Assembly: GCA_001899635.1 (NCBI GenBank)
Contig: MKVQ01000040.1
Span: forward strand, 127,915-191,914
Direction: 5' to 3'
DNA length: 64,000 nucleotides
DNA from: Myxococcales bacterium 68-20
GTDB lineage: Bacteria; Myxococcota_A; Polyangia; Polyangiales; Polyangiaceae
Numbering within the stretch: position 1 is the first letter of the stretch; each line of letters opens with the position of its first letter. Under the pieces are notes generated by a model that did no database searches, was not told the DNA's origin, and saw only the letters and a list, made by a program, of their open reading frames with translations. Made by a program: the position numbers and the translations under genes. Shown here one piece after another: positions 1-64,000 of the stretch.

Positions 1-933
1 CGCGTCGTCATCCAGAAGGCTGGCGAGATCATTCCACAGGTCGTCGCGGTCGCGGAGCGGAGCCGCCCGCCCGGAAGCGCGCCGTTCGAGATGCCGAGCG
101 CGTGCCCGGCGTGCGGGACACCCGTCGTCAGCCGGCTCCGGGAGGCCGGCAAGCCCGAGCTCGGCGCGGAGGCGACCGTCCGCTGTCCGAACCGCGAGTG
201 CCCCGCGCAGGTCATGGGGCGCATCCTCTATTTCGCGAGCCGTCCGGCGATGGCGATCGACAAGCTGGGCGAGTCGCTCGTCCTGCAGCTCACGCGCACG
301 GGCCTGGTGAAGGACGTCGCCGATCTCTACGACCTCGACGAGGCGAAGCTCACCGGGCTCGAGCGGATGGGGAAGAAGAGCGCCGAGAACGTCCGTGCCG
401 CGATCGAAGGCTCGCGCGAGCGGACGCTCGACCGGCTCATCGGTGGTCTCGGCATCCCCGGAATCGGTCAGGTCGCGGGCCGGCAGCTCGCGGAGGTCGC
501 CGAGACCCTTCCCAACCTCCTCTCCTGGTCGGAGGCGGAAGCGCGGGAGAAGGTCGGTAGCATCCACGGCTTCGGGGCCAAGATGGTCGACGCCGTCGTG
601 GCCTTCCTGAACGACCCCGAAGAGCGACGCGTCCTCGAGAAGCTCCGCGATCGGGGCGTGGGGCGCCCGCAGCCGATCCACGTCGTCGCCGCGTCAGGCC
701 CGCTCGCCGGCAAATCGTTCTGCGTCACCGGTGTGCTCACACGAAAGCGCGAAGAGGTGCACGCGCTGCTCCGGTCCGCGGGGGCGACGGTGCACGACTC
801 GGTGAAGAAGGACACGACCTACCTCGTGGCAGGGGACAAGACCGGCAAGACGAAGCTCGATCAGGCTAGGAAATTCGGCGCGAAGATCGTCTCGGAAGAA
901 GAGATGGACGCGCTCGTGGCCGGCGCCGTGTAG
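1..933 (+). CDS. ligA: NAD-dependent DNA ligase LigA, C-terminal part (5' end outside window)
   Basis: The visible 310 codons are the C-terminal part of an NAD+-dependent DNA ligase, which seals nicks during replication and repair. The reading frame is open from base 1, so the adenylation domain lies upstream of the window. Order seen: end of the OB fold (KAGEIIP, residues 6-12 of the visible part), a Cys4 zinc finger (C35, C38, C62, C67), helix-hairpin-helix repeats with GIPGIG and GFG turns (about 100-200), and a C-terminal BRCT domain beginning PLAGKSFCVTG (about 233-310). The next gene starts 11 bp after the stop, so the two may be co-transcribed. Identification is firm; only the N-terminus is missing. 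Confidence 0.97.
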   Translation, partial: RVVIQKAGEIIPQVVAVAERSRPPGSAPFEMPSACPACGTPVVSRLREAGKPELGAEATVRCPNRECPAQVMGRILYFASRPAMAIDKLGESLVLQLTRTGLVKDVADLYDLDEAKLTGLERMGKKSAENVRAAIEGSRERTLDRLIGGLGIPGIGQVAGRQLAEVAETLPNLLSWSEAEAREKVGSIHGFGAKMVDAVVAFLNDPEERRVLEKLRDRGVGRPQPIHVVAASGPLAGKSFCVTGVLTRKREEVHALLRSAGATVHDSVKKDTTYLVAGDKTGKTKLDQARKFGAKIVSEEEMDALVAGAV

Positions 934-944
934 CATCGCCCGCG

Positions 945-1721
945 ATGGGCGCACTTCTGATCATCGGAGGTATTCTTTTCCTATTCGGTGTGATCGTCAC
1001 GGTGACGAACATCAAGAATTACAAACGACGCCAGCGCATCATCGCGACGCCCACCTCGCCGATCGCGCAGGCACCGGGTAACGGTCTCGTCGAGATCAAG
1101 GGGCGCATCGCGCCGAGCGAGCAGGGCCTCGTGCAGACGCCGTTCAGCGGTCGTCACGCCGTGTGGTGCCGCGTCACGGTGCAGGAGCTCCGTTCGTCGG
1201 GACGCAGCTCCTACTGGCACACGATCCTGACCGAGGTCGATGGTCGCTTGTTCATGGTCGACGACGGCTCGGGTCAGATGGCTCGCGTCATGCCGACGGC
1301 GGCCAACGTGATGCTCGACAAGGTGAGCGTCGCCTCCAGCGGCACGTTCAACGACGCTGCACCTCATCTCGAGGCGTTCCTCCAGTCGCGCGGTCTGAAG
1401 AGCACCTCGTGGATCGGGTTCAACAAGAGCATGCGCTACGAGGAAGAGATCCTCGCGCCGAACGATGCTCTCTACGCGCTCGGTCCGTCCCGCCGAGAGC
1501 CGGGCCCGCCGGTGCACGACGGGTATCGCATGGTCCCGAGCAGCCAGCTCGTGATGTTCCAGGGCGCGGGCCCGGACGGCGAGCTGTTGCTCACGAACAA
1601 GACGGAAGACCAGCTCACCGGCAAGCTCCTCACCGGCTTCGTCGTCGGTCTCGTCCTCACCGGGCTCGGCGTCCTCCTTGGCCTCGGGGGCGTCGCCGCG
1701 GTCATCGTCGAAACCCTCTGA
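945..1721 (+). CDS. GIDE-domain membrane protein
   Basis: A 258-aa predicted inner-membrane protein. A hydrophobic segment at residues 2-22 is followed by a basic KNYKRRQR stop-transfer stretch, a soluble region (about 45-200) and a second hydrophobic segment (about 228-256). The soluble part, with VEIKGRIAP near residue 50 and FSGRHAVWCRVTVQE after it, resembles the GIDE domain of the mitochondrial ubiquitin ligase MUL1/MAPL. No RING finger is present, so ubiquitin-ligase activity is not implied and the bacterial function is unknown. It begins 11 bp after ligA. Family call is from recognisable motifs; the role is not known. Confidence 0.75.
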   Translation: MGALLIIGGILFLFGVIVTVTNIKNYKRRQRIIATPTSPIAQAPGNGLVEIKGRIAPSEQGLVQTPFSGRHAVWCRVTVQELRSSGRSSYWHTILTEVDGRLFMVDDGSGQMARVMPTAANVMLDKVSVASSGTFNDAAPHLEAFLQSRGLKSTSWIGFNKSMRYEEEILAPNDALYALGPSRREPGPPVHDGYRMVPSSQLVMFQGAGPDGELLLTNKTEDQLTGKLLTGFVVGLVLTGLGVLLGLGGVAAVIVETL

Positions 1722-1770
1722 CGCGCGGCTCGGCGAGCCGTTCCGCTAGGGCGTGGCCGCCAGAGACAGA

Positions 1771-1829
1771 AACAGGAGGGCGGGAAGACGGGAAGGATCA
1801 TTGACCAAATCCCTTCCCGCCTTTCTGTT
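1771..1829. terminator. Bidirectional hairpin terminator
   Basis: Bases 1771-1787 pair with 1813-1829 along all 17 positions, two of them G-U, around a 25-nt loop. The hairpin lies between the convergent ends of the GIDE gene and the LuxR-type gene. T-richness after it is modest, so it could also act as a 3' stabiliser. Confidence 0.55.
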
Positions 1830-1867
1830 GAATCTCTCTCGGTTCGCCTAGACGAACGGCATTGGCT

Positions 1868-2527
1868 CTAGGTGCGGACGCGGCCCAGTCGCCCGAGCTC
1901 CCACGTCCTCGCGATCAAGCGGGCTCGGCTCTCGACGTCGGCTTTGTCGAGGACCGCGCTGATGTGCACCTCGACGGTTCGGCGAGCCATGCGGAGATTG
2001 CTCGCGATCTCCTTGTTCGACCAGCCCTCGAGGACGTGGCGGAACACTTCCTTCTGGCGCGAGGTCAGACCCCAGACGCGAGCGGCGTTCTCGAGCGCGC
2101 CGTCGAGCGTCGTTTCGACCGGTGCCTTCGGCTCGACCATCACCAGTGCGTGAAGTCCCCGCTCGGCCACGGCGAAGTTGCGACGCCAGATGCGGACTGC
2201 GCCGAGCGCAGCGACGGTGACCTCTCGGGTCGTCGAGACGTTCGGAGCGCTGATGGCCTGATGAAGCAGCGGTCGAATCGCTTCATTGTGGGATTCGAGG
2301 AGCGATCGACCCCGTTCATTCGCCACGATGATCTGACCATCGCGGGTGAGGACGAAGACGGACGCATCGACGACTTCGAGGAGAGTCCCGAGCAGCGGCA
2401 ACGACAGCGAAAGATCGAGCTCCGGGAGCGCGCCGCTGTCGGAGTGCCCGAGCCAGCCCTGGAGTGCCCCCTCATCGATGACGCCGCTGTCTCGAACCTC
2501 GAATCGACTCGCCTCGTGTCGCTGCAT
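1868..2527 (-). CDS. LuxR/NarL-type HTH transcriptional regulator with PAS-like N-terminus
   Basis: A 219-aa DNA-binding regulator. The C-terminal 70 residues form a GerE/LuxR helix-turn-helix (LTSRQKEVFRHVLEGWSNKEIA followed by RRTVEVHISAVLDKAD). The middle region (about 45-130: LLGTLLEVVDASVFVLTRDGQIIVANERGRSLL) looks like a PAS sensor fold. There is no receiver-domain Asp pocket, so it is unlikely to be a classical two-component response regulator. It is divergent from the FAD monooxygenase that opens the isoprenoid-like cluster, and the 336-bp gap holds palindromic operator-like sites, so local control of that cluster is a reasonable inference. ATG at 2527 is the only good start. Confidence 0.88.
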   Translation of the reverse strand: MQRHEASRFEVRDSGVIDEGALQGWLGHSDSGALPELDLSLSLPLLGTLLEVVDASVFVLTRDGQIIVANERGRSLLESHNEAIRPLLHQAISAPNVSTTREVTVAALGAVRIWRRNFAVAERGLHALVMVEPKAPVETTLDGALENAARVWGLTSRQKEVFRHVLEGWSNKEIASNLRMARRTVEVHISAVLDKADVESRARLIARTWELGRLGRVRT

Positions 2528-2766
2528 CTCAACCTCTGCGGCCCCCGAGCCCGAAGCGAGCCGAAGCCCCCTCCGTGGGTGCCTACGGCGTGAGCCTCTT
2601 TTTCGAGGGTCAGCGCACCCGGCGGCGAGTGCTCAAGTTAACCCCCCCCTTTGCTCGCAAGTGGCGTGCCGCCGTCAGAGTCGCGCCGCTTTCCGTCCCA
2701 ACAAGGCATCTCAGAGTGAATTCGAAGGGAATTCTTGGGAAATCCAAACGAATCGCGATCATCTTC

Positions 2767-2788
2767 AAATGCGATCGCGATCGCATTT
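2767..2788. promoter_or_regulatory. Perfect 22-bp palindrome, candidate operator
   Basis: AAATGCGATCG is followed directly by its exact reverse complement. It lies about 76 bp upstream of the first possible start codon of the monooxygenase and shares the AATGCGAT word with the next site at 2795-2810. Dyad symmetry of this length suits a dimeric regulator, possibly the adjacent LuxR-type protein. Confidence 0.55.
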
Positions 2789-2794
2789 CGAGCT

Positions 2795-2810
2795 GAATGC
2801 GATCTCATTC
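2795..2810. promoter_or_regulatory. Second operator-like inverted repeat
   Basis: GAATGCGA faces TCTCATTC, a 16-bp palindrome with one mismatched pair. It starts 6 bp after the 22-bp palindrome and shares its AATGCGAT half-site, as expected for a pair of sites bound by one regulator. Confidence 0.4.
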
Positions 2811-2863
2811 CATGAAGCCAATCGCGAATCGGCAAACAACGAAATTTCGCTGTACAGGCCCTC

Positions 2864-4081
2864 TTGTCAGTGACAGAACGTGGTCGAGAGCCGCATTGCG
2901 GCTCAAACATGGGGGCGAGCACGGTGGACAGCACACGTGCCGGGCGTATCGGTATCGTGGGGGGTGGGATCGCTGGACTCACGGCGGCGATCGCGCTTGC
3001 TCGCGACGAGCGGTTCGAGGTCGTCGTCTACGAGAAGGCGCCGGAAGCTCGCGGGCGAGGAGCAGCGCTCCTCGTCTGGTCGAACGCCATCACCGCGCTC
3101 TCGAGCATCGGCCTGGCCGACGAGGTGAAGAACGCCGCTGCTGCGCTCGACGTCACGGAGGTGAGGAGCGCCGGCGGGGAGCTGCTCAGCAGCCTTCCCA
3201 TCGGCACGTGGAGCGAGCGGTTCGGCGCGCCGACGGTCGTCATTCGCCGTCCTGTTCTCCTCGACATCCTCGGCGCTGCACTTCCTCGAGCCACCGTGAA
3301 GATCGGCGCCTCGCTCCGCTCGTTCACCCCCGGGGCTCGTGGCGTGCGTCTGTGTTTCGAGGACGGGTCGATGGACGACGTCGACGCGCTGATCGGCGCC
3401 GACGGGCTGCACTCGAGCGTGCGCCGTCAGCTCCTCGGCGACGAGCCGACGCGCGCAGGCGGCTACGACGCGTGGGTCGGGATCACGCCAAACCGGCCGG
3501 AAGGGCTCCGCACGGGCGTGGCGACCGCCACGGTCGGGAACGGCCCTCGATTCTGGACGGCGGTCCTGCGCGATGGGTCGGTGTTCTGGTACGCGACGCT
3601 GAATCGTCGCGGCCGCCCGCCCATCAGACGTCGCGAAGAGCTCTACGAGGTGTTCCGCGATTGGCCCGCGCCGATCGCCGAGCTCATCGCGTCGACGCCG
3701 GACACCGAGCTGATTCGAACGCAGATCCGAGACCGTCTTCCCGTCGACCAGTGGGGCGCTGGCCCCGTCACGCTCCTCGGTGACGCCGCGCATCCGTCCA
3801 CTCCCGATCTCGGACAGGGCGCATGCCAGGCGATCGAGAGCGCGATCGTCCTCGGTGAATGCGTGCGCGGCAGCGCGCAGATCGAAGGCGGCTTCCGGGA
3901 GTACGAGCAGCGAAGGATGCCGAGGACGGCGGCCATCAGTCGGCTCTGTTGGATGACGGCTTCGAACAGCACGATCGAGGGGCCCTTGGTGTGCCGCCTG
4001 CGGGACGTCGCCATCCGCGTCGGGCTCGAGTCGATCGCGCGCTCGTCGCTCCAATGGATCCTTGCAGGGCACGCGCAATGA
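2864..4081 (+). CDS. FAD-dependent monooxygenase (aromatic hydroxylase/zeaxanthin epoxidase-like)
   Basis: A flavoprotein monooxygenase of up to 405 aa. Motifs: GGGIAG FAD-binding loop (residues 33-38), DALIGADGLHSSVR (DG motif), and LLGDAAHPSTPDLGQG (GD motif near 305-320). The family uses NAD(P)H and O2 to hydroxylate or epoxidise aromatic or isoprenoid substrates. The start is uncertain: TTG 2864 and GTG 2870 give the longest forms, but ATG 2909 leaves only about 10 residues before the FAD motif and fits the family better. A 17-bp palindrome (2888-2904) lies just before ATG 2909. The stop overlaps the polyprenyl synthase start by 4 bp, suggesting an isoprenoid substrate. A paralogue lies at 52874-54082. 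Confidence 0.9.
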   Translation: MSVTERGREPHCGSNMGASTVDSTRAGRIGIVGGGIAGLTAAIALARDERFEVVVYEKAPEARGRGAALLVWSNAITALSSIGLADEVKNAAAALDVTEVRSAGGELLSSLPIGTWSERFGAPTVVIRRPVLLDILGAALPRATVKIGASLRSFTPGARGVRLCFEDGSMDDVDALIGADGLHSSVRRQLLGDEPTRAGGYDAWVGITPNRPEGLRTGVATATVGNGPRFWTAVLRDGSVFWYATLNRRGRPPIRRREELYEVFRDWPAPIAELIASTPDTELIRTQIRDRLPVDQWGAGPVTLLGDAAHPSTPDLGQGACQAIESAIVLGECVRGSAQIEGGFREYEQRRMPRTAAISRLCWMTASNSTIEGPLVCRLRDVAIRVGLESIARSSLQWILAGHAQ

Positions 4082-5271
4082 CGGCTGCGCCGGCGATCAC
4101 TGCCAGTCGCGTGGACGTACGAGGGTACCTCCGCGATTGCCGTACGCTCGCCGTCGAGGAGATCCAGCGCTTCGTTCCTCGCGATACCGCGCTCGGTCCC
4201 GTCCTCTACGATCTCGTCCTCGACTATCCGCTGCGCGACGCCAAGGGCCTCCGGCCCGCGCTCTGTCTCGCGGCATGCCGTGCTCTCGGGGGTGCGGAGT
4301 CTGCGGCGCTTCCCACGGCGGCGGTGATCGAGCTCTATCACAACGCGTTCCTCGTCCACGACGACATCGAAGACGGATCCGAGCGACGTCGCGACTCGCC
4401 CACGCTGCATCGCGAGCACGGCGTCGCGATCGCGATCAACGTCGGCGACGCGATGCTCGCGCTCGCCCTCGAGCCGCTCCTCGACAACACGCGGCTCATC
4501 GGGCTCGGGAAATCGCTCCGCATCCTCCAGGTCGTCGCGCAGATGGCGCGGGAGACGGCGGAAGGGCAGGCGATGGAGCTCGACTGGGTCCGTCATCCGA
4601 CGAGGGACGTCACCGATGACGACTACCGGCAGATGGTCGTCAAGAAGACGGGCTGGTACAGCTTCATCGCGCCGGTGACGCTCGGCGCGATCATCGCGGG
4701 CGCGACGAGCGAGCAGATCGCGACGCTCCACCGATTCGCCGAAGAGCTCGGCATCGCCTTCCAGATTCGCGACGACGTCCTGAACCTCGAAGGCGACGAG
4801 GTCCGCTACGGGAAAGAGAGCTGCGGCGATCTCTGGGAGGGCAAGCGGACGCTGATGCTCCTCCACATGATGCGGTCGGTGTCGCCGGAAGACCGACGCG
4901 AGGTGACGCGCATTCTGGCGGCGCCGCGTCCCGAAGGAGCGTCGAGCTCGACCCTCGACGTCGTCGACGTGTCGCTCCTGGCGAAGCTCGAGGCGGAGGG
5001 CCATCTGACGGAGCAGGGACGGCGTCGGCTGGAGCGTCATCTGCATGAGAGAGACGCTTCGCACGTGGTCACCAAAACGGCGGCCGACGTGGAGTTCTTG
5101 TTCCAGCGGATCCAGGCGAACGGCAGCCTCGCGCACGCGAACCGTGTCGCTCGCGAGCATGCGCAGCGCGCGCGCAGCATTCTCGATTCCGCCGATGCGT
5201 GGCTCGCACGCTCGGTACATCGAGACCTGCTCTACGCGCTCGTGGATTTCACCATCGGTCGTGAGACCTGA
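4078..5271 (+). CDS. Polyprenyl (geranylgeranyl/farnesyl-type) diphosphate synthase
   Basis: A 397-aa trans-isoprenyl diphosphate synthase joining isopentenyl diphosphate to allylic diphosphates. Visible motifs: KGLRP (56-60), first Asp-rich motif DDIED (95-99) followed by GSERRR, GQAMELDW (163-170), KKTGW (189-193) and second motif QIRDDVLNLEGDE (232-236 core). The second motif is DDxxN rather than the usual DDxxD, as in some fungal and animal GGPP synthases. ATG 4078 overlaps the preceding stop (ATGA). About 50-80 residues after the catalytic core form a helical extension beyond the usual ~300-aa length. Product chain length cannot be read from sequence. Confidence 0.93.
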   Translation: MTAAPAITASRVDVRGYLRDCRTLAVEEIQRFVPRDTALGPVLYDLVLDYPLRDAKGLRPALCLAACRALGGAESAALPTAAVIELYHNAFLVHDDIEDGSERRRDSPTLHREHGVAIAINVGDAMLALALEPLLDNTRLIGLGKSLRILQVVAQMARETAEGQAMELDWVRHPTRDVTDDDYRQMVVKKTGWYSFIAPVTLGAIIAGATSEQIATLHRFAEELGIAFQIRDDVLNLEGDEVRYGKESCGDLWEGKRTLMLLHMMRSVSPEDRREVTRILAAPRPEGASSSTLDVVDVSLLAKLEAEGHLTEQGRRRLERHLHERDASHVVTKTAADVEFLFQRIQANGSLAHANRVAREHAQRARSILDSADAWLARSVHRDLLYALVDFTIGRET

Positions 5272-5305
5272 ATCGGAGGTTAGCGCTCCGATCTTGCGCA
5301 GGGGT

Positions 5306-5384
5306 GGGGCTTCGGCCCGTGTCGAACTTGGGGCTCGCGCCCCAACCACCCGCAGAGGAGGGCCTTCGGCCCGTATCGAAATTG
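5306..5384 (+). repeat. Direct repeat pair with UUCG-type hairpins
   Basis: Two 25-nt copies (5306-5330 and 5360-5384) differ at three positions. Each contains a GGGC-TTCG-GCCC-like hairpin, and a third hairpin (TTGGGGC/GCCCCAA, 5328-5345) lies between them. The block fills the only sizeable gap in the isoprenoid-like cluster and ends 9 bp before the next start codon, so as RNA it would be three stacked hairpins ahead of a ribosome binding site. Confidence 0.7.
5327..5355 (-). repeat. Dispersed GC-hairpin repeat, copy A
   Basis: On the minus strand this reads CTGCGGGTGGTTGGGGCG then CGAGCCCCAAG. It matches copies at 15855, 17841 and 31645 and contains a 7-bp stem (TTGGGGC/GCCCCAA) with a 4-nt loop. 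Confidence 0.65.
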
Positions 5385-5393
5385 AGGGGAAGA

Positions 5394-6107
5394 ATGAGCA
5401 AGAAGGAATCCGAGTCGCGCGGCAAAGACGAGGCCCAGACCCTCGACGATCTCCGGAAGCTGTCCATCACCGCCGCCCACGAGCTCCTCTCTGGCTTCGA
5501 TCGTCTGAAGCAGCTCCGTGATGACTGGGAGGGCTCGGACGTGAATGGTCGGGTGGACGAGTCGCAGAAGCGTCGCGAGCGCGCCAAGGCTCTCGCCTAC
5601 GAGCTCGCTCGCCACGAGATCAAGCACGCGGAGAAGATCCTCAGCCTGAGCCACGCACAAGCGGACCTGCTCTTCGAGCACGCGCGCAGCCTCGTCCGGC
5701 GGATGCGTTACGGGGACAGTCCGTCGCCCGCCGTCGTCGAGCTCCGCGCCGCGACGTCCGAGCCGAGCGAGCCTGCGGTGGGGAGCCTCGGCATCAGGAA
5801 TCCCTTCGACACGAACGCCGATCCTCGCTTTCACCTCGGACCGTTTTCGACGCAGAGCGGAGACGAGGTCGCAGGGCTGAAGGTGAAGCTCTCGTGCGAC
5901 CCGTCGTGTGTTCCGCCTCACGGGGACGCGGAGGTCATGCTCGAGGTGGACATCGAAGGAGCGGAGGGATGCGCCCCGGGTGTCTACTTCGCCGAGCTCA
6001 CGGTGTTCCTCGTCGGTGTCGTCGAGCAGCGCGTGGCACGACGGCTCCTTCGCCTTCGGATCGGCAAGACGCGAGAAGGAGAGCGGAACGAACGTGGCGG
6101 ACGTTGA
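5394..6107 (+). CDS. Unrecognised cluster protein, helical N-terminus and beta-rich C-terminus
   Basis: A 237-aa soluble protein with no signal peptide or membrane segment. Residues 1-110 are charged and helical (SKKESESRGKDEAQ, then HEIKHAEKILSLSHAQADLLFEHA). Residues 130-230 look like a beta-sandwich (NPFDTNADPRF, LSCDPSCVPPHGDAEVML, GVYFAELTVFLVG) with three Cys. ATG 5394 is chosen because GAGGGGA lies just upstream; an in-frame GTG at 5304 would read through the repeat block. The gene overlaps the next by 14 bp. I do not recognise the family. Its conserved position between the prenyl synthase and lipocalin genes suggests a structural or partner role. Confidence 0.75.
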   Translation: MSKKESESRGKDEAQTLDDLRKLSITAAHELLSGFDRLKQLRDDWEGSDVNGRVDESQKRRERAKALAYELARHEIKHAEKILSLSHAQADLLFEHARSLVRRMRYGDSPSPAVVELRAATSEPSEPAVGSLGIRNPFDTNADPRFHLGPFSTQSGDEVAGLKVKLSCDPSCVPPHGDAEVMLEVDIEGAEGCAPGVYFAELTVFLVGVVEQRVARRLLRLRIGKTREGERNERGGR

Positions 6108-6510
6108 CGATGATCTGCTCGCGCTCCTCGAGCTGATCGGGACCGAGCCCGAGGACGAGCTCACCCGCGTCCTCTGGCAGGCGCATCTGCTCCTCGCCAA
6201 ACATCCCGTCGCGGCGCGGGCAGCGTTCCGTGCCCTCGCGGCTCAGGGCAGGTGCTTCGCCGAGACGAACGAGGGCGCGCAGTGGAAGGAGCGCCTCGCG
6301 GGCTCGGAGCTGATCCAGCGAGGCCGCTCCGTCTGGGAGCTGGCGACGCTCGGCATGCTCGACGAGTCACCGCGTGTCCTGCCGGCTCAGTTCGTCGACA
6401 TGCTCTCGTACGCCGCGGGCCTCGCGGATCTCGAGCCCGTGCTCGCGCGAGCAGCGGAGCCGCCGCGCATCGGGGAGGACGTCGACCTCATCGAGTCGGA
6501 GTCGCGATGA
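6094..6510 (+). CDS. Small unrecognised acidic helical protein
   Basis: A 138-aa soluble acidic protein, mostly predicted helix (DDDLLALLELIGTEPEDELT, QAHLLLAKHPVAARAAFRAL). GTG 6094 is chosen because AAGGAGAG lies about 10 nt upstream; the start lies inside the end of the preceding gene and the stop overlaps the next start (ATGA). No signal, transmembrane segment or catalytic motif. The alternating helices recall TPR-like packing, but no repeat consensus is clear. Function unknown; tight coupling says it belongs to the cluster. Confidence 0.7.
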   Translation: MADVDDDLLALLELIGTEPEDELTRVLWQAHLLLAKHPVAARAAFRALAAQGRCFAETNEGAQWKERLAGSELIQRGRSVWELATLGMLDESPRVLPAQFVDMLSYAAGLADLEPVLARAAEPPRIGEDVDLIESESR

Positions 6511-6869
6511 CCTCCGAGGTCCGCCGCGTGCGTGCACGATTCGCGGACGACAATCCGCTCCTCTACCTCTCGCTGGGGCTCCTCTCGTCGTTCGATACGC
6601 TCGAACGCCTCCTTGCGGCCCATGCACCGGAACGATCGCGACCGGGGCCGGCACCGGCACCGGCACCGGCACCGGCACCGGCACCGGCGCCCATCAAAGG
6701 CTCGGACGTTGAGATGGAGGCCGTTCACTTCGTCCTGGGGCTCATCGCCCTCCGTGCCCGCATCGGGGCGCGACTCGGCGAGACCGCCGCGCCGGCGAGT
6801 GCACCGAGTCCGACGACCGCGCCGTCCGGAGGTGGTCTCGAAGAAGGGAGCGAATCGTTGTGGCGATGA
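6507..6869 (+). CDS. Small unrecognised protein with Ala-Pro hinge encoded by a hexanucleotide repeat
   Basis: A 120-aa protein in which two hydrophobic helical blocks (about 17-41, NPLLYLSLGLLSSFDTLERLL, and about 68-92, EMEAVHFVLGLIALRARIG) are joined by a (Pro-Ala)n linker encoded by a perfect GCACCG tandem repeat. It starts inside the ATGA overlap with the preceding gene and overlaps the following one by 10 bp. The similar helical blocks (LYLSLGLLSS and VHFVLGLIAL) suggest an internal duplication or a helical hairpin that might associate with membranes. Family not recognised. Confidence 0.65.
   Translation: MTSEVRRVRARFADDNPLLYLSLGLLSSFDTLERLLAAHAPERSRPGPAPAPAPAPAPAPAPIKGSDVEMEAVHFVLGLIALRARIGARLGETAAPASAPSPTTAPSGGGLEEGSESLWR
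6651..6686 (+). repeat. (GCACCG)6 microsatellite in coding sequence
   Basis: Six perfect tandem GCACCG units with imperfect flanking units, encoding alternating Ala and Pro. The unit length is a multiple of three, so slippage would change linker length without a frameshift. Confidence 0.9.
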
Positions 6870-7951
6870 TGACGACCGGGCGCGCTCCTGTCCCGCTTGT
6901 GCCTCTGGACGCACGGGCCGTCGGGATGAGCGTCGCGCGGACGAACTTCATGCGCCGTCCGGCATCCGAGCCGGCGCGAGTCGGTCATCGGGAGTGGCTG
7001 CATTTCTCGATCGGCGGGCCGGACCTCACGTTGCTCGTGAACATGAGCGTCGTCGACGACCAGCGGCCGTCGGTCCCGCGCGGCTGCGAGCGTGGGCGGG
7101 TCCTCGTCCTCGTTCGCGATTCCGGGGGCTGGGGCGGCGGCGCGGACGAGGTCGGCGCCGCGGAGCTCGAGGTCCACGGTGGTCGCGTCTTCGTGGCGCT
7201 CGCCGAGAGCAGCGTCGATCTCGTCGCCGGCGTCTTCGTGGTGAAGGTGCGGCTCCGGGATCGCCCGATCGCCTTCGAGCTCGAGCTCCGTCCGCGGGCG
7301 TTTCCGTCGATGGCGAGCAACGTCGCCATCGGTCCAGGCGAGGAGCCGATCAACTGGGTCGTCGTCCCGGACCTCAGCGCCGACGGCTGGCTCGAGATCG
7401 CCGGAGCGCGCCGCCAGATCCGGGGCGCGCCGGCCTACCACGATCACAACTGGGGATACTTCAGCCATCGCGACTTCGCGTGGCAGTGGGGCCATGCGCT
7501 CCCCGACGACGGAGCGAGCCCGTTCAGCGCCGTGTTCGCGCGTCTCCTCAACGGCGCCCAGACGGAGACGTACATGCAGTCGCTCCTCTTGTGGCGTGAC
7601 GGCCGGCAGTACCGCGTGTTCCGCGAGGACGAGGTCGAGGTGAGCGCGGAAGGGCTTCTGCGGAAGGACGACTTCTTCACCGTGCCGCGGACGGCGAGGC
7701 TGCTCACTGGAGGGACCGCGGCCGACATCCCGAAGCGTCTCCGGATCGAGGCGAAGGGAAGGGGCGATGCGGTCTCGGCATGTTTCGAGGCGATCGACGC
7801 CGCGCGGATCGCGGTCCCGAACGAGCACGACCTCGGCACGACGCTGATCCACGAGGTCGTCGGTGTCTTCGAGCTTCGCGGCGTCGTGAGAGGTGAGCCC
7901 GTCGCGCTCGGCGGGCATGCGGTCTTCGAGTACCTGGGGCGGGGCGCATGA
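6860..7951 (+). CDS. CrtC/AttH-type lipocalin-fold protein (possible terpenoid hydratase/cyclase)
   Basis: A protein of about 363 aa related to carotenoid 1,2-hydratase CrtC and the AttH family, a double lipocalin-like fold. The diagnostic motif AYHDHNWGYF is at residues 192-201. Characterised relatives hydrate carotenoid double bonds (CrtC) or catalyse pericyclic/cyclisation steps in fungi (decalin-forming Diels-Alderases). No signal peptide is seen. Starts at GTG 6860 or ATG 6866/6869 are possible; GAAGGGA lies about 10 nt upstream of GTG 6860. Its stop overlaps the SCP2 gene (ATGA). Placement after a GGPP-type synthase makes an isoprenoid substrate likely; the exact reaction is unknown. 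Confidence 0.8.
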   Translation: MAMMTTGRAPVPLVPLDARAVGMSVARTNFMRRPASEPARVGHREWLHFSIGGPDLTLLVNMSVVDDQRPSVPRGCERGRVLVLVRDSGGWGGGADEVGAAELEVHGGRVFVALAESSVDLVAGVFVVKVRLRDRPIAFELELRPRAFPSMASNVAIGPGEEPINWVVVPDLSADGWLEIAGARRQIRGAPAYHDHNWGYFSHRDFAWQWGHALPDDGASPFSAVFARLLNGAQTETYMQSLLLWRDGRQYRVFREDEVEVSAEGLLRKDDFFTVPRTARLLTGGTAADIPKRLRIEAKGRGDAVSACFEAIDAARIAVPNEHDLGTTLIHEVVGVFELRGVVRGEPVALGGHAVFEYLGRGA

Positions 7952-8370
7952 GCGGCGCGATGCGAGCGCTCGTCGACGATGTGCTCGATTGCGTGGCGCT
8001 CGAATGCCCGGAGGCCTACCTCGCGATGCAGCGAGCGCTTGGCGCTCGGCGGATCGGCCTCGCGTTCCGTCACGAGTCGTTCTCGCTCGCGTTCGCGCCT
8101 GCGCCCGCGCCCGCCGCGGAGGGTTGGTTCTCGGAGCAACCGATCGCGATCCGGACGACGGCGCGGACGCTCCACGACATCCTGATGGGCGAGCGCGATC
8201 CGCTCGACGCCATCCTCGCCGACGAGCTGACTGTGCACGCCGGTGCGGATGACCTCGTCGCGGCGGCGGAGGCGGGGCTCTTGTTCGTGAAGGGCGCGGC
8301 GCGATGCACGTCGCTCGCCCCGATGCTCAGACGCCTGAAGAACCTTGCGGAGGGAGAGGGAGAGTCATGA
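7948..8370 (+). CDS. SCP2 sterol-binding domain protein
   Basis: A 140-aa single-domain protein. The pattern AIRTTARTLHDILMGERDPLDAILADELTVHAGADDL (quoted in parts: RTTARTLHDILMG, then DPLDAI and DELTVHAGADDL) is typical of the sterol carrier protein-2 fold, with a hydrophobic tunnel for lipids. No signal sequence. It overlaps both neighbours by 4 bp, so it is probably translated with the lipocalin upstream and the FAD oxidoreductase downstream. A lipid carrier would suit handling of a hydrophobic isoprenoid intermediate. Domain assignment is good; the ligand is inferred. Confidence 0.8.
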   Translation: MSGAMRALVDDVLDCVALECPEAYLAMQRALGARRIGLAFRHESFSLAFAPAPAPAAEGWFSEQPIAIRTTARTLHDILMGERDPLDAILADELTVHAGADDLVAAAEAGLLFVKGAARCTSLAPMLRRLKNLAEGEGES

Positions 8371-10733
8371 CCGAGAATGTGTCTTCGGCGCGAAAACGTT
8401 CGGTGACCATCTTCGGAGCCGGTGTCGCGGGCCTCACCGTCGCGCACGAGCTCGCGGAGCGGGGCTTCGAGGTGGAGGTGATCGACCCGGACATTCGGGA
8501 GGAGATCCACTCCTTCACGCTCGATCGAGGCATCGGCGGGATGGCGCGCTCCCAGTGCGGGTGCTGGCTCGCGTCGCTTGCCCCCGAGGTGACGATGGCG
8601 GGGGCGCCTCTCCATTTCGATACCGGGACGGACTTCCTGCTGAACGACGTCCTCGTGTTCGATGAGCCGTCGAAGCTGCCGGCGGATCCGCTCTACGCCG
8701 AGCAGCTGGTGGATCGAGTCGCCGAGCTGCTCCGGCGGCTGGTCGGCCCGACCAACGACATGAGCCGCGCCTCGGAGCTCACCATCGCTGCTCCGGACTC
8801 GCGCCTCGGCACACGCGAGCCCGGCGACCCCGCGTCGGACTATCGCGTCGAATGGATGAAGAAGCAGCTCGTTGCGAAGCTCGGCGGCCTCGCGGGGGCC
8901 GTCGATCACCTCGAGGTCGAGCACCCGATCGCCACGTCCCTCCAGGTCCCGGGGCACGCGGCGCCGAGGAACACATGGCTCTTCTTCCACCTGCCGGCGC
9001 TTCGCATCTTCCCTGCCGAGCACGGCTTTCGCTTCTTCCCTTCGTTCTATCGCCACATCTTCGACTCGCTGCGGCGCATCCCGCTCCACCATCCGCGACC
9101 GCACGAGACGACGATCCCGACCGTCCGCGAGAACCTCGTCCCAAGCGTGGGGCTCGGGTTTGCGCGCGCCGGAGCGAAGAAGTCGTTCCTCGTCCCGCGC
9201 CGCGAGATCAAGTCGCTCGAGGTGGCGAGGGGCTACTTGACGCTCATCCTCGAGGAGCTCGGCTACGAGCTTGGCGACGTGAAGCGCTTCTCGATCAAGC
9301 TGCTCACGTACATGACCTCGTCGACCAAGCGGCGGGCGGGCGAATACGAGAATCTCTCCTGGGGCAGGTTCGTCGAACAGCACAAGTACTCGAAGGTCAG
9401 CCGGGAGCACATCGAGTATGGCCCGGCGATGTCGGCCGCGCTTCGCGGATCGCTGAGCGACGCACGCACGCAGGGCTCGATCAGCGTGCAGCTGTTCATG
9501 GACCAGCTTCGGACGGATGGCCGGCCCGACTGCACGCTCAACGGCCCGACGAACTCGGCCTGGTTCAATCACTGGCACGACTACCTCTCCTCGCAACGCG
9601 TGCGCTTCCGGCGCGGCACGCTCGTGGGCTTTGGAGAGGTGGCGGGCGAGGTGCGGCCGCTGGCCTACCGCACCGTGGAGTACGACGCGAACGGCGAGGT
9701 CGTACGCCACTCGGAGAAGGAGATGATGACGACGGGTGAGTATTTCGTCCTCGCCCTCTCGCTCCCGGCCGCGACGAAGATCTCCGAGAAGTTCCTCGAG
9801 GTCGCGAAGGATAAGCTCCCCGCCGACAACGACTTCGAGCGCACGATCGCGTTCGCCGGCGATCTCGACACCGATCTCGTCCGGCCTGCGCCCGAAGGGC
9901 CGCTCCAGCACCTCAGCGGGATCCAGTTCTACTTCGACGCGCCGCTCGATTTCTGGCGTGGGCACACCCAGTACCTCGACGCTCAGTGGGGGCTCACGTC
10001 CATCTCGCAGCTGCAGTTCTGGGGCCGGGCGCGCGACAGCTCGGACGGGTACCGCGGCGTCCTCTCCGTCGACATCGGGATCTGGGACCGGAAGTACAAG
10101 GGCAAGTGCGCCTGGGAGTGCACGCCCGACGAGATTGCCGTGTATGCCTGGGAGCAGATCCACGATCACCACGACGGGGCGTTCCGCGCGCGTTACGGCG
10201 CGGAACGCCCGCTGCCGAAGCCCATCGCCTACGCGGTCGACGCGAACGTCATCTTCGATCCGACGCCGAAGAAGGACCTGTCGCCGTTCCTCGTGAACCG
10301 CGTCGGCGCCTATCCGAAGCGCCCTGGCCGTCTGATCGACGACGCCAGGCGCGCGACTCCGCCCGGGAAGAAGCCGCCAACCTCGAAGCAGATGTCGTTC
10401 TATGACGTCTACCTCGATCGATACGTCCTCGTCGGCACGTTCATGAAGACGTACACGCGCCTCACGTCGATGGAGGGGGCCAACGAGTCCGCGCGCCACG
10501 GCGTCAACGCGATCCTCACGCACGGGAAGGTCCTGTGCGAGCAGAGCGAGATCTGGGATCCGGAGGACAACGAGATCCCCGACCTCCAGTGGCTTCGCGA
10601 TCTCGACGAGCGGAGGTTCGAGGAAGGCAAGCCGCATCTCCTCGAGACGCTCGCGGCGTTCGATCCGTTCGAGAACAACCTCGATCTCTTTGCCGGTGCG
10701 TTCGACACCATTCCCTTCGGAGGTCGGTCATGA
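8367..10733 (+). CDS. Large FAD/NAD(P)-binding oxidoreductase (phytoene desaturase/amine oxidase superfamily)
   Basis: A 788-aa flavoprotein. The N-terminal dinucleotide-binding fold is clear (FGAGVAGLTVAHELAERG, glycines at 17, 19 and 22) and is followed by IDRGIGGMARS-like residues typical of the desaturase/amine-oxidase superfamily. The rest (about 200-600) is much longer than CrtI-type desaturases (~500 aa) and contains Trp/Tyr-rich blocks (FWGRARDSSDGYRGV, GIWDRKYKGKCAWECTP). The C-terminal part, ending FDTIPFGGRS, again contacts FAD in this superfamily. It closes the overlapping gene run. Redox modification of a prenyl product is the likely job; the substrate is unknown. Confidence 0.8.
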   Translation: MTENVSSARKRSVTIFGAGVAGLTVAHELAERGFEVEVIDPDIREEIHSFTLDRGIGGMARSQCGCWLASLAPEVTMAGAPLHFDTGTDFLLNDVLVFDEPSKLPADPLYAEQLVDRVAELLRRLVGPTNDMSRASELTIAAPDSRLGTREPGDPASDYRVEWMKKQLVAKLGGLAGAVDHLEVEHPIATSLQVPGHAAPRNTWLFFHLPALRIFPAEHGFRFFPSFYRHIFDSLRRIPLHHPRPHETTIPTVRENLVPSVGLGFARAGAKKSFLVPRREIKSLEVARGYLTLILEELGYELGDVKRFSIKLLTYMTSSTKRRAGEYENLSWGRFVEQHKYSKVSREHIEYGPAMSAALRGSLSDARTQGSISVQLFMDQLRTDGRPDCTLNGPTNSAWFNHWHDYLSSQRVRFRRGTLVGFGEVAGEVRPLAYRTVEYDANGEVVRHSEKEMMTTGEYFVLALSLPAATKISEKFLEVAKDKLPADNDFERTIAFAGDLDTDLVRPAPEGPLQHLSGIQFYFDAPLDFWRGHTQYLDAQWGLTSISQLQFWGRARDSSDGYRGVLSVDIGIWDRKYKGKCAWECTPDEIAVYAWEQIHDHHDGAFRARYGAERPLPKPIAYAVDANVIFDPTPKKDLSPFLVNRVGAYPKRPGRLIDDARRATPPGKKPPTSKQMSFYDVYLDRYVLVGTFMKTYTRLTSMEGANESARHGVNAILTHGKVLCEQSEIWDPEDNEIPDLQWLRDLDERRFEEGKPHLLETLAAFDPFENNLDLFAGAFDTIPFGGRS

Positions 10734-10776
10734 CTTTCGGGGCCGAACGCGCCCGACACGCTCCTCTGAAACGACC

Positions 10777-10811
10777 AGCTCGCCGCGCGTGACGTCAGCG
10801 CGCGGCGAGCT
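10777..10811. terminator. Strong GC-rich hairpin between convergent genes
   Basis: A perfect 13-bp stem (10777-10789 with 10799-10811) around a 9-nt loop. It follows the end of the isoprenoid-like cluster and covers the last codons of the opposing lipocalin gene. There is no T-run, so termination is inferred from position and stability. Confidence 0.55.
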
Positions 10812-11913
10812 GCGCGGTTGCCGCGTTCATGACCTCGACCCAGCAGTGACCCGCTAGGGCCCGGCTCGCATCGACGATGTGCGCCGGCCCCTCCCAGATC
10901 CCCGCGTCGAGCATCGGTCCGAAGGCCTTCATCCGCACGAACGGCGCCGCGATCGTGTGCTCGAGCGTCACGTGGAGATCGAGCTCGGGGACGCTCACGG
11001 CAAAGCGCGTCGGGCATGTTCCGCGGTCCGTACGTGTCTCGTACTTCTCGACGGAGGAGACGTCGAAGCGCGGCAGAGGACGGAGACCGCCGTCCTGCTC
11101 AACGAGCCAGCCGCCGCAGCCGAGGAGGCGCCCGTCGTTGGGCGATGCCCACCTTCCGGGGCCGCTGTCGCGCATCACGTAGCCCATGATCTCGCGCCCG
11201 TCGTCGAGGCGTAGCTGCACCCAGATCCACTTGACCTGGGTCGCGGTGACGGTCAGCCATTGGCGGTCCTGGCACGCGTCGCCCGTGAAGCGCTCGATCC
11301 TCTCGCGGCGGCCACTGCGCCGGTCGTCCATCGCGAGCTCGATCCGCCCACGCGCCGCGAGCCGCGGCCTCTGGACGTAGGCGGTCTCGACCGGACCTTG
11401 CCGGAGCCGCGGCGCGCCGCGCTCCCCGAACGCGAGGACGTCCTTCTCGGGGACGAGATAGAGCTCGACGTCGAAGTCGTCCGAGCGAGCTTTGATCGCG
11501 ATCGTGAACGAACGCGCGGTCTCGTCGCCGACCTCGAGCTGATGGATCTGGAGGTCGCCCCCTGCGGTCATCGCGGAGAACGAGGCCGCGTCGAAGTTCT
11601 CGTGCTCGATCTCGACCTCCACCGCGCGAGGACGGCGATCGGGGTGATCGAGGTCGTAGAGCACCGCCATGAAGAGCGGCCGGTCGTCGGACTCGAGCGC
11701 GAACGGCGAGAGGATCGGGAGCCACGGCGGGACGAGGCGTGCGAGCGGCGACGGGAGATCGGCCGGCGAGAGCACGCTCGGCCGGGCTCGCGCGCGCGTC
11801 CGGCGACCCGTTCGAGAGATCCATACGAGGACGGCGAACCTTCGAGGGCCGTGCTCGCCTTCTCCCGTCCCCTCGACCACGATCCAGTTGAACTCGCTCT
11901 GATTGACCGCCAT
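10795..11913 (-). CDS. Second CrtC/AttH-like lipocalin-fold protein
   Basis: 372 aa from ATG 11913. Parts such as FTGDACQDRQWLTVTATQ, MGYVMRDSG and the C-terminal GHCWVEVMNA resemble the two-domain CrtC/AttH lipocalin family, with the HDHNWG core changed to QDRQWL. The same frame continues upstream of ATG 11913 to the kinase stop with high third-position GC and plausible protein (RLRFPNASFDAQAELSVLL), but has no ATG, GTG or TTG there. GGGAG sits 7 nt before an ATT at 12033, and a CTG overlaps the kinase stop as CTGA. The real protein may therefore be about 412 aa with a rare start. It faces the isoprenoid-like cluster and may act in the same pathway. Confidence 0.7.
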   Translation of the reverse strand: MAVNQSEFNWIVVEGTGEGEHGPRRFAVLVWISRTGRRTRARARPSVLSPADLPSPLARLVPPWLPILSPFALESDDRPLFMAVLYDLDHPDRRPRAVEVEIEHENFDAASFSAMTAGGDLQIHQLEVGDETARSFTIAIKARSDDFDVELYLVPEKDVLAFGERGAPRLRQGPVETAYVQRPRLAARGRIELAMDDRRSGRRERIERFTGDACQDRQWLTVTATQVKWIWVQLRLDDGREIMGYVMRDSGPGRWASPNDGRLLGCGGWLVEQDGGLRPLPRFDVSSVEKYETRTDRGTCPTRFAVSVPELDLHVTLEHTIAAPFVRMKAFGPMLDAGIWEGPAHIVDASRALAGHCWVEVMNAATAQLAAR

Positions 11914-12035
11914 CTCGCGCGGGAGCTGAGTGGCGTCGAACGGGGAGAGCGCCGAGGCCGGGCGAGGCTCGGCGAGCAGGACCGAGAGCTCGGCCTGTGC
12001 GTCGAAGCTGGCGTTCGGAAAGCGAAGGCGAATGT

Positions 12036-15000
12036 TCAGACTCCCGGTACGAGCATCGCGATCATGGCTCGCGGATTCGCGATCTGGTTGGTCGTCATCC
12101 AGCGCTGCGCCTCCTCACGCATGGTCGCGCCTTCGGTCCCGCCGCGGAGCGCGCCGAGTCGGTCGAGGGTGGCATGGGCGTAGAGCTGCATCCCGGCGTC
12201 TCGGAAGCCGGCGCGCGCTCGTTCGAGGTGGCGGACGGCCGCCTCGCGGTCCTCGTGTGCTGCCGCGCCGGCCCGGATCGCCGCTGCGAACGGCTTCGCC
12301 GGCGCCACCTGGTCACGCTCGATCTTCGCGGCCTCCGCGAGCGCCGCGCGTCTCAGCTCTCTCGGTGACGGGCCCGTGGATGACGAGCCGCTCTCGGCGA
12401 GCGCGAGTGCCGCGCGAGCGCGGAGGTGACGGATTTCGACCCGCACGAACTGCGCGAGAAGGAGTCGCGCCTGCGTGAGCCCGGGCCAGTCCGCTTCGAC
12501 GCATCGCCACGCCTCGGTCGTGTGACCGCGATAGAGCTCCGCCTGAACGCGGGCGAAGAGGTGATGGTAGTGAGGCAGGAGGTAGGTCTTGGTCGAGAAC
12601 GCCGCGATCCCTTCCGACGTTTCGCGGATCGCGTCGATGGGGCGATCGCTCGCCAAGAGCACCATGCTCTGCTGGCCCATGCGTAGGTTGCTCGCGGCGA
12701 AGAGGTCGCCGCGCTCGCGGGCGGCGCGGAGGGCGAGCGGTACCAGCTCGGCGACCTGCGGGAGGTCTCCGAGGTACGCGAGGGCGGGGAGGCGGTACGC
12801 GTCGCAGATCGCGAGCTCCCAGGCGACGCCACGGCAGTGTTCGCGGTAGAGCGCACTCGCGGCGGTGCAGTGTGTCCACGACTCGGACCAGTCGCCGAGG
12901 AACCAGGCGGTCACGCCCTTGGACATCCGCGCCCAGGCGAGGTCGTACGGCGCGTTCGACCTCTGCGCGAGCTCGTCCATCTCGCGGATGATCGTCTGGC
13001 ACCGCCGGCGGAGGAACGGACCGCCGATCACGGCTTCGAACGCCGCCTCGTAGCCGAGCCCACGCACGACCGCGGACGTGTCACCTGCGTCGAGCGCCTC
13101 GAGGAGATGGGTGAGCCCGAGGGCGTCCGCGACGACGTGGTTCGCCATCGAGAGTCCCGTCGAAGCGGCCCACAATGCGTCGAGGCGTGCGCTCGTCTTC
13201 GGGTCGATCGAACGCGTCACCTTCGCTGGGCTCGTCCCGCGCACGAAGAGACGAAGTCGGCGAGCGACCGACTGCGCCGAGGCCGCTGTGCGTGAGCGTG
13301 GCATCGAGACGCCGACGCGCTCGAGCACTCGGCTCATACGAGTGGTCCCGAGATCGAGCCGGCCGCTCCGGAGAGCATGCTCGCCTGCGCATCGACTGAG
13401 CGTGACGATCTCGAGTCGATCGGGCTGTCGCTCGGCGAGCGCGTCGGCGGCTGCCTGGTAAGCGTCGCCGGCCTCGCCGCCGCGGCCGGCGTTCGCGAGC
13501 GCCTCCGCCCAACGCTGGAGAAGCTGCCAGCGTGTCGCTTCGCTGTGCGCGGTGTGCTCGAGGACGATCGCCCAGTACTGCGCAGCGCGATCGAACGCGT
13601 ATGCGTTCTCGGCGCGGATCGCGGCGGCCGCCCCGTGTTCTCTCGCGCGCGCGGCGTCTCCGGCGCCCTCGTAGTGGCGAACGAGATCCTCCGGATCGAC
13701 GTGACCGTAGGCGAGGAGCGCCTCGGCGAGACGGGTGTGCGTCTCGCGTGTGGAGGTCGCCGAGGCGGCGGCGCTGATCGCTTCGCGGACGCGATCGTGG
13801 GCGAGCTCGAGGGTGCTCGACGATCCTTGGCGCGTCACCACGAGCCTCACGTTGCGGACCGTCGACGTCGCCTTGAGCGCGCCCGCCCCTTGGAGGCCGG
13901 CGGCGCGGGTAGCGACTTCCTCGGTGATCGGATGGCCGGCGATCGCGACGGCCTCGATCAGCTTGCGCGCGTCTCCATCGAGCCGAGCGACGCGCTCCAT
14001 GATCACGTGCCCGAGGCTGAAGGAAGGATCGGGGCGATCTCCGCTCACGATCGCCCGCTCGGCGAGCTGCTGGATGAAGATGGGGTGCCCGGAGCCTTCG
14101 CGAGCGACGGGGTCGGCGAGCTCGCCGAGAGTGTCGCCGAGGAGATGGGAGGCCATCGAGCGCGCGTCCTCTGCCGGCAGCTCGGCGAGCACGATCGTTC
14201 GTTGCTCGATTCCGGTCAGCGCTTCGTCGAGCGCGGCCTGGAAGGCCCGCGATGCGGTGTGGGGGTGCTGCGTCGCCACGACCAGCATCTGCGGAGCGTG
14301 CGGCGCGCGGACGAGCTCCGCGAGGAGGTGCGCGCTGTCGACGTCTCCCCACTGGAGGTCGTCGAAGAAGAGCACGATCGGGCGGGTCACGGAGATCGCG
14401 ACGAGCAGCTCGCGCAGCGCGATGAAGGCCTCGCGCCGTTGTGCCTGTGAGCCCCCGGCGACAGCCTCGGGAGCGACGCGAGCGTCACCGAAGTCGACGT
14501 GCTCGAAGACGCGGAAGAGCCGCGTGAGGCGAGACGCATGACGCGGCGCGATCCGCGCGAGCTCGTCTTTCGGAAGCCGTGAGAGGTGGCGCGCGAGGGC
14601 GTCCATGACGCTGTCGAAGACCTTGTACGGGACGGACTCCTGCTCGTAGGAGCGACCGCTCAGGACCAACGTCTCCGGCGCTTGCTCCTCGAGCTCGTCG
14701 AGGAAGCGGCGCACGAGCGCGGTCTTGCCCATCCCCGAGCTCGCGACGACGCGGACCATCGCCGTGCGACCCGGGCCGATCTCCCTGCGCGCCGCGTGGA
14801 GCTGTGCGAGCTCCTCGCGACGACCGAAGAACGCGCACCGGCCTACCTCGATCGACCCGAGGAGCTCGGATGTGCGGGAGGTCCTTCCACCCAGGCGTGC
14901 GAGGACCTCTGCGCCCGAGGGGCGCGCCGAGGGCTCTGGCGTGAGGAGGTCTGCACACAGGTCAGCGAGATCGGAGAGCTCCGCCTCGAGATCGGGCGAG

Positions 15001-15713
15001 AGGCGCGGACGAGCGCCGACCGACGGCAATTCGCCGGTGAGCGCCTCGTAGAGCATGGCTCCGACGCTGTACCAGTCCGTCGCTGGCCCCATCGCCTCGC
15101 GTCGCGCCTGCTCGGGCGACATGTACCCCGGGGTTCCCAGCGGGCGCTCCGAGCCCGCTTCGCGATCGTCCATCTCGGCGACGAGCCCGAAGTCGAGGAC
15201 GACGACGCGGCCCTCGATGGTCACGAGGACGTTCGACGGCTTCAGGTCACAATGGAGCTTGCGCGCGGCGTGGAGCGCGTTGACGGCTCCGGCGAGGTCA
15301 CGGGTCGCCGCTCGCAGGCGAGCGACGTCGATCCTCGGACGAGGCCCCCCTTCGCCGCGGAAGTCGTCGCGGTGCGTCTCGCCGCTCACGGTAGCGCTTG
15401 CCGTCTGCACGTCCCCGTCCCAGACGTAAGCGAGGAACGTCGACCCCTCGACGAGCTCCATCGCGACGTACCAGGTGTCGCCCTCCGTCGCGAGCTCGTA
15501 CAGCCGCACGAGGTTGGGGTGCGTCAGGTCGGCGAGGGCGCGGAACTCGCGCTTGAAGCCCTGGAGCGCGACGATGCGTTCCTTGCGCAGCACTTTCAGC
15601 GCAACACGACATCGATAGCGGGGATCATCGGCTTCGTAGACGACACCGAAGCCGCCCGCTCCGATATGCCGTACGAGCACGAAGCGCCCCAGGCTTTCCG
15701 CCAAGCGAAGCAC
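12036..15713 (-). CDS. Ser/Thr protein kinase fused to AAA-type ATPase and TPR-like tail
   Basis: A 1225-aa cytoplasmic signalling protein. Kinase domain about 10-275: GAGGFG loop (18-23), ALK lysine K40, catalytic loop HCDLKPSN (154-161) and DFG (174-176). The usual HRD Arg is Cys, so activation-loop control may differ from RD kinases. FFGRREEL (about 296) opens a large AAA/NACHT-like ATPase with P-loop SSGMGKT (325-331) and Walker B VLFFDDLQW. The remaining ~650 residues are helical, Ala/Arg-rich, TPR-like. This layout matches PknK-type and myxobacterial kinase-ATPase proteins. GTG 15713 is the only plausible start. The AttH-like gene follows closely downstream. Confidence 0.92.
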   Translation of the reverse strand: MLRLAESLGRFVLVRHIGAGGFGVVYEADDPRYRCRVALKVLRKERIVALQGFKREFRALADLTHPNLVRLYELATEGDTWYVAMELVEGSTFLAYVWDGDVQTASATVSGETHRDDFRGEGGPRPRIDVARLRAATRDLAGAVNALHAARKLHCDLKPSNVLVTIEGRVVVLDFGLVAEMDDREAGSERPLGTPGYMSPEQARREAMGPATDWYSVGAMLYEALTGELPSVGARPRLSPDLEAELSDLADLCADLLTPEPSARPSGAEVLARLGGRTSRTSELLGSIEVGRCAFFGRREELAQLHAARREIGPGRTAMVRVVASSGMGKTALVRRFLDELEEQAPETLVLSGRSYEQESVPYKVFDSVMDALARHLSRLPKDELARIAPRHASRLTRLFRVFEHVDFGDARVAPEAVAGGSQAQRREAFIALRELLVAISVTRPIVLFFDDLQWGDVDSAHLLAELVRAPHAPQMLVVATQHPHTASRAFQAALDEALTGIEQRTIVLAELPAEDARSMASHLLGDTLGELADPVAREGSGHPIFIQQLAERAIVSGDRPDPSFSLGHVIMERVARLDGDARKLIEAVAIAGHPITEEVATRAAGLQGAGALKATSTVRNVRLVVTRQGSSSTLELAHDRVREAISAAASATSTRETHTRLAEALLAYGHVDPEDLVRHYEGAGDAARAREHGAAAAIRAENAYAFDRAAQYWAIVLEHTAHSEATRWQLLQRWAEALANAGRGGEAGDAYQAAADALAERQPDRLEIVTLSRCAGEHALRSGRLDLGTTRMSRVLERVGVSMPRSRTAASAQSVARRLRLFVRGTSPAKVTRSIDPKTSARLDALWAASTGLSMANHVVADALGLTHLLEALDAGDTSAVVRGLGYEAAFEAVIGGPFLRRRCQTIIREMDELAQRSNAPYDLAWARMSKGVTAWFLGDWSESWTHCTAASALYREHCRGVAWELAICDAYRLPALAYLGDLPQVAELVPLALRAARERGDLFAASNLRMGQQSMVLLASDRPIDAIRETSEGIAAFSTKTYLLPHYHHLFARVQAELYRGHTTEAWRCVEADWPGLTQARLLLAQFVRVEIRHLRARAALALAESGSSSTGPSPRELRRAALAEAAKIERDQVAPAKPFAAAIRAGAAAHEDREAAVRHLERARAGFRDAGMQLYAHATLDRLGALRGGTEGATMREEAQRWMTTNQIANPRAMIAMLVPGV

Positions 15714-15854
15714 GCCTTCGGTCCCTCATCTTCCTTGTAGCCCAAAATGGGCCACCGCAAGCGAGCCTCCGACGAGCCGAAGAGGGCGCCTCCTCGTCGA
15801 GGTTCGCGCTCCGACGAGCGGGAGGTGCGCGCCGACCAGCCCGTCGGATTTGGG

Positions 15855-15887
15855 GCACCACTGCGGGTGGTCGGGGCGCAGCTCCAA
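15855..15887 (+). repeat. Dispersed GC-hairpin repeat, copy B
   Basis: GCACCACTGCGGGTGGTCGG continuing into GGCGCAGCTCCAA. It matches copies A, C and D and lies between the divergent kinase and FHA-activator genes. An inverted repeat (GATTTGGGGC at 15847-15856, GCTCCAAATC at 15881-15890) brackets it. Confidence 0.6.
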
Positions 15888-15963
15888 ATCTGACAAAATC
15901 GTCGTACCATCGGTCGGCGCGGATGTATGAATCCGGCGCGAAGATCACAGCGAGGCAGCAAAC

Positions 15964-17661
15964 GTGACGCGACTCATCGTCGAAGCGCAGGGCCAGCTCC
16001 AGTCCGAGGTGGTGACGATGACGGACGGCGAAGGAGTCCTCATCGGGCGAACTCCCGACGCCGCTCTGCTCACGAGCCAGGAGGCCATTCCCTCAGCCGC
16101 CACGGTTCGGCCGCGCGCAATCGCAGCGCCGAGCGTGTCGGGAAATCACGCGGCGGCGTGGATGCAGGATGGCAGCGTGCACCTGGTCGACCTCGACAGT
16201 CGCAACGGAACCTGGGTCCGGCTGCCGAAGGGGAAGTCGCTTCGTCTACCGGTCGGTGGCGACGTCCACGTGCGTCTGGCGTCGTCGGCCGCGTTTGCAG
16301 GCTGCGATGCTCAGCCCGATCCGCCGCGCTATCTCGATCAGAGCGATTTCGGATCGGGCGTGGCCCAGTCGGTCCGCACCTGGTTGCAGCATCACGACGT
16401 GCCGGCACGAGCCTGGGCCGCGCCGCGGGACCGGGTCGAGGCGCCGACGGGCGTGACTGCCCTTCCGCTCGCCAACGGCGATGTCCTCTTCGTTGGGGTC
16501 GAGCGCACCGCCGATGTGATGTTCCACGAGCGGATGGCGCAGGTCTCTCGCTACGTCCGCACGCAGAACGCGCTCTACGAGGCAGAGGAGAACACGCGCA
16601 GCGACGGGATGATCCTCGCCTCGCCGGGCATTCGCCAGGTTCATCGGCGCGTGGTCGAGGTGGCGATGCAGAGCCTCCCCTCGCTGATTCTGCTCGGTCC
16701 GTCGGGCACCGGAAAGGAGCGCCTCGCGCAGGCGTATCATCGCCATCTCGGCCGGCCCGGACCGCTCGTCGCGATCAACTGCGCCACGCTCAGTCGCGAT
16801 CGAATGATCGCCGATCTCTTCGGCGCCGAAGCGGGTGCATACACGGACGCGAAGCGCTCCATGATGGGCGCCGTCGAGCGGGCCGACGGAGGCACGCTGT
16901 TCCTCGACGAGCTCGGCGAGCTCCCCACCGACGTGCAGCCGATGCTCCTCCGGTTCCTCGAGACCGGCGAGTACCAGCGTCTCGGAGCGACGGGCCGCCC
17001 TCGCTTCGCGGACGTCCGTGTCGTCGCGGCGACGAACCGAGATCTGCGCCAGATGGTGCGCAACGGGGCATTCCGCGAAGATCTCTTCTTCCGGCTCGCG
17101 CTGGAGATCGTCGAGGTACCACCGCTGAGCGAGCGCTTCGCCGATGTCGAGGCTTACCTCCGGAGCCGCATGCTCGGAGAGACATCGGCCTACGACGCGC
17201 TCCAGCCTGCAGCGCGCGACCTCCTGAGGGCCTACTCGTGGTCGGGCAATTTCCGCGAGGTCATGAACCTCGTTCGCCGCTTCCCCAGCCCCGCTGCGCC
17301 GGACTCGCTCGATACCGACGCCGTTCGGCGCACGCTCGAGGCCGGCTCGCTCTCGCCGCTCACGACGCCGGTCGTGCGGCCACCGCCCGCGACGTCGGGA
17401 GTGGAGAGCTGGGTGGACTGGGTAGCCGCGAGCGCTCACGCGTTCTCGCAGGCGACGGCGCAGGACGGCCCGACCACGTGGGGCGACATGTCCGCGTTCA
17501 TCGAGCAGTTCCTGAAGCCCTGGGCGCTCGCCCATCTCGCCGGCGTCGCGGACGCTCGCACGATCGACGACGTCTCGATCAGTCAGATCGCCGATCGGCT
17601 CAAGGCCGATCGCGGGACGGTCATCAAGCAGCTCCGACGCTACTTCGAGTCACGAGCCTGA
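15964..17661 (+). CDS. FHA-domain sigma54-type AAA+ activator with degenerate GAFTGA loop
   Basis: 565 aa. An N-terminal FHA domain (about 20-105: IGRTP, VSGNHAAAW, DLDSRNGTWV) should bind phosphothreonine, perhaps from the neighbouring kinases. The central AAA+ domain (about 210-430) has Walker A GPSGTGKE, Walker B GGTLFLDEL and arginine-finger region RFLETGEYQRLG. The sigma54-contact loop, normally GAFTGA, reads GAYTDA, so sigma54 remodelling may be lost or altered. The short C-terminal helical region (ADRLKADRGTVIKQLRRYF) could bind DNA in the Fis position. GTG 15964 is the start. It is divergent from the kinase-ATPase gene. Confidence 0.92.
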   Translation: MTRLIVEAQGQLQSEVVTMTDGEGVLIGRTPDAALLTSQEAIPSAATVRPRAIAAPSVSGNHAAAWMQDGSVHLVDLDSRNGTWVRLPKGKSLRLPVGGDVHVRLASSAAFAGCDAQPDPPRYLDQSDFGSGVAQSVRTWLQHHDVPARAWAAPRDRVEAPTGVTALPLANGDVLFVGVERTADVMFHERMAQVSRYVRTQNALYEAEENTRSDGMILASPGIRQVHRRVVEVAMQSLPSLILLGPSGTGKERLAQAYHRHLGRPGPLVAINCATLSRDRMIADLFGAEAGAYTDAKRSMMGAVERADGGTLFLDELGELPTDVQPMLLRFLETGEYQRLGATGRPRFADVRVVAATNRDLRQMVRNGAFREDLFFRLALEIVEVPPLSERFADVEAYLRSRMLGETSAYDALQPAARDLLRAYSWSGNFREVMNLVRRFPSPAAPDSLDTDAVRRTLEAGSLSPLTTPVVRPPPATSGVESWVDWVAASAHAFSQATAQDGPTTWGDMSAFIEQFLKPWALAHLAGVADARTIDDVSISQIADRLKADRGTVIKQLRRYFESRA

Positions 17662-17681
17662 GCAGAGCACGCCCTGCGCGC

Positions 17682-19625
17682 TCAGCGGCGACGCGGTGGC
17701 GTGCGTCGATTCTCGAGCACCTCGAGATCACCCCCCTCGAGCTTCATCGTCTCTTCGGGGTTGAAAGGAACGTCCCGACCATGCACCGGGGGCCGTCCGC
17801 GATGAGCGTTTGCCGCGTGCGGCGGTGGGTGGTGGGGGACCATCGCGGGTGGTTGGGGCGCGAGCCCGGTCCCGACGACGGTCTCGCTGTCCCAGTCGTC
17901 GGTGGGCGAGCGCGCCGGAGCGGGGTGGACGTTTTGCGGGGGCGCGTGTGCACCGCGGCCTGACCGCGAAGGAGGTGCAAAACGCCGGTGCTTGCCGGGA
18001 TGGAAGACCTCGGTGGGATCCTCCTCGTCGAGCGGGATGTCGTCGAGCGAGATCGGCTCGCCGTCGTCCTCCATGGACACGCTGACGTGGATCGGGATGT
18101 CGATCGAGTCGTCGCTCGGCGCGCCGAGGCCGAGCGGAGGCAGAGGAGGATCGGGCTCGCGTCCGAGCGAATCGAAGGGTGAGGGCGCGAGCTTCACCTT
18201 CACGTCGAGGCGGGTCGCGTGCTCGTCGTCGCGCGCCGACCTCATGCGGCTTTGCAATGTGGCGCTCGCCAGATCGGGACGAGCAGGCTCGCGTGCGGCC
18301 TCTTTTCGGCCGAAGCCATCGCCTCGAGCTCGGCTCGCTCGTGAGCCGCGCTCGGTGCGAGGCTCACCGCCGCGGCCGGCCGGTGCGGGTGGCTCGGAGC
18401 GACCACGTCCACCGCCGAGGACCTGGGCGCGCTTGCGCTCCTCCATCGTGGGAGGAGCGGGGATGCGTGCATGACCGGAGTCGGCGAGGTGGTGGGGCGA
18501 CGGCATCAGCTCACGGAGCATCTGCTTCGCCGAGGCGTAGCGATCGGAGCGGTTCTTCGCCATCGCGCGCCGCATGATCGCCTCGAGCTCCGGAGGCGTC
18601 GCGGGGCGCACGTCGCGGATCGGGCGAGGGGTCGTGCTGATGATCGCGAGGAGGAGGGCGTTGTAGTTCGGCGCGAGGAAGGGACGCCTGCCCGCGAGCG
18701 CCTCGTACATGACGACGCCGCAGGCATAGACGTCGACGCGTCCGTCGAGGTTGCGCTCGCCGCGCGCTTGCTCCGGCGACATGTAATAGGGCGTGCCCAT
18801 CACCATGCCGGTGCGCGTCAGGTCGAGCACGTCATCGCCGGTCTGGAACTCGGCCATCATCTTCGAGACGCCGAAGTCGAGCAGCTTGACGATCGGCGGA
18901 CAGCCGAGGCGTCGTGCGAGGAAGATGTTCTCGGGCTTGATGTCGCGATGGACGATGCCCTTGTCGTGGGCGGCGACGAGGCCGGAGAGGACCTGGCTGA
19001 TGACTTCGACGACCTCGTCGAACGGCAGCCCGCCTTCCTTCGAGATGCGCTCGGCGAGCGTCTGGCCGACGAGCTTCTCCATCACGAGGTAGGGGCTGCC
19101 GTCGTCGAGGAGCCCGAGGTCGTAGACCTCGCAGATGTTCGGATGGCCGATCGCGCCGGCGGCCCGCGCCTCCTGCTGGAAGCGCTTCACGGCGACACGC
19201 TTCTTCGCCTGTGAGGGGCTCAGCACCTTGATCGCGACCTGGCGGCTCAGGCCGATGTGCTCGGCGTCGTAGACGGTGCCCATGCCGCCTTCGCCGAGGA
19301 TTCCCTTGATCCTGTAGCGACCGCCGACGGTCTGTCCGATCAGCTCGCGCTGGAAGTCGCGCGTCGACGGGAACGAGCTGGAGGTCTCGTCCGAGCGCGC
19401 GCTCGGCTGCCTGGAGACGCGGTCTCGCTGCGGATTGAACGCGAGCGGCTCCGGCGCGCGCGCGGGCGGCGGGAGCTCGCTCATGCGGCTCCGCACGTCG
19501 CTGGATCGCCCGCGCGCGACCGGGCGGGCGTTCTCGGGAAGATGAAGCCCCGTGTTCGGGCACACGCGCTCGGCCGCATCGTGCGGCATCTTGCAGTGCG
19601 GGCACCGGACGAAACGATGGCTCAT
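17682..19625 (-). CDS. Ser/Thr protein kinase with N-terminal Cys motif and disordered tail
   Basis: 647 aa. A short zinc-ribbon-like start (CPHC at 8-11 and one further Cys at 22) and a Pro/Arg linker precede a canonical Hanks kinase domain (about 101-370): GEGGMG (111-116), AIK with K133, IVHRDIKPEN, LLDFGVSK, and GTPYYMSPEQ. The last ~270 residues are low-complexity, acidic then His/Pro-rich, with no transmembrane segment, so the kinase is cytosolic. ATG 19625 gives the Cys motif directly at the N-terminus. Copy C of a dispersed repeat is embedded in the tail coding region. The FHA activator gene ends 20 bp from its stop, making the pair a plausible kinase-reader set. Confidence 0.93.
   Translation of the reverse strand: MSHRFVRCPHCKMPHDAAERVCPNTGLHLPENARPVARGRSSDVRSRMSELPPPARAPEPLAFNPQRDRVSRQPSARSDETSSSFPSTRDFQRELIGQTVGGRYRIKGILGEGGMGTVYDAEHIGLSRQVAIKVLSPSQAKKRVAVKRFQQEARAAGAIGHPNICEVYDLGLLDDGSPYLVMEKLVGQTLAERISKEGGLPFDEVVEVISQVLSGLVAAHDKGIVHRDIKPENIFLARRLGCPPIVKLLDFGVSKMMAEFQTGDDVLDLTRTGMVMGTPYYMSPEQARGERNLDGRVDVYACGVVMYEALAGRRPFLAPNYNALLLAIISTTPRPIRDVRPATPPELEAIMRRAMAKNRSDRYASAKQMLRELMPSPHHLADSGHARIPAPPTMEERKRAQVLGGGRGRSEPPAPAGRGGEPRTERGSRASRARGDGFGRKEAAREPARPDLASATLQSRMRSARDDEHATRLDVKVKLAPSPFDSLGREPDPPLPPLGLGAPSDDSIDIPIHVSVSMEDDGEPISLDDIPLDEEDPTEVFHPGKHRRFAPPSRSGRGAHAPPQNVHPAPARSPTDDWDSETVVGTGLAPQPPAMVPHHPPPHAANAHRGRPPVHGRDVPFNPEETMKLEGGDLEVLENRRTPPRRR
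17841..17867 (+). repeat. Dispersed GC-hairpin repeat, copy C (inside kinase gene)
   Basis: CATCGCGGGTGGTTGGGG plus CGCGAGCCC lies antisense within the kinase tail and encodes GLAPQPPAM there. The upstream region of the 5394 gene would encode the same GLAPQPPA if translated from copy A. Confidence 0.55.
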
Positions 19626-20088
19626 GAGCGTTGCGAGACGTGGGGGAGGGCTCGAGATGGCATCCGCCGGCTCCCCCGCATTCGTGTTCGACCAGGTTAA
19701 CGACTTTGCCGACCAACCCGCAACGGGCGTCGCTCGTGTGGGACGTCGTCTCCAGCGGCATCGTCGAGCGCTCGGGGAATGCGCGGCCAGCCTTGGCCCA
19801 GGTGGGACTGGCCCGTGCCCAGCGCTCGCAAGTGCGCCGCTGCCTGCTTTGGGCGGATCTCGAGGATGCTCCCTCCGTCTTCGGCCGGCTACCGATCTGG
19901 CCCTTGACCAAAGCTTGGCCGTGAATCGTACCCGTGCCCCATCTCGTGGTCGGTCACGATCGATGTCCTCGCGCATGTGCCCTTTGCGCATGTGCTCTTC
20001 GCGCCTCGACCGCCCCATGCAGAGCTCCCGCGTCACCGCACTCACGCATTGATCGCCGCGCGCCTCGGACCCGACTATGGAGGTGGCC
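19626..20088. other. Intergenic region, divergent
   Basis: About 460 bp between the divergent kinase and WYL-like genes. No convincing frame is seen. It holds a 15-nt tandem near-repeat (CGCATGTGCCCTTTG at 19972, CGCATGTGCTCTTCG at 19987) and a GTTAAC near 19698. Both promoters should lie here, but I cannot place them with confidence. Confidence 0.4.
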
Positions 20089-20418
20089 ATGCACGCCGAC
20101 CATCAGGTCTTTCTCGACGCGATCGCCGCAAAACGTAAGCTCTCGGTGCGGTTCTTCGATCGCAAGAAGAACAAGGAGCGCGTGGTCACGTGCGCACCGC
20201 TCGACTTCGGCCCGCTGCGCGGCGAGCTCGAGCCGGTCGACCGCTACCAGCTCTGGGATCTCGAAGGAAAGCGGAAGCCGCTCAACATTCCTCTCCTCCC
20301 CGCCGACGTCGTCACGATGACACCGCTCGACGACACCTTCGATCCGGCGACCATCATCACGTGGGCGTTCAAGCCCGGGGCGTGGCGCGTCCCGCGCGAT
20401 TGGGCCGAGTTCAGCTGA
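20089..20418 (+). CDS. Small conserved-looking protein, possibly WYL-like
   Basis: A 109-aa soluble protein. ATG 20089 is chosen over ATG 20077 because GGAGG ends 5 nt before it. The pattern FLDAIAAKRKLSVRFFDRKK then VTCAPLDFGPL, YQLWDLEG and LPLLPADVVTM resembles the beta-barrel core of WYL domains, which bind ligands in transcription regulators, but no HTH is attached. No signal or membrane segment. Stand-alone WYL-like proteins of unknown role occur in related bacteria. The function is unassigned. Confidence 0.7.
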   Translation: MHADHQVFLDAIAAKRKLSVRFFDRKKNKERVVTCAPLDFGPLRGELEPVDRYQLWDLEGKRKPLNIPLLPADVVTMTPLDDTFDPATIITWAFKPGAWRVPRDWAEFS

Positions 20419-20499
20419 CACGCCCGCGACGAAGGTATCGAGCGCGCGTGACGGCAGCGCGAGCGAGAGGCCACCGCCGATCTGGTACTTGTAGACCTC

Positions 20500-20994
20500 T
20501 TGAAGCTGGAGCCTCGAGCCACCGCCGACTTTGCGAACGCCGTCGCCCGCGCGCTTGGCCTGACGGACGGCAGTGGTGCGCCGCTGTCGTTCGAGGAGCC
20601 GCGCACGTCGAAGGCCCTCGACGCGCTCCTCGTGCGGCTCGGGACGGCGCTCGACGCACGACGTCCGTCGAAGCACGCGCCCTCGATCGGCGAGATCATC
20701 GGCGTGCTCGCGTGGAGTCGAGAGGGCGGGGCCGGTCAGCAGCGTGCGTGGCCAGCTCGACCGGCATCGCGGTCGGGCGCGCGGCTCGGGACGCAGCGCG
20801 CACTCGCGGAGCTGACGGAGCTGGTCGCGCAAGGGAGCTTCGATCGAACGAAGCGCGCCGAACGCGGGCGGATCCTCGCCGAGCTCATCCTCTTGTTCGA
20901 TCTCGAGTCGCTCCTGAAGCCGCCGGTCGAGCCGACCTCCGATGCGGAGGAAGCGCTCCGCCGAGTGAGGAAGGCGCTCTCCGCGCGCACGTGA
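20500..20994 (+). CDS. Hypothetical helical protein
   Basis: A 164-aa frame with coding-like third-position GC and predicted helices (FANAVARALGL, RTSKALDALLVRLGTAL, AELTELVAQGSFDRTKRAERGRILAEL, AEEALRRVRKAL). The only start codon near the 5' end is TTG 20500, without a good ribosome binding site; the frame remains open upstream (LVLVDLL), so the true start is uncertain and the gene could be a truncated remnant. No domain recognised. A strong hairpin follows its stop, as expected for a real transcription unit. Confidence 0.45.
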   Translation: MKLEPRATADFANAVARALGLTDGSGAPLSFEEPRTSKALDALLVRLGTALDARRPSKHAPSIGEIIGVLAWSREGGAGQQRAWPARPASRSGARLGTQRALAELTELVAQGSFDRTKRAERGRILAELILLFDLESLLKPPVEPTSDAEEALRRVRKALSART

Positions 20995-21000
20995 TCGGTG

Positions 21001-21041
21001 CTGCCTGGCCAGCGGGGCTCTCACCCGCGCTGACCAGGCAG
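21001..21041. terminator. Hairpin terminator between convergent genes
   Basis: CTGCCTGG (21001-21008) pairs with CCAGGCAG (21034-21041), extended inside by CAGC/GCTG and GGG/CCC. It sits between the hypothetical gene and the end of the LysR-type gene. Confidence 0.55.
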
Positions 21042-21050
21042 GGGCCGAGG

Positions 21051-21989
21051 TCAGAGCTTCTTGGCGACCGCCGCGATCGTGCTCCGGAACCACGCGTGCG
21101 CGGGATCGGCACGATGCCGCTCGTGCCAGACGAGCGAGATGTCGAATCCGGGGAGCCGAAGCTCGGGAGGCGGCGGGAGAACGCGCAGCCGCACCGAAGG
21201 CCCGAGCGCGCGCGCGACCCGCTCGGCCAGCGTGAGGACGACGTCGGTCCGCTCGACCAGGAACGGTGCGACGAGGAAGTGTGGAACCTCGACGGCGATC
21301 GTCCGGTGCTTGCCGAGCTTCGCGAGCGCGGTGTCGACGATGCCGCCCTGTTCGTCGCCGTGCGGTGAGATCAGCGCATGCGGGAGGGCGAGGAGTCGCT
21401 CGAGCGTGAGTCGCTTGCCGACCGTCGGATGGTCCTCGCGAACGACGCACACGAAGCGCTCCGTGATGAGCTTCTGCATGACGACGTCACTGCGATCGGC
21501 GTCGCTCGAGGCGGGCGGGCCGAGGATGACGTCGATGCCTTCGTCGTCGATCTCGTCGGCACCACGCGCGCCGAGCGTACGGAGCTGGACGCGGACATTC
21601 GGGGCCTCGCGCCAGAGCCGCGCGAGGACCGCCGGCATCAAGACCAGCTCGACGTAGTCGCTCGAGGCGATCCGGAACGTCCGCGTCGACCGAGCCGGAT
21701 CGAAGCGCTCCGGAGGCGCGAGCAGCTTGGACACGTCCGCGAGCACACGCTCGAGCGGCTCGGCGAGCTCCTGCGCTCGGGGCGTGAGCGTCATCCCGGC
21801 ACGCTTTCGGACGAGGAGCGGATCTCCGAGCACGACACGCAGCCGCGCGAGCGCATGGCTCATCGCTGGCTGCGTGAGCCCCATGCGTGAGGCTGCACGA
21901 GTGACATGCCGCTCGGCGAGGAGCGCGCGCAGCGCCACGAGGAGGTTCAGGTCGAGCTTCGCCAGATTCGTTTCGTGCATGGTGGGCAT
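21051..21989 (-). CDS. LysR-type transcriptional regulator
   Basis: 312 aa from ATG 21989 (ATG 21980 is also possible). The N-terminal winged helix is typical (LDLNLLVALRALLAERHVTRAA, then LTQPAMSHALARLRVVLGDPLLVR). The remaining ~210 residues form the LysR substrate-binding fold (TFRIASSDYVELVLMP, ITERFVCVVREDHP). The gene is divergent from an NmrA-type reductase with 89 bp between the starts, the usual arrangement for LysR regulators that control a neighbouring gene and themselves. The inducer is unknown. Confidence 0.95.
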   Translation of the reverse strand: MPTMHETNLAKLDLNLLVALRALLAERHVTRAASRMGLTQPAMSHALARLRVVLGDPLLVRKRAGMTLTPRAQELAEPLERVLADVSKLLAPPERFDPARSTRTFRIASSDYVELVLMPAVLARLWREAPNVRVQLRTLGARGADEIDDEGIDVILGPPASSDADRSDVVMQKLITERFVCVVREDHPTVGKRLTLERLLALPHALISPHGDEQGGIVDTALAKLGKHRTIAVEVPHFLVAPFLVERTDVVLTLAERVARALGPSVRLRVLPPPPELRLPGFDISLVWHERHRADPAHAWFRSTIAAVAKKL

Positions 21990-22078
21990 GAAGAGTATCG
22001 ATTGGGCGAATGACGAACGGAAGCTTACTTCTCTCATCGGAGCGAACGCACGGAGCGCTCGCAGAAGAGAGGTCGATC

Positions 22079-22945
22079 ATGTTCGTCGTCGCTGGAGTCA
22101 CTGGGAACACGGGGTCGGTCGTCGCGGAGACGCTCCTCGCCGCCGGGAAGAAGGTCCGCGTGTTGGTTCGCGACTCCGCCAAGGGCGCGCCCTGGCAGGC
22201 GAAGGGAGCGGAGGTCCGCGTGCTCGCGTCGCTCGACGACGAAGCCGCGCTTGCCTCGGCGCTCGAGGGGGCCGAGGGCGCCTACCTGCTCTCGCCGCCG
22301 GACGTCGGCGCGGCGGACTTCCTCGCCCAGCGCCGCGCGACCGTGGATGCGATCGCCGCGGCGATCGATCGGAGCAACGTCGCGCACGTGGTCTTCCTCT
22401 CGTCGATTGGTGGGCAGCACGAGGGCGGAACCGGCCCGATCCGCACGGTCCATTACGGCGAGCAGCGCCTCGCCAAGACGAAGGCGAAGCTCACGTTCGT
22501 TCGCGCGGCCTACTTCCTCGAGAACTGGGCGGCGGTCGCTCCAGCGACCAAGGGCGGAAAACTGCCGTCGTTCATCCGGGCCGACCAGGCGATCCCGATG
22601 GTCGGTACGCGCGATATCGGCGCGGTCGCGGCGCGAGCGCTCCTCGAAGGTCCGCCGGCATCGCGCATCGACATCATCGAGCTCGCTGGCTCACGAGATC
22701 TCTCGCCGCGTGACGTCGCCGCGATCTTCGGCTCGCTGGTCGGTACGCAGGTCGAGGTGCAGGAGGCGCCTACCAGTGCCGTCGTCCCGACGTTCACGGG
22801 CTTCGGGATCTCGTCGTCCGTCGCTGGGCTCTTCGAGGAGATGTACGAGGGGATCGCGAACGGCAAGGTCGCCTGGGAAGGCACGAACGTGCGGGCCGTT
22901 CGCGGGACCGTGGACCCCGCGAGCGTCCTCCGCGCCTTCGTGTGA
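22079..22945 (+). CDS. NmrA/SDR-type NAD(P)-binding reductase
   Basis: 288 aa with an N-terminal Rossmann motif VVAGVTGNTGSVVAE (GxxGxxG), AYLLSPPD and VVFLSSIGG, as in atypical short-chain dehydrogenases of the NmrA/quinone-reductase group. The classical YxxxK pair is not evident, so it may be a redox sensor or an atypical reductase. ATG 22079 follows an AGAGAGGT ribosome binding site. Divergent from the LysR-type gene, which probably controls it. It ends 14 bp from the convergent AI-2E-family permease gene. Confidence 0.88.
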   Translation: MFVVAGVTGNTGSVVAETLLAAGKKVRVLVRDSAKGAPWQAKGAEVRVLASLDDEAALASALEGAEGAYLLSPPDVGAADFLAQRRATVDAIAAAIDRSNVAHVVFLSSIGGQHEGGTGPIRTVHYGEQRLAKTKAKLTFVRAAYFLENWAAVAPATKGGKLPSFIRADQAIPMVGTRDIGAVAARALLEGPPASRIDIIELAGSRDLSPRDVAAIFGSLVGTQVEVQEAPTSAVVPTFTGFGISSSVAGLFEEMYEGIANGKVAWEGTNVRAVRGTVDPASVLRAFV

Positions 22946-22959
22946 GGCTCGGCGTCGAG

Positions 22960-24066
22960 TCAGGGAGCTTCGGGGGTCCCGGCTGACGAGGCCTCCTCGA
23001 CGGGAGCCTCGCCGGCCTCGTCGGGTGTCTCCGTCAGCCGGTCTTCCCGTGCGATCACGAGCGCTTCCTTCGCCACGCGGACGACGAGCGGTCCGAGGAT
23101 GAAGCCCCAGATCCCGAAGACCGCGAGGCCTCCGAAGATGGAGACCAGAAGGATGAAGGCCGAGAGGTCCAGGCTGCCGAAACGAGCGAAGACGGGTCGC
23201 AGGAGGTTGTCGACCGATCCGATCACGAGGACGCCGATGCCGAAGAGGATCGCCGCTGAGCCGAGCTTGCCCGAGAGGGCGAGCCCGGCGGCGACGGGAA
23301 CCCAGACGAGCGCGGTTCCGACCGAAGGGATCACCGACGCGAGGCAGGTGAGCATCCCGAGGACGAACGCTCGCGGAACCCCCAGCGCCAGGTATGCGAT
23401 CGTGGCAACGACGCCCTGCGAGAGCCCGGTGAGCCCGACACCGACCAGGAGACCACGCCCTGTCTCGATGAACGCCTTGGCGAGGCGCTGGGTGTGGGAC
23501 GGATCGATCGGCGCGTGCTTCTCGAGCCAGTCGTAGTAGTCCGGACCGTCGACGAGGAACACGTACACCGCATAGAGGAAGACGAAGAGGCCGATGAAGG
23601 CCTCGGTCGCTGCGCCGGCGATCCCGCCGAGGATGTCGAAGGCCTGCCCGCCGTGCTCCTGGAGAAGCGAGAGGATCCTCTGCGGTGACTTGAGGATGTC
23701 GATCGGCTCCGCCTCGGCTCCGCCAGCTCCGCCCGACACGAGGGATACGAGCGCGTTCTTCGCGCCGGACGAGCTCATGACGCCTTTCGCCAGGCTGACG
23801 ACTCCGCGCGTGAGCGAGACGATCGTCGCCGCGAGCGGCAGCGCGATGGAGAGGACGAGACCGACGACGAGGACGCCCGCAGCACGATGGCGGCCGCCGA
23901 ACGCATTCGACACCCTCGAGAGCAGCGGCCTCGCGAGGGAGGCTGCCCAGGCGGCGAGCACGAGGGACACCCAGAGCGGGACGAACGTCGCGAGCGCGGC
24001 GAGCGCGAGGGCGAGCACGAGCCAGCGGAAGGCGCGGGTCTGCTGGGGAGGGGAGAGGATCGACAT
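22960..24066 (-). CDS. AI-2E family membrane transporter
   Basis: A 368-aa polytopic membrane protein (GTG 24072 would add two residues). Two N-terminal transmembrane helices (about 14-40) precede a third near 65-90, a periplasmic loop with a Gly-rich patch, and a C-terminal bundle of about five helices (EAFIGLFVFLYAVYVFLVDG, FVLGMLTCLASVIPSVGTAL, FILLVSIFGGLAVFGIWGF). The order and the PSVGTALVWVP and FGIWGFILGPL motifs are those of the AI-2E/PerM exporter family, whose members export autoinducer-2 or act in ion homeostasis. The ~40-aa tail is acidic and probably disordered. The substrate is not deducible. Confidence 0.92.
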   Translation of the reverse strand: MSILSPPQQTRAFRWLVLALALAALATFVPLWVSLVLAAWAASLARPLLSRVSNAFGGRHRAAGVLVVGLVLSIALPLAATIVSLTRGVVSLAKGVMSSSGAKNALVSLVSGGAGGAEAEPIDILKSPQRILSLLQEHGGQAFDILGGIAGAATEAFIGLFVFLYAVYVFLVDGPDYYDWLEKHAPIDPSHTQRLAKAFIETGRGLLVGVGLTGLSQGVVATIAYLALGVPRAFVLGMLTCLASVIPSVGTALVWVPVAAGLALSGKLGSAAILFGIGVLVIGSVDNLLRPVFARFGSLDLSAFILLVSIFGGLAVFGIWGFILGPLVVRVAKEALVIAREDRLTETPDEAGEAPVEEASSAGTPEAP

Positions 24067-24209
24067 CGCCACGGCACCCTACGTTCAATCGGGCGGCGCG
24101 GCGACCCGCGGCTGCATGCGCTCCAAACGGCCAACAGGCTCGAGCATGGCTTCGCTGCCGCCTCCGACCGACAGCGCGCGGCTCGTGACGCCGGCGCGGA
24201 ATCGCTAGA

Positions 24210-24674
24210 GTGCCCTCCGTGGACACCATCGACGCGTCGGGCGCGATCAACACGATGCACAAGGGGACCTGGGCCGGCGAGCTCGGGCTCGTCGTCGTCT
24301 CGGCGACGCGCGACGAGGTCACGGCCACGATCGAGGTGCGTCCGACGCATCACCAGCCGCACGGGATCGTCCACGGCGGCGTCTACGCCGGCATCATCGA
24401 GACGCTCGCATCGATCGGCGCCGCCCTCGACGCGATGGGCAAGGGCAAGAACGTGGTGGGGCTCGAGAACCACACCTCGTTCGTCCGCGCCGTCCGCGAG
24501 GGGACGCTGCATGCCACCGCCACGCCGATCACTCGCGGGCGCCGCACACAGCTGTGGGACGTCGTCGTCCGCAACGACGAACGCGCGATCGTCGCGACGG
24601 GTCGGGTGCGCCTCCTCCTGCTCGAGCCCGACGCACAGGTCGCCGGGACCGAGCTCTCGCTCGAGCGCGACTGA
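24210..24674 (+). CDS. PaaI-type hotdog thioesterase
   Basis: 154 aa. The hotdog signature HGIVHGGVYAGIIETLAS (about residues 51-68) matches the 4-hydroxybenzoyl-CoA/PaaI thioesterase group, which cleaves acyl-CoA or aryl-CoA thioesters. GLENHTSFVRAVREG and RTQLWDVVVRNDE give the remaining strands. GTG 24210 is the start; the alternative GTG at 24219 would remove three residues. It is monocistronic and convergent with a HAD hydrolase gene. Confidence 0.9.
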   Translation: MPSVDTIDASGAINTMHKGTWAGELGLVVVSATRDEVTATIEVRPTHHQPHGIVHGGVYAGIIETLASIGAALDAMGKGKNVVGLENHTSFVRAVREGTLHATATPITRGRRTQLWDVVVRNDERAIVATGRVRLLLLEPDAQVAGTELSLERD

Positions 24675-24699
24675 CGCGACGGTCAACGCTCCATTCGAG

Positions 24700-25350
24700 T
24701 CATCGGCGGCTCGTGAGCACGCTCGCGATCTCGTCGACACTCGCAAAGACCTCGCGTGGCGAGCTCGTCATGAGCGCATCGAGCCGGGTGAAGCCCCACG
24801 AGACGGCGCCGAACGGGATGCCGATCTTCGCAGCGGCCTCGGCGTCACGCAGCTCGTCCCCGATGCAGAGCGCTTCGTGTGAGCGCACCTTCGCCGCGTT
24901 CAGGACCTCCCGGAAGCGTGGTGCCTTGCCGAAGAGGGATGCCCCGCACGCGTAGCGTTCCACGCGCGCTGCTGCTTCCGGGCCGAGCACGCGCCGCACG
25001 TTCGCCTCCGTGTTCGAGCTGACGATCGCGATGCGCACGCCTCCGGCATGAACGCGATCCAGCATGGGCGCGATGCCGGGGAACAGGTGCAGCCGGTCGA
25101 CGTCCTCGCTTGCGAGGCGTCGCATGTGGCGTGCGACGAGCGGCAACTTCCACCACGGAATGCCGAGGTGGTCGATGATCTCCCGACCGCGGAGGCCCCG
25201 CAGCATCTCGACCTCCGACTCGCTCTCGACTCTCCGGAAGCCGAAACGACCGGCGACATCGTTGAGGACGCTGGCGAACCAGGGGAACGTGTCCGCGAGC
25301 GTGCCGTCGAAGTCGAAGATGGCGAGCTTGTACGTCAATGCAGCGTCCAT
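24700..25350 (-). CDS. HAD-family hydrolase (phosphoglycolate phosphatase-like)
   Basis: 216 aa. HAD motifs in order: DFDGTLADT (nucleophile Asp, residues 11-19), IVSSNTE (motif II Ser), FGKAPRF (motif III Lys) and CIGDELRDAEAA (motif IV acidic pair). The helical cap between motif I and II (residues 20-100) is of the C1 type, as in phosphoglycolate phosphatase and PpaX. ATG 25350 is chosen as it precedes motif I by 10 residues; upstream in-frame sequence to 25572 lacks conserved character. The substrate is likely a small phosphate ester. Confidence 0.9.
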   Translation of the reverse strand: MDAALTYKLAIFDFDGTLADTFPWFASVLNDVAGRFGFRRVESESEVEMLRGLRGREIIDHLGIPWWKLPLVARHMRRLASEDVDRLHLFPGIAPMLDRVHAGGVRIAIVSSNTEANVRRVLGPEAAARVERYACGASLFGKAPRFREVLNAAKVRSHEALCIGDELRDAEAAAKIGIPFGAVSWGFTRLDALMTSSPREVFASVDEIASVLTSRR

Positions 25351-25726
25351 TCTCGAGACGGCCCTTCGCTCGGGAAGGTCGGTGTCGGGTGGGAATCGCT
25401 TCAAGCTGTGCTCCTGCTGGAAGACCGGTCCCAAAGATCGGTTGAGTCGACCGAGCCCCCATACCACCAGTGAGCTCCTCACGGACGGGATCCATCGAGC
25501 GAAGCATGGAGCGACCGCGTCACGCCGAGTAACCCTGGTCGTGAGCGGGGCGAGGTGCACTGCGGGGATCACCGGGACGAGGCGCTGGAGATCGAGAAGG
25601 AAATCGCGTCCCTACTCTGAAATGAATGCCGCAGGCACCGCATCGAGGGCGGCCACGCGTCCGAACGGCAGTGAAGAGCCTGCCCGACAGCAACTCGCTT
25701 GGGTATCGTTGGAGGCCATTCGCCGC
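25351..25726. other. Intergenic region, possible gene remnant
   Basis: 376 bp between divergent genes. One plus-strand frame ending at the TGA 25618-25620 reads GEVHCGDHRDEALEIEKEIA, which looks protein-like, but it has no start codon nearby. It may be a degraded gene end or chance. No clear promoter was placed. Confidence 0.3.
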
Positions 25727-27319
25727 ATGCTTCGCTCTCCCGGCCGCCCGCTGCTCGCGTTTCTCGTTCCGATCCTCGCGTCCGCCGCGTGCTGGGCTCC
25801 GACGGAGATCGTCCTCCACATCGAGACCGATCTTCCCTGTGAGCAAGTGACCTCGAGCTCGGTCGCCATCGTCGTGGCCGGCTCCTCGAGCGAGCTTGCG
25901 ACGGCGACTCCATCGGCTGCGTCGAGCGCGTGCACCTCGAAGGGCGCGCTGGCCGACGTGGGCTCGCTCGTCATCGTCCCTTCGGAGGACCGCTCCGCTC
26001 GGATCTCCGTGAAGGCCGTCGTCGGTGTCGAGCGGCCGACCGATGCGTGTCTGGGCGGCGAGACGGAGGGATGCATCGTGGCGCGCCGCTCCGTGAGCTT
26101 CCTCGAGCATCGATCCTTGAGGCTCGCGCTGCGCCTCGACCGAGCGTGCCTGGGCGTCGCGTGCGGTGTGGACGAGACATGCGACCGTGGCAGATGCGTT
26201 CCGCTCGACACGTGTACGGGCGAAGGCTGTGATGGCGCTCTCCCGACCGGTGATGGAGGGAGCGGGGAGCCGTTGGTCTGCGCCCAGGGGCGGGCCGACT
26301 GCGACGGTGACATGCGGAACGGCTGCGAGGCGGACCTCGGGAGCCCGGAGCACTGCGGATCATGCGGCCACGACTGCGGAGGGAGCGCGTGCACGGCGGG
26401 GAGGTGCGCGCCGCGAACGCTCGTCGGTGGCCTCGACAATCCGCGAGGCATCGCGATCGTCGCCGGCGACGTGTACGTGGGGCTCGACCTCGCCCAAGGA
26501 GCGGTGCTGCGGTGCCCGCTCGCGGGATGCACTACGCCGGACGTCGTATCGAAGGGGCACTCCCACCCGTACGCGTTGGCCAGCGAGGGGAGCTCGCTCT
26601 ACTTTGGCGACGAGCAGCAGGGGGTCTTCCAGTGCACTGCGCCCGGGTGCAAGGACGTGACGAAGGTGTGCAACGAGGGCCCGCAGTCGATCGTCGTGAA
26701 CGGCGGCGACGTCATCGTGGCCTCGTATGCGAACGCCTACGTGGGGCGCTGCACCCCGGGGGTGCTCAACCCGTCCTACTTTGCGCTGCCGAACGGCGAG
26801 CCGACGGTCGTTGCGCGCAGCAAGGACGCGGTCTTCTTCGGCGAGGCTCCGACGAGTGCCGAGCGGGCCGGCGGCATCGATAGCTGTCTGCTCCCTGCCG
26901 GTTGCGGCACGAGGCCGCGACCGCCGATGTTGACGCTGAGCCCGGGCAAGGGGGCTGCCAATCAGCCGACCTCGCTCGCGGTCGACGACGCCTTCGTCTA
27001 CTGGACGGAGTCCGCTTCCGGGAACGTCATGCGCGTCGACAAAGCCCTGACGGGACAACCGGTGGCGATCGCCCCGGGCGTCCGGACCCGGTCCGTCGTG
27101 CTCGATGCCGAGCACGTGTACTGGATCGATCAGGGGGCGAGCGATGCGGACGGATCGATCCATCGGGCGAACAAGGACGGCACGAGCCACGTCATGCTCG
27201 CGCAGCAGGAGCGCGCGCCCTCGCAGCTCGCACTCGGGCCCGACACCGACAAGGTGAGGCGGATCTTCTGGACGTCTCGCGTCTCGCCGGGCGGCGAGGT
27301 GCGCTTCATCTCGCGCTGA
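25727..27319 (+). CDS. Cys-rich surface lipoprotein with beta-propeller
   Basis: 530 aa. A lipoprotein signal peptide (LLAFLVPILASAAC, lipid-modified Cys at 22) indicates export and anchoring. Residues about 135-225 are Cys-rich and include CGVDETCDRGRC, GRADCDGDMRNGCEADLG and HCGSCGHDC, the same motif family as the lipoprotein at 47658. The rest is a beta-propeller with repeated NPRGIAIVAGDVYVGLD, LAVDDAFVYWTES and VVLDAEHVYWIDQ blades. GGAGG lies 11 nt before ATG 25727. Such proteins are abundant in Myxococcota, with unknown ligands. It is transcribed toward the SDR gene. Confidence 0.85.
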   Translation: MLRSPGRPLLAFLVPILASAACWAPTEIVLHIETDLPCEQVTSSSVAIVVAGSSSELATATPSAASSACTSKGALADVGSLVIVPSEDRSARISVKAVVGVERPTDACLGGETEGCIVARRSVSFLEHRSLRLALRLDRACLGVACGVDETCDRGRCVPLDTCTGEGCDGALPTGDGGSGEPLVCAQGRADCDGDMRNGCEADLGSPEHCGSCGHDCGGSACTAGRCAPRTLVGGLDNPRGIAIVAGDVYVGLDLAQGAVLRCPLAGCTTPDVVSKGHSHPYALASEGSSLYFGDEQQGVFQCTAPGCKDVTKVCNEGPQSIVVNGGDVIVASYANAYVGRCTPGVLNPSYFALPNGEPTVVARSKDAVFFGEAPTSAERAGGIDSCLLPAGCGTRPRPPMLTLSPGKGAANQPTSLAVDDAFVYWTESASGNVMRVDKALTGQPVAIAPGVRTRSVVLDAEHVYWIDQGASDADGSIHRANKDGTSHVMLAQQERAPSQLALGPDTDKVRRIFWTSRVSPGGEVRFISR

Positions 27320-27348
27320 GCGAAGCGAGGGTCGACGGCCGATGTGGG

Positions 27349-28167
27349 TTACGTCCGACCGCGGCCGCGGCCGACGAGCTTCGTGAGGCGCCGCGTGAGG
27401 CTCCTCGGGATGAGCCGGCCCGCGCTCGTCAGTGCCTTGTACTGGAGGCCCGGAATGCTGATGACGTTCCCGGTCTCGAGGTCCGCGAGGGAGGTGCGGA
27501 TGACCTCGTCGACGTCCAGCCACATGAAGTCCGGGATGGTGCTCATCTCGATGCCCGCACGCTGGTGGAATTCGGTCCGGACGAATCCGGGGCACAGCGC
27601 CTGGATCCGCACCCCGGTGCCGACCAGCCCGTTCGCGAGTCCCTCCGAGAACGAGACTACGTAGGCCTTGCTCGCCGAGTAGGTCGACCCGCGCCCGGAA
27701 AGGAGCCCTGCGACGCTCGCGACGTTGATGACGCTACCACTGCCCGCGGCGATCATTGCGGGCAGCGCGGCGCGCGTGAGCTGCATGACGGCGGTCACGT
27801 TCACGTCGAGCTGCGCTTGCAGCACCGCCGGATCCGCGGTCCAGAACTCGCCCGAGGTGCCGAAGCCCGCATTGTTGACGAGGAGCTCGACCCCCTTCTC
27901 GAGACGACGACAGACCGCGCTCCGCCCCTCTTCGGTGGCGAGATCGACGGCCAGGATCTCCGATTCGGTGCCGTGACGAGAGCGCAGCTCGTCGGCCAGC
28001 GCCTGCAGTCGCTCCCGGTTTCGCGCGACGAGCACCAGATCGTATCCCCGCGCAGCGAAGGCCCTCGCGAAGCCGTCGCCGAGACCGGCGGTTGGACCCG
28101 TGACGAGCGCGACGGGGCGGGCGGCGCGGTCGGTGCTCCTCGACCGATCCTCGGGCGATGACGTCAT
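27349..28167 (-). CDS. Short-chain dehydrogenase/reductase
   Basis: 272 aa from ATG 28167 (GTG 28176 would add three). A classical [11 protein letters not shown] cofactor loop, acidic position in [14 protein letters not shown], catalytic Ser in [12 protein letters not shown] and YSASK (Tyr-x3-Lys). Basic VARNR after beta-2 favours NADP(H). It is related to DltE/YqjQ-type oxidoreductases. A desaturase gene lies 31 bp upstream on the same strand, so the pair may act together in fatty-acid or lipid metabolism; this is inference from position. Confidence 0.93.
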
Positions 28168-28197
28168 GGCCGACACGATAGCCGAACGATGACCGCC

Positions 28198-29388
28198 CTA
28201 CGCGACTCCTTCGGCGATGACACCGAGATCGACACGCTCCGTCCGGCGCGCACGAGCGTCCTCCGCCGGCTCGGTCGGCGCGCGCTTCATCGACGCCGAT
28301 CCCACGGCGATCGCCAGCATCTTCTTCACGCGCGTGAGCACGCTCTCCTGTACGTACGGGATCCCGTACTTCGCGCAGAGCGCTTTCACCTTCGGCTGCA
28401 CCTCGCGGTAACGGAGCAGCGGGAGGTCCGGCCAGATGTGGTGCTCGATCTGGTAGTTGAGCCAGAGATGCGCGAGGTCGACGGCGTCGCCGCCGACGGC
28501 ATAGTTTGCCGAGCCGATGACCTGGCGGACCATCGCCTCGCCGCGCGATTGTGCTGGTGACATGAACCGGTAGAGATCCTCACCGCTGTGGTTCGGTCCG
28601 ACGACCAAGAACGTGTGGAGGTTCGTCAGCGCCTCGGCGCCGACCGAGTTCGCGAGGGCGCTCGCGACGGCCCACGGGCCGAGCGGCAGGAAGGCGAGCG
28701 GGAGCAGACCGAACTCGAGAGCGGTATAGGGGAGATAGCAACGGAGCCAGAGCTCCCGCGTGTGCGTTTGCGGCGGCGATGCCGGCGCATCGGTCTTCGC
28801 GCGGCGCTTGTCGAGGCGGCCGAGCCACGCGCGTAGCGTGTTGGGGGCGTAGTAGACCGGGCGCCACGACAGCGCGAGGAGCCCCATCGCGCCGTACTTG
28901 GCGGCCTTCGGCACCTTGGCGCCGCGCAAGGACTCCGTGTTGCGTTCCAGCAGGTCGGGATCGCGTTCTTCACCCGTGTGGCTGTGGTGGAGCACGTTGT
29001 GCTCGTAGATCCACGCCTCCGGGATCATCCAGTCCGGCCAGTCGATGAAGCGGCGTGCTCCTCGCGCGAAGACCTTGCTCGTCCAGCGCGCGGGGACGTT
29101 CGGGACCTTGTCGTAACCGCGATGGCCGATGTGATGCATGAGCAGCCAGCGCGTCGAGCGACCGAACGACAGCGACGCCATGCTCAGGGGATTCGGGGCG
29201 ATCCATGCGGTCGTCAGCCCGAGCGCGGTCGCGGCCCAGCCGAGCCGCTCGATCTTCCGGAGGTGAGCGAGGTCCGCTTCACCGAGCGATGCGTCGATCT
29301 CGCGACGCAGCACCTTCAGCTCGGCGAAGAAGCCTTCGAAGTCGATTGCATCGGGGTCGAACGGTGTGGGTGATGCCGCGTTCTGCAC
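28198..29388 (-). CDS. Fatty acid (acyl-lipid) desaturase
   Basis: 396 aa from GTG 29388. The three histidine boxes that bind the di-iron centre are visible: HHIGHRGYD, HNVLHHSHTGEERD and YQIEHHIWPDL. The QxxHH third box is typical of acyl-lipid or front-end desaturases. Hydrophobic stretches near 60-85 and 240-275 would anchor it in the inner membrane. No cytochrome b5 domain is present, so ferredoxin or another donor is needed. The SDR gene follows on the same strand. Confidence 0.93.
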   Translation of the reverse strand: MQNAASPTPFDPDAIDFEGFFAELKVLRREIDASLGEADLAHLRKIERLGWAATALGLTTAWIAPNPLSMASLSFGRSTRWLLMHHIGHRGYDKVPNVPARWTSKVFARGARRFIDWPDWMIPEAWIYEHNVLHHSHTGEERDPDLLERNTESLRGAKVPKAAKYGAMGLLALSWRPVYYAPNTLRAWLGRLDKRRAKTDAPASPPQTHTRELWLRCYLPYTALEFGLLPLAFLPLGPWAVASALANSVGAEALTNLHTFLVVGPNHSGEDLYRFMSPAQSRGEAMVRQVIGSANYAVGGDAVDLAHLWLNYQIEHHIWPDLPLLRYREVQPKVKALCAKYGIPYVQESVLTRVKKMLAIAVGSASMKRAPTEPAEDARARRTERVDLGVIAEGVA

Positions 29389-29498
29389 GAGGAGCGCGCG
29401 ACCCTATCACCTCTGCGGGCGGTTGGCCGCGAGCTCGGCCGTGGGCCGTGCCGCCCGCCCCACGCTCGTGGAGGCGTGGAGCGGGCGCACGTGACGGA

Positions 29499-31139
29499 TC
29501 ACTTGTCGAGATCGACGACCAGGATCTTTCCGTTCTTCAGGCGGACCTCGATGCCGTCGATGGATCCTTCGAACGCCGTGTCGCTCGAGGAGGTGGAGAA
29601 GCTCACGTACTTCACCTTCTTCGTGCGGTAGTCGCGCGCGCCGGTGACGCCGGTCGGCGTGACGGGGCCCGCCTGCATGTCGGCGAGCGTGAAGTAGTTG
29701 CTTCCGGACGGCTGGTCGCCGGCTTCCGTGTTCGACTTGCGGAAGTCCCAGAACTGGAGCTGATTCGCGCCCGCTGCCGTCGAGAAGGCGTTCCAGGTGT
29801 CGACCGGCGCATTCGGGGTCTTCGCCCAGGCGAGCTGCGCGTGGAGACGCCTGCCGTACCAGGACGCGTCGTCGTTGTCGTCGTCAGCGACCGTGTAGAT
29901 GATCGCCATGAAGTCGCGGTCCGCCGCCTTCTTCTTGCTGTGGACGCGGAGCGAGTCGAGATCGGCGATGGTGAACTCGCCGAGGTGGTCGCGCACACCC
30001 TTCCAGATCTCGGTCTTCGGGGTGTCGAGCGCGTCGGCGAACGTCAGGTAGAACTCGAGCTTCTCGTTCGTCTCCGCGTTCTTGGTGAAGGTCCACGAGG
30101 TCCCGGCGCCGCCCCAGGCGCCCGCGGTCGTGGTCGTGCCGTAAGTGGAGCCGTTGCCGGGCGCGTCGACCGCGAGCAGCTTGCTCTGGCTGAGCGCCAC
30201 CCGGCGGAACTTCGCGTCGCCCGCGAGATCGATCGACACGCCCTTGCCGTTCTTCAGCACGACCTCGATGCCGTCGATCGAACCGTCGAAGCTCGCGGCG
30301 CTCGAGTCGCTCGAGAACGAGATGTACCGGACCTGCTCGGTGCGGTAGTCGCGCGCGCCGGTGACGCCGGTAGGCGTGACCGCGCCCTTCTGCATGTCCT
30401 CGAGGCTGAAGTAGTTGTTCGACGGCTGCTCGCCGGCGTCGATGTTCGACTTGCGGAAGTCCCAGAAGCGGAGTGCGTTCGTGCCCGTCGCGGTCGAGAA
30501 CGTGTTCCACGTCGATGCCGGCGCGTTGAGCGAGTCCGCCCACTCGAGGCTCGCGTGGAGCCGGCGGGCGTACCAGCTGGCGTCGTTCTCGGTGGGCGTC
30601 GTGTGCGGCACCGTGTAGACGACCATCATGAAGTCGCGCGAGGCTGCGTCGTTTCGGCGGCTATGCAGCTTGATCGAAGCGATGTCGGCGACGGTCACCT
30701 TGCCGAGATGTGCGGAGATTTCGGCGAGACCAGCGGCCTTGTCCTTCGCGTCATCCGCAGTGAATGGCAGATAGAATTCGAACTTCTCGTCCGCGGCGCC
30801 TGTGAGCGGCTTCTGGAAACGCCACGAGGTCCCTGCGCCGCCGTAGGCGTTCTTGTCCGACGCGAATCCGAACGAGGAAGGGCCATTGGGCGCCTCCTTC
30901 GCGATCACGTCTTCGACCGCGAGGGTAATCTTCTTGATCGGATCGTCTTTGGGCGCGTCGGGCGTGGCGTCCTTGGGAACGCTGCTGTCGACCGGCTCAC
31001 TGTCCTTGCGCGGCCCACCGTCGTTCTCCGGCCCAGCGTCCGGATTCGGCGCGATGTCGATCGCGTCATCGCCACACGCTGCGATGCCGAGAATCGTTGC
31101 GGCCGCAAGAAGCGAAGTCACCTTCCACGTCATGCGCAT
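29499..31139 (-). CDS. Lipoprotein with two homologous ~210-aa repeats
   Basis: 546 aa. ATG 31139 is chosen because AGGGG lies 8 nt upstream; the signal peptide TSLLAAATILGIAAC ends in a lipobox with Cys at about 21. An Asp/Pro-rich linker follows, then two copies of one domain. Both contain GGAGTSW, SWYxRRLHAxLxWA, WNxFSTAxG, FWDFRKSN, TPTGVTGARDYRT and GSIDGIEVxLKNG. The repeats look like beta-sandwich domains. I cannot name the family. Internal duplication is plain from sequence. The gene stands alone, with a probable promoter at 31190-31218. Confidence 0.82.
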   Translation of the reverse strand: MRMTWKVTSLLAAATILGIAACGDDAIDIAPNPDAGPENDGGPRKDSEPVDSSVPKDATPDAPKDDPIKKITLAVEDVIAKEAPNGPSSFGFASDKNAYGGAGTSWRFQKPLTGAADEKFEFYLPFTADDAKDKAAGLAEISAHLGKVTVADIASIKLHSRRNDAASRDFMMVVYTVPHTTPTENDASWYARRLHASLEWADSLNAPASTWNTFSTATGTNALRFWDFRKSNIDAGEQPSNNYFSLEDMQKGAVTPTGVTGARDYRTEQVRYISFSSDSSAASFDGSIDGIEVVLKNGKGVSIDLAGDAKFRRVALSQSKLLAVDAPGNGSTYGTTTTAGAWGGAGTSWTFTKNAETNEKLEFYLTFADALDTPKTEIWKGVRDHLGEFTIADLDSLRVHSKKKAADRDFMAIIYTVADDDNDDASWYGRRLHAQLAWAKTPNAPVDTWNAFSTAAGANQLQFWDFRKSNTEAGDQPSGSNYFTLADMQAGPVTPTGVTGARDYRTKKVKYVSFSTSSSDTAFEGSIDGIEVRLKNGKILVVDLDK

Positions 31140-31189
31140 ATCAAGCACCCCTTTTGATGAATTTGCGCAAAGCACGCAATTCGACATCT

Positions 31190-31218
31190 GAACTAGATGG
31201 CATATGGGGCGGGGTCAA
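31190..31218 (-). promoter_or_regulatory. Candidate sigma70-type promoter of the duplicated lipoprotein gene
   Basis: On the minus strand TTGACC (31218-31213) is followed after 17 bp by TAGTTC (31195-31190), about 50 bp upstream of the start codon. A CATCT/AGATG inverted repeat overlaps the -10 region. The -35 is strong and the -10 weak. Confidence 0.4.
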
Positions 31219-31321
31219 GGATCGTTAGCGTCTGTGAAACGAGCGCTGCGACGGCGCTCGTCGCAGGGCTGTGCCGGAATGTGCCTCGTTCGGACAGCAA
31301 TGTCAGACCTGCGCTCGTGAG

Positions 31322-31416
31322 GATGAACGCGTTCGCGTGGCGTCTCCGCGAGCGAGGCAGGTATTTGCTTCGTCAGCCGAGCGGCTGTCATGAGCGAATC
31401 ATTGATGAAATCGGCG
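31322..31416 (+). repeat. Structured ~95-nt repeat, copy 1
   Basis: Begins GATGAACGCGTTCGC and ends near TGATGAAATCGGCGG. It contains a palindrome GAACGCGTTC, a hairpin CAGCCG-AG-CGGCTG (31374-31387), and ATCATTGAT. Copy 2 lies 142 bp downstream, with the hairpin stem changed at a pair but still complementary. No coding frame is shared. Confidence 0.75.
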
Positions 31417-31463
31417 GAGACTGCCCCGCCGGGCGACGCTCGAGTGAGCTGCGGTGCTCGAGA

Positions 31464-31559
31464 GATGAACGCGTTCGCTCGGTGTCGTCTCCGAGAGCGA
31501 CGGTGCGTCGCTTCGTCACCCGAACGGGTGTCGCGGGCGAATCAGTGATGAAAGCCGCC
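31464..31559 (+). repeat. Structured ~95-nt repeat, copy 2
   Basis: Aligns with copy 1 over its whole length. The hairpin is CACCCG-AA-CGGGTG (31517-31530), so the third pair is C-G where copy 1 has G-C. The flanking GAACGCGTTC and ATCAnTGAT palindromes are kept. Confidence 0.75.
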
Positions 31560-31644
31560 GGGCGCACGCATGTAGCGGCAGGTGCACGATCCGAAGGAGC
31601 CGCACGCGGCTCACGCCGAGCGCGCTGGAGCGAGCGCCGCAGTC

Positions 31645-31678
31645 GCACCACTGCGGGTAGTCGGGGCGCGAGCCCCAA
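31645..31678 (+). repeat. Dispersed GC-hairpin repeat, copy D
   Basis: GCACCACTGCGGGTAGTCGG continuing GGCGCGAGCCCCAA, with a GGGGC/GCCCC stem. Same family as copies A, B and C. It lies 69 bp before the next start codon. Confidence 0.6.
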
Positions 31679-31746
31679 GGCCCTGCCCCCACTCGTCCAG
31701 CCGCACCAAGCAGCTCCCTCCCTCCGCCCAGACTCGAGGACGCCGA

Positions 31747-32424
31747 ATGACGTCGATGCTCTCTCCGTCCCTCAACCCCATGTGCTTCTTCGCGCTCCGC
31801 GCGATTGCCTCGCTCCACGCGCCCGAAGGCCAGGCGGAGATGAGGAAGTACCGGACCGCGCTTCGCTCCACGCTCGAGGCTGCCGGCATCGACATGGGGC
31901 ACGTGCTGCCTCAGGCTTGCGCGTCGTTCGCAGGCACGAAGCAGCACGCGCTCATCGTCTGGTACGATGTTGCGTGTGATGCGCTGCGCCTCTTCGCGCC
32001 GCCGGTCGACCTGCTCGACGAGACGACGGAGAGCGCTCTCCTCCTGCTCGACGGAACCGTCGCGACCGACCTCGATGCGCTCCCGATCGAAGACGTCGAC
32101 GCCGTCGCGCGGATGATGGCGCTCATGGGCGTCGGCGCGGAGGACGCCGGCGAGCTCCGTGCGCACTTCGTCGCTCCGCATCTGCATCGCTACGACGAGG
32201 AGTTCACGCCGCCGTCCGTCGCGGAGCTCGAGGGCCTGTGGAAGCGCATCTTCCCGCACTACATCGGCGGCACGAGCGCGCCCCCGATCGCGCTCGACGT
32301 GTGGATTGCGCGTGCGTACGCGTTCGGTGTCGCTCACGTCGAGCGCCCCGCGCTGGTCGATGTAGGGCCGCACGCAACGGCGCGCGGACGTGCGGGCGGT
32401 CCGCAGGCCGGCCGCTCGCGCTGA
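31747..32424 (+). CDS. Hypothetical soluble protein
   Basis: 225 aa from ATG 31747, preceded by GAGGA. No signal peptide. It begins with a helical, His/Met-containing segment (NPMCFFALRAIASLHAPEG, KYRTALRSTLEAAGIDMGHV), then ALIVWYDVACDALRLFAPP and an acidic stretch. WKRIFPHYIGGTSAPP is the most distinctive motif. The composition and length are of a folded cytosolic protein, but I do not recognise the family. Two structured repeats and one dispersed repeat lie upstream. It converges on the FKBP gene. Confidence 0.6.
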   Translation: MTSMLSPSLNPMCFFALRAIASLHAPEGQAEMRKYRTALRSTLEAAGIDMGHVLPQACASFAGTKQHALIVWYDVACDALRLFAPPVDLLDETTESALLLLDGTVATDLDALPIEDVDAVARMMALMGVGAEDAGELRAHFVAPHLHRYDEEFTPPSVAELEGLWKRIFPHYIGGTSAPPIALDVWIARAYAFGVAHVERPALVDVGPHATARGRAGGPQAGRSR

Positions 32425-32460
32425 GGGAGGCGGATCGAGCCCGCTCGCCGCTGGCCGGGA

Positions 32461-32955
32461 TCAGTCGGCGTCGGTGAGCTCGGTCAGCTCGAGCTCCTCG
32501 GTCGGTGACTTCGGCACCGGCGGAGGCGGCGGGCGAATGGCGAGCACCTTGACTCGGAACTCGAGGTCCTTGTCCGCGAGCGGGTGCACGGCCTTGGCCG
32601 TGACGGTGTCGGCGTCGACCGACACGACGTTCAAGACGAGCGGGGCGCCCTGCGGGCTCTTTGCCTCGAACCGGCCGCCGACCTCGAGCTTCGCGTCGGA
32701 CGGGAACGAGGCGCGCGGGATCGTCATGGCCGGCTGAGCGCTCGCGGCGCCGAAGGCCTCAGCAGCCGGGATGATGCCCTTCTTCTCGTCGCCGACGCTC
32801 ATGGACACGAGGCGTGCCTCGAGGGCGTCGAGGATCTGTCCGGCGCCGTGTTTGTATTCGACGGGACCGGTCTTGCTCGAGGACTCGATGATCTCGCCTC
32901 CGCTCACGCGGAGCTCACAGTCGATGCGGACGAAGTGGCCAGCGCTCACCTTCAT
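32461..32955 (-). CDS. SlyD-like FKBP-type peptidyl-prolyl isomerase
   Basis: 164 aa from ATG 32955, which has AAGGT upstream; longer in-frame starts give no family residues. The FKBP/SlyD pattern VRIDCELRVSGGEIIESS, PVEYKHGAGQILDALE and LVSMSVGDEKKGIIPAAEAFG is clear, with the inserted-in-flap chaperone region around 70-125. The C-terminal tail is Pro-rich then acidic, unlike the His-rich metal-binding tail of Escherichia coli SlyD. It acts as a cytosolic prolyl isomerase/chaperone. It is divergent from the SET-domain gene. Confidence 0.85.
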   Translation of the reverse strand: MKVSAGHFVRIDCELRVSGGEIIESSSKTGPVEYKHGAGQILDALEARLVSMSVGDEKKGIIPAAEAFGAASAQPAMTIPRASFPSDAKLEVGGRFEAKSPQGAPLVLNVVSVDADTVTAKAVHPLADKDLEFRVKVLAIRPPPPPVPKSPTEELELTELTDAD

Positions 32956-33290
32956 GGCATCGACCTTACGTGTCGTGGGCCCGGTTGCAATGATCAAGCG
33001 CTACCGGCTGATGCGCGCTCGCCATCCAGTGTCGGCATGGGGCGCACGCCTCTGGCAGGATGACCGACCCGACACGAGCCCAGGACCGGGGAAGCTCGGT
33101 CGTTCATCGCGCACGTCGATGGCCAAGGCGGGCTCGGGCCTCTGAAATCCCGTCGGGCGGACCCCGCGCTGCCCCGAGGCCTGGGTCCCCGACGACCCGG
33201 GGCGACCCGGCGTTTCGGCCCGAAGTCGCCGTCGCAGGAAAGAGGCGCTTGCCAGGAGTCCGTCTATCGGCCTAAGCGCGCAGGCACAGA
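32956..33290. other. Intergenic region, divergent
   Basis: 335 bp between the FKBP and SET genes. GC-rich, with CGACCCGGGGCGACCCGG short repeats near 33199-33216 but no convincing frame, hairpin terminator or promoter that I can support. Confidence 0.35.
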
Positions 33291-34142
33291 ATGTCGAAGC
33301 AGAAGAGCCAGCCCCGTTCACGCCGAGAACCCGCGTATCGCCTCCGCCGTTCCCCAGTCCACGGCACGGGAATGTTCGCGACACGTGCGATCCGGAAAGG
33401 CGCGCCCATCATCGAGTACGTCGGAGAGCGCATCTCGCACGAGGAAGCCGATCGACGCCACTCGACCAAGGCCGCCGACGACAACCACACCTTCCTCTTC
33501 ACGGTCGACTCGAAGACGGTGATCGACGGTGGCGTCGGGGGCAACGCCGCACGGTTCATCAATCATTCGTGCGAGCCGAACTGCGAGGTCATCATCGACG
33601 ATGGGCGTCTGTTCGTCGAAGCCGCACGAACGATCCGTTCGGGCGAAGAGATCGTCTATGACTACATGATCACCCGGGCGCCCGACGATGCGCCCGACCT
33701 CGAGCAAATCTTCGGCTGCCGGTGCGGAGCCGCGACCTGCCGAGGAACGATGCTCGAGCCGCGGAAGAAGCCCAAGGCGAGCAAGAAGAAGGCTGGCGGG
33801 CGGAAGTCGAAGAGCAAGGCGTCCTCGAACGGGCGGAAGCCGAAGAGCACGGCGTCCTCGAACGGGCGGAAGCCGAAGAGCACGGCGTCCTCGAACGGGC
33901 GGAAGCCGAAGAGCACGGCGTCCCCGAACGGGCGGAAGTCGAAGAGCACGGCGTCCTCGAACGGGCCGAAGTCGAAGAGCACGGCGTCCTCGAACGGGCC
34001 GAAGTCGAAGAGCACGGCGTCCTCGAACGGGCCGAAGTCGAAGAGCACGGCGTCCTCGAACGGGCGCCGCGGAGCCCTTCCGCGCCGCAAGACGGGGCAG
34101 ACGTCGCGCGGTCGCCGCTCGACGGCTTCGTCGTCGGGCTGA
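33291..34142 (+). CDS. SET-domain lysine methyltransferase with histone H1-like repeat tail
   Basis: 283 aa. A SET domain at about 17-132 has HGTGMFATRAIRKGAPIIEYVGE (read as HGTGMFA then IIEYVGE), the SAM/knot motif NHSCEPNC (91-98) and GEEIVYDY (118-125), followed by a post-SET zinc motif CRCGAATCRG. SET proteins transfer methyl groups to protein lysines. From about 155 the tail is Lys/Ser/Gly/Asn-rich and built of eight 11-residue units (KSTASSNGRKP-like), resembling H1-type DNA-compacting tails; some units have Pro for Arg. No signal peptide. A chromatin or nucleoid role is possible; the substrate is unknown. Confidence 0.9.
   Translation: MSKQKSQPRSRREPAYRLRRSPVHGTGMFATRAIRKGAPIIEYVGERISHEEADRRHSTKAADDNHTFLFTVDSKTVIDGGVGGNAARFINHSCEPNCEVIIDDGRLFVEAARTIRSGEEIVYDYMITRAPDDAPDLEQIFGCRCGAATCRGTMLEPRKKPKASKKKAGGRKSKSKASSNGRKPKSTASSNGRKPKSTASSNGRKPKSTASPNGRKSKSTASSNGPKSKSTASSNGPKSKSTASSNGPKSKSTASSNGRRGALPRRKTGQTSRGRRSTASSSG
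33804..34067 (+). repeat. Eight tandem 33-bp coding units
   Basis: Units run in phase with the SET gene and differ by single substitutions (AAGCCG/AAGTCG, CGG/CCG, TCC/CCC). Both strands are open in several frames here, which explains spurious reverse-strand proteins. Confidence 0.95.
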
Positions 34143-34232
34143 TGCCGGGCGTGCCGGATCGGGGCTCGAAGGGGCCCCGACTCGGCGGCCGTCTCGTGTC
34201 ATCGGGCGCCGTCGTGACGGTGTCCGGGGATG

Positions 34233-35324
34233 TCACGCGACTTCGCGCGAGTGCTCCCACAGGGCAGCGAGCTGAGCGCGGACATTGCTCAGCTCGGCGG
34301 TCAGCGGACTGTCCTCCGCCAGCCTGCCCGTGAGCGCGGTGAGCTGCGTCCGTCGCTCGGGCACCAGGAGATCGACGCTCGCGAGGAGCAGCAGCGTGAC
34401 CACTTCGGCGTGATCGGGGCCGACCGCGGTCGTCACGTCGCGGTAGAGGGAGACCTCCTGGAACGCGGCGCGTGCGCGCGTCATGGCCTCCTCGTGAGCG
34501 CTTGCCGTTGGCGTTCGCACCTCGAGATGAGCGGTCAAGGGCATGATCGCCCGCGCGACGGCGGCGACGTTCGTCGAGGTTTCGAGCTCGGCGACGACGG
34601 AGGTGAGACGACGAGCGAGCCCGTTCCAGCTCTCGCCCTCACACTTGACGGTGAATCCGATCGCGATGCCGCGCGGGCGCGATCGCAGGACCATCCACCC
34701 GCGGGCGCGCCCGGTGGCGGGATCGACGGGCAACATGGCCTTCCAGAGCCGCTCCGCCGAGACCCAGTGAGGCGGATACTTGAACCTCGCTACATCGAGC
34801 ACGAGCGCGAGGTCCTGCGCTGCGTGGTAGCCGCCTACGGGCGAGAAGTGCCCGGTTCCGGTCTGGCCAAGCGCCGCGCGATCGTAGCTGGCGATGATGA
34901 CGGCATCGCCGCGCGATGCCAGGGCGAGGGTTTCGCGCCAGCGCTGGAGGTTGTCGCTGTCGGCGCGCTCGAGCGTGACCTCGGCGCCATTGCAGCGAGC
35001 GAGGCACGCGAGCTCGTCGAGATCGAGCCCGCGCTCGCGAATCTGCTCCAGCGGTACGCAGCAGTCGAGGAGCTCCTCGCCAAACCAGCGCCAAGGTCCC
35101 TTCCACAGGCGCCCTGGATCGATCGCCAGTGCGTTGAGCGTCATGACGAGGGAGCCGAGCCCGCAGTACGCCGGCTCGGACTGCGTGTGGAATTGCTCGG
35201 CGAGCGGGAAGTAGCCTTCGAGACCTCCGGCAGCGAGGGCTTCCGCGAAGACGCGCCGGCCTTCTGCCGACGAGAACGAGATCGTGTCGGTCGGCAGCGC
35301 GCGCCGGTAGAGGGTGTTGGCCAT
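34233..35324 (-). CDS. Phytochelatin synthase (full-length, plant-like)
   Basis: 363 aa. It makes phytochelatins from glutathione or hydrolyses glutathione. The papain-like core is highly similar to plant enzymes: LYRRALP, SSAEG, TQSEPAYCGLGSLVM with catalytic Cys54, DPGRLWKGPWRWF, LDCCVPLE, TGTGHFSPVGGYH with His159 and LDVARFKYPPHW with Asp177. The spacing C-105-H-18-D follows Arabidopsis PCS1 (56/162/180). Most bacterial homologues are about 220-250 aa; here a ~140-aa C-terminal region with plant-like ESW and other weak motifs is present. No signal peptide. It implies metal or xenobiotic tolerance. The tail lacks the Cys clusters of plant enzymes. Confidence 0.93.
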   Translation of the reverse strand: MANTLYRRALPTDTISFSSAEGRRVFAEALAAGGLEGYFPLAEQFHTQSEPAYCGLGSLVMTLNALAIDPGRLWKGPWRWFGEELLDCCVPLEQIRERGLDLDELACLARCNGAEVTLERADSDNLQRWRETLALASRGDAVIIASYDRAALGQTGTGHFSPVGGYHAAQDLALVLDVARFKYPPHWVSAERLWKAMLPVDPATGRARGWMVLRSRPRGIAIGFTVKCEGESWNGLARRLTSVVAELETSTNVAAVARAIMPLTAHLEVRTPTASAHEEAMTRARAAFQEVSLYRDVTTAVGPDHAEVVTLLLLASVDLLVPERRTQLTALTGRLAEDSPLTAELSNVRAQLAALWEHSREVA

Positions 35325-35598
35325 GCGCCGACACTACCGAAGCGAGTCGTTCGTCGGGAAGCCGTCGTCACGTCGCCGACGAACGCGTCGTGCCGGCCCG
35401 CGAGCTTCAGCTCGGCAGTGAGGCGGAGACCATCGCGCCACGCTGCTCCCGCGGCCTCGTGAGCGTCCACGATCGACCTCGCGGTCGCTCGCGAGGTGAC
35501 AGAGGAATATTCCGATGCCGCGCGAGAGAGAGCGTAATTTCACGGGGGTCGGCCCGGTGATGGCGCTGGCACGGGCCGTGAACGAGCAGGGCTCGAAC

Positions 35599-36360
35599 AT
35601 GCGCCTCGCGAACAAGCTTCTCGCCGCCGTCGGTCTCGCCTTCCTCATCGCCTGCGGCGCGGCGGACGCCACGGATCTCCACGCGCCCGATGAAGGAGCG
35701 CAGGGCCCTGGGACTGCGATTCCGGAAGCGGAGCGAGCGCCGGCGCCCGTCGACGCAGAGCCCGCGACGGGCGCCGAGAGCGCGCCTCCACCTCCGCCTG
35801 CGCCGACCCCGGCTCCGGCCGCGCCGCTCGTGAAGAAGGTGCTCGACGTCACGTGGTACGGACAGGAGACGTATTACTGGTGCGGACCGGGCTCGACGCG
35901 GATGGCGCTCGGCACCCGCCTCCAGAGCCCGCCGAGCCAGACCGACCTTGCGCGCTTCATGGGCACGACGGTGAACGGCACCGATCACATCGGCCTCGTC
36001 GCGAAGGCGCTCAACGCGCATTTCGGAGGTGGCGGGTACACGTCGCGGCCGATGCACGACCCGCCGACGAAGGCGCAGCGCGATCTGTTGAAGAGCGATC
36101 TGCTCGCGCGCATCGGGAGCGGCTATCCCATCGTCGCGAACGTCATCAGCGGATGGCGTCCGCCGGGATATCCGAGCGGTACAATCTATCACTACGTCGC
36201 CGTGGTCGGCTTCGACGACGGCGGGGACAAGGTGCTCATCGCGGACCCCGCGGCCGAGGGCAAGGGCGGCGGTGCGAGCTGGAACAACGTGTCGAGGACG
36301 TACTGGATCTCGCTCCAGGACCTCGGCACCTGGATCGGTGGCAAGGGCTACACCGGCTGA
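35599..36360 (+). CDS. Lipoprotein with C39-like cysteine peptidase domain
   Basis: 253 aa. ATG 35599 gives a compact lipoprotein signal (LLAAVGLAFLIAC, Cys19). An acidic, Pro/Ala-rich linker (20-85) follows, then a peptidase_C39-like domain: WYGQETYYWCGPGSTRMAL with the probable catalytic Cys, GTIYHYVAVVGFDD with His and IADPAAEG with Asp. Such secreted domains cleave short peptides or are inactive binding modules. A hairpin terminator follows the stop. It is divergent from the phytochelatin synthase gene. Confidence 0.85.
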   Translation: MRLANKLLAAVGLAFLIACGAADATDLHAPDEGAQGPGTAIPEAERAPAPVDAEPATGAESAPPPPPAPTPAPAAPLVKKVLDVTWYGQETYYWCGPGSTRMALGTRLQSPPSQTDLARFMGTTVNGTDHIGLVAKALNAHFGGGGYTSRPMHDPPTKAQRDLLKSDLLARIGSGYPIVANVISGWRPPGYPSGTIYHYVAVVGFDDGGDKVLIADPAAEGKGGGASWNNVSRTYWISLQDLGTWIGGKGYTG

Positions 36361-36363
36361 GCG

Positions 36364-36379
36364 CCTGGCCCCGGCCAGG
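36364..36379 (+). terminator. Hairpin after the C39-like gene
   Basis: CCTGGCC and GGCCAGG pair around a 2-nt centre 3 bp after the stop; a second GC palindrome follows at about 36387-36396. No T-run. Confidence 0.4.
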
Positions 36380-36471
36380 TGAGGGCCGGCCCGGGCCAGG
36401 CCGGGACGGGGTCGATGTCCTCGAATGATGGCGTGCCCTGCGCTGGCCTGCGCGATGCAGCCGCGTAGGGA

Positions 36472-38892
36472 GTGGCCGTCGAACAGTCCAGCGGAAGCGC
36501 GCGGATCGATCCGATCCTCTGGGTCGGCTTCGCCTCGTGCGCCGGCGCATTGGCGACGACTGCACCGGTCACGACGCTCGTGGTGTCGCTCGTCAGCGGT
36601 CTGCTTCTCGCGCGGGTGGGCGCGCGGTGGCTCGTGCTCTGCGCGGCGCTGGCTCTCACGGTCGGGTGGGCGCGCGCGCATTTCACGGTGGCCCGCTACG
36701 AGAGCGCGCGGAGCAGTACGATCGACTCGGGTGGATGGCCTGCTCGCTGCACCGCTCGTGGGACGGTGTCGCGGTCGCCGACGATGCTAGGCGGCGGTCT
36801 TCGCCTCGAGGTGGACGCGGTCGAGGTGCGCTGCCGCGACGGTCCGTCGCCGGTCGTCCGCGGTCGCATCACGATGCATGTCCCGCTCGACGGGCAGGAC
36901 GGCGAAGCGAGCCTCGCCCGCCTTGCTCGTGGTGACGAGATCTCCGCGATGGCGTCGCTAGCGCCGCCGTACCGGTTCTGGAACGACGGAGCGGGAGATC
37001 CGCGTCCGCTCTCCGCGCGGCGTGGCGTGATCCTCTCGGGTGGGGCAGAGGATGTCGTCATCGAGCACGAGGGCGCGGGCGTCGCGTGGGCGATCGATCG
37101 AGCGCGCGCGCATGTTCGGCAGCGCATCCTCGCGACGTTTCCGTCCGATACCGCCGCGATGGCGCGCGCTCTCGTGCTGGGCGAGGACGACTTGCCGGAG
37201 CAGGATCAGCACGCGTTCCGGCGGAGCGGGCTCGCCCATCTCCTCGCGGTCTCGGGCATGCACCTCGTTCTCGTCGTCATGGGGTTCGCCGCGGCGATCC
37301 GGGCGCTGCTGGTTCGCATTCCGGCCGTCGCGGCGCGGACCGACCCGGCGCGTATCGCGTCGGCGGCGGGATTGCCGGTCGCCTGGATCTACGCAGAGAT
37401 CGCCGGTGGGAGCGGCTCGGCGGTACGCGCGGCGTGGATGTGCACCGTGGCGTTGCTCGCTCGCGCGCTCGCGCGGCGGACGGCGCCTTGGCGCGCGCTC
37501 GGGCTCTCGCTCGTAGCGATGTCGCTCGTCGATCCGCTCGTCGCGTTCGACCTCTCGTTCATCCTCTCGGCGCTCGCCACGAGCGGGCTTGTCGCGCTCG
37601 CGCGCCCGCTCGAAGCGCAGATGACGGCGCGGCTCCGCATCGGGGAGAGGGGGCTCCCGGTGTTCATCGTCCGGCCCCTCGCGACCACCGCGGCGGCGAC
37701 GATCGCGTGCGCGCCGGTGCTCGCGACGATGGCACCGGAGCTGCCGCTGAGCGGGCTCGTCGCGAATGTCGTCGCCGTTCCGCTCGGTGAAGCCGCCGCG
37801 CTGCCGCTCTGCCTCGTGCATGCGCTCCTCGCGGCCTGGCCGGCGGCGGAGAGCGGCTGCGCTTGGGCCGCGTCGGGCGCGCTGCTCCTCGTGAGGCTCG
37901 TCGCTCGCGCGTTCACCTGGGGCGCGCTCCCGGTCCCGCCGCCGACCGCAGGGCAGCTCGGTGCGTTTGCGCTCTCGGCTGCCGGCATCGCGCTCGGCGG
38001 CCGTCGGCGCCTCTGGCTCGGGCTCGGCGCCGTCGCGATCGTGCTCCTCGAGATCGTCGCGCGAATGCGCGGCGCACCGCACGGCGTTCTGCGCGTGACG
38101 TTCCTCGACGTCGGGCAGGGCGACTCGGCGCTCGTCGATCTCCCCGACGGATCGGCGATCCTCGTCGACGGCGGTGGTCTCGTCGGGAGCCCGATCGACG
38201 TCGGTGAGCGTGCGGTCGCGCCGCTGCTCGCCGCGCGCCGTCGCGGCAAGCTCGCGGCGGCGGTGCTTTCGCATCCACACCCGGACCACTACCTCGGGCT
38301 CGCGGCCGGGCTCGCACGCGTGACGCCCGGCGCGTTCTGGGACACGGGACAAGGCGAGGCCGAAGGGACGAGCGGTGCCTACGCGGCGCTACTCGCCGAT
38401 CTTCGCGGTCGCGGCGTGCCGGTGCTCGGGCCCGCGGATCTCTGCGGAGCCCGGAGGATCGGCGGTGCGGTGATCGAGGTGCTCGCGCCTTGTCCCGACG
38501 TCGTCCCCGACCGCGGAGCGAACGACAACTCGTTCGTCTTCCGCATCCGTTTCGGCGAGCGCGCCGTCCTCTTCACCGGAGACGCCGAGCACGAGGAGGA
38601 AGCGGACCTCATCGAGCGTCTGCGCGCGAAGGACGGGCTCCGCGCGGACGTCCTCAAGATCGGTCATCACGGCAGCCGGACGTCTTCGTCACCTGCGCTG
38701 CTCGAGGCGGTCTCGCCCAGCCTCGCGGTGATCTCGTGCGGTGTCCGAAATCGCTTCGGACACCCGCACGCACCGACGCTGGAGACGCTCGACCGCGCCG
38801 GCGTCCGCGTGCTCCGGACGGATCGCCACGGCAGCGTCGTCGTCACGACCGACGGCCGCTCGCTCGACGTCAAAACGATGGTGGACCCGTGA
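36472..38892 (+). CDS. comEC: ComEC/Rec2-family DNA internalisation protein
   Basis: 806 aa from GTG 36472. N-terminal hydrophobic helices and an OB-like region (about 85-200) precede the competence helical bundle (HLLAVSGMHLVLVVMGFAAA and DLSFILSALATSGLVAL, both hallmark). From about 540 comes a metallo-beta-lactamase domain: VTFLDVGQGDSALVDLPDG, LSHPHPDHYLGL and LKIGHHGSRTSSSPALLE with GDAEHEEE. ComEC forms the inner-membrane channel for single-stranded DNA, and the lactamase domain is thought to degrade one strand. Full length indicates an intact gene, so natural competence is possible. Confidence 0.95.
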   Translation: MAVEQSSGSARIDPILWVGFASCAGALATTAPVTTLVVSLVSGLLLARVGARWLVLCAALALTVGWARAHFTVARYESARSSTIDSGGWPARCTARGTVSRSPTMLGGGLRLEVDAVEVRCRDGPSPVVRGRITMHVPLDGQDGEASLARLARGDEISAMASLAPPYRFWNDGAGDPRPLSARRGVILSGGAEDVVIEHEGAGVAWAIDRARAHVRQRILATFPSDTAAMARALVLGEDDLPEQDQHAFRRSGLAHLLAVSGMHLVLVVMGFAAAIRALLVRIPAVAARTDPARIASAAGLPVAWIYAEIAGGSGSAVRAAWMCTVALLARALARRTAPWRALGLSLVAMSLVDPLVAFDLSFILSALATSGLVALARPLEAQMTARLRIGERGLPVFIVRPLATTAAATIACAPVLATMAPELPLSGLVANVVAVPLGEAAALPLCLVHALLAAWPAAESGCAWAASGALLLVRLVARAFTWGALPVPPPTAGQLGAFALSAAGIALGGRRRLWLGLGAVAIVLLEIVARMRGAPHGVLRVTFLDVGQGDSALVDLPDGSAILVDGGGLVGSPIDVGERAVAPLLAARRRGKLAAAVLSHPHPDHYLGLAAGLARVTPGAFWDTGQGEAEGTSGAYAALLADLRGRGVPVLGPADLCGARRIGGAVIEVLAPCPDVVPDRGANDNSFVFRIRFGERAVLFTGDAEHEEEADLIERLRAKDGLRADVLKIGHHGSRTSSSPALLEAVSPSLAVISCGVRNRFGHPHAPTLETLDRAGVRVLRTDRHGSVVVTTDGRSLDVKTMVDP

Positions 38893-39001
38893 GCGCGCCG
38901 TCGCCGTCCTTCGACGTCGAGCCCGCGAAGCAGCGTTTCAGTGCCCCATGGGCCCTCGTTGAACTGCTCGCTGCTCCGAGCGCTCTTCGCTGGTGCGGAC
39001 G

Positions 39002-39529
39002 TCAGGTCCGCTCGATCACGCCGATGTACGGCAGGTTGCGGTAGCGCTCCGCGAAGTCGAGGCCGTAGCCGACGACGAACTTGTCTTCGATCGTGAAGCC
39101 CAGGTAGTCGACCTTCACGTCGACCCGTGCGCGCGCCGGCTTGTGGAGGAGGGAGCACACCTTGACGCTCCGTGGCTGGCGCGTCCGGAAGAGATCCACC
39201 AAGTGAGCGATCGTCAGACCGGTGTCGACGATGTCCTCGACGATGATGACGTCCTCGCCGGCGATCGGCTTCGAGAGGTCCTGCGTGATCTGGACGACGC
39301 CGCTCGTCTCGGTGCCCTCGCCGTACGAGCGCACGCCGAGGAAGTCGACGCGGAGGTTGGTCTTGTCGATCGCGCGGCAGAGGTCGGACGCGAAGATGAA
39401 GCTGCCTTTGAGCACCACGACGAGGACGACCGGCCGGTCCTGATACTCCTGCGCAATCTGCGCTCCGAGCTCCTGGACACGGGCCGCAATCTCCTTCTGG
39501 GAGAGCATCGTGACGAGACGTTCGCTCAT
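39002..39529 (-). CDS. hpt: Hypoxanthine phosphoribosyltransferase
   Basis: 175 aa from ATG 39529. The PRPP-binding motif VIIVEDIVDTGLTIAHL is exact for HPRT, with LVVVLKGSFIFASDLCRAI before it and KVDYLGFTIEDKFVVGYGLD after it. It converts hypoxanthine or guanine and PRPP to IMP or GMP in purine salvage. Upstream in-frame starts to 39676 add non-conserved sequence. A small TPR gene is divergent 49 bp away; comEC converges. Confidence 0.97.
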   Translation of the reverse strand: MSERLVTMLSQKEIAARVQELGAQIAQEYQDRPVVLVVVLKGSFIFASDLCRAIDKTNLRVDFLGVRSYGEGTETSGVVQITQDLSKPIAGEDVIIVEDIVDTGLTIAHLVDLFRTRQPRSVKVCSLLHKPARARVDVKVDYLGFTIEDKFVVGYGLDFAERYRNLPYIGVIERT

Positions 39530-39578
39530 GGGTCGTGCTTTCGATTTAACGGCGTCCGAAGTAAAGAGTGTCCCTACC

Positions 39579-39896
39579 ATGACGGAGTCGAAGCGCCTCG
39601 CGTTCCTGCAGAAGACGACCGCCGATGGGTCGACGGATCCTCTCGCCTGGTACGGCCTCGCGATGGAGTATCGCAAGTTGGAGCGCTGGGATGAAGCGCT
39701 TCAGACGTTCGCGTCGCTCCGCACGATGAAGCCGGACTACGTCGCGATGTACCTGATGTGCGGGCAGATGCTGGAGGGCATCGCCCGGCAGGACGAGGCG
39801 CGCGAATGGCTTCAGGCGGGGATCGAGCAGGCGCGTCTGAAGAACGACAGCCATGCGCTGGGCGAGCTGGAGTCGGCGCTCGACGCGCTCGACTGA
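39579..39896 (+). CDS. Small TPR-like protein
   Basis: 105 aa from ATG 39579. Two tetratricopeptide units are visible: DPLAWYGLAMEYRKLERWDEALQTFASLRTMKPDY (in parts, WYGLAMEYRKLERWDEAL and LRTMKPDY) and YLMCGQMLEGIARQDEAREWLQAGIEQA. It is a probable protein-interaction adaptor in the cytosol. Divergent from hpt with only 49 bp, so the promoters overlap. No signal peptide. Confidence 0.8.
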   Translation: MTESKRLAFLQKTTADGSTDPLAWYGLAMEYRKLERWDEALQTFASLRTMKPDYVAMYLMCGQMLEGIARQDEAREWLQAGIEQARLKNDSHALGELESALDALD

Positions 39897-39927
39897 GCGG
39901 CCGGCGCGCTGGGCCTCCGCGCCATGG

Positions 39928-40338
39928 CTACGGGCTTCGTTGCTCGTCGCTGCGGACGACGACCGACCTGATCGTGACGCTGAGCTCGTCGAAGTCGACC
40001 GGCTTGTGGAGGTACCGGTCGAAGCCGGCGGCGAGGGCCCGGACGCGATCCGAGCTCGCCGCGTAGGCCGACACCGCGATGATCGGGGTCTGCCCGCCGC
40101 TGTCCGCGGGCAGGGCGCGAACGCGGCGCGCCAGCATGAAGCCGTCCTCGTCCGGCATAGCGATGTCGGAGACGATCACGTCCGGCGCCGCTCCATGGCG
40201 GAGCAGCTCGAAGGCGCGCGCGACGCTCTCCGCTGCGGAGACGGTGGCGCCACGCTGTTCGAGCACGGCTTGCATCAGCTCGCGCGCATCATCGTCGTCT
40301 TCGACGATGAGAATCGCGAGGCTGCACAGACACCTCAT
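39928..40338 (-). CDS. Single-domain response regulator (CheY-like)
   Basis: 136 aa from ATG 40338 (ATG 40356 possible). A stand-alone receiver: acidic pocket VEDDDDA (12-18), phosphoacceptor Asp58 in VIVSDIAMPDEDG, Ser91 in AVSAYA and Lys112 in YLHKP. No output domain, so it would act on a partner kinase, a regulator or a motor. No histidine kinase gene is adjacent. Such orphan receivers are frequent in Myxococcota. Confidence 0.92.
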   Translation of the reverse strand: MRCLCSLAILIVEDDDDARELMQAVLEQRGATVSAAESVARAFELLRHGAAPDVIVSDIAMPDEDGFMLARRVRALPADSGGQTPIIAVSAYAASSDRVRALAAGFDRYLHKPVDFDELSVTIRSVVVRSDEQRSP

Positions 40339-40445
40339 CGTTCCGGTTTGTGGCATCGCTGGCGGACCGCTCGGCTCGAGCCGTCTCTCGACCCAATCTA
40401 GCGTGGTCGCCGGTTCCGACAAAACCGTCGGACAAGCGGGACGGC

Positions 40446-40526
40446 ATGACGCAGGAGCGGCTCCGAAACGCCATCACGAACGAGATGGTCGAAGGCATCG
40501 CCGGGGACGACGCGGCGCGCCGCTGA
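40446..40526 (+). CDS. Possible 26-aa small protein or gene remnant
   Basis: ATG 40446 to TGA 40526 encodes MTQERLRNAITNEMVEG plus IAGDDAARR, an amphipathic helix-like sequence. The frame stays open 5' of the ATG (PSDKRDG) without another start. No good ribosome binding site. It could be a small protein, a decayed gene end or chance in GC-rich DNA. Confidence 0.3.
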   Translation: MTQERLRNAITNEMVEGIAGDDAARR

Positions 40527-40599
40527 CGCGATCGCTGCAGCGACACCCGCGATTCGCCGGGCGTCGTCGCGGTGCGCTGCGAGTGGTCGCTGGTGGCGC

Positions 40600-41943
40600 T
40601 CAGCGACGGCGCAGGTTGGCGAGACGCGCCTTGATGCGCGCCTCCTCGCCGTGCTCGGTCGGCTCGTAGAGCGTCTCTCCGGCGAGCTCGTCGGGCAGGT
40701 ACGTCTCGCCCGGTACCACGCCTTCGTCGTAGTCGTGCGCGTACTTGTAGCCGGTGCCGTAGCCCTCTTGCTTCATGAGCTTCGTGACGGCGTTTCGGAG
40801 CTTCATCGGAACGGGGAGCGCGCCGTGTTCCTCGATCAGCGCGCGCGCACGCTGCCAGGCGTTCTTGACCGCGTTCGACTTGGGGGTGCACGACAGATAG
40901 ATGCACGCGTGCGTGAGCGGGTAGAGCCCCTCGGGCATGCCCATCCGCCGGAACGCCTCGTCGGCGCTCGTCACCACCATCAGCGCTCGTGGGTCCGCGT
41001 TGCCGACGTCCTCGCTCGCGAAGATGAGCATTCGCCGGAGGACGAAGAGGGGATCGTCCCCGGCGTCGAGCATCCGCATCATCCAGTACACGGCAGCGTC
41101 GGGATCCGAGCCGCGCATCGATTTGATGAAGGCGCTGACGACGTTGTAGTGCTCTTCGCCTGCCTTGTCGTAGAGGAGCGGAGCCTTCTCCTCCGAGGCG
41201 GCGAGGGTCTCGATCGTCACCGTGCTCTCGCCCTGCGCGATCGCGAAGGCGGTCGCGGTCTCGAGGGTCGTCAGCGCCCGGCGGGCGTCGCCGCGGGCGA
41301 TCCGCGCGACGGCCTGCAGCGTCTCCTTCGATGCCGTGACGCCGCTCGAGCCGAGGCCGCTCTCGTGATCGGTGAGCGCGCGCTCGAGGATGGCGACGAG
41401 ATGCTCCTCCTTCAGGGACTCGAGCCGGAACGCCTTGCAGCGCGAGAGCAGCGCCGCGTTCACGGAGAACGAGGGGTTCTCGGTGGTGGCGCCGATGAGC
41501 GTGATCGTGCCGGCCTCGACGTGGGGGAGGAAGGCGTCCTGCTGAGCCTTGTTGAAGCGATGGATCTCGTCGACGAAGACGATCGTGCGCTCGCCCTTGT
41601 AGTCACGCCGATCTTTCGCTGCCGCGACGATCTCGCGGAGCTCCTGGATGCTGCCGAGGACGGCCGAGAAGAGCACGAAGACCGACTTCGTCCGGGCGGC
41701 GATCACGCGTCCGAGTGTCGTCTTTCCGACGCCTGGCGGACCCCAGAGGATCATCGACGGGACGCGGTCACGGTCGATCGCCGTCGCGAGCAGCTTGCCT
41801 GCGCCGACGAGGTGCGCCTGACCGACGTAGTCCTCGATCCGCGAGGGACGCATCCGCTCGGCGAGCGGGATCGCGCCGGTGTTCGTCGCCTCACGTCGCG
41901 TGGCGGCCGCGAACAGCGTCGATTCGCCGGTCGCACCGCCCAT
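40600..41943 (-). CDS. rarA: Replication-associated recombination protein RarA (MgsA)
   Basis: 447 aa from ATG 41943 (GTG 41967 would add eight). A clamp-loader-like AAA+ ATPase: PLAERMRPSRIEDYVGQAHL, Walker A WGPPGVGKTTLGR, Walker B IVFVDEIHRFNKAQQD, sensor ATTENPSF, then the MgsA C-terminal oligomerisation region (KAGEEHYNVVSAFIKSMRGSD-like, residues split across YNVVSAFIKSMRGSD and GLYPLTHACIYLS). RarA acts at stalled forks and interacts with SSB. Complete and typical in length. Confidence 0.95.
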   Translation of the reverse strand: MGGATGESTLFAAATRREATNTGAIPLAERMRPSRIEDYVGQAHLVGAGKLLATAIDRDRVPSMILWGPPGVGKTTLGRVIAARTKSVFVLFSAVLGSIQELREIVAAAKDRRDYKGERTIVFVDEIHRFNKAQQDAFLPHVEAGTITLIGATTENPSFSVNAALLSRCKAFRLESLKEEHLVAILERALTDHESGLGSSGVTASKETLQAVARIARGDARRALTTLETATAFAIAQGESTVTIETLAASEEKAPLLYDKAGEEHYNVVSAFIKSMRGSDPDAAVYWMMRMLDAGDDPLFVLRRMLIFASEDVGNADPRALMVVTSADEAFRRMGMPEGLYPLTHACIYLSCTPKSNAVKNAWQRARALIEEHGALPVPMKLRNAVTKLMKQEGYGTGYKYAHDYDEGVVPGETYLPDELAGETLYEPTEHGEEARIKARLANLRRR

Positions 41944-42171
41944 GCCCTGTGACCTCGCTCGCGCCACGGCCGCACCCTAGCACCGTGGCCGCGCCCGACG
42001 AGGGCAGACGAGGCAGACGAACGAGCCGAGGAAATTAGCCGAGGCGAACGGTCGAGCGGGGCGCGCTTTGCTTTGCTGGCCTTTCGCAGGCTCTGCCGGT
42101 CACTCTGCTATCCTGGCTCCCCACTTCGTGCCCGCGCGCGGCTCGCCCGTCTCACTGGTCGTCGGTCTCCC

Positions 42172-43095
42172 ATGCAACCCCTCACATCCCGTAGAGCTCG
42201 CGTCGCGGGCGCCGGACTCGCAGCGACGACGCTGGCGCTGGCGCTCTCTAGCTGTGGGGGCGACGAGCGGCCGGCCAACGATCCGTCTCACATCGTCCCT
42301 CCGGCCGCGGACATTCCCGAGCTCGAGATCCGATCGAACGGCGTCGATCGCTTCACGGTCTGCCCTCCGCCGGGTGAGCTCGGCCAGCATTGGATCCCGC
42401 AGCTCCCTCCCTGGACGCCGCCGGCGAGCGCCGCCGACGCGGGGCCGCCGCTGCCGGTCGACCAGGACTTCATCGCGCGCACGGCCGATCGCACACCGAC
42501 GGAGCTCGCGGTCGAGGCGACCCACCGCGATTTCCGGAGCTGTTATCGCCGGGCGCTCGTGCGCCATCCGACGCAGGACGGACGTGTCGCGATCGTGCTG
42601 CGCGTCGGGCCACACGGCCGCGTCGCGAAGGTGGAGTCCTACGGTGCGTGTGAGCTCGCGCCGGAGGCGATCTCGTGCATGTACAGCGTCGCGCAGCGGC
42701 TTCGCTTTCCGCCTCCGCCGGAGGGTTCGGACACGGTGACGATCCCGGCGACGTTCACGTCGCGGGACGGCGTGAGGCGGACCGTGCCCACCGCGAACGA
42801 CGCCTATACGGCGGCGGCGTACGTCTCGCTCGAGGCTGCGCGGCCGGCGCTGCACGAGTGCGAGGCGAGCGCGCGGCGCGAGGGACGTCCGACCCAGTCG
42901 ACGGGCACCTTCACGATGGATATCGGGCCTGACGGCCGCGTGAGGAAGGCGCACGTCGACCCGTGGACGGGCGACCAGCCGCTCCTTCTCTGCGCGGCGC
43001 GGGCGCTCGAGACGCTCCGCTTCACCGCGCCAGCGGGAGGCAAGGGGACGGTCATCGCGAGACTCAATTTCAATCCGCGTCAAGGCGGCCGTTGA
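42172..43095 (+). CDS. Lipoprotein with two AgmX/PglI C-terminal (TonB-C-like) domains
   Basis: 307 aa. Lipoprotein signal LATTLALALSSC-type (Cys28). Two TonB-C-like units: residues about 115-190 (CYRRALVRHP, GRVAIVLRVGPHGRVAKVES, CMYSVAQRLRFPPP) and about 220-305 (ALHECEASARREG, TFTMDIGPDGRVRKAHVD, ALETLRFTAP). This AgmX/PglI domain is characteristic of gliding-motility and cell-envelope proteins of myxobacteria. It is periplasm- or outer-membrane-anchored. ATG 42172 is the start at the signal peptide. It is followed by a TPR gene 103 bp downstream. Confidence 0.85.
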   Translation: MQPLTSRRARVAGAGLAATTLALALSSCGGDERPANDPSHIVPPAADIPELEIRSNGVDRFTVCPPPGELGQHWIPQLPPWTPPASAADAGPPLPVDQDFIARTADRTPTELAVEATHRDFRSCYRRALVRHPTQDGRVAIVLRVGPHGRVAKVESYGACELAPEAISCMYSVAQRLRFPPPPEGSDTVTIPATFTSRDGVRRTVPTANDAYTAAAYVSLEAARPALHECEASARREGRPTQSTGTFTMDIGPDGRVRKAHVDPWTGDQPLLLCAARALETLRFTAPAGGKGTVIARLNFNPRQGGR

Positions 43096-43198
43096 GCAAT
43101 CGACGACGCTCGATGCGAAAGGATGCAAAACATCGAGGAGTGCGTCGCGCGTGATCGCACAGCTTGTGCTTCGCGCGTAGAGCGGGCATGAACACTTG

Positions 43199-45157
43199 AT
43201 GGCGAGCCCGCGAGCCGTCGTGATCCCCTTCGGTGTGCCCGACGATGGTCGTGGCTTGGGGCTCGGCCTTGCGGCCCTCGTGCACAGCTTCGTGCAGATC
43301 GATGGCGAGAGCGTCGCCCTCGCGCAGCTCCTCGCTCGCAAGCCGCTATCGGACGATGACGACGGCAACGACGAAGCCGACGGCGACGTTCCAGAGCTGG
43401 ACGAGAAGAGCGAGCCGTCGCCGGTCGAGGCATTCGTTCCGCCGCATGCATGGCGGGACCTCACCGGTTCGAGCGCGGCGCCGACGGGCGTGAGCTTCGT
43501 GGTCACCGGTGCGTTCGAGCCGCCTACCGACGGTCGCGGGCTGATCCAGCTCCTCGCCTTCGATACGAGGGACGGCCGTACCCGCGCGAAGGTCGAGGCC
43601 GCGGTCGACGGCGAGAGCGCCGGTAGGATCCTCATCGGGGCGTTCGAGGAGCTTTTCGCTCACATCGGCGGGGAGCTCGGGACCGCGCGCGACATCGGTG
43701 ACCTCTCGTGGGAGGCGCTCGAGAGCGTCCTTCGCGCCGAGCGCTGCGCGCTCCACAATCCGGTCCGCGGAGGGCCGCATGATCGGCTCGCGGCGATGGT
43801 GCATCTCGGCCGAGCGATCGGCGATGCGCCCGAGGGCCGATTCCCCGCGATGCGTCTCGCGGCGCTCGCGCTCGACGTCGCCGTCGGCGGCAGCTCCGAC
43901 CCGAAGCTCGCCGAGGCCGCGCTCCGTGCCCTCGTGCGTGCGACGGAAGATGCGCCTCGCAACGCCGATCTCATCGAGGCGCTCTCGGCGCTGAGCCTCA
44001 GGCTCGGTGATGCCGACGCCGCGGAGGCACATGCGCGCTCCGCCCTCGAGATCGAGCCCGATCGCCCGCGCATCTACGCGCTCCTCTCCGAGGCCCGTCG
44101 CTCGCGTGGCGATCTCGAGGGCTCGCTCGCGGCCATCGAAGACGGGCTTCTCCGCGGCGCGGACGATCCGCTCCTCAACACGGAGCGAGGCATCGTCCTC
44201 GCCGAGCGTGGAAACCTCGATCAGGCCGAGCGCGCATGGCGCATGGTCCTCGAGCTCAAGCCGCTCTATCCGCCCGCCTACACGAACCTCGCCTCCGCCG
44301 TGATGGAACGGAAGGACGTCGTGGCAGCCGCGCAGCTCGTGGACGACGCGCTCCAGAACGGCGCCCCGCATCCGGACGTCCTCCGGCGCGCGATCCAGCT
44401 CTCGCTCGCGGCAGAGCCCGAGGGTCTCGCGCGGGCCTCACGCGTGGCCACGCTCGCACAGGCCCTCGTCGAGCGGACACCGAACGACCCCTGGGCCAGG
44501 CTCGTCCTCGCGCGGGCGCTCGCGCTTCGCGGCGACAAGGCGTCGGCGGTGAGACGGCTCTCCGAGGTCGAGCAGCTCGCGGGAGCGACCTCGTTCGGGG
44601 CCGAGGCGCAGCGGGGCCGACTGGCGCTCGAGGACCCGCAGGTGTCGCTCGAGATCGACTCGGTCCTGCGCGCTGCGTACCAGGCGGACGCGCTCGATCT
44701 CGAGACGATCGCCGCGCGCGCGCGTGCCCTCGCGACGACGAACAACGCATGGCATGCGTGGCTCGCGGCGGGCATCGCCGAGCGGCGGCGCGAGAGGTGG
44801 CGCGCGGCGCGCGACGCGTTCGCGGAGGCTATCCGCGTGGCGCCTGGCTGTACGCCCGCACACATGGAGATCGTGGCGGCGTACGTGGCTCTCGACGACA
44901 CGGAGCAGGCGCTCTTGCACGCGAAGCGCGCGTGCGAGCTCGAAGGTGAGTCGGCGCGCACGCTCGCCGTTCTCGCGACCGCGATGCTCGCCGCGGGCAA
45001 GCGCGAGGAGGCGATGAGCGCGATCGATCGCGCTCTCGAGCTCGACGCCACCGACGAGGCGAACCGCGCTCTGGCGGAGCGCATCCGAGCAGGCCGCACG
45101 CGGACGAACACGCTCACGCGTCTACGCGACATCTTCACGCGCAGGCGTCGCCGCTGA
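43199..45157 (+). CDS. Large TPR protein with basic C-terminus
   Basis: 652 aa. The first ~180 residues (VVIPFGVPDDGRGLGLGLAA, then DDDDGNDEAD) are not repeat-like. From about 180 onward helix pairs form at least ten TPR-like units (GDADAAEAHARSALEIEPDRP, GNLDQAERAWRMVLELKPLYP). The end is basic: TRLRDIFTRRRRR. No signal peptide. ATG 43199 follows a TTG that would add one Met. Bases 44876-45157 are repeated, with divergence, at 52580-52861 as a detached fragment. A scaffold role is likely; partners unknown. Confidence 0.85.
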   Translation: MASPRAVVIPFGVPDDGRGLGLGLAALVHSFVQIDGESVALAQLLARKPLSDDDDGNDEADGDVPELDEKSEPSPVEAFVPPHAWRDLTGSSAAPTGVSFVVTGAFEPPTDGRGLIQLLAFDTRDGRTRAKVEAAVDGESAGRILIGAFEELFAHIGGELGTARDIGDLSWEALESVLRAERCALHNPVRGGPHDRLAAMVHLGRAIGDAPEGRFPAMRLAALALDVAVGGSSDPKLAEAALRALVRATEDAPRNADLIEALSALSLRLGDADAAEAHARSALEIEPDRPRIYALLSEARRSRGDLEGSLAAIEDGLLRGADDPLLNTERGIVLAERGNLDQAERAWRMVLELKPLYPPAYTNLASAVMERKDVVAAAQLVDDALQNGAPHPDVLRRAIQLSLAAEPEGLARASRVATLAQALVERTPNDPWARLVLARALALRGDKASAVRRLSEVEQLAGATSFGAEAQRGRLALEDPQVSLEIDSVLRAAYQADALDLETIAARARALATTNNAWHAWLAAGIAERRRERWRAARDAFAEAIRVAPGCTPAHMEIVAAYVALDDTEQALLHAKRACELEGESARTLAVLATAMLAAGKREEAMSAIDRALELDATDEANRALAERIRAGRTRTNTLTRLRDIFTRRRRR

Positions 45158-45199
45158 CGTCCGCCCTCCGGACGCATCGCGGCGGAGTAGAGTGCGGAA

Positions 45200-46249
45200 G
45201 TGCAAGCGAGGGACGCCGTTGCTATCGTTCGCGGCTTGCGTGGCTCCACCAGCCGAGCGACCGTCTTCATGGTCGCCATGCTCAGCGCGACGCCCGCTTA
45301 CGCGGCGCTTCCAGAGCAAGCGCGTATCGCGTGGGTGCGCGGCGAAGGGGCCGAGTCCTGCCCTGACGAGACGGCCATCCTCGCGCAGGTGGAGCGGCGG
45401 CTTGCCAACGCCGACGAGGGCCTTCAGGCGAGGAGCGTCGAGGGAATCGTTCGGCGAAGCGCGGCGGAGGTCGGCTGGACCGCGGTCATCTACGTGCGCG
45501 ACGAGACCGGCGCATCGTTCGGCGTCCGTGAGATCACGAGCGACGCGTCTTCATGCGAGAGCATCGCGGCAGCGGCTGCATTGACGATCGCCCTCGCGTT
45601 CACGACGCGAAAAGGCGAGAGCGCGCCTGCTGCCGAACCGCCACGGACTGCTCCCGAGCCTGCATCGCCTCCGAAGACCAGTGGGCCGCCCGAGACCAGT
45701 GGGCCGCCCGAGCGAGCCAAGGCGGCCCCGACGCGGCACGCGTTCGGCCTCCAAGCGACCGGACGAGCTCTCTATGCGCTCGGCACATCGCCCCAACCGG
45801 CCCCGGGCGTGGCCCTCAGCGCCGTCTTGATGTCCCCTTCGGGGCGCTGGGGCGCCGAGACCGCTCTCTCTTGGTTCCCCGAGCAGCCCACGGACGACGC
45901 TCGAGCTCGTCTAGGTCTTTCAGCGGTGTCGCTAGGGCTGCGCTTTCGCCCGCTCACGTGGGGCCCCGTGTCCATCGTGCTTGGGGGCCACGTCATGGTC
46001 GGTGCGACCCACATCGTGATCTATGAGCGCCAGCCGACCCAACCCGGCGAGGTCTTGTCGCTAGCGGCGAGCGCCATGCTTGGGGCCGAGCTCAAGTTGG
46101 CGGGCCCTTTCTTCCTCGAGGTGGGCGCACAGGCGCTCGTGCCGATCCTTCGTCATCGCTTTGTCGTCGAGGGCCGTGAGTCGACGGTCTTTCGAGAGTC
46201 GGCCGTGGGCATGGTCGGCTACGGCGGTGCGGGCTTTCAGTTTTTCTAA
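45200..46249 (+). CDS. Exported protein with outer-membrane-type beta C-terminus
   Basis: 349 aa from GTG 45200, or 326 aa from ATG 45269, which places the signal peptide TVFMVAMLSATPAYA at the start. A mature N-terminal domain (about 38-140) contains SCPDETAILAQVERRL, VIYVRDETG and CESIAAAAALTIALAF, a pattern common to myxobacterial exported proteins. A Pro-rich linker with KTSGPPETSGPPE precedes a beta-rich C-terminal half ending GGAGFQFF, a terminal aromatic as in outer-membrane barrels. The ECF sigma gene follows within 30 bp. Confidence 0.78.
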   Translation: MQARDAVAIVRGLRGSTSRATVFMVAMLSATPAYAALPEQARIAWVRGEGAESCPDETAILAQVERRLANADEGLQARSVEGIVRRSAAEVGWTAVIYVRDETGASFGVREITSDASSCESIAAAAALTIALAFTTRKGESAPAAEPPRTAPEPASPPKTSGPPETSGPPERAKAAPTRHAFGLQATGRALYALGTSPQPAPGVALSAVLMSPSGRWGAETALSWFPEQPTDDARARLGLSAVSLGLRFRPLTWGPVSIVLGGHVMVGATHIVIYERQPTQPGEVLSLAASAMLGAELKLAGPFFLEVGAQALVPILRHRFVVEGRESTVFRESAVGMVGYGGAGFQFF

Positions 46250-46257
46250 ATGGCGAA

Positions 46258-46271
46258 CCCCCGGAAGGGGG
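46258..46271 (+). promoter_or_regulatory. RNA hairpin covering the ribosome binding site of the ECF gene
   Basis: CCCCC and GGGGG pair around a GGAA (GNRA-type) tetraloop. The GGGGG arm is part of the Shine-Dalgarno for ATG 46277, so folding would limit initiation. A translation that starts at ATG 46250 would pass through it. Confidence 0.5.
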
Positions 46272-46276
46272 AACTA

Positions 46277-46891
46277 ATGGCTCGCATGACGAGCTCGTTC
46301 GTCCCATCGCACGGTCTCCTCGGGTGGCCACGGCTCCGCAGGTTCGTGCAAGGCGACACTCCGTCGGATCTCGACATCCGTGCAGTCTACGAGACGCATG
46401 GGCACTTCCTCTGGTGCACGCTCCAACGTCTCGGCGTCGCGGACATGGACCTCCACGACGCGATGCAGGAAGTCCTACTCGTCGTTCACGAGAAGCTCCC
46501 TTCGTTTCGCGGCGAGGCGAAGCTCGAGACATGGCTCTTCGCCATTTGCCTCGCGATCGCCCTGAAGGACCGGCGACGCAGAGCCCGCCACGCCAGACGG
46601 CTCACGGCGTGGTCCCTCGAATCGGGCCGCCCCGACTTCGACGCACGAACCCCCGAATCGGCGGCCATGGCTCGCGAAAGCGTCGAGCGCATCCTCGACC
46701 TCCTCGAGCCAGCAAGCCGTCTCGTGTTCGTCATGCATGAGCTCGAACACAAATCCTGCGACGAGATCGCGAGGGTGATGGGCATCCCGCTCGGCACCGT
46801 CTACTCGCGCCTCCGCGCTGCACGAATGCGCGTCCTCGCAGGGTACCAGCGTCTGGAGAAGTGCAAGACGCGTCGTGAGAGGAAACCATGA
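46277..46891 (+). CDS. ECF-type RNA polymerase sigma factor
   Basis: 204 aa from ATG 46277 (ATG 46250, 3 bp after the previous stop, would give 213). Region 2: VYETHGHFLWCTLQRLGV, DAMQEVLLVVHEKLPSF and AKLETWLFAICLAIALKDRRRR. Region 4: ASRLVFVMHELEHKSCDEIARVMGIPLGTVYSRLRAARMRV. This is the RpoE/ECF layout. Its stop overlaps a membrane protein gene that looks like its anti-sigma partner and heads a run of lipoprotein genes. The signal is unknown. Confidence 0.93.
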   Translation: MARMTSSFVPSHGLLGWPRLRRFVQGDTPSDLDIRAVYETHGHFLWCTLQRLGVADMDLHDAMQEVLLVVHEKLPSFRGEAKLETWLFAICLAIALKDRRRRARHARRLTAWSLESGRPDFDARTPESAAMARESVERILDLLEPASRLVFVMHELEHKSCDEIARVMGIPLGTVYSRLRAARMRVLAGYQRLEKCKTRRERKP

Positions 46892-47661
46892 AAGAACCGG
46901 TTCGTCTTTCGGATCCCGATGGCCCGGCGCCGGAAGGACTACGGCAGCTCCTCCAGACAGCATCCGTGAACGCCGTACGTCCGATGGACGCGTCCGAGCG
47001 CGCCCTCTTCGATCGCAAGCTCAGCGAGCTCGAGGGCAAGGCTCGTCCGGGGCAGCAGTATCCGGCGGCCGCCCGACGCGTCGTGCGAGGGGCTTTCGGG
47101 GCGGCGGCCGTCGCTCTCGGCGTGGTCGTCGCGCTGCAAGGTCCGGCCTTTTTCACGCGGTCAGCGGAGAGCCCGGAGCCGGTGCCTTCGGCGCCCGTCG
47201 CGACGCCGAGCCCGCGCGCAGGCACTCCTACGGGGAGCGTGTCATCGGCGATTCCGGTGAACGACCTGCCCGCTGCGGCCACGTTCGACCCGATAGCGAA
47301 CACCGCGCCGGCGAACACCGCGCCGGCGAGTCCGCGGCGTGCGTTGCCGGTCGCGCCCCGCCCGGAGGTGTCGGGATCCGCGTCTTCGGGGACATCGGAC
47401 TCCTTGGCCGAAGAGCTCGCCCTCCTCGATGCCGCACGGGCCGAACGCGATCCCGACCTTACGCTCGCTGCGCTTGCCAAGCACGAGGCCCGGTTCCCAA
47501 CCGGCCGACTCGCCGTGGAACGCGAGTACGTGGCCGTGCAGACCCTACGAAAGAGCGGTCGCGAGCCGGATGCACGCGTCCGCGCGCGTGCCTTGATCGA
47601 ACGAGCGCCGAGCAGCGCCTACGCCGCGGAGCTCCAAGCATGGCTGGGAGAGACCCAATGA
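46888..47661 (+). CDS. Probable anti-sigma factor, single transmembrane, TPR-like C-terminus
   Basis: 257 aa, ATG 46888 overlapping the sigma stop. A short cytosolic N-terminus (MDASERALFDRKLSELEGK) precedes a transmembrane segment (about 68-90), a Pro/Ala/Ser-rich periplasmic linker with an ANTAPANTAPA repeat, and a helical C-terminal domain (LLDAARAERDPDLTLAALAKHE) like TPR. No zinc-binding ASD motif. The single-TM topology immediately after an ECF gene is the usual anti-sigma arrangement; direct family homology is weak. Confidence 0.72.
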   Translation: MKEPVRLSDPDGPAPEGLRQLLQTASVNAVRPMDASERALFDRKLSELEGKARPGQQYPAAARRVVRGAFGAAAVALGVVVALQGPAFFTRSAESPEPVPSAPVATPSPRAGTPTGSVSSAIPVNDLPAAATFDPIANTAPANTAPASPRRALPVAPRPEVSGSASSGTSDSLAEELALLDAARAERDPDLTLAALAKHEARFPTGRLAVEREYVAVQTLRKSGREPDARVRARALIERAPSSAYAAELQAWLGETQ

Positions 47662-48845
47662 AGATCACGACCTCGAAGCTCACTCTCGTCGCTGCCGCGG
47701 CCATCGCGGGCGTGCTCTGGCTCGGATGCGCCGTCTCGCGCTCCGTCGCGTTCGAGGACTGCACAACGGGCTCTTGCGACGGCGGAGCATCGTCCGGCCC
47801 GGCCTTCACAGAGCCGGACGCGGGGCCCCCACCGGAGCCCGATACACCGATGTGCATTTCGTACGAGTGCCCGGCTCCGTACGCTACCTGTCTCGACAAG
47901 TCCGGCCTCTGCACTACGAATCTCCAAACCGATTTGAACAACTGTGGAGCGTGCGGCAAGAAATGCGCATTTCCCGATGAGGAAATCGTGCGACCCGGGT
48001 CGTTCTCTTGCACCAACGGCGAGTGTTTCCTGCAGTGCCCCGCTCTCATGGGCGACTGCAATGGGCTGCTCGAGGACGGCTGCGAGGCATTTTTACTCAC
48101 GCCGGCGAACTGCGGTGCGTGCGGTATTGCCTGCAAGGAGGGAGAAATTTGCTGGAAGGGCGCGTGTGGTTGTCCTCCCGGGTATGCGCAATGCGGAAAC
48201 GAGTGCAAGCAGCTCGATCGCGATGTGGACAACTGCAGCGCGTGCGGGAGCAAGTGCGAGCCTTCGGACGTGGCCCCGGGCGCGTGGCCCTGCGGGGAAG
48301 GCGTCCTTCCTCCACAGTTCGGTGCCGTCTGCAGCAACTCGTCGTGCGGCCTCGGTTGCACCAAGGGGCACTTCGATTGCAACAACGACATGTGCGGCGA
48401 CGGTTGCGAGACATACGTCATGAAAGATCCCAAGAACTGCGGCGCATGCGGGCACGCCTGCTTGCCCGAACAAGAGTGCGTGGGAGGGATATGCGTGTGC
48501 GAAGATCCGGGTCATATCAAATGCCCGAATGGTTGTATCGATCCGATGAGCGATCCGCAAAACTGCGGCAATTGCAACAACGCTTGTCCGGGGTATCCGG
48601 GTTTTCCTGACGGGCAGCGCGGCTTTCCGATCTGCGAGCTCGGGCGATGTTCGTTTTACTGTCCGCCCGGCCGAGCCGATTGCGATGGCCGAATCGCCAA
48701 TGGCTGTGAGGTCGATCTCATGGTCGATCCGCTGAACTGCGGGGGTTGCGGCGTACATTGCGATCTCGAAAACGGCCAGCCATGCGCCGAGGGGCGCTGT
48801 CTGACGAAGCCCTGCGACGTGCCGGACGCGGGAGGGGTGTTCTGA
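47658..48845 (+). CDS. Cys-rich lipoprotein with NCGxCGxxC repeats
   Basis: 395 aa. Lipoprotein signal LVAAAAIAGVLWLGC (Cys24). At least six units share NCGACGKKC-type cores (NCGACGKKC, NCGACGIAC, NCSACGSKC, NCGACGHAC, NCGNCNNAC, NCGGCGVHC), spaced 40-60 residues, often followed by GDCNGLLEDGCEA or RADCDGRIANGCEV. The many Cys suggest disulphide-stabilised surface modules. Base use is less GC-biased than neighbouring housekeeping genes. It overlaps both neighbours and belongs to the ECF operon. Ligand unknown. Confidence 0.85.
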   Translation: MKITTSKLTLVAAAAIAGVLWLGCAVSRSVAFEDCTTGSCDGGASSGPAFTEPDAGPPPEPDTPMCISYECPAPYATCLDKSGLCTTNLQTDLNNCGACGKKCAFPDEEIVRPGSFSCTNGECFLQCPALMGDCNGLLEDGCEAFLLTPANCGACGIACKEGEICWKGACGCPPGYAQCGNECKQLDRDVDNCSACGSKCEPSDVAPGAWPCGEGVLPPQFGAVCSNSSCGLGCTKGHFDCNNDMCGDGCETYVMKDPKNCGACGHACLPEQECVGGICVCEDPGHIKCPNGCIDPMSDPQNCGNCNNACPGYPGFPDGQRGFPICELGRCSFYCPPGRADCDGRIANGCEVDLMVDPLNCGGCGVHCDLENGQPCAEGRCLTKPCDVPDAGGVF

Positions 48846-50014
48846 TGGGCAGCGGCACTCACGCGAGACTCTCGCTCGTCGCGCTCCTCGCCACGACCGG
48901 TATCGCCCGAGTAGTCGCGAGTTGCGCAGAGAGCGCGCCTCCGGCCGAGGGGCCGCTCGATGCGGGCGATACGGGCGATATGGCGGAGTCGGGAACGGTC
49001 CTCCCGCCGCCGGCCGACTCCTGCGGGGCGGGCACCTGGTGCCGGGTCGAGCTCCCTTCCACGCGGGTTTCCCTCAACGGAGTCTGGGGATCGGGACCGG
49101 AGGACGTGTGGATCGCCGGCAGCCCTCACATCACGATTCATTGGGACGGAAAGCGGTTCGTCAGGACGACGGTCGATACTCGAAAGGCGCTATCCGGCAT
49201 CTGGGGCAGCGGGAAAGGCGACGTTTGGGCATTCAGCACGAGCCAAACGATGTGGCACAGCCAGGGATTCGACGGTGACGACGCTGGATGGTCGCGTTCC
49301 TCCGAAACGACTGGGCTCACTAATCCGGACAAAAGGCCGACCCCCATCCTCGCGATGTGGGGAACGAGCGCGAGCGACGTGTGGGCGGTCGGAACGGCGA
49401 TGATCGGCTTCGATCACCAGTGGTGGCCATCGGTTCTTCACTGTGACGGATGGCGTGATGGTGAGCCGAACTGGCAACCCTCGGATACGAGCTTCGGGGA
49501 CGCGCCCAGGCCCGAGCAGATTACGTTCAACGCGATCCATGGAAACGCCAGCTCGGGAGTATGGATCGTGGGCAACGGCGGCAAAGCGCGTTACTCGGCA
49601 GGCTGGAACGACGACCGTACGGCATGGACGCCGGTCAACAGCCACTCGACGAGGAACCTCAACGCCGTATGGTGCAGCCCCGACGCCGATGTGTGGGCCG
49701 CGGGGGAGGGGGGATCGATGCACCGCTTCACCCGCGCCGACGGCGGCGAATACGCCGCGCTGACGGTCGACGTGCCGACGACCGCGGTGCTGCGGGCGCT
49801 CTGGGGGTTCGCAGCCGATGATGTCTGGGCGGTCGGAGACGCAGGTTCGATCTTGCATTGGGACGGAAAGGCGTGGACCACGGACGGGTCGATCCAGGGC
49901 CTGACGGAGGATCTTTTCGCGATCTGGGGATCGAGCACGGACGATATCTGGATCGCAGGACGGGGCGTCCTCCTTCACAAGGGCAGCGCGAGCTTGCCGC
50001 GGGAGATCAAATGA
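48845..50014 (+). CDS. Lipoprotein with WGxxxxDVW beta-propeller
   Basis: 389 aa. Signal and lipobox VVASC (Cys27), then an acidic linker and CGAGTWCRVELP. The body consists of repeated blades with LNGVWGSGPEDVWIAGS, LSGIWGSGKGDVWAFS, AMWGTSASDVWAVGT, WCSPDADVWAAGEGG and AIWGSSTDDIWIAGRG. This seven-to-eight-bladed propeller family is typical of myxobacterial secretomes. ATG 48845 overlaps the previous stop as TGATG. Function likely binding at the surface, inferred only. Confidence 0.85.
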   Translation: MGSGTHARLSLVALLATTGIARVVASCAESAPPAEGPLDAGDTGDMAESGTVLPPPADSCGAGTWCRVELPSTRVSLNGVWGSGPEDVWIAGSPHITIHWDGKRFVRTTVDTRKALSGIWGSGKGDVWAFSTSQTMWHSQGFDGDDAGWSRSSETTGLTNPDKRPTPILAMWGTSASDVWAVGTAMIGFDHQWWPSVLHCDGWRDGEPNWQPSDTSFGDAPRPEQITFNAIHGNASSGVWIVGNGGKARYSAGWNDDRTAWTPVNSHSTRNLNAVWCSPDADVWAAGEGGSMHRFTRADGGEYAALTVDVPTTAVLRALWGFAADDVWAVGDAGSILHWDGKAWTTDGSIQGLTEDLFAIWGSSTDDIWIAGRGVLLHKGSASLPREIK

Positions 50015-51408
50015 GGTCCGCCTTGACTCTCGGTGCCGTCGCGATCGCGGCCGCCACCACGCTCGTTCATTGCGCCTCCCAGGACGTGCGCCTAGGTACC
50101 GTCGAGGACGCGGGGCGGAGCGACGATGCAGCGAGCGAAGCCGAGGCAGACGCTGGCGCCGACGTATCGGACGCCGCGACGGAAGACGAATACGACATTC
50201 CGGACGGCTCGGTGATCTGCGAGGCCTCTCCATGCGTCGTTGCCCTTGGCGGAAGCTTCGGCGTCGCATCCTATGGATCATTTTGCGCGCTCCTCGACGA
50301 CAAGACCGTGCAGTGCTGGGGCAGCAATCTTCAGATGAGGCTCGGATACGAGTCGGATGAACTTGCCTTCGACATTCTTCCGATGAGCTCGGCGCCGCAT
50401 CGAGTCTCGAACCTCTCCGGCGTCACGAGCATGAGCGTCGGCGGCGACAACACTTGCGCGCGCAAGGAAGACGGCAGCGTTCTTTGCTGGGGCCTATCCG
50501 ATCTCGTCGGTGCGGGAATGAGCCCCGATGCAGGGCCCCCGCCCGCTTCGGGTGCTCTGCCGACCCGAATGGATCTCGTCCCTCTGGCCAAGGACGTCGC
50601 GGTCGGAGCGCGGACGGCGTGCGTCAGGAGCGCCAGCGGTGGCCTCTCGTGTTGGGGCAATAACGCTACCTTCCAGCTCGCCCGTCGCCCGAGCGAGCCG
50701 CTCGCAGGTCCCTCGGAGATCCCGGTGGGCGGCCGGTCCATCGCGCTCGCCGCTCCGGGCGCCGACTCGATGTTCGCGATCACGACGAGCGGGGAGCTGG
50801 TGTCCTGGGGCAAAAATGATTGCCCGGGCTCTTTGTCCTGCACCTACTTGCTCGGCCGCGATACATCGGAAGATCCGGACCCGGTCCCGGCGCTCGTCCC
50901 GGGCCTGTCGAAGGTGCGCGCGGTCGCGACGACACAGAAGCATACATGCGCGGTCGCCGGACGGTACGTCGAGTGTTGGGGCGACAACAACGACGGTCAG
51001 CTTGGACGTGGCGCCCCCGGCGACGTATCCATGCTTCCGGCGCCTACCATCCTCGCGCGCGTCACCGATGCCGAGGACGCGGGCCTACCTCACCGCGCCG
51101 ACATCCCACTCCAGATCGCAGCCAGCGGCATGCAAACCTGCGCCGTCATGGGCAGTGGACGCGTCTATTGCTGGGGCCCGGAGCAGCCACTACATGAAAG
51201 GGGGCGACCGATCCGCGTGGATGGCCTGAGCGGCCCTGCCGTGGCACTCTCGCTGCAAGGCTGGACATCATGTGCGCTCCTGCGCTCGGGCGTCGTGGAG
51301 TGCTGGGGAGGGAACCTCCTCGGCTCTTTGGGGAGAGGCATCGATGATGGCATCCTTGATACGGAGTGGGTCGATATGCAGCCCGCGCCCGTAAACTTTG
51401 AGCGATAG
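50011..51408 (+). CDS. Lipoprotein with RCC1-like beta-propeller
   Basis: 465 aa. Signal with lipobox-like TLVHC (Cys21); His before the Cys is unusual. An acidic Asp/Ala linker precedes RCC1-type blades: FCALLDDKTVQCWGSN, TCARKEDGSVLCWGLS, ACVRSASGGLSCWGNN, TCAVAGRYVECWGDNNDGQLG and TCAVMGSGRVYCWGP. ATG 50011 overlaps the preceding stop (ATGA). Regulator-of-chromosome-condensation-like repeats here serve as an extracytoplasmic propeller. Part of the ECF operon. Confidence 0.87.
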   Translation: MRSALTLGAVAIAAATTLVHCASQDVRLGTVEDAGRSDDAASEAEADAGADVSDAATEDEYDIPDGSVICEASPCVVALGGSFGVASYGSFCALLDDKTVQCWGSNLQMRLGYESDELAFDILPMSSAPHRVSNLSGVTSMSVGGDNTCARKEDGSVLCWGLSDLVGAGMSPDAGPPPASGALPTRMDLVPLAKDVAVGARTACVRSASGGLSCWGNNATFQLARRPSEPLAGPSEIPVGGRSIALAAPGADSMFAITTSGELVSWGKNDCPGSLSCTYLLGRDTSEDPDPVPALVPGLSKVRAVATTQKHTCAVAGRYVECWGDNNDGQLGRGAPGDVSMLPAPTILARVTDAEDAGLPHRADIPLQIAASGMQTCAVMGSGRVYCWGPEQPLHERGRPIRVDGLSGPAVALSLQGWTSCALLRSGVVECWGGNLLGSLGRGIDDGILDTEWVDMQPAPVNFER

Positions 51409-51421
51409 GAGATAGGGGTCG

Positions 51422-52336
51422 ATGTTTCATCGCACGGTCTATGGTTCACTATCGGCTCTCGTGGTCGTCGTGCTGGGCGCCTCGGCTGTTCAATGTTCGT
51501 CGAGTAGTCGGGACGGGTACGAGGCTCCTCCCGATCCCGATTCGGATGCCGCGCCGCCGGAGCAGCTCATCTCTCCCGTCGACGCCGCGGCCGAGGCAAG
51601 CGTCGCGAACGGCATCGACCAAGACTGCACCGGCGAAAACAAGCAGATCTACGTCGTCACACGTCGTCCGGATGCAATCTACCGATTCGATCCCGCGTCT
51701 CTCACATTCGCGCTCGTCGGTAAGATCGACTGCCCGTACCGAAACATAATCTCGATGGCGATCGATCGCCGCGGCTATGCGTGGGTCTCGGTCGGGGGGG
51801 CCGGAGTCGTCAAAACCGTCAACGTCCGCCTCGCTGATCTTCAATGTAAGGAAGTCGTACTGAATAACGTTCCAGTGGGCATGGGCATGTATGGGATGGG
51901 ATTTGTCAAAAACGACTCGAGTACGGGAGAAAGTCTGTTTCTGCACAATTTCTCTTCATACCTATTCAGGGTCGAACCCGCGACGCGCGACGTCAGTCTG
52001 GTCGGACGGTCGAGCCTGGAGATGGCCGAGCTGACGGGTACGGGTGATGGCAAGCTCTTCGGCTATAACCCGGGAACCGGCGTGATCGCACGCTTCGACA
52101 AGACTAGCGGCGCGAGCCTCGAAACCTATCGTACGTCCGCCGTCGCCCTTGGTAATTGGGCGTTCGCACAATGGGGCGGCGACTTCTGGATTTTCTTGCG
52201 GGAGGGGGAGACGGGCTCGACCGTCTACCGCTACTCGCCGGCAACGGACGAAACTACGGTCGCGACAAAGAACACGGGGCTCGACATTCTAGGAGCCGGC
52301 TCGTCGACCTGCGCCCCCTTCAAGCCTGTTCAGTGA
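51422..52336 (+). CDS. Lipoprotein with propeller-like repeats, last gene of the ECF operon
   Basis: 304 aa, preceded by AGGAGATAGG and starting 13 bp after the RCC1-like gene. Signal VVVVLGASAVQC (Cys25), then Ser/Asp/Pro linker. The body has AIYRFDPASLTFALVGKI, AWVSVGGAGVVKTVNV, LFRVEPATRDVSLVG and VYRYSPATDETTVATK, like YncE/SMP-30-type propellers. Codon use is less GC-rich than in housekeeping genes. A terminator-like hairpin lies about 90 bp after the stop. Ligand unknown. Confidence 0.82.
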   Translation: MFHRTVYGSLSALVVVVLGASAVQCSSSSRDGYEAPPDPDSDAAPPEQLISPVDAAAEASVANGIDQDCTGENKQIYVVTRRPDAIYRFDPASLTFALVGKIDCPYRNIISMAIDRRGYAWVSVGGAGVVKTVNVRLADLQCKEVVLNNVPVGMGMYGMGFVKNDSSTGESLFLHNFSSYLFRVEPATRDVSLVGRSSLEMAELTGTGDGKLFGYNPGTGVIARFDKTSGASLETYRTSAVALGNWAFAQWGGDFWIFLREGETGSTVYRYSPATDETTVATKNTGLDILGAGSSTCAPFKPVQ

Positions 52337-52423
52337 GGGCGGCGTCGAGAACCCCGCACCGAACTAGTACGGCGCGTCGAATGTTCGTGAGGAGTTGGAC
52401 GTAGCTGCGTCGGACGCTAAATG

Positions 52424-52449
52424 GGCCGAGCGTGATTCCACGCTCGGTC
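52424..52449 (+). terminator. Terminator-like hairpin ending the lipoprotein operon
   Basis: CCGAGCGTG (52426-52434) pairs perfectly with CACGCTCGG (52439-52447) around ATTC, extended to 11 pairs by a G-U and a G-C. TCATTT follows. It is 90 bp downstream of the last lipoprotein gene and just before the chimeric scar. Confidence 0.55.
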
Positions 52450-52460
52450 ATTTGCGCCGG

Positions 52461-52579
52461 CGGGCCTCGTCGAGATCGTGCGGCGGCATCGTCATGAGTC
52501 CCGAGAGCGCGAGGTTCGGCTCGGCGTTGACGGCGTCGAGGAGCGTCGCGAGGTCGGCCGGGGCCGCGCCGTGCTTCTG
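52461..52579. repeat. Displaced 119-nt copy of part of yggS
   Basis: Identical to 55308-55426 (antisense within yggS) at 115 of 119 positions, same orientation on the plus strand. Identity stops sharply at both ends. It is joined directly to a TPR-gene fragment, so it is a recombination or duplication scar and has no start-to-stop yggS frame. Confidence 0.92.
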
Positions 52580-52861
52580 GCGGCTCACGTGGCTCTCGGC
52601 GACGTGGAGCCTGCGCTCTCTCATGCGAAGCGCACATGCGAGCTCGAAGGCGAGTCCGCGCGCACCCTCGCCGTGCTCGCGACGGCGCTTCTCGCCGCGG
52701 GCAAGCGCGACGAGGCGACGAGCGCGATCGATCGTTCCCTCGAGCTCGACGCGACCGACGAGCCGAACCGCGCGCTGGCGGAGCGCATCCGAGCGGGCCG
52801 CACCCGGACGAACACGCTGACGCGCCTGCGCGACATCTTCACGAGGATCCGCCGCCGCTGA
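52580..52861 (+). pseudogene. TPR-gene 3' fragment fused to the yggS fragment
   Basis: The 3' end of a paralogue of the 43199-45157 TPR gene: 81 of 93 aligned C-terminal residues match (HAKRTCELEGESARTLAVLA, then TNTLTRLRDIFTRIRRR). It lacks the first ~560 residues. A 127-codon frame starting at GTG 52478 runs across the junction, but its N-terminal half is nonsense yggS antisense, so a functional protein is unlikely. The divergence is greater than in the yggS part, suggesting different ages or sources. Confidence 0.88.
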
Positions 52862-52873
52862 GGGACGGCTTCG

Positions 52874-54082
52874 TCACGACGTTGCATGCGCGATGTCCCT
52901 CTCGATCGGATGCGCGTAGAGCCAAGCGTGGGCCTTTGGGCTCGCGAAGTACTTCAGGCCGACCGGCATGAGAGCGTCGCGTAGCCAGCTGCCGAGAGGA
53001 CCGAGCACCTTGGTGTTGCCGAGCCGCGCGGAGTAGCGCAGGACCCGCTCGACCCGGCTGCGACGGTGGCATGCGTACGCGTCGAGCGCTCGTTCGATGT
53101 CTCGCTCCGATCGATCGCGGAGGAAGGCCGCGAGCACCACGGCGTCTTCGAATGCCATCGAGGCGCCCTGTCCTGCGCTCGGGGATGTCGCGTGCGCCGC
53201 GTCGCCGACGAGGACGAGGCGCCCTCGGTGCCAGCACGGAACGCTGGGCATGTCGTGAACCGGATGAACCGTGATGCCGTCCGCGGCCTCCAGGATCGGC
53301 CTCATCGGTCCGCGATCGCCCTCGAACAGCTCCAGGAGCCTGGATCGCCAGGCGGCGGCCGGGGTCGATGCGAGTTCCTCCCGTGACGGCTCCGCGGCGT
53401 GAGCGACGTTCGCGAACCAGTACACCTCGCGCGAGGCCGTCACGCTGTAGCCGAAGAACGCGCGCCTCCCGAACACCATGTGGAAGGTCTCCGGCGTCGG
53501 ATCGAGCTCGGGCACCTGCGCGAAGCCCCCGATGCTGAGCATTCCGCAGTACCTGGGTTGCGGCGCGCCGGGATCGATGGCGCGGCGTATCCGTGACCAG
53601 AGCCCGTCTGCTCCGACGAGCAGATCGGCGGTCGTCTCGGAGCCGTCGTCGAAGCGCACCACGGCGACATCGCCCGCGATGGTCTCTGCCTCCACGACGC
53701 GGCGCCCCTCGACGATCGCGATCCCACGTCGTTCCGCCTCTCGCCGTAATGCTCGATGGAGTCCGGCACGTCGCACCGTGATGCTCGACGTCCCGTCGGC
53801 GAGCGTCATTCCATTGGCGACATCGCCGAGCTTCTTTCCGCTGCCGCTCCACATCGTCATGCGCGGTGTCGCAAAGCCTTCGCACGTGGCGGCGCGATCG
53901 ACTTCGATCGTGGAGAGCGCCGCAAGCCCGTTGGACGCGAGGTTGAGGAAGGCCCCGGCGTCGTTGGAGGACGGCCGCGCTTCGTAGATCGTGACGTCGT
54001 AGCCGGCGCGCGTGAGGGCGATCGCGGTGACGGGACCAGCAAGACCGCAACCGGCGATGATGACCTTGGAGCGATTCGTCAT
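52874..54082 (-). CDS. FAD-dependent monooxygenase
   Basis: 402 aa from ATG 54082, with GGTGAGG upstream. FAD motif IIAGCGLAGPVTAIAL (GxGxxG), DLLVGADGLWSRIR, and LVLVGDAAHATSPSAGQGASMAFED. It belongs to the same class A flavin monooxygenase family as 2864-4081 but is not closely similar. No signal peptide. The AraC-type gene 67 bp upstream on the same strand may regulate it. Substrate unknown; aromatic hydroxylation or drug inactivation are common in the family. Confidence 0.93.
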   Translation of the reverse strand: MTNRSKVIIAGCGLAGPVTAIALTRAGYDVTIYEARPSSNDAGAFLNLASNGLAALSTIEVDRAATCEGFATPRMTMWSGSGKKLGDVANGMTLADGTSSITVRRAGLHRALRREAERRGIAIVEGRRVVEAETIAGDVAVVRFDDGSETTADLLVGADGLWSRIRRAIDPGAPQPRYCGMLSIGGFAQVPELDPTPETFHMVFGRRAFFGYSVTASREVYWFANVAHAAEPSREELASTPAAAWRSRLLELFEGDRGPMRPILEAADGITVHPVHDMPSVPCWHRGRLVLVGDAAHATSPSAGQGASMAFEDAVVLAAFLRDRSERDIERALDAYACHRRSRVERVLRYSARLGNTKVLGPLGSWLRDALMPVGLKYFASPKAHAWLYAHPIERDIAHATS

Positions 54083-54149
54083 GCGCCTCACCTTGCTCCC
54101 TGGGAGGCGCCGGGTCTTTCTCGACGTTGCCGCGGATTGCTCGTCCTTG

Positions 54150-54944
54150 CTACGAGTCGTCGCGGTGGGACGAGCGATACCGCGCGGGGGTCTCACCGGT
54201 ATTTCGGCGGAAGACCGTCGTGAGGCGACTCTGGCTGGTGAAGCCGCTCTCGAGCGCGATCTGCGCGATCGGGCGATCGGTGTCGCGGAGCAGCCGCTTG
54301 GCGAGAGCGACGCGACGGCTCTCGACGAAGGCTCGCGGCGTGACTCCGGCGGTCACCTTGAACGCACGGGCGAAGTGAAACAGGCTCAGCCCAGCACGCT
54401 CCGCGAGCGCCGCGAGATCGATGTCGCTCGCGAGGTGCGCCTCGACGAAGGACTCTACACGCCGTCGTGCGGCCGGGGAGAGTCCACCGCGGCGGTGTCG
54501 TGAGGCGCGCGACGAAGGGGAGCTCGAGGCCAGGTTCGCGCGTAACCGCGCGGCGTGCTTCTCCTGCAGCGCGCAGGCGGCTTCGATGAAACGTGCGATC
54601 GCGGAGAGCTCGGTCACGCTCCAGCCGGCGATGAGCGCTACGCCCTCGCGTTCGAGCGGGCCCCAGATGCCGCCGATCCATCGGCGGGCGTGATCGGTGA
54701 TGTCGACCCGACCTCCTTCCCGCTTCGCGTAGCCAGCCGCCTCGAGCCTCGCGAGCGTGGCCATGACGCTGGTCCGGGGCTGCGCGAGCCGCGTGGCGAG
54801 CTGCTCGACCGAGAGCCCCTCGTGCTGGAGGATCGCCGTGAGGAGCGGTAGATCGTCCCGGGAGAGCGCGAGCACCTCGGCGGCGGCGAGGTCCATCGCG
54901 CTCGTCCCGTCCTGGAAGCGGACGACGCCGGCTCCGATCCGCAT
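54150..54944 (-). CDS. Composite regulator: MarR-like winged helix plus AraC-type HTH
   Basis: 264 aa from ATG 54944 (GTG 54968 adds eight). Residues about 28-90 have a MarR-like winged helix (DLPLLTAILQHEGLSVEQLA, RTSVMATLARLEAAGYAKREGG). Residues about 160-258 form two AraC helix-turn-helices (DLAALAERAGLSLFHFARAF, IAQIALESGFTSQSRLTTVF, GETPARYR). There is no cupin ligand domain in the middle (about 95-155), so the usual AraC sensor is replaced. It lies upstream of the FAD monooxygenase on the same strand and probably controls it. Confidence 0.87.
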   Translation of the reverse strand: MRIGAGVVRFQDGTSAMDLAAAEVLALSRDDLPLLTAILQHEGLSVEQLATRLAQPRTSVMATLARLEAAGYAKREGGRVDITDHARRWIGGIWGPLEREGVALIAGWSVTELSAIARFIEAACALQEKHAARLRANLASSSPSSRASRHRRGGLSPAARRRVESFVEAHLASDIDLAALAERAGLSLFHFARAFKVTAGVTPRAFVESRRVALAKRLLRDTDRPIAQIALESGFTSQSRLTTVFRRNTGETPARYRSSHRDDS

Positions 54945-55150
54945 CGCGAAGTCGCCTGGGTCGGCCACACGGCAAGCATGCCACCGGCGATCAGCGGCGA
55001 CGAGCCGGCGAGTAGGTTCGTAGCAAGATCGAGCAAGCGGATCGTCGTCCGCCGCGGAGCTGCGATGGCGCACCGGAGGTCGACAGCGCTCGAACCTGCT
55101 CGGCGCTGCCTTGCAGAACCGAGTGTCCCTGGTTGTTCGCGACCCTCGCG

Positions 55151-55828
55151 TCAGCGTGCGCCGAAGATGGCGCTGCCGACGCGTACCATCGTCGCGCCGC
55201 AGGCGACGGCGACCTCGAGATCGTCGCTCATCCCCATCGAGAGCTCGGGGAGGCGGGCGGCGCCGCCGTGCTGGTCGCGGAGCGCGACGAGGCCTTCGAA
55301 TGCGCGTCGGGCCTCGTCGAGATCGTGCGGCGGCATCGTCATGAGCCCCGAGAGCGCGAGGTTGGGCTCGGCGTCGACGGCGTCGAGGAGCGTCGCGAGG
55401 TCGGCCGGGGCTGCGCCGTGCTTCTGCGCTTCGCCGCCGACGTTGACCTCGACGAGGACGGCGAGCTTGCCGCGTCCTTCCTTCGCCGCGCGCTTGCCGA
55501 GCTCGCGTGCGAGCGACGCCGAGTCGATCGTGTGGACGAGCGCGGCGACTGGCGCGACGAACTTCGCCTTGTTCGACTGGAGATGGCCGATGAAGTGCCA
55601 TCGGAGATCGGGGAGGTCAGCGAGCTCCTTGGCCTTCTCGGCGAGCTCCTGCGCGTAGTTCTCGCCGAAGTCGCGCTGGCCCGCTTCGTACGCCTCGCGT
55701 ACGGCCGAGGCGGGCTTCGTCTTGGAGACCGCGACGAGGCGGACCGTCTCCGGCTCGCGCGCGGCCGCGTGCGCGGCGCGATCGATCCGGGCGCGCACCT
55801 CTGCGAGCGCATCGGCGATCGCGCTCAT
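55151..55828 (-). CDS. yggS: YggS-family PLP homeostasis protein
   Basis: 225 aa from ATG 55828. A fold-type III PLP-binding protein without known catalysis that keeps free pyridoxal phosphate low: RLVAVSKTKPASAVREAY (with the Lys that binds PLP), DFGENYAQELAEK, WHFIGHLQSNKAKF, LVEVNVGGEAQKHG, LSGLMTMPPHD, ELSMGMSDDLEVAV and MVRVGSAIFGAR. It overlaps the methyltransferase gene by 4 bp. Bases 55308-55426 were copied to 52461-52579. Confidence 0.97.
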   Translation of the reverse strand: MSAIADALAEVRARIDRAAHAAAREPETVRLVAVSKTKPASAVREAYEAGQRDFGENYAQELAEKAKELADLPDLRWHFIGHLQSNKAKFVAPVAALVHTIDSASLARELGKRAAKEGRGKLAVLVEVNVGGEAQKHGAAPADLATLLDAVDAEPNLALSGLMTMPPHDLDEARRAFEGLVALRDQHGGAARLPELSMGMSDDLEVAVACGATMVRVGSAIFGAR

Positions 55829-56730
55829 CGCTTTGCTCCACGCGCGCGCGGCGTGACGTGCCACACCATCACGTCCGACGTCTGGACGAGCGGTCCTCGC
55901 TCGAAGTCGCCGTAGAGCTCCTTCACGTCGAAGCCGTTGTAGTGGAGGAGCGCCTCCATCTCCTGCGGATAGAACTGACGCTGCGCGAGCGGCGTCATGA
56001 ACGTCTCGGTGATCTGCTTCGTCTTCGCCTTCGTCTTCGTCTTCCGCGGCGCCGGCTCGAAGTACATCGAGACGAACAAGACCTGGCGTACGCGGTCGTA
56101 GTCGAAGTGCTCGCGGTAGCTGACGCGCCCGGCGGTGGGGTGCTCGAAGGGCGGGATCCGGTACGGCACGTTCGGATCTCGCGCGAGGTCCCCCGGGACC
56201 GGCATCGAGATGTCGAACACGAGCTCTCCGCCCGGCTCGAGATGCTCGCGCACACGGGCGAGCCACTGCTCGACGTCCACCCGCGTGTAGAGGTGGAGTG
56301 CGGCGTTGAACGGGCAGATCACGAGCGGGAAGCGCTTCCCGAGTCGTGTCGTGCGCACGTCGCCCTGGTGCAGCTCGATGCGCCGTCGTACGGCCGGCGG
56401 CTCCTGCTTCAGGAGCTCGCGCAGGTGGTCGAGCATCGCGGGCGTATGATCGAGCCCCGTGACGTGCACGCCCGCGCGCGCCATCGGCAGCGCGACGCGC
56501 CCATTGCCGATGCCGTGCTCGAGGACGCGTCCGCGCTTCAGCGCGACGTCGCGGTAGTAGACGACGTCCTCGTCACGCCAGTCGTACGTGTCCGAGTAGT
56601 AGACGGGATCTTCGAAATGCGCGCGCGCACCCGCCTCGAGCTCGAGATCGGGCGGCGTCTTCGCTTTCTTGGCGGCGCGTCTCGCCGGGCGGCTCAGTAC
56701 AGGCCCGAGCGGTTCATGTGCTCGATCCAC
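55825..56730 (-). CDS. SAM-dependent class I methyltransferase
   Basis: 301 aa from GTG 56730, whose start overlaps the end of rpoZ by 37 bp and lacks a well-spaced ribosome binding site, so the true start may be a little downstream. Motif I VLEHGIGNGRVALPMARAGV, then GLDHTPAMLDHLRELL, HQGDVRTTRLGKRFPLVICPFNAALHLYTR (in parts), and ELVFDISMP. The Lys/Thr-rich stretch KTKTKAKTK and late AQRQFYPQEMEALLHYNGF follow. The stop overlaps yggS. Substrate unknown. Confidence 0.87.
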   Translation of the reverse strand: MDRAHEPLGPVLSRPARRAAKKAKTPPDLELEAGARAHFEDPVYYSDTYDWRDEDVVYYRDVALKRGRVLEHGIGNGRVALPMARAGVHVTGLDHTPAMLDHLRELLKQEPPAVRRRIELHQGDVRTTRLGKRFPLVICPFNAALHLYTRVDVEQWLARVREHLEPGGELVFDISMPVPGDLARDPNVPYRIPPFEHPTAGRVSYREHFDYDRVRQVLFVSMYFEPAPRKTKTKAKTKQITETFMTPLAQRQFYPQEMEALLHYNGFDVKELYGDFERGPLVQTSDVMVWHVTPRARGAKR

Positions 56731-56936
56731 TCTTCGACCGCGGAGTTGCTCGTCCGGTCGAAATGGACCTTGCCCGCCGCGATCTCGCGAAGCGCGGTGA
56801 CCGCCGCCTTGTTCTTCGAGTGAACGAGCGCGCCCGAGCCCTTCATCAGCTGGCGCGTGCGCCGCGCGGCCAGGACGACCAGCGCGAAACGGTTCTCTTC
56901 ACGCTCCAGGCAATCTTCGACGGTGACGCGCGCCAT
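56694..56936 (-). CDS. rpoZ: RNA polymerase omega subunit
   Basis: 80 aa. VTVEDCLEREENRFALVVLAARRTRQLM then NKAAVTALREIAAGKV is characteristic of RpoZ, the small subunit that aids beta-prime folding and ppGpp binding. ATG 56936 has AAGGAAGAG upstream. A candidate promoter lies at 56988-57016. The methyltransferase and yggS follow on the same strand and overlap, forming an rpoZ-mtase-yggS unit. Confidence 0.95.
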   Translation of the reverse strand: MARVTVEDCLEREENRFALVVLAARRTRQLMKGSGALVHSKNKAAVTALREIAAGKVHFDRTSNSAVEEWIEHMNRSGLY

Positions 56937-56987
56937 GGGTGCTCTCTTCCTTCAACCTCGAACGACCTGAGTCGATCGGGACCCCGG

Positions 56988-57016
56988 AACCTAGTCGCAC
57001 CGCCCGGACGTCGCAA
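56988..57016 (-). promoter_or_regulatory. Candidate promoter of the rpoZ operon
   Basis: On the minus strand TTGCGA (57016-57011) and TAGGTT (56993-56988) are separated by 17 bp, about 50 bp upstream of the rpoZ start. Moderate matches to both sigma70 boxes. Confidence 0.4.
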
Positions 57017-57074
57017 GCTTTTGGCGCGACTCAATGTAATCATGAGGGAAACGGTCGAGCGGCCCGCACTCTCT

Positions 57075-57098
57075 CGTAGGCGTAGGCGTAGGCGTAGG
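57075..57098 (+). repeat. (CGTAGG)4 tandem repeat, intergenic
   Basis: Four perfect hexanucleotide units between rpoZ and the histidine phosphatase gene. No associated feature is seen. Confidence 0.85.
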
Positions 57099-57215
57099 CG
57101 ACGGGGATGCCGCAGGCCTCGAAATGGCAGCGTAGGCAGCCGTCCTTCGACGTTTGCCGTCTTTTGCCCGCATTCCCCGCCAAAGAGCGCGCATCGGGCC
57201 TAAGCTCCCCGCCCG

Positions 57216-57863
57216 ATGGGGCTCCTTCTCTGTCTCGCGCGCCACGGCGAAACCAACGACAACGCCGCGCGCATCTTCCAGGGCCAGGGCGGCAGCGGGC
57301 TCAACCGTCGCGGGCGCGCCCAGGCGTCGAGGCTCGCCGAGCGGATGCGCCGCTCCCCGCCGGCGTCGATCGTCGCGAGTGACCTCGAGCGTGCCGTCGA
57401 GACGGCGCGCATCGTCTCGGAGGCGTGTGGGGTTCCGGTCGAGCTCGATGCGGACCTCCGCGAGGTCGACCTGGGCTCGTGGACCGGCAAGGGCTACGAC
57501 GAGATCGCGGCCCTCCACCCCGAGGAGTGGGCCGCCTGGGAGGCCGGCCTCGACCCGCGGCGTGGGGGAGGCGAGACGTACGCCGAGCTCGCCGTGCGCG
57601 TCGGGCGCGCGATCGAGCGGATCGCGGCGCGGCACGGGGGTGGAGACGGCGAGCGGATCCTCGTCGTCTCTCACGGCGGAGCGATCAAGAGCTGGATCGC
57701 GAAGCTCCTCGGCGTCTCTCCCGACGGTCTCCGTGCGCTTGCCGGCGTCGCGAACGCGGCGCTCACGGTCGTCGAGCGCGACTCCCGCGCGCGCCACCGC
57801 CTCCACTCGTGGAACGACGCGGCCCATCTCGAGGGCCTCGTCGTCGAAGAGCACTCGGACTGA
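57216..57863 (+). CDS. Histidine phosphatase family protein
   Basis: 215 aa. RHG signature LARHGETNDNAARIFQGQGG (residues 7-26), second phosphatase residues in SDLERAVETARIV and GGAIKSWIAKLLGV after VVSHG (catalytic His). REVDLGSWTGKGYDEI supplies the fold-specific Glu. It resembles GpmB/CobC-type enzymes; cobamide, sugar-phosphate or nucleotide substrates are all possible. ATG 57216 is an immediate, unambiguous start. Convergent with the DUF362 gene. Confidence 0.93.
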   Translation: MGLLLCLARHGETNDNAARIFQGQGGSGLNRRGRAQASRLAERMRRSPPASIVASDLERAVETARIVSEACGVPVELDADLREVDLGSWTGKGYDEIAALHPEEWAAWEAGLDPRRGGGETYAELAVRVGRAIERIAARHGGGDGERILVVSHGGAIKSWIAKLLGVSPDGLRALAGVANAALTVVERDSRARHRLHSWNDAAHLEGLVVEEHSD

Positions 57864-57900
57864 GCCTCTCGCGCGCGGCGGAGAGAGCGAGGCGCCGAAG

Positions 57901-59937
57901 CTAGTCGATCTTCAGGACGCCGAACGCGTCGGGGACGTGGAAGTTCGGCTTCGGCGTCATCGTCGGGCTCCACGCGAGGTATCGCCTCGGTGACTTGCCT
58001 TCCATCCTGTAGAGGCCGAGCGGGAGGCTCGCTCCCGGACGGAGCGCGGAGACGATCTCGGGCGCACGGATCTCCACCTCGATCGTCACCCGGCGCGCAT
58101 CGCGGTCGATCTTCGTCGCGATCTTGGGCTTGCTCGACCACGCGACGTCGCTCGTCTTCTTCGTGCGATCGATCGCGATGTCGAGGAAGTGGCCGAGCGG
58201 CCCGACCTCCAGCTCGAAGTAACGGGTCTTCTCCGCCGGGTCGGGGCCGAGGAAGAGCTCGACGCAGTCCTCTTCGTACAGCTTCGACCGCTCGACATCG
58301 ACCGGCCGGCTCGCGTCGGTGTTCACGCTTGCGCCCTCGAGCTCCCAGAGCATGTAGAGTGCACTTTTCGACCAGGCGAAGCGGACGCTCGATCGAATCC
58401 CTGTCTCGGCACCCGACCAATCGGTGCTGAAAGACACCGGCATCACGGAGCCCCAGGCGGCATCGACCTCGCCGTCGACGTCGATCGCTGCATCTACGCG
58501 TTGCGCGCGCGCCTCGCGGGGCGCGCCGGCGTCGGCCGTCGCCGGTGGACTACCGTTCCGCGGGCCGCCGGGGGCTGCCTCGGGCGGCTGAGCGTCGGAG
58601 TGGAGCGCGAAGCCCGACATCGAGCCGAAGTGCACCGGGCGCGGTCGCCCGTCGAGGAGCTCCTTGCCGTCGCCTTCGATCTTCGGGGAGGTCAGGTCGA
58701 GCGAGAAGCGCTTCGCGGCCGCCTCGATCAGCGGCGAGGTCTTGTGGCCTCCGAGCTGGCGCGCGAGGTCGTCGTTGTTCCAGAGGCCGAGCACGGCCGC
58801 GCCGACGCGATCGACGAGGACCGGGTTGGTCCCTCCGACGGCGACGTCCTCCGCCGAAGGCCAGAGCTTGGCGAAGCCGTCGCCGCCCATCGCGGGCGCT
58901 CCCTCTGCGAGGATGACGTCCGGAGCGGAGACCTCGAGGACGTCGACCATCCGCTCGGCGAACACCCGGAGCGAATCGAGGTATGCCTTCTGGCCCGCCT
59001 CGCGATCGGACTCGAGGAGCTGGAGCGCGGGCCCGAGCTCCTTGTGCGTGCGCCACTTCTGTCGAAACGCAGGCGCCGCGTCGGAGAGCATCACCGTCCC
59101 CTGCATCCCCTTGAGCGCCATCGAGACGACGCTGAAGCGGTGCGCCTTCATCTTCGGCGCGGAGATGAACATCCCTTGCTCGAGGTGCTCGGCCAGGATC
59201 TTCGGAAGGAGCAGCGTCGGCACGCCGGTGCCCTCCATGCCCGAGACGCGCATCGGCTTGCCGGGTTGGTCGCCTTCGACGTCGAAGACGCCGTCGTCGT
59301 CCATCGCGACGAGCGGTACGCTCTCGTCTTCGGCCATCTTCGCGTAGCCCGACACCCGCACGAGCTTCTTCCAGTCGGAGTGCTTCGCGCCCCAACCCTC
59401 CGCGATCGTGATCTTCGCGTGGCCGCGCGCCTTCAAGCACTGAACGATGCCGCGGACGAACTCGGGATCGGTCGTGCGCCCGCGAACGCCGTCGTCGCCG
59501 CCGCTCTTGGCGGGATCCTTGAACCAGTCGAAGCCGCCGATGTTCGGCTTGATCAGGACCGGGGTCTCCTTCGGACGCGATGGCACCACCGCCTCGCAGA
59601 GACGCCGTCCGAGATCGCGGGGCGTTCCTCCCTGGAGGATCGTGACGGCGCTCGTGTCGGCCGCGATCCGCGCGCGATGCCGCTTGCGCAGCGCGTTGCC
59701 GTCGATCTCTCCCGCTCCGACCACCTCTGTCCCTGCATCGATCCCGCCTGCAGACGCGTTCGACACGACGTCGACGACCGGCGTGGACGACACCGTCGCG
59801 AGCTTCGGGATCGGTGGCGCATGCTCGCTCGCCGCGTCGGCCCTGGCTTGCGGGCGCTCGCGTGGACAGCCGCTGACGGCGAGCGCGAGCGTAGCGAGCT
59901 GGGAGAGGCCGAGGAGGACACGACGGGCGGAGCGCAT
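57901..59937 (-). CDS. Lipoprotein: DUF362 plus CBM9-like domain
   Basis: 678 aa. Signal peptide with lipobox AVSGC (Cys24). After a linker, residues about 95-445 match DUF362: PVLIKPNIGGFDWFKD, ITIAEGWGAKHSDWKK, MFISAPKMKAHRFSVVSMALKG and APDVILAEGAPAMGGDG. No Cys clusters for a [4Fe-4S] ferredoxin module are present. Residues about 490-678 resemble a CBM9 carbohydrate/cell-wall binding domain (AWGSVMPVSFSTDW, EDCVELFLGPD, ALGLYRMEGK-like RMEGKSPRRYLAWSPT). Extracytoplasmic. The combination suggests binding at polysaccharide surfaces, function unknown. Confidence 0.82.
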   Translation of the reverse strand: MRSARRVLLGLSQLATLALAVSGCPRERPQARADAASEHAPPIPKLATVSSTPVVDVVSNASAGGIDAGTEVVGAGEIDGNALRKRHRARIAADTSAVTILQGGTPRDLGRRLCEAVVPSRPKETPVLIKPNIGGFDWFKDPAKSGGDDGVRGRTTDPEFVRGIVQCLKARGHAKITIAEGWGAKHSDWKKLVRVSGYAKMAEDESVPLVAMDDDGVFDVEGDQPGKPMRVSGMEGTGVPTLLLPKILAEHLEQGMFISAPKMKAHRFSVVSMALKGMQGTVMLSDAAPAFRQKWRTHKELGPALQLLESDREAGQKAYLDSLRVFAERMVDVLEVSAPDVILAEGAPAMGGDGFAKLWPSAEDVAVGGTNPVLVDRVGAAVLGLWNNDDLARQLGGHKTSPLIEAAAKRFSLDLTSPKIEGDGKELLDGRPRPVHFGSMSGFALHSDAQPPEAAPGGPRNGSPPATADAGAPREARAQRVDAAIDVDGEVDAAWGSVMPVSFSTDWSGAETGIRSSVRFAWSKSALYMLWELEGASVNTDASRPVDVERSKLYEEDCVELFLGPDPAEKTRYFELEVGPLGHFLDIAIDRTKKTSDVAWSSKPKIATKIDRDARRVTIEVEIRAPEIVSALRPGASLPLGLYRMEGKSPRRYLAWSPTMTPKPNFHVPDAFGVLKID

Positions 59938-60091
59938 CTTGGGTCGGAATGCTCAGGGGCTCGAGCTCGGATGGTGGACGATGGCTGGCGTGAACGACTG
60001 ACGTGGGATCCGCTCCATGCCGATCGAGACGGACAACGCTGGAGTGGCGGTTTGTTATCGCGTTACCATCCGCCGAAAGGGAACGGAATCC

Positions 60092-61882
<1,791 letters not shown>

Positions 61883-62030
61883 CGGCGGTTCGCCCGCTCG
61901 CCCGCTCGCCCGACGAAGAGCTTGGCTCGACGAGGCGACCGCCGACCACGGGCAGAGCGTCGCGCAGCTTCGGCTGAGCTCATCCTGGCCCGCTCATGAA
62001 AAAGCCGCCCCGAGCGTATAAGCTTGAAGG

Positions 62031-64000
62031 GTGCGCTTCCGAAGACTCCTCCCGCTGGCCGCTCTCGGTCTTTCGGTAGCGCTGGTCGCGCCGCATGCGA
62101 GTGGAGACGACTTCGATCCGCGCGGTCGCAAGAAGCCGGGCGCCCCGGCGAGGCCGGGCGGGAAGCCGACCGGGAAGCCCGGCGGCGCAGCCCGGCCTCC
62201 GGCAGGCGGCGGTGCCGCGGCGCGGCCCGGCGGACGGCCCACGGGCAACCCCGATGTCGGCCAGACGCAGACGGTCCTCATCGATCGCTACACGAAGATC
62301 GTCCTCGCGCAGCCGGGGTCTCCATTCCCGCTCCAGCGTCTCGCGCAGCTCTATCGCGACAAGGACGGCAACCTCGCCGAGCTCGTGAAGGACTTCGAGG
62401 CGCGCGCCGCGCAGAGCGGCGCCGAGCAGTACGCGGCGACCGTCACGCTCGCCGGCATCCACAAGATCGACGGCCGCGCCGAAGACGCGATCACGACGTA
62501 CGAGAAGGCGATCGCGCTGAAGAACAACGATCCCGTCGCGCTCCTCGCGCTCGCGCGCCTCCTCCAGGACCGCGGCGACGTCGCCACCGCGCGCAAGCAC
62601 TACGAGCAGGCGCTCGCTCTCCAGACCGTCGCCGCGGACAAGGAGCAGACCGTCCGCACGCTGATGACGCTCGCGCTCGATGCGAAGGACTGGGCCGGCG
62701 CGAAGAGCTTCCACCGTGAGCTCGTGAAGATGCAGCCGCAGAGCCTCTTCGTGAAGGGCGAGCTCGGGCGAGAGCTGTTCCTGCGCGCCGAGTACGAGCG
62801 CTCCGAGTCCGAGTTCAAAGAGCTCGTGAGCGCCGCCACCGGCGACAACCGCGCGCTCGCGCCCGCGCTGAAGGACCTCGGCAAGGCGCAGGCGAAGGCG
62901 CACAAGAACGCAGACGCGCTCGCCACGCTGAAGCGGGCGCTCCAGGCGGCCGGCCAGGAAGCCGCCGTCCGCGCCGAGATCTACGAGACGATCACCGAGA
63001 TCTACCGCGCCGATCAGCAGCTCCCGGTGCTCATCAAGCAGATCGAGGACGAGCGCCCGTCGGACTTCCAGCGCCTCGCGATCCTCGGTGCGCTCTACGA
63101 GGAGACCGGCGACAGCGCGAAGGCGCTCCAGGCCTACTCCAAGGCGCTCGCCGTCAACCCGCGCCACATCGACCTTCGCCTCAAGATGATCCGCGTCCTG
63201 CAATCGCAGGGCGAGCTCGACAAGGCGATCGCCGAGTACGAAGCGCTCATCCGCGCGGCTCCGAACAACCCGCAGTTCGTGTTCGATCAGTGCGAGGCGC
63301 TCATGCAGCGCGGCGATCGCACGCGCGCGCTCAAGCTGCTCACCGAGCTCGAGGCCCGCGGTCAGAACGACGAAGAGGTGCTCTCGCGCGTCGCGGACTT
63401 CTATGGACGCATCGGCGAGAACGAGAAGTCGATGAAGGTGCTCACGCGCCTCTCGAGCATCGGCACGAACGATCCCGGTCACCTCGTCGACCTCGGCGAC
63501 CGTCACTTCCAGGACGGCAACACGCAGCTCGCGGTGCAGACCTGGCGGCGCATCCTCACCACCGTCACGCCGCGTGCTCGCGCGCTCGCCGCGCTCGGCG
63601 AGGTCTATCTGGAGCACGACATGCTCCAGGACGCGCTCGCTTCGTTCCGCGAAGCGGTGCAGCTCGAGCCGCAGACGCTCGGCTACAAGAAGCAGCTCGC
63701 CGGCGCGCTGGAGCGATCGAAGAGCTTCCGGGATGCGCGCGTCATCTGGACGGAGCTTGCAGAGAAGGCCAAGGCGAGCGGCGACAAGATCCTCGCACGC
63801 GAGGCCCGCTCGCGCATCGTCACGCTCTGGGGCTTCGAGCGTGTCCTCGATGCGCAGATCGCGCCGCTCCAGGCGAAATTCGCGAAGGCGCCGCCCGACG
63901 TCGAGGCCGGACGCATGCTCGCCGAGGTGCAGCTCCACCTTCGCAAGCTGGCCGACGCGGAGGCGACGCTGCGCAAGGTCGTCGCCGCGGCGCCGGGCGA
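62031..64000 (+). CDS. Exported TPR protein (3' end outside window)
   Basis: At least 656 codons, open to the window end. GTG 62031 begins a signal peptide (MRFRRLLPLAALGLSVALVAPHASG), then a Pro/Gly/Lys-rich linker. TPR units start near residue 85 (LIDRYTKIVLAQPGSPFPLQ, EDAITTYEKAIALKNNDPVA, TARKHYEQALALQ, SAKALQAYSKALAVNPRHID, GELDKAIAEYEALIRAAPNNP). The GAAGG before GTG is directly adjacent, so spacing is poor and a start slightly elsewhere cannot be excluded. Periplasmic scaffold, function unknown. Confidence 0.85.
   Translation, partial: MRFRRLLPLAALGLSVALVAPHASGDDFDPRGRKKPGAPARPGGKPTGKPGGAARPPAGGGAAARPGGRPTGNPDVGQTQTVLIDRYTKIVLAQPGSPFPLQRLAQLYRDKDGNLAELVKDFEARAAQSGAEQYAATVTLAGIHKIDGRAEDAITTYEKAIALKNNDPVALLALARLLQDRGDVATARKHYEQALALQTVAADKEQTVRTLMTLALDAKDWAGAKSFHRELVKMQPQSLFVKGELGRELFLRAEYERSESEFKELVSAATGDNRALAPALKDLGKAQAKAHKNADALATLKRALQAAGQEAAVRAEIYETITEIYRADQQLPVLIKQIEDERPSDFQRLAILGALYEETGDSAKALQAYSKALAVNPRHIDLRLKMIRVLQSQGELDKAIAEYEALIRAAPNNPQFVFDQCEALMQRGDRTRALKLLTELEARGQNDEEVLSRVADFYGRIGENEKSMKVLTRLSSIGTNDPGHLVDLGDRHFQDGNTQLAVQTWRRILTTVTPRARALAALGEVYLEHDMLQDALASFREAVQLEPQTLGYKKQLAGALERSKSFRDARVIWTELAEKAKASGDKILAREARSRIVTLWGFERVLDAQIAPLQAKFAKAPPDVEAGRMLAEVQLHLRKLADAEATLRKVVAAAPG

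Follow-up and report, generated by a model that had tools for sequence, protein, structure and literature searches.

In the window, a stretch of 64,000 nucleotides of contig MKVQ01000040.1 from Myxococcales bacterium 68-20, we found that eight genes on the forward strand form a compact block at 2909-10733 (Table 1). The genes overlap, in gene order, by 4, 14, 4, 4 or 10, 4, and 4 bp, and the sole intergenic gap (5272-5393, 122 bp), which carries a repeat, lies between P0002 and P0003. Our gene calls thus agree with the preliminary description of a compact, overlapping cluster. Its count of seven genes after the prenyl synthase does not hold, since the monooxygenase gene precedes the synthase and six forward-strand genes follow it, and the TTG at 2864 that it took as the monooxygenase start is possible, although ATG at 2909 is preferred. 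A second AttH-like gene had been reported to converge on the block, and P0009, present in a single copy in the genome, does lie on the reverse strand and exceeds the Pfam cut-offs for both CrtC (32.3 bits) and Lipocalin_9 (38.6 bits).

Table 1. Features at the locus, in positions of the window
Feature	Position	Strand	Basis or remark
P0001, FAD-dependent (FAD_binding_3) monooxygenase	2909..4081	+	Pfam PF01494, 58.8 bits; optional member
P0002, short-chain prenyl diphosphate synthase (polyprenyl_synt)	4078..5271	+	Pfam PF00348, 216 bits
54-nt repeat, two copies	5278..5385	n/a	Copies 74% alike; inside the sole operon gap
P0003, helical N-terminus and Ig-like C-terminus	5394..6107	+	Alignment judged by eye
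P0004, conserved protein of ~110 aa, no assigned family	6094..6510	+	Homologue alignment, locus counts
P0005, two similar LxLGLLS-type segments, Pro/Ala linker, C-terminal SLWR	6507..6869	+	Homologue comparison
P0006, AttH/CrtC-type two-barrel lipocalin	6866..7951	+	Predicted fold; start GTG 6860 or ATG 6866
P0007, SCP2-like lipid carrier	7948..8370	+	Weak SCP2 matches of a homologue and the family profile
P0008, amine-oxidase/phytoene-desaturase-type FAD oxidoreductase, 788 aa	8367..10733	+	Rossmann-region matches; ~150-aa insert
P0009, CrtC-family lipocalin, converging	10795..11913	-	Pfam CrtC and Lipocalin_9 above cut-off
KIN, Ser/Thr protein kinase and AAA ATPase, 1225 aa	12036..15713	-	Pfam Pkinase 133 bits, AAA_16 76.8 bits

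P0002 is one of four prenyl synthase genes in this genome. The first Asp motif of its family, HNAFLxHDDxED, is kept by 65 of 67 called homologues, a count that contains duplicates, and the second reads DDxLN, not DDxxD, in five aligned sequences. Assignment of P0002 as a family 2 encapsulin cargo was rejected, as it scored 189 bits against the polyprenyl transferase cargo model NF041169 with a cut-off of 450. In an alphaproteobacterial locus (L137), IspH (LYTB, 294 bits) adjoins the operon. P0008 resembles the phytoene desaturase/amine oxidase FAD family PF01593 in its Rossmann start, and four shorter relatives match PF01593 over its full length (34-82 bits, cut-off 19.8). Unlike that family, P0008 carries an insert of approximately 150 amino acids after the Rossmann start, has a partner kinase-AAA gene, and has Pfam matches that are confined to the Rossmann region, with none to PF01593. 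P0007, labeled SCP2 earlier, has no Pfam match itself; one homologue (L118:11019-11423) reached 18.3 bits against SCP2 PF02036, below the cut-off of 21.3, and the family profile weakly matched the PDB sterol carrier 2cx7 (E 0.016).

P0006 had been labeled a CrtC/AttH lipocalin. The predicted fold is clear on this point: the AF2 model (pLDDT 92.0) indicates an AttH-like two-lipocalin protein over the whole length. Among solved structures, the model is closest to 2ich_A (Z 28.1, rmsd 3.0, 289 aligned residues) and also matches kievitone hydratase 7a0q (Z 25.5) and CghA 6kbc (Z 25.4). The best 14 structures (Z 23.6-28.1) are all AttH, kievitone hydratase, pericyclases or 25-phosphosteroid lyase, with the next entry at 8.4, and the modeled fold alone is compatible with a hydratase, cyclase, pericyclase or lyase. 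Profile alignment by hhalign against three AttH-type proteins and P0009 gave a probability of 89.6% (E 1.9e-6), compared to E 0.23-0.74 for four decoys. The Pfam side of the label fared less well, with only sub-threshold matches for the window protein and none to PF07143 (CrtC), which matched 1 of 38 family members at E<=0.01 (best E 0.005). Searching PDB sequences with three profiles (A6, that of the mycobacterial shell protein described below, A5 and A2) gave no relative. Since P0006 passed no Pfam cut-off, we rejected filing it as CrtC and propose only that it works like CrtC.

We found that Y193, D195, W208, W210, W46 and W166 of P0006 (numbered from the GTG) are conserved in all 38 family members. 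In the parts of PMC4717167 and PMC12402844 consulted, the Tyr266-x-Asp268 pair and Trp residues of CrtC are needed for activity, and in the latter CrtC hydrates C12-C20 terpenes, with geranylgeraniol at only 4%. Y193-x-D195 was matched to Tyr266-x-Asp268 from the residue spacing and from a profile alignment whose reference sequences were AttH-type proteins. Positions 164-165, before W166, which were compared with CrtC His239, vary, and no invariant His is apparent there. Together, the predicted fold and the CrtC-like Tyr-x-Asp and Trp residues support the idea of a lipocalin-type hydratase or cyclase raised in the preliminary description, on structural and not on biochemical grounds. In two further loci, a lipocalin and a P0008 relative are fused in one open frame of 1201 (L046) or 1215 (L047) amino acids, with Pfam run on the latter.

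Of the three proteins previously left unrecognised, P0003 has no Pfam match above cut-off and no NCBIfam or PHROG match, P0004 belongs to a conserved family (37-43% identity to five homologues), and nothing marks any of the three as an additional enzyme. Homologues of P0005 end in Leu-Arg in 56 of 62 distinct sequences compared to 4 of 1082 other called genes, and in 23 of 28 when only non-mycobacterial homologues are considered. The family C-terminus is mostly [W/L/F]LR-COOH, and the window protein ends in SLWR. The short conserved C-terminal motifs of P0005 and of the mycobacterial tails are candidate cargo-loading peptides only.

The preliminary description had staked its reading on whether these genes co-occur elsewhere. 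Profile searches in all frames covered 76 distinct loci, 39 mycobacterial and 37 others that are mainly myxobacterial, and the set is common, almost gene for gene, to soil-dwelling myxobacteria and many mycobacteria. Each of P0004, P0005 and the lipocalin P0006 is found at all 76 loci, with the three on one strand. The prenyl synthase is present in 71 (39/39 mycobacterial, 32/37 other), P0007 in 72 (39/39 and 33/37) and P0008 in 70 (39/39 and 31/37). Seven of the 37 non-mycobacterial loci were sampled via a P0004 match and the rest via P0006, or via P0006 and P0008 (L041-L045), and in these loci the genes used for sampling are there by selection; Plesiocystis pacifica accounts for two of the 37. 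Among the 37 loci, P0008 is absent from six, P0007 from four and the synthase from five; for the synthase some contigs are cut, and L075 and L093 lack it despite at least 7 kb on both sides. P0003 has a homologue in 22 of the 37 non-mycobacterial loci and in none of the 39 mycobacterial ones. For P0001 (E<1e-20) the counts are 6 of 37 and 0 of 39, the homologue adjoining the FAD oxidoreductase gene in L159, L161, L162 and L163, and the monooxygenase is an optional member of the set. The converging P0009 is probably optional too.

Counts are based on all-frame searches because the gene caller misses or misplaces genes (e.g., P0004 of L042), and nine duplicate rows (same contigs under two names) and the fusion loci were removed before counting. 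The A5 profile scan of genome contigs kept the best 80 of 100 relatives, of which 68 (L074-L141) entered the gene counts; 12 weak matches (L142-L153; 11 titled Gemmatimonadales or Gemmatimonadetes and one Bifidobacterium breve) were left out of those counts to serve as controls. Among 143 relatives, full-length P0006 was listed in nine others plus the window's own genome, and a first scan of genome contigs with P0008 found no relative. The presence counts contain some circularity, given that the search profiles came from the loci being counted; 26 control stretches (389 kb) served as a check, with no match to the P0003, P0004, P0005, P0007 or mycobacterial shell-protein profiles. Over 25 loci, kept from 54 common loci after thinning mycobacteria, the tree distances of the synthase, of P0006 and of P0008 are correlated (0 of 1000 permutations as high), a pattern that shared species history can also give. 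With such wide co-occurrence, the set is no chance neighborhood.

In 38 of 39 mycobacterial loci, a gene directly before the prenyl synthase encodes a divergent protein with a predicted HK97/encapsulin fold (referred to here as the shell protein). Its AF2 model has a pLDDT of 77.7 (means of five models 77.7, 75.9, 59.3, 55.3 and 45.5) and a best Foldseek value of 3.1e-14. Rows 1-36 of the VIA comparison are encapsulins, except for two rows that are shell particles titled otherwise, with a top Z of 22.1 and phage capsids from Z 16.2. Against seven of nine encapsulin sequences of family 1 (L173 and L174 were left out), hhalign gave a probability of 34% (E 4e-4) compared to E 0.08-0.72 for four decoys. 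PF04454 matches at E<=0.1 came from 2 of 16 members, and the strongest of them, with E 0.0019, stayed below the cut-off. The shell protein thus resembles family 1 encapsulins in its predicted HK97 fold (the top Z is to 9i8e) and its length of approximately 255 amino acids, and differs in its approximately 14% identity, in having no Pfam match above cut-off and in its place beside a prenyl synthase. Its A6 profile found no relative in 19 non-mycobacterial genomes with P0006 or the operon, which suggests that the shell is not general to the gene set, although an empty search without a positive control proves nothing by itself. The window's own genome has an ordinary family 1 encapsulin gene on another contig, and no relative of the mycobacterial type was found there.

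KIN was missing from the gene set as first described because it lies just outside the stretch covered there. Of the loci with at least 7 kb on both sides of P0006, all 34 mycobacterial ones and 15 of the 19 others have a homologue, and KIN belongs to the module in most loci with enough flanking sequence. Its mycobacterial counterpart is an AAA-GAF-cyclase protein, and KIN is likely a regulator. A defense reading was rejected, as the PADLOC matches of KIN are kinase-domain matches; a term search of two eLife papers on conflict systems (PMC7159879, PMC8195603) gave no match for any of six terms.

Our data lead us to favor, with modest confidence, an operon that makes and tailors a dedicated isoprenoid, probably C20, through a scaffolded set of enzymes that would protonate it, with hydration or cyclisation as the outcome, and oxidise it. 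Co-occurrence, gene order and residue conservation are observed, and the folds of P0006 and of the mycobacterial shell protein are computational predictions; from these we infer the reaction steps, chain length, scaffolding, docking and regulation as follows. P0002 would build the prenyl diphosphate, presumably C20. P0006 would act like carotenoid 1,2-hydratase, with the Asp of Tyr-x-Asp giving a proton to an isolated double bond in the bound chain and the Trp residues holding the resulting cation, after which water would add or a ring would close. P0008 would desaturate or otherwise oxidise the chain, which P0007 may carry. P0003, P0004 and P0005 may keep the enzymes together as scaffolds or adaptors, with the hydrophobic-Leu-Arg C-terminus of P0005 as a likely docking tag, and in mycobacteria the assembly may be tied to the encapsulin-type shell. 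KIN, or the AAA-GAF-cyclase protein in mycobacteria, would couple the system to a signal. A more elaborate version, which we regard as tentative and rather doubtful, is a compartment- or scaffold-linked isoprenoid metabolism in which P0003-P0005 assemble synthase, alkene-protonating lipocalin and FAD oxidase, the P0005 tail docks, a new encapsulin family is the mycobacterial scaffold with P0003 in its stead in myxobacteria, and the kinase or cyclase switches the system on.

Known systems resemble this one in part. CrtC/AttH-like lipocalins share with P0006 the predicted two-barrel fold, the Tyr-x-Asp and Trp residues and the occurrence alongside a prenyl synthase and an FAD enzyme of the desaturase type. 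In P0006 no conserved counterpart of CrtC His239 is apparent and there is no CrtC match above cut-off, and unlike CrtC systems the operon has several new small partners and no recognised phytoene synthase. Family 2 encapsulin operons, as described in the portions of PMC8346489 consulted, carry terpene cyclase or polyprenyl transferase cargo, and like the mycobacterial loci they link a prenyl synthase to an encapsulin-type shell; here, by comparison with those portions, the shell is nearest to family 1 and no terpene cyclase was recognised. Literature searches aimed at the gene set listed no pathway that contains it, in line with the preliminary description.

CrtC (a lipocalin) and CrtD (an FAD desaturase) are a known pair, which counts for a carotenoid accessory operon in which the lipocalin and the FAD enzyme act similarly on C30/C40 chains supplied by genes at other sites of the genome, with the synthase doing no more than raising GGPP. 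Also in its favor, SQS_PSY is matched once in the window's genome, on another contig, and 14 of 16 other genomes searched have one such match as well. We nevertheless consider this reading unlikely, given that no phytoene or squalene synthase lies beside the operon in loci with inspected gene lists and that 2 of 16 operon genomes (G361 and G362, corresponding to L106 and L118) have no SQS_PSY match, although an assembly gap could hide one. To a similar degree we find it improbable that P0006 works as a cyclase or pericyclase, resembling tocopherol cyclase or a Diels-Alderase, on a prenylated aromatic or a polyene, with FAD enzymes making the reactive partner. The CghA, Fsa2 and Phm7 structures at Z 24.7-25.5 to the P0006 model, sub-threshold Tocopherol_cycl matches in 6 of 38 P0006 family members and the monooxygenase P0001 in the window fit that chemistry, but the nine scanned proteins include no recognised aromatic prenyltransferase or polyketide synthase, and the CrtC-type Asp and Trp residues point to alkene protonation.

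We also weighed whether the genes make no new product and instead serve to bind or break down a terpenoid or steroid from outside, signaling its presence to the kinase or cyclase. A 25-phosphosteroid lyase has the fold predicted for P0006 (Z 24.1), the neighbors include an SCP2-like protein together with a kinase/AAA or AAA/GAF/cyclase protein, and in Sorangium (L088) a CHAT-nSTAND1-WD40 protein stands where other loci carry the FAD gene. Against this, the prenyl diphosphate synthase found at 71 of the 76 loci is a biosynthetic enzyme, and we regard such a catabolic or signaling system as very unlikely.

If the favored reading of a dedicated, tailored isoprenoid is true, lipocalin-fold enzymes would perform terpene chemistry in an operon without a classical terpene cyclase, and mining rules based on cyclases would be expected to overlook such operons. 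Furthermore, a divergent encapsulin would be tied to isoprenoid metabolism in dozens of mycobacteria.

The preliminary description had reported a compact gene cluster, and our data confirm that this operon is real and widespread, occurring at 76 distinct loci. The neighbours among its eight genes overlap by 4-14 bp except at a single 122-bp gap, which contains two copies of a 54-nt repeat. Elsewhere in the window, positions 33291-34142 encode a SET-domain-like protein with a tail that, by eye, consists of tandem KSTASSNG-type repeats.

Genes of the operon and its convergent neighbours (positions in the window)
Product	Location	Strand	Assignment
P0001	first gene of the run 2909-10733	+	FAD monooxygenase
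P0002	within 2909-10733	+	prenyl diphosphate synthase
P0003, P0004, P0005	within 2909-10733	+	no family assigned
P0006	within 2909-10733	+	lipocalin-type
P0007	within 2909-10733	+	SCP2-like
P0008	within 2909-10733	+	FAD oxidoreductase, 788 aa
P0009	start side 11913	convergent	CrtC-family
Kinase-AAA	12036-15713	as P0009	Ser/Thr kinase-AAA protein, 1225 aa; Pkinase 133 bits, AAA_16 77 bits

The distribution of the lipocalin P0006 is patchy. A single-sequence search found it in 13 of 116 genomes and a profile matched 30 of 144, nearly full length in only 10 (the window's own genome is included in the 13 and the 10), and a P0004 profile matched 12 of the 282 genomes of the phylum, again including the window's own. 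Scanning alignment A5 against an 84,980-species collection gave 156 pattern matches, 100 of which encode a relative. The best 80 of these 100 include Sorangium cellulosum, Polyangium, Corallococcus, Pyxidicoccus, Myxococcus and Plesiocystis, as well as an Anaerolineae, an alphaproteobacterium, a Burkholderiaceae bacterium and 39 loci of Mycobacterium or Mycolicibacterium. Counts were made on 76 distinct loci (39 mycobacterial, 37 other), leaving out duplicates and two loci with a lipocalin-P0008 fusion; P0006 or P0004 is present in this set by selection, and some contigs are cut.

P0004, P0005 and P0006 each occur at 39/39 mycobacterial and 37/37 other loci (P0006 or P0004 by selection), on a common strand in all 76. 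The synthase (39/39 mycobacterial, 32/37 other), P0007 (39/39, 33/37) and P0008 (39/39, 31/37) accompany them, as does a kinase-AAA relative (37/39, 20/37, some contigs being cut). P0003 (0/39, 22/37) and the monooxygenase (0/39, 6/37) were found at non-mycobacterial loci, and an encapsulin-like gene at mycobacterial ones (38/39, 0/37). Where at least 7 kb flanks P0006 on each side, a kinase relative is present at 34/34 mycobacterial and 15/19 other loci; among these 19, the synthase was not found at L075 and L093, nor P0008 at L088, L136 and L137. None of the profiles for P0003, P0004, P0005, P0007 or the encapsulin matched anything in 389 kb of control sequence (26 stretches). The operons of L136, L137 and L139 lack FAD and kinase matches and share extra small proteins, for example a Cys-rich one without a Pfam match (L137:4607-5269). 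In Mycobacterium lepraemurium (L140) the operon looks decayed, its FAD and lipocalin genes being matched in several pieces.

Tree distances of the synthase, P0006 and P0008 correlate across 25 loci (rho 0.44-0.75, with 0 of 1000 permutations as high), a correlation that could also arise from shared host ancestry. With midpoint rooting, the P0006 tree joins the clade of mycobacteria first to Plesiocystis and then to Corallococcus, Pyxidicoccus and Myxococcus, a placement that hints at transfer.

P0008 begins with a Rossmann region in a Pfam search, and four shorter relatives match amine oxidase PF01593 over their full length. Since a single open frame joins a lipocalin to a P0008 relative at L046 (1201 aa) and L047 (1215 aa), the functions of the two are tied. 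The kinase profile matched 8 of the 26 controls, seven of which belong to the 12 loci of P0008 relatives without the full operon; P0008 and the kinase thus appear to form a separate pair. At seven of these 12 loci (L048, L049, L051, L052, L056, L057 and L059) the FAD oxidoreductase relative and a kinase-AAA gene lie within one 20-kb stretch, so that the two may constitute an independent module. At L088 (S. cellulosum So0157-2), where a profile search found no FAD oxidoreductase match, its position is taken by a CHAT - nSTAND1 - WD40 protein (11504-15424), an architecture of conflict systems. In Pyxidicoccus caerfyrddinensis (L090:11437-20990) several FAD oxidoreductase relatives, three of them consecutive, follow the operon.

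By visual inspection of its alignment, the small protein P0003 appears helical and has an Ig-like end, and P0004 had no family match above cut-off in database searches. P0005 contains a pair of similar hydrophobic segments and a variable linker, and its family mostly ends in Leu-Arg, the window copy itself ending SLWR. The Leu-Arg ending is present in 56 of 62 distinct homologues (33/34 mycobacterial, 23/28 other), compared with 4/1082 other called genes and 4/197 genes whose stop overlaps an ATG. As CGA precedes TGA in 43 of 66 P0005 genes (duplicates included), the final Arg may be due in part to the stop/ATG overlap, which does not explain the preceding Leu.

The gene preceding the synthase encodes 246-279 aa at 35/35 mycobacterial loci listed. 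The model of this shell protein (pLDDT 77.7, with two good models out of five) has encapsulins as its first matches (Foldseek 3.1e-14; 9i8e, Z 22.1, 14% identity). Its profile against seven family-1 encapsulins gave E 4e-4 at a probability of only 34% (decoys 0.08-0.72), and 2 of 16 members had a Pfam encapsulin match, below cut-off. Mycobacterial operons end with a further protein or a P0008 extension, often with a repeated amphipathic segment, and 21 of 36 such tails carry [KR]SL[FY] within the last 46 residues. No shell relatives turned up when 19 non-mycobacterial genomes carrying P0006 or the operon were searched by profile, without a positive control. The window's genome encodes an ordinary family-1 encapsulin far from the operon and on a different contig (G000 contig C1:317099-317854; PF04454, E 3.2e-81).

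The window's genome (11.9 Mb, 52 contigs) has four PF00348 genes, the operon synthase among them, and this synthase is thus probably an additional, dedicated copy. Its first Asp motif, HNAFLxHDDxED, is found in 65 of 67 called homologues (duplicates included), and the second is DDxLN in five aligned sequences. Judged by what was reportedly found for avian farnesyl synthase, an Ala five positions and a Phe four positions ahead of the first motif suggest a C20 product. IspH is a neighbour of the operon in the alphaproteobacterial locus L137. There and at L139 an acyltransferase-like gene adjoins the synthase, scoring below cut-off in L137 and just above it in L139. No squalene/phytoene synthase match was found in 2 of 16 operon-bearing genomes searched, which argues against a carotenoid role in those two; the window's genome has a single one, away from the operon.

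The P0006 AlphaFold2 model (pLDDT 92.0, 38 input sequences) matches AttH best (2ich, Z 28.1, rmsd 3.0, 289 aligned), followed by kievitone hydratase (25.5), the CghA/Fsa2/Phm7 pericyclases (about 25) and 25-phosphosteroid lyase (24); the next structure has a Z of only 8.4. A profile comparison with three AttH-type proteins and P0009 gave E 1.9e-6 and a probability of 89.6% (four decoys 0.23-0.74), setting YHDHNWG over the AttH motif WMDREWS. Y193, D195, W208, W210, W46 and W166 are invariant in 38 aligned members. A lipocalin-like protein at L092:5793-7094, flanked by the FAD and kinase genes like P0009 in the window, carries an EWWWH motif by eye and has no Pfam match.

In two reports on CrtC, Ala swaps at His239, Trp241, Tyr266 and Asp268 abolish activity of the Rubrivivax gelatinosus enzyme, with a conserved Asp as the proposed proton donor to the double bond (PMC4717167), and Trp110, Trp283 and Trp285 are likewise key and linked with cation stabilisation, C12-C20 terpenes being hydrated, geranylgeraniol only to 4% (PMC12402844). 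Matched to these residues by spacing and via AttH proteins rather than the CrtC sequence, P0006 agrees in its Tyr-x-Asp and Trp-x-Trp spacing. From the Asp to the first Trp there are 14 residues in the family (13 for the window's own P0006), compared with 15 in CrtC, and His239 has no fixed counterpart among aligned members. From the AttH-type fold and these conserved residues, P0006 probably protonates an isolated alkene in a prenyl chain, ending by water or ring closure. A lipocalin cyclase or hydratase, as first proposed from the gene content, is the best available reading, its predicted fold and residues fitting both hydration and cyclisation without separating them.

The preliminary description knew of no pathway with this set, and our searches of the open-access literature aimed at the gene set found no description of the operon. 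The enzyme types are of known kinds; their combination is new.
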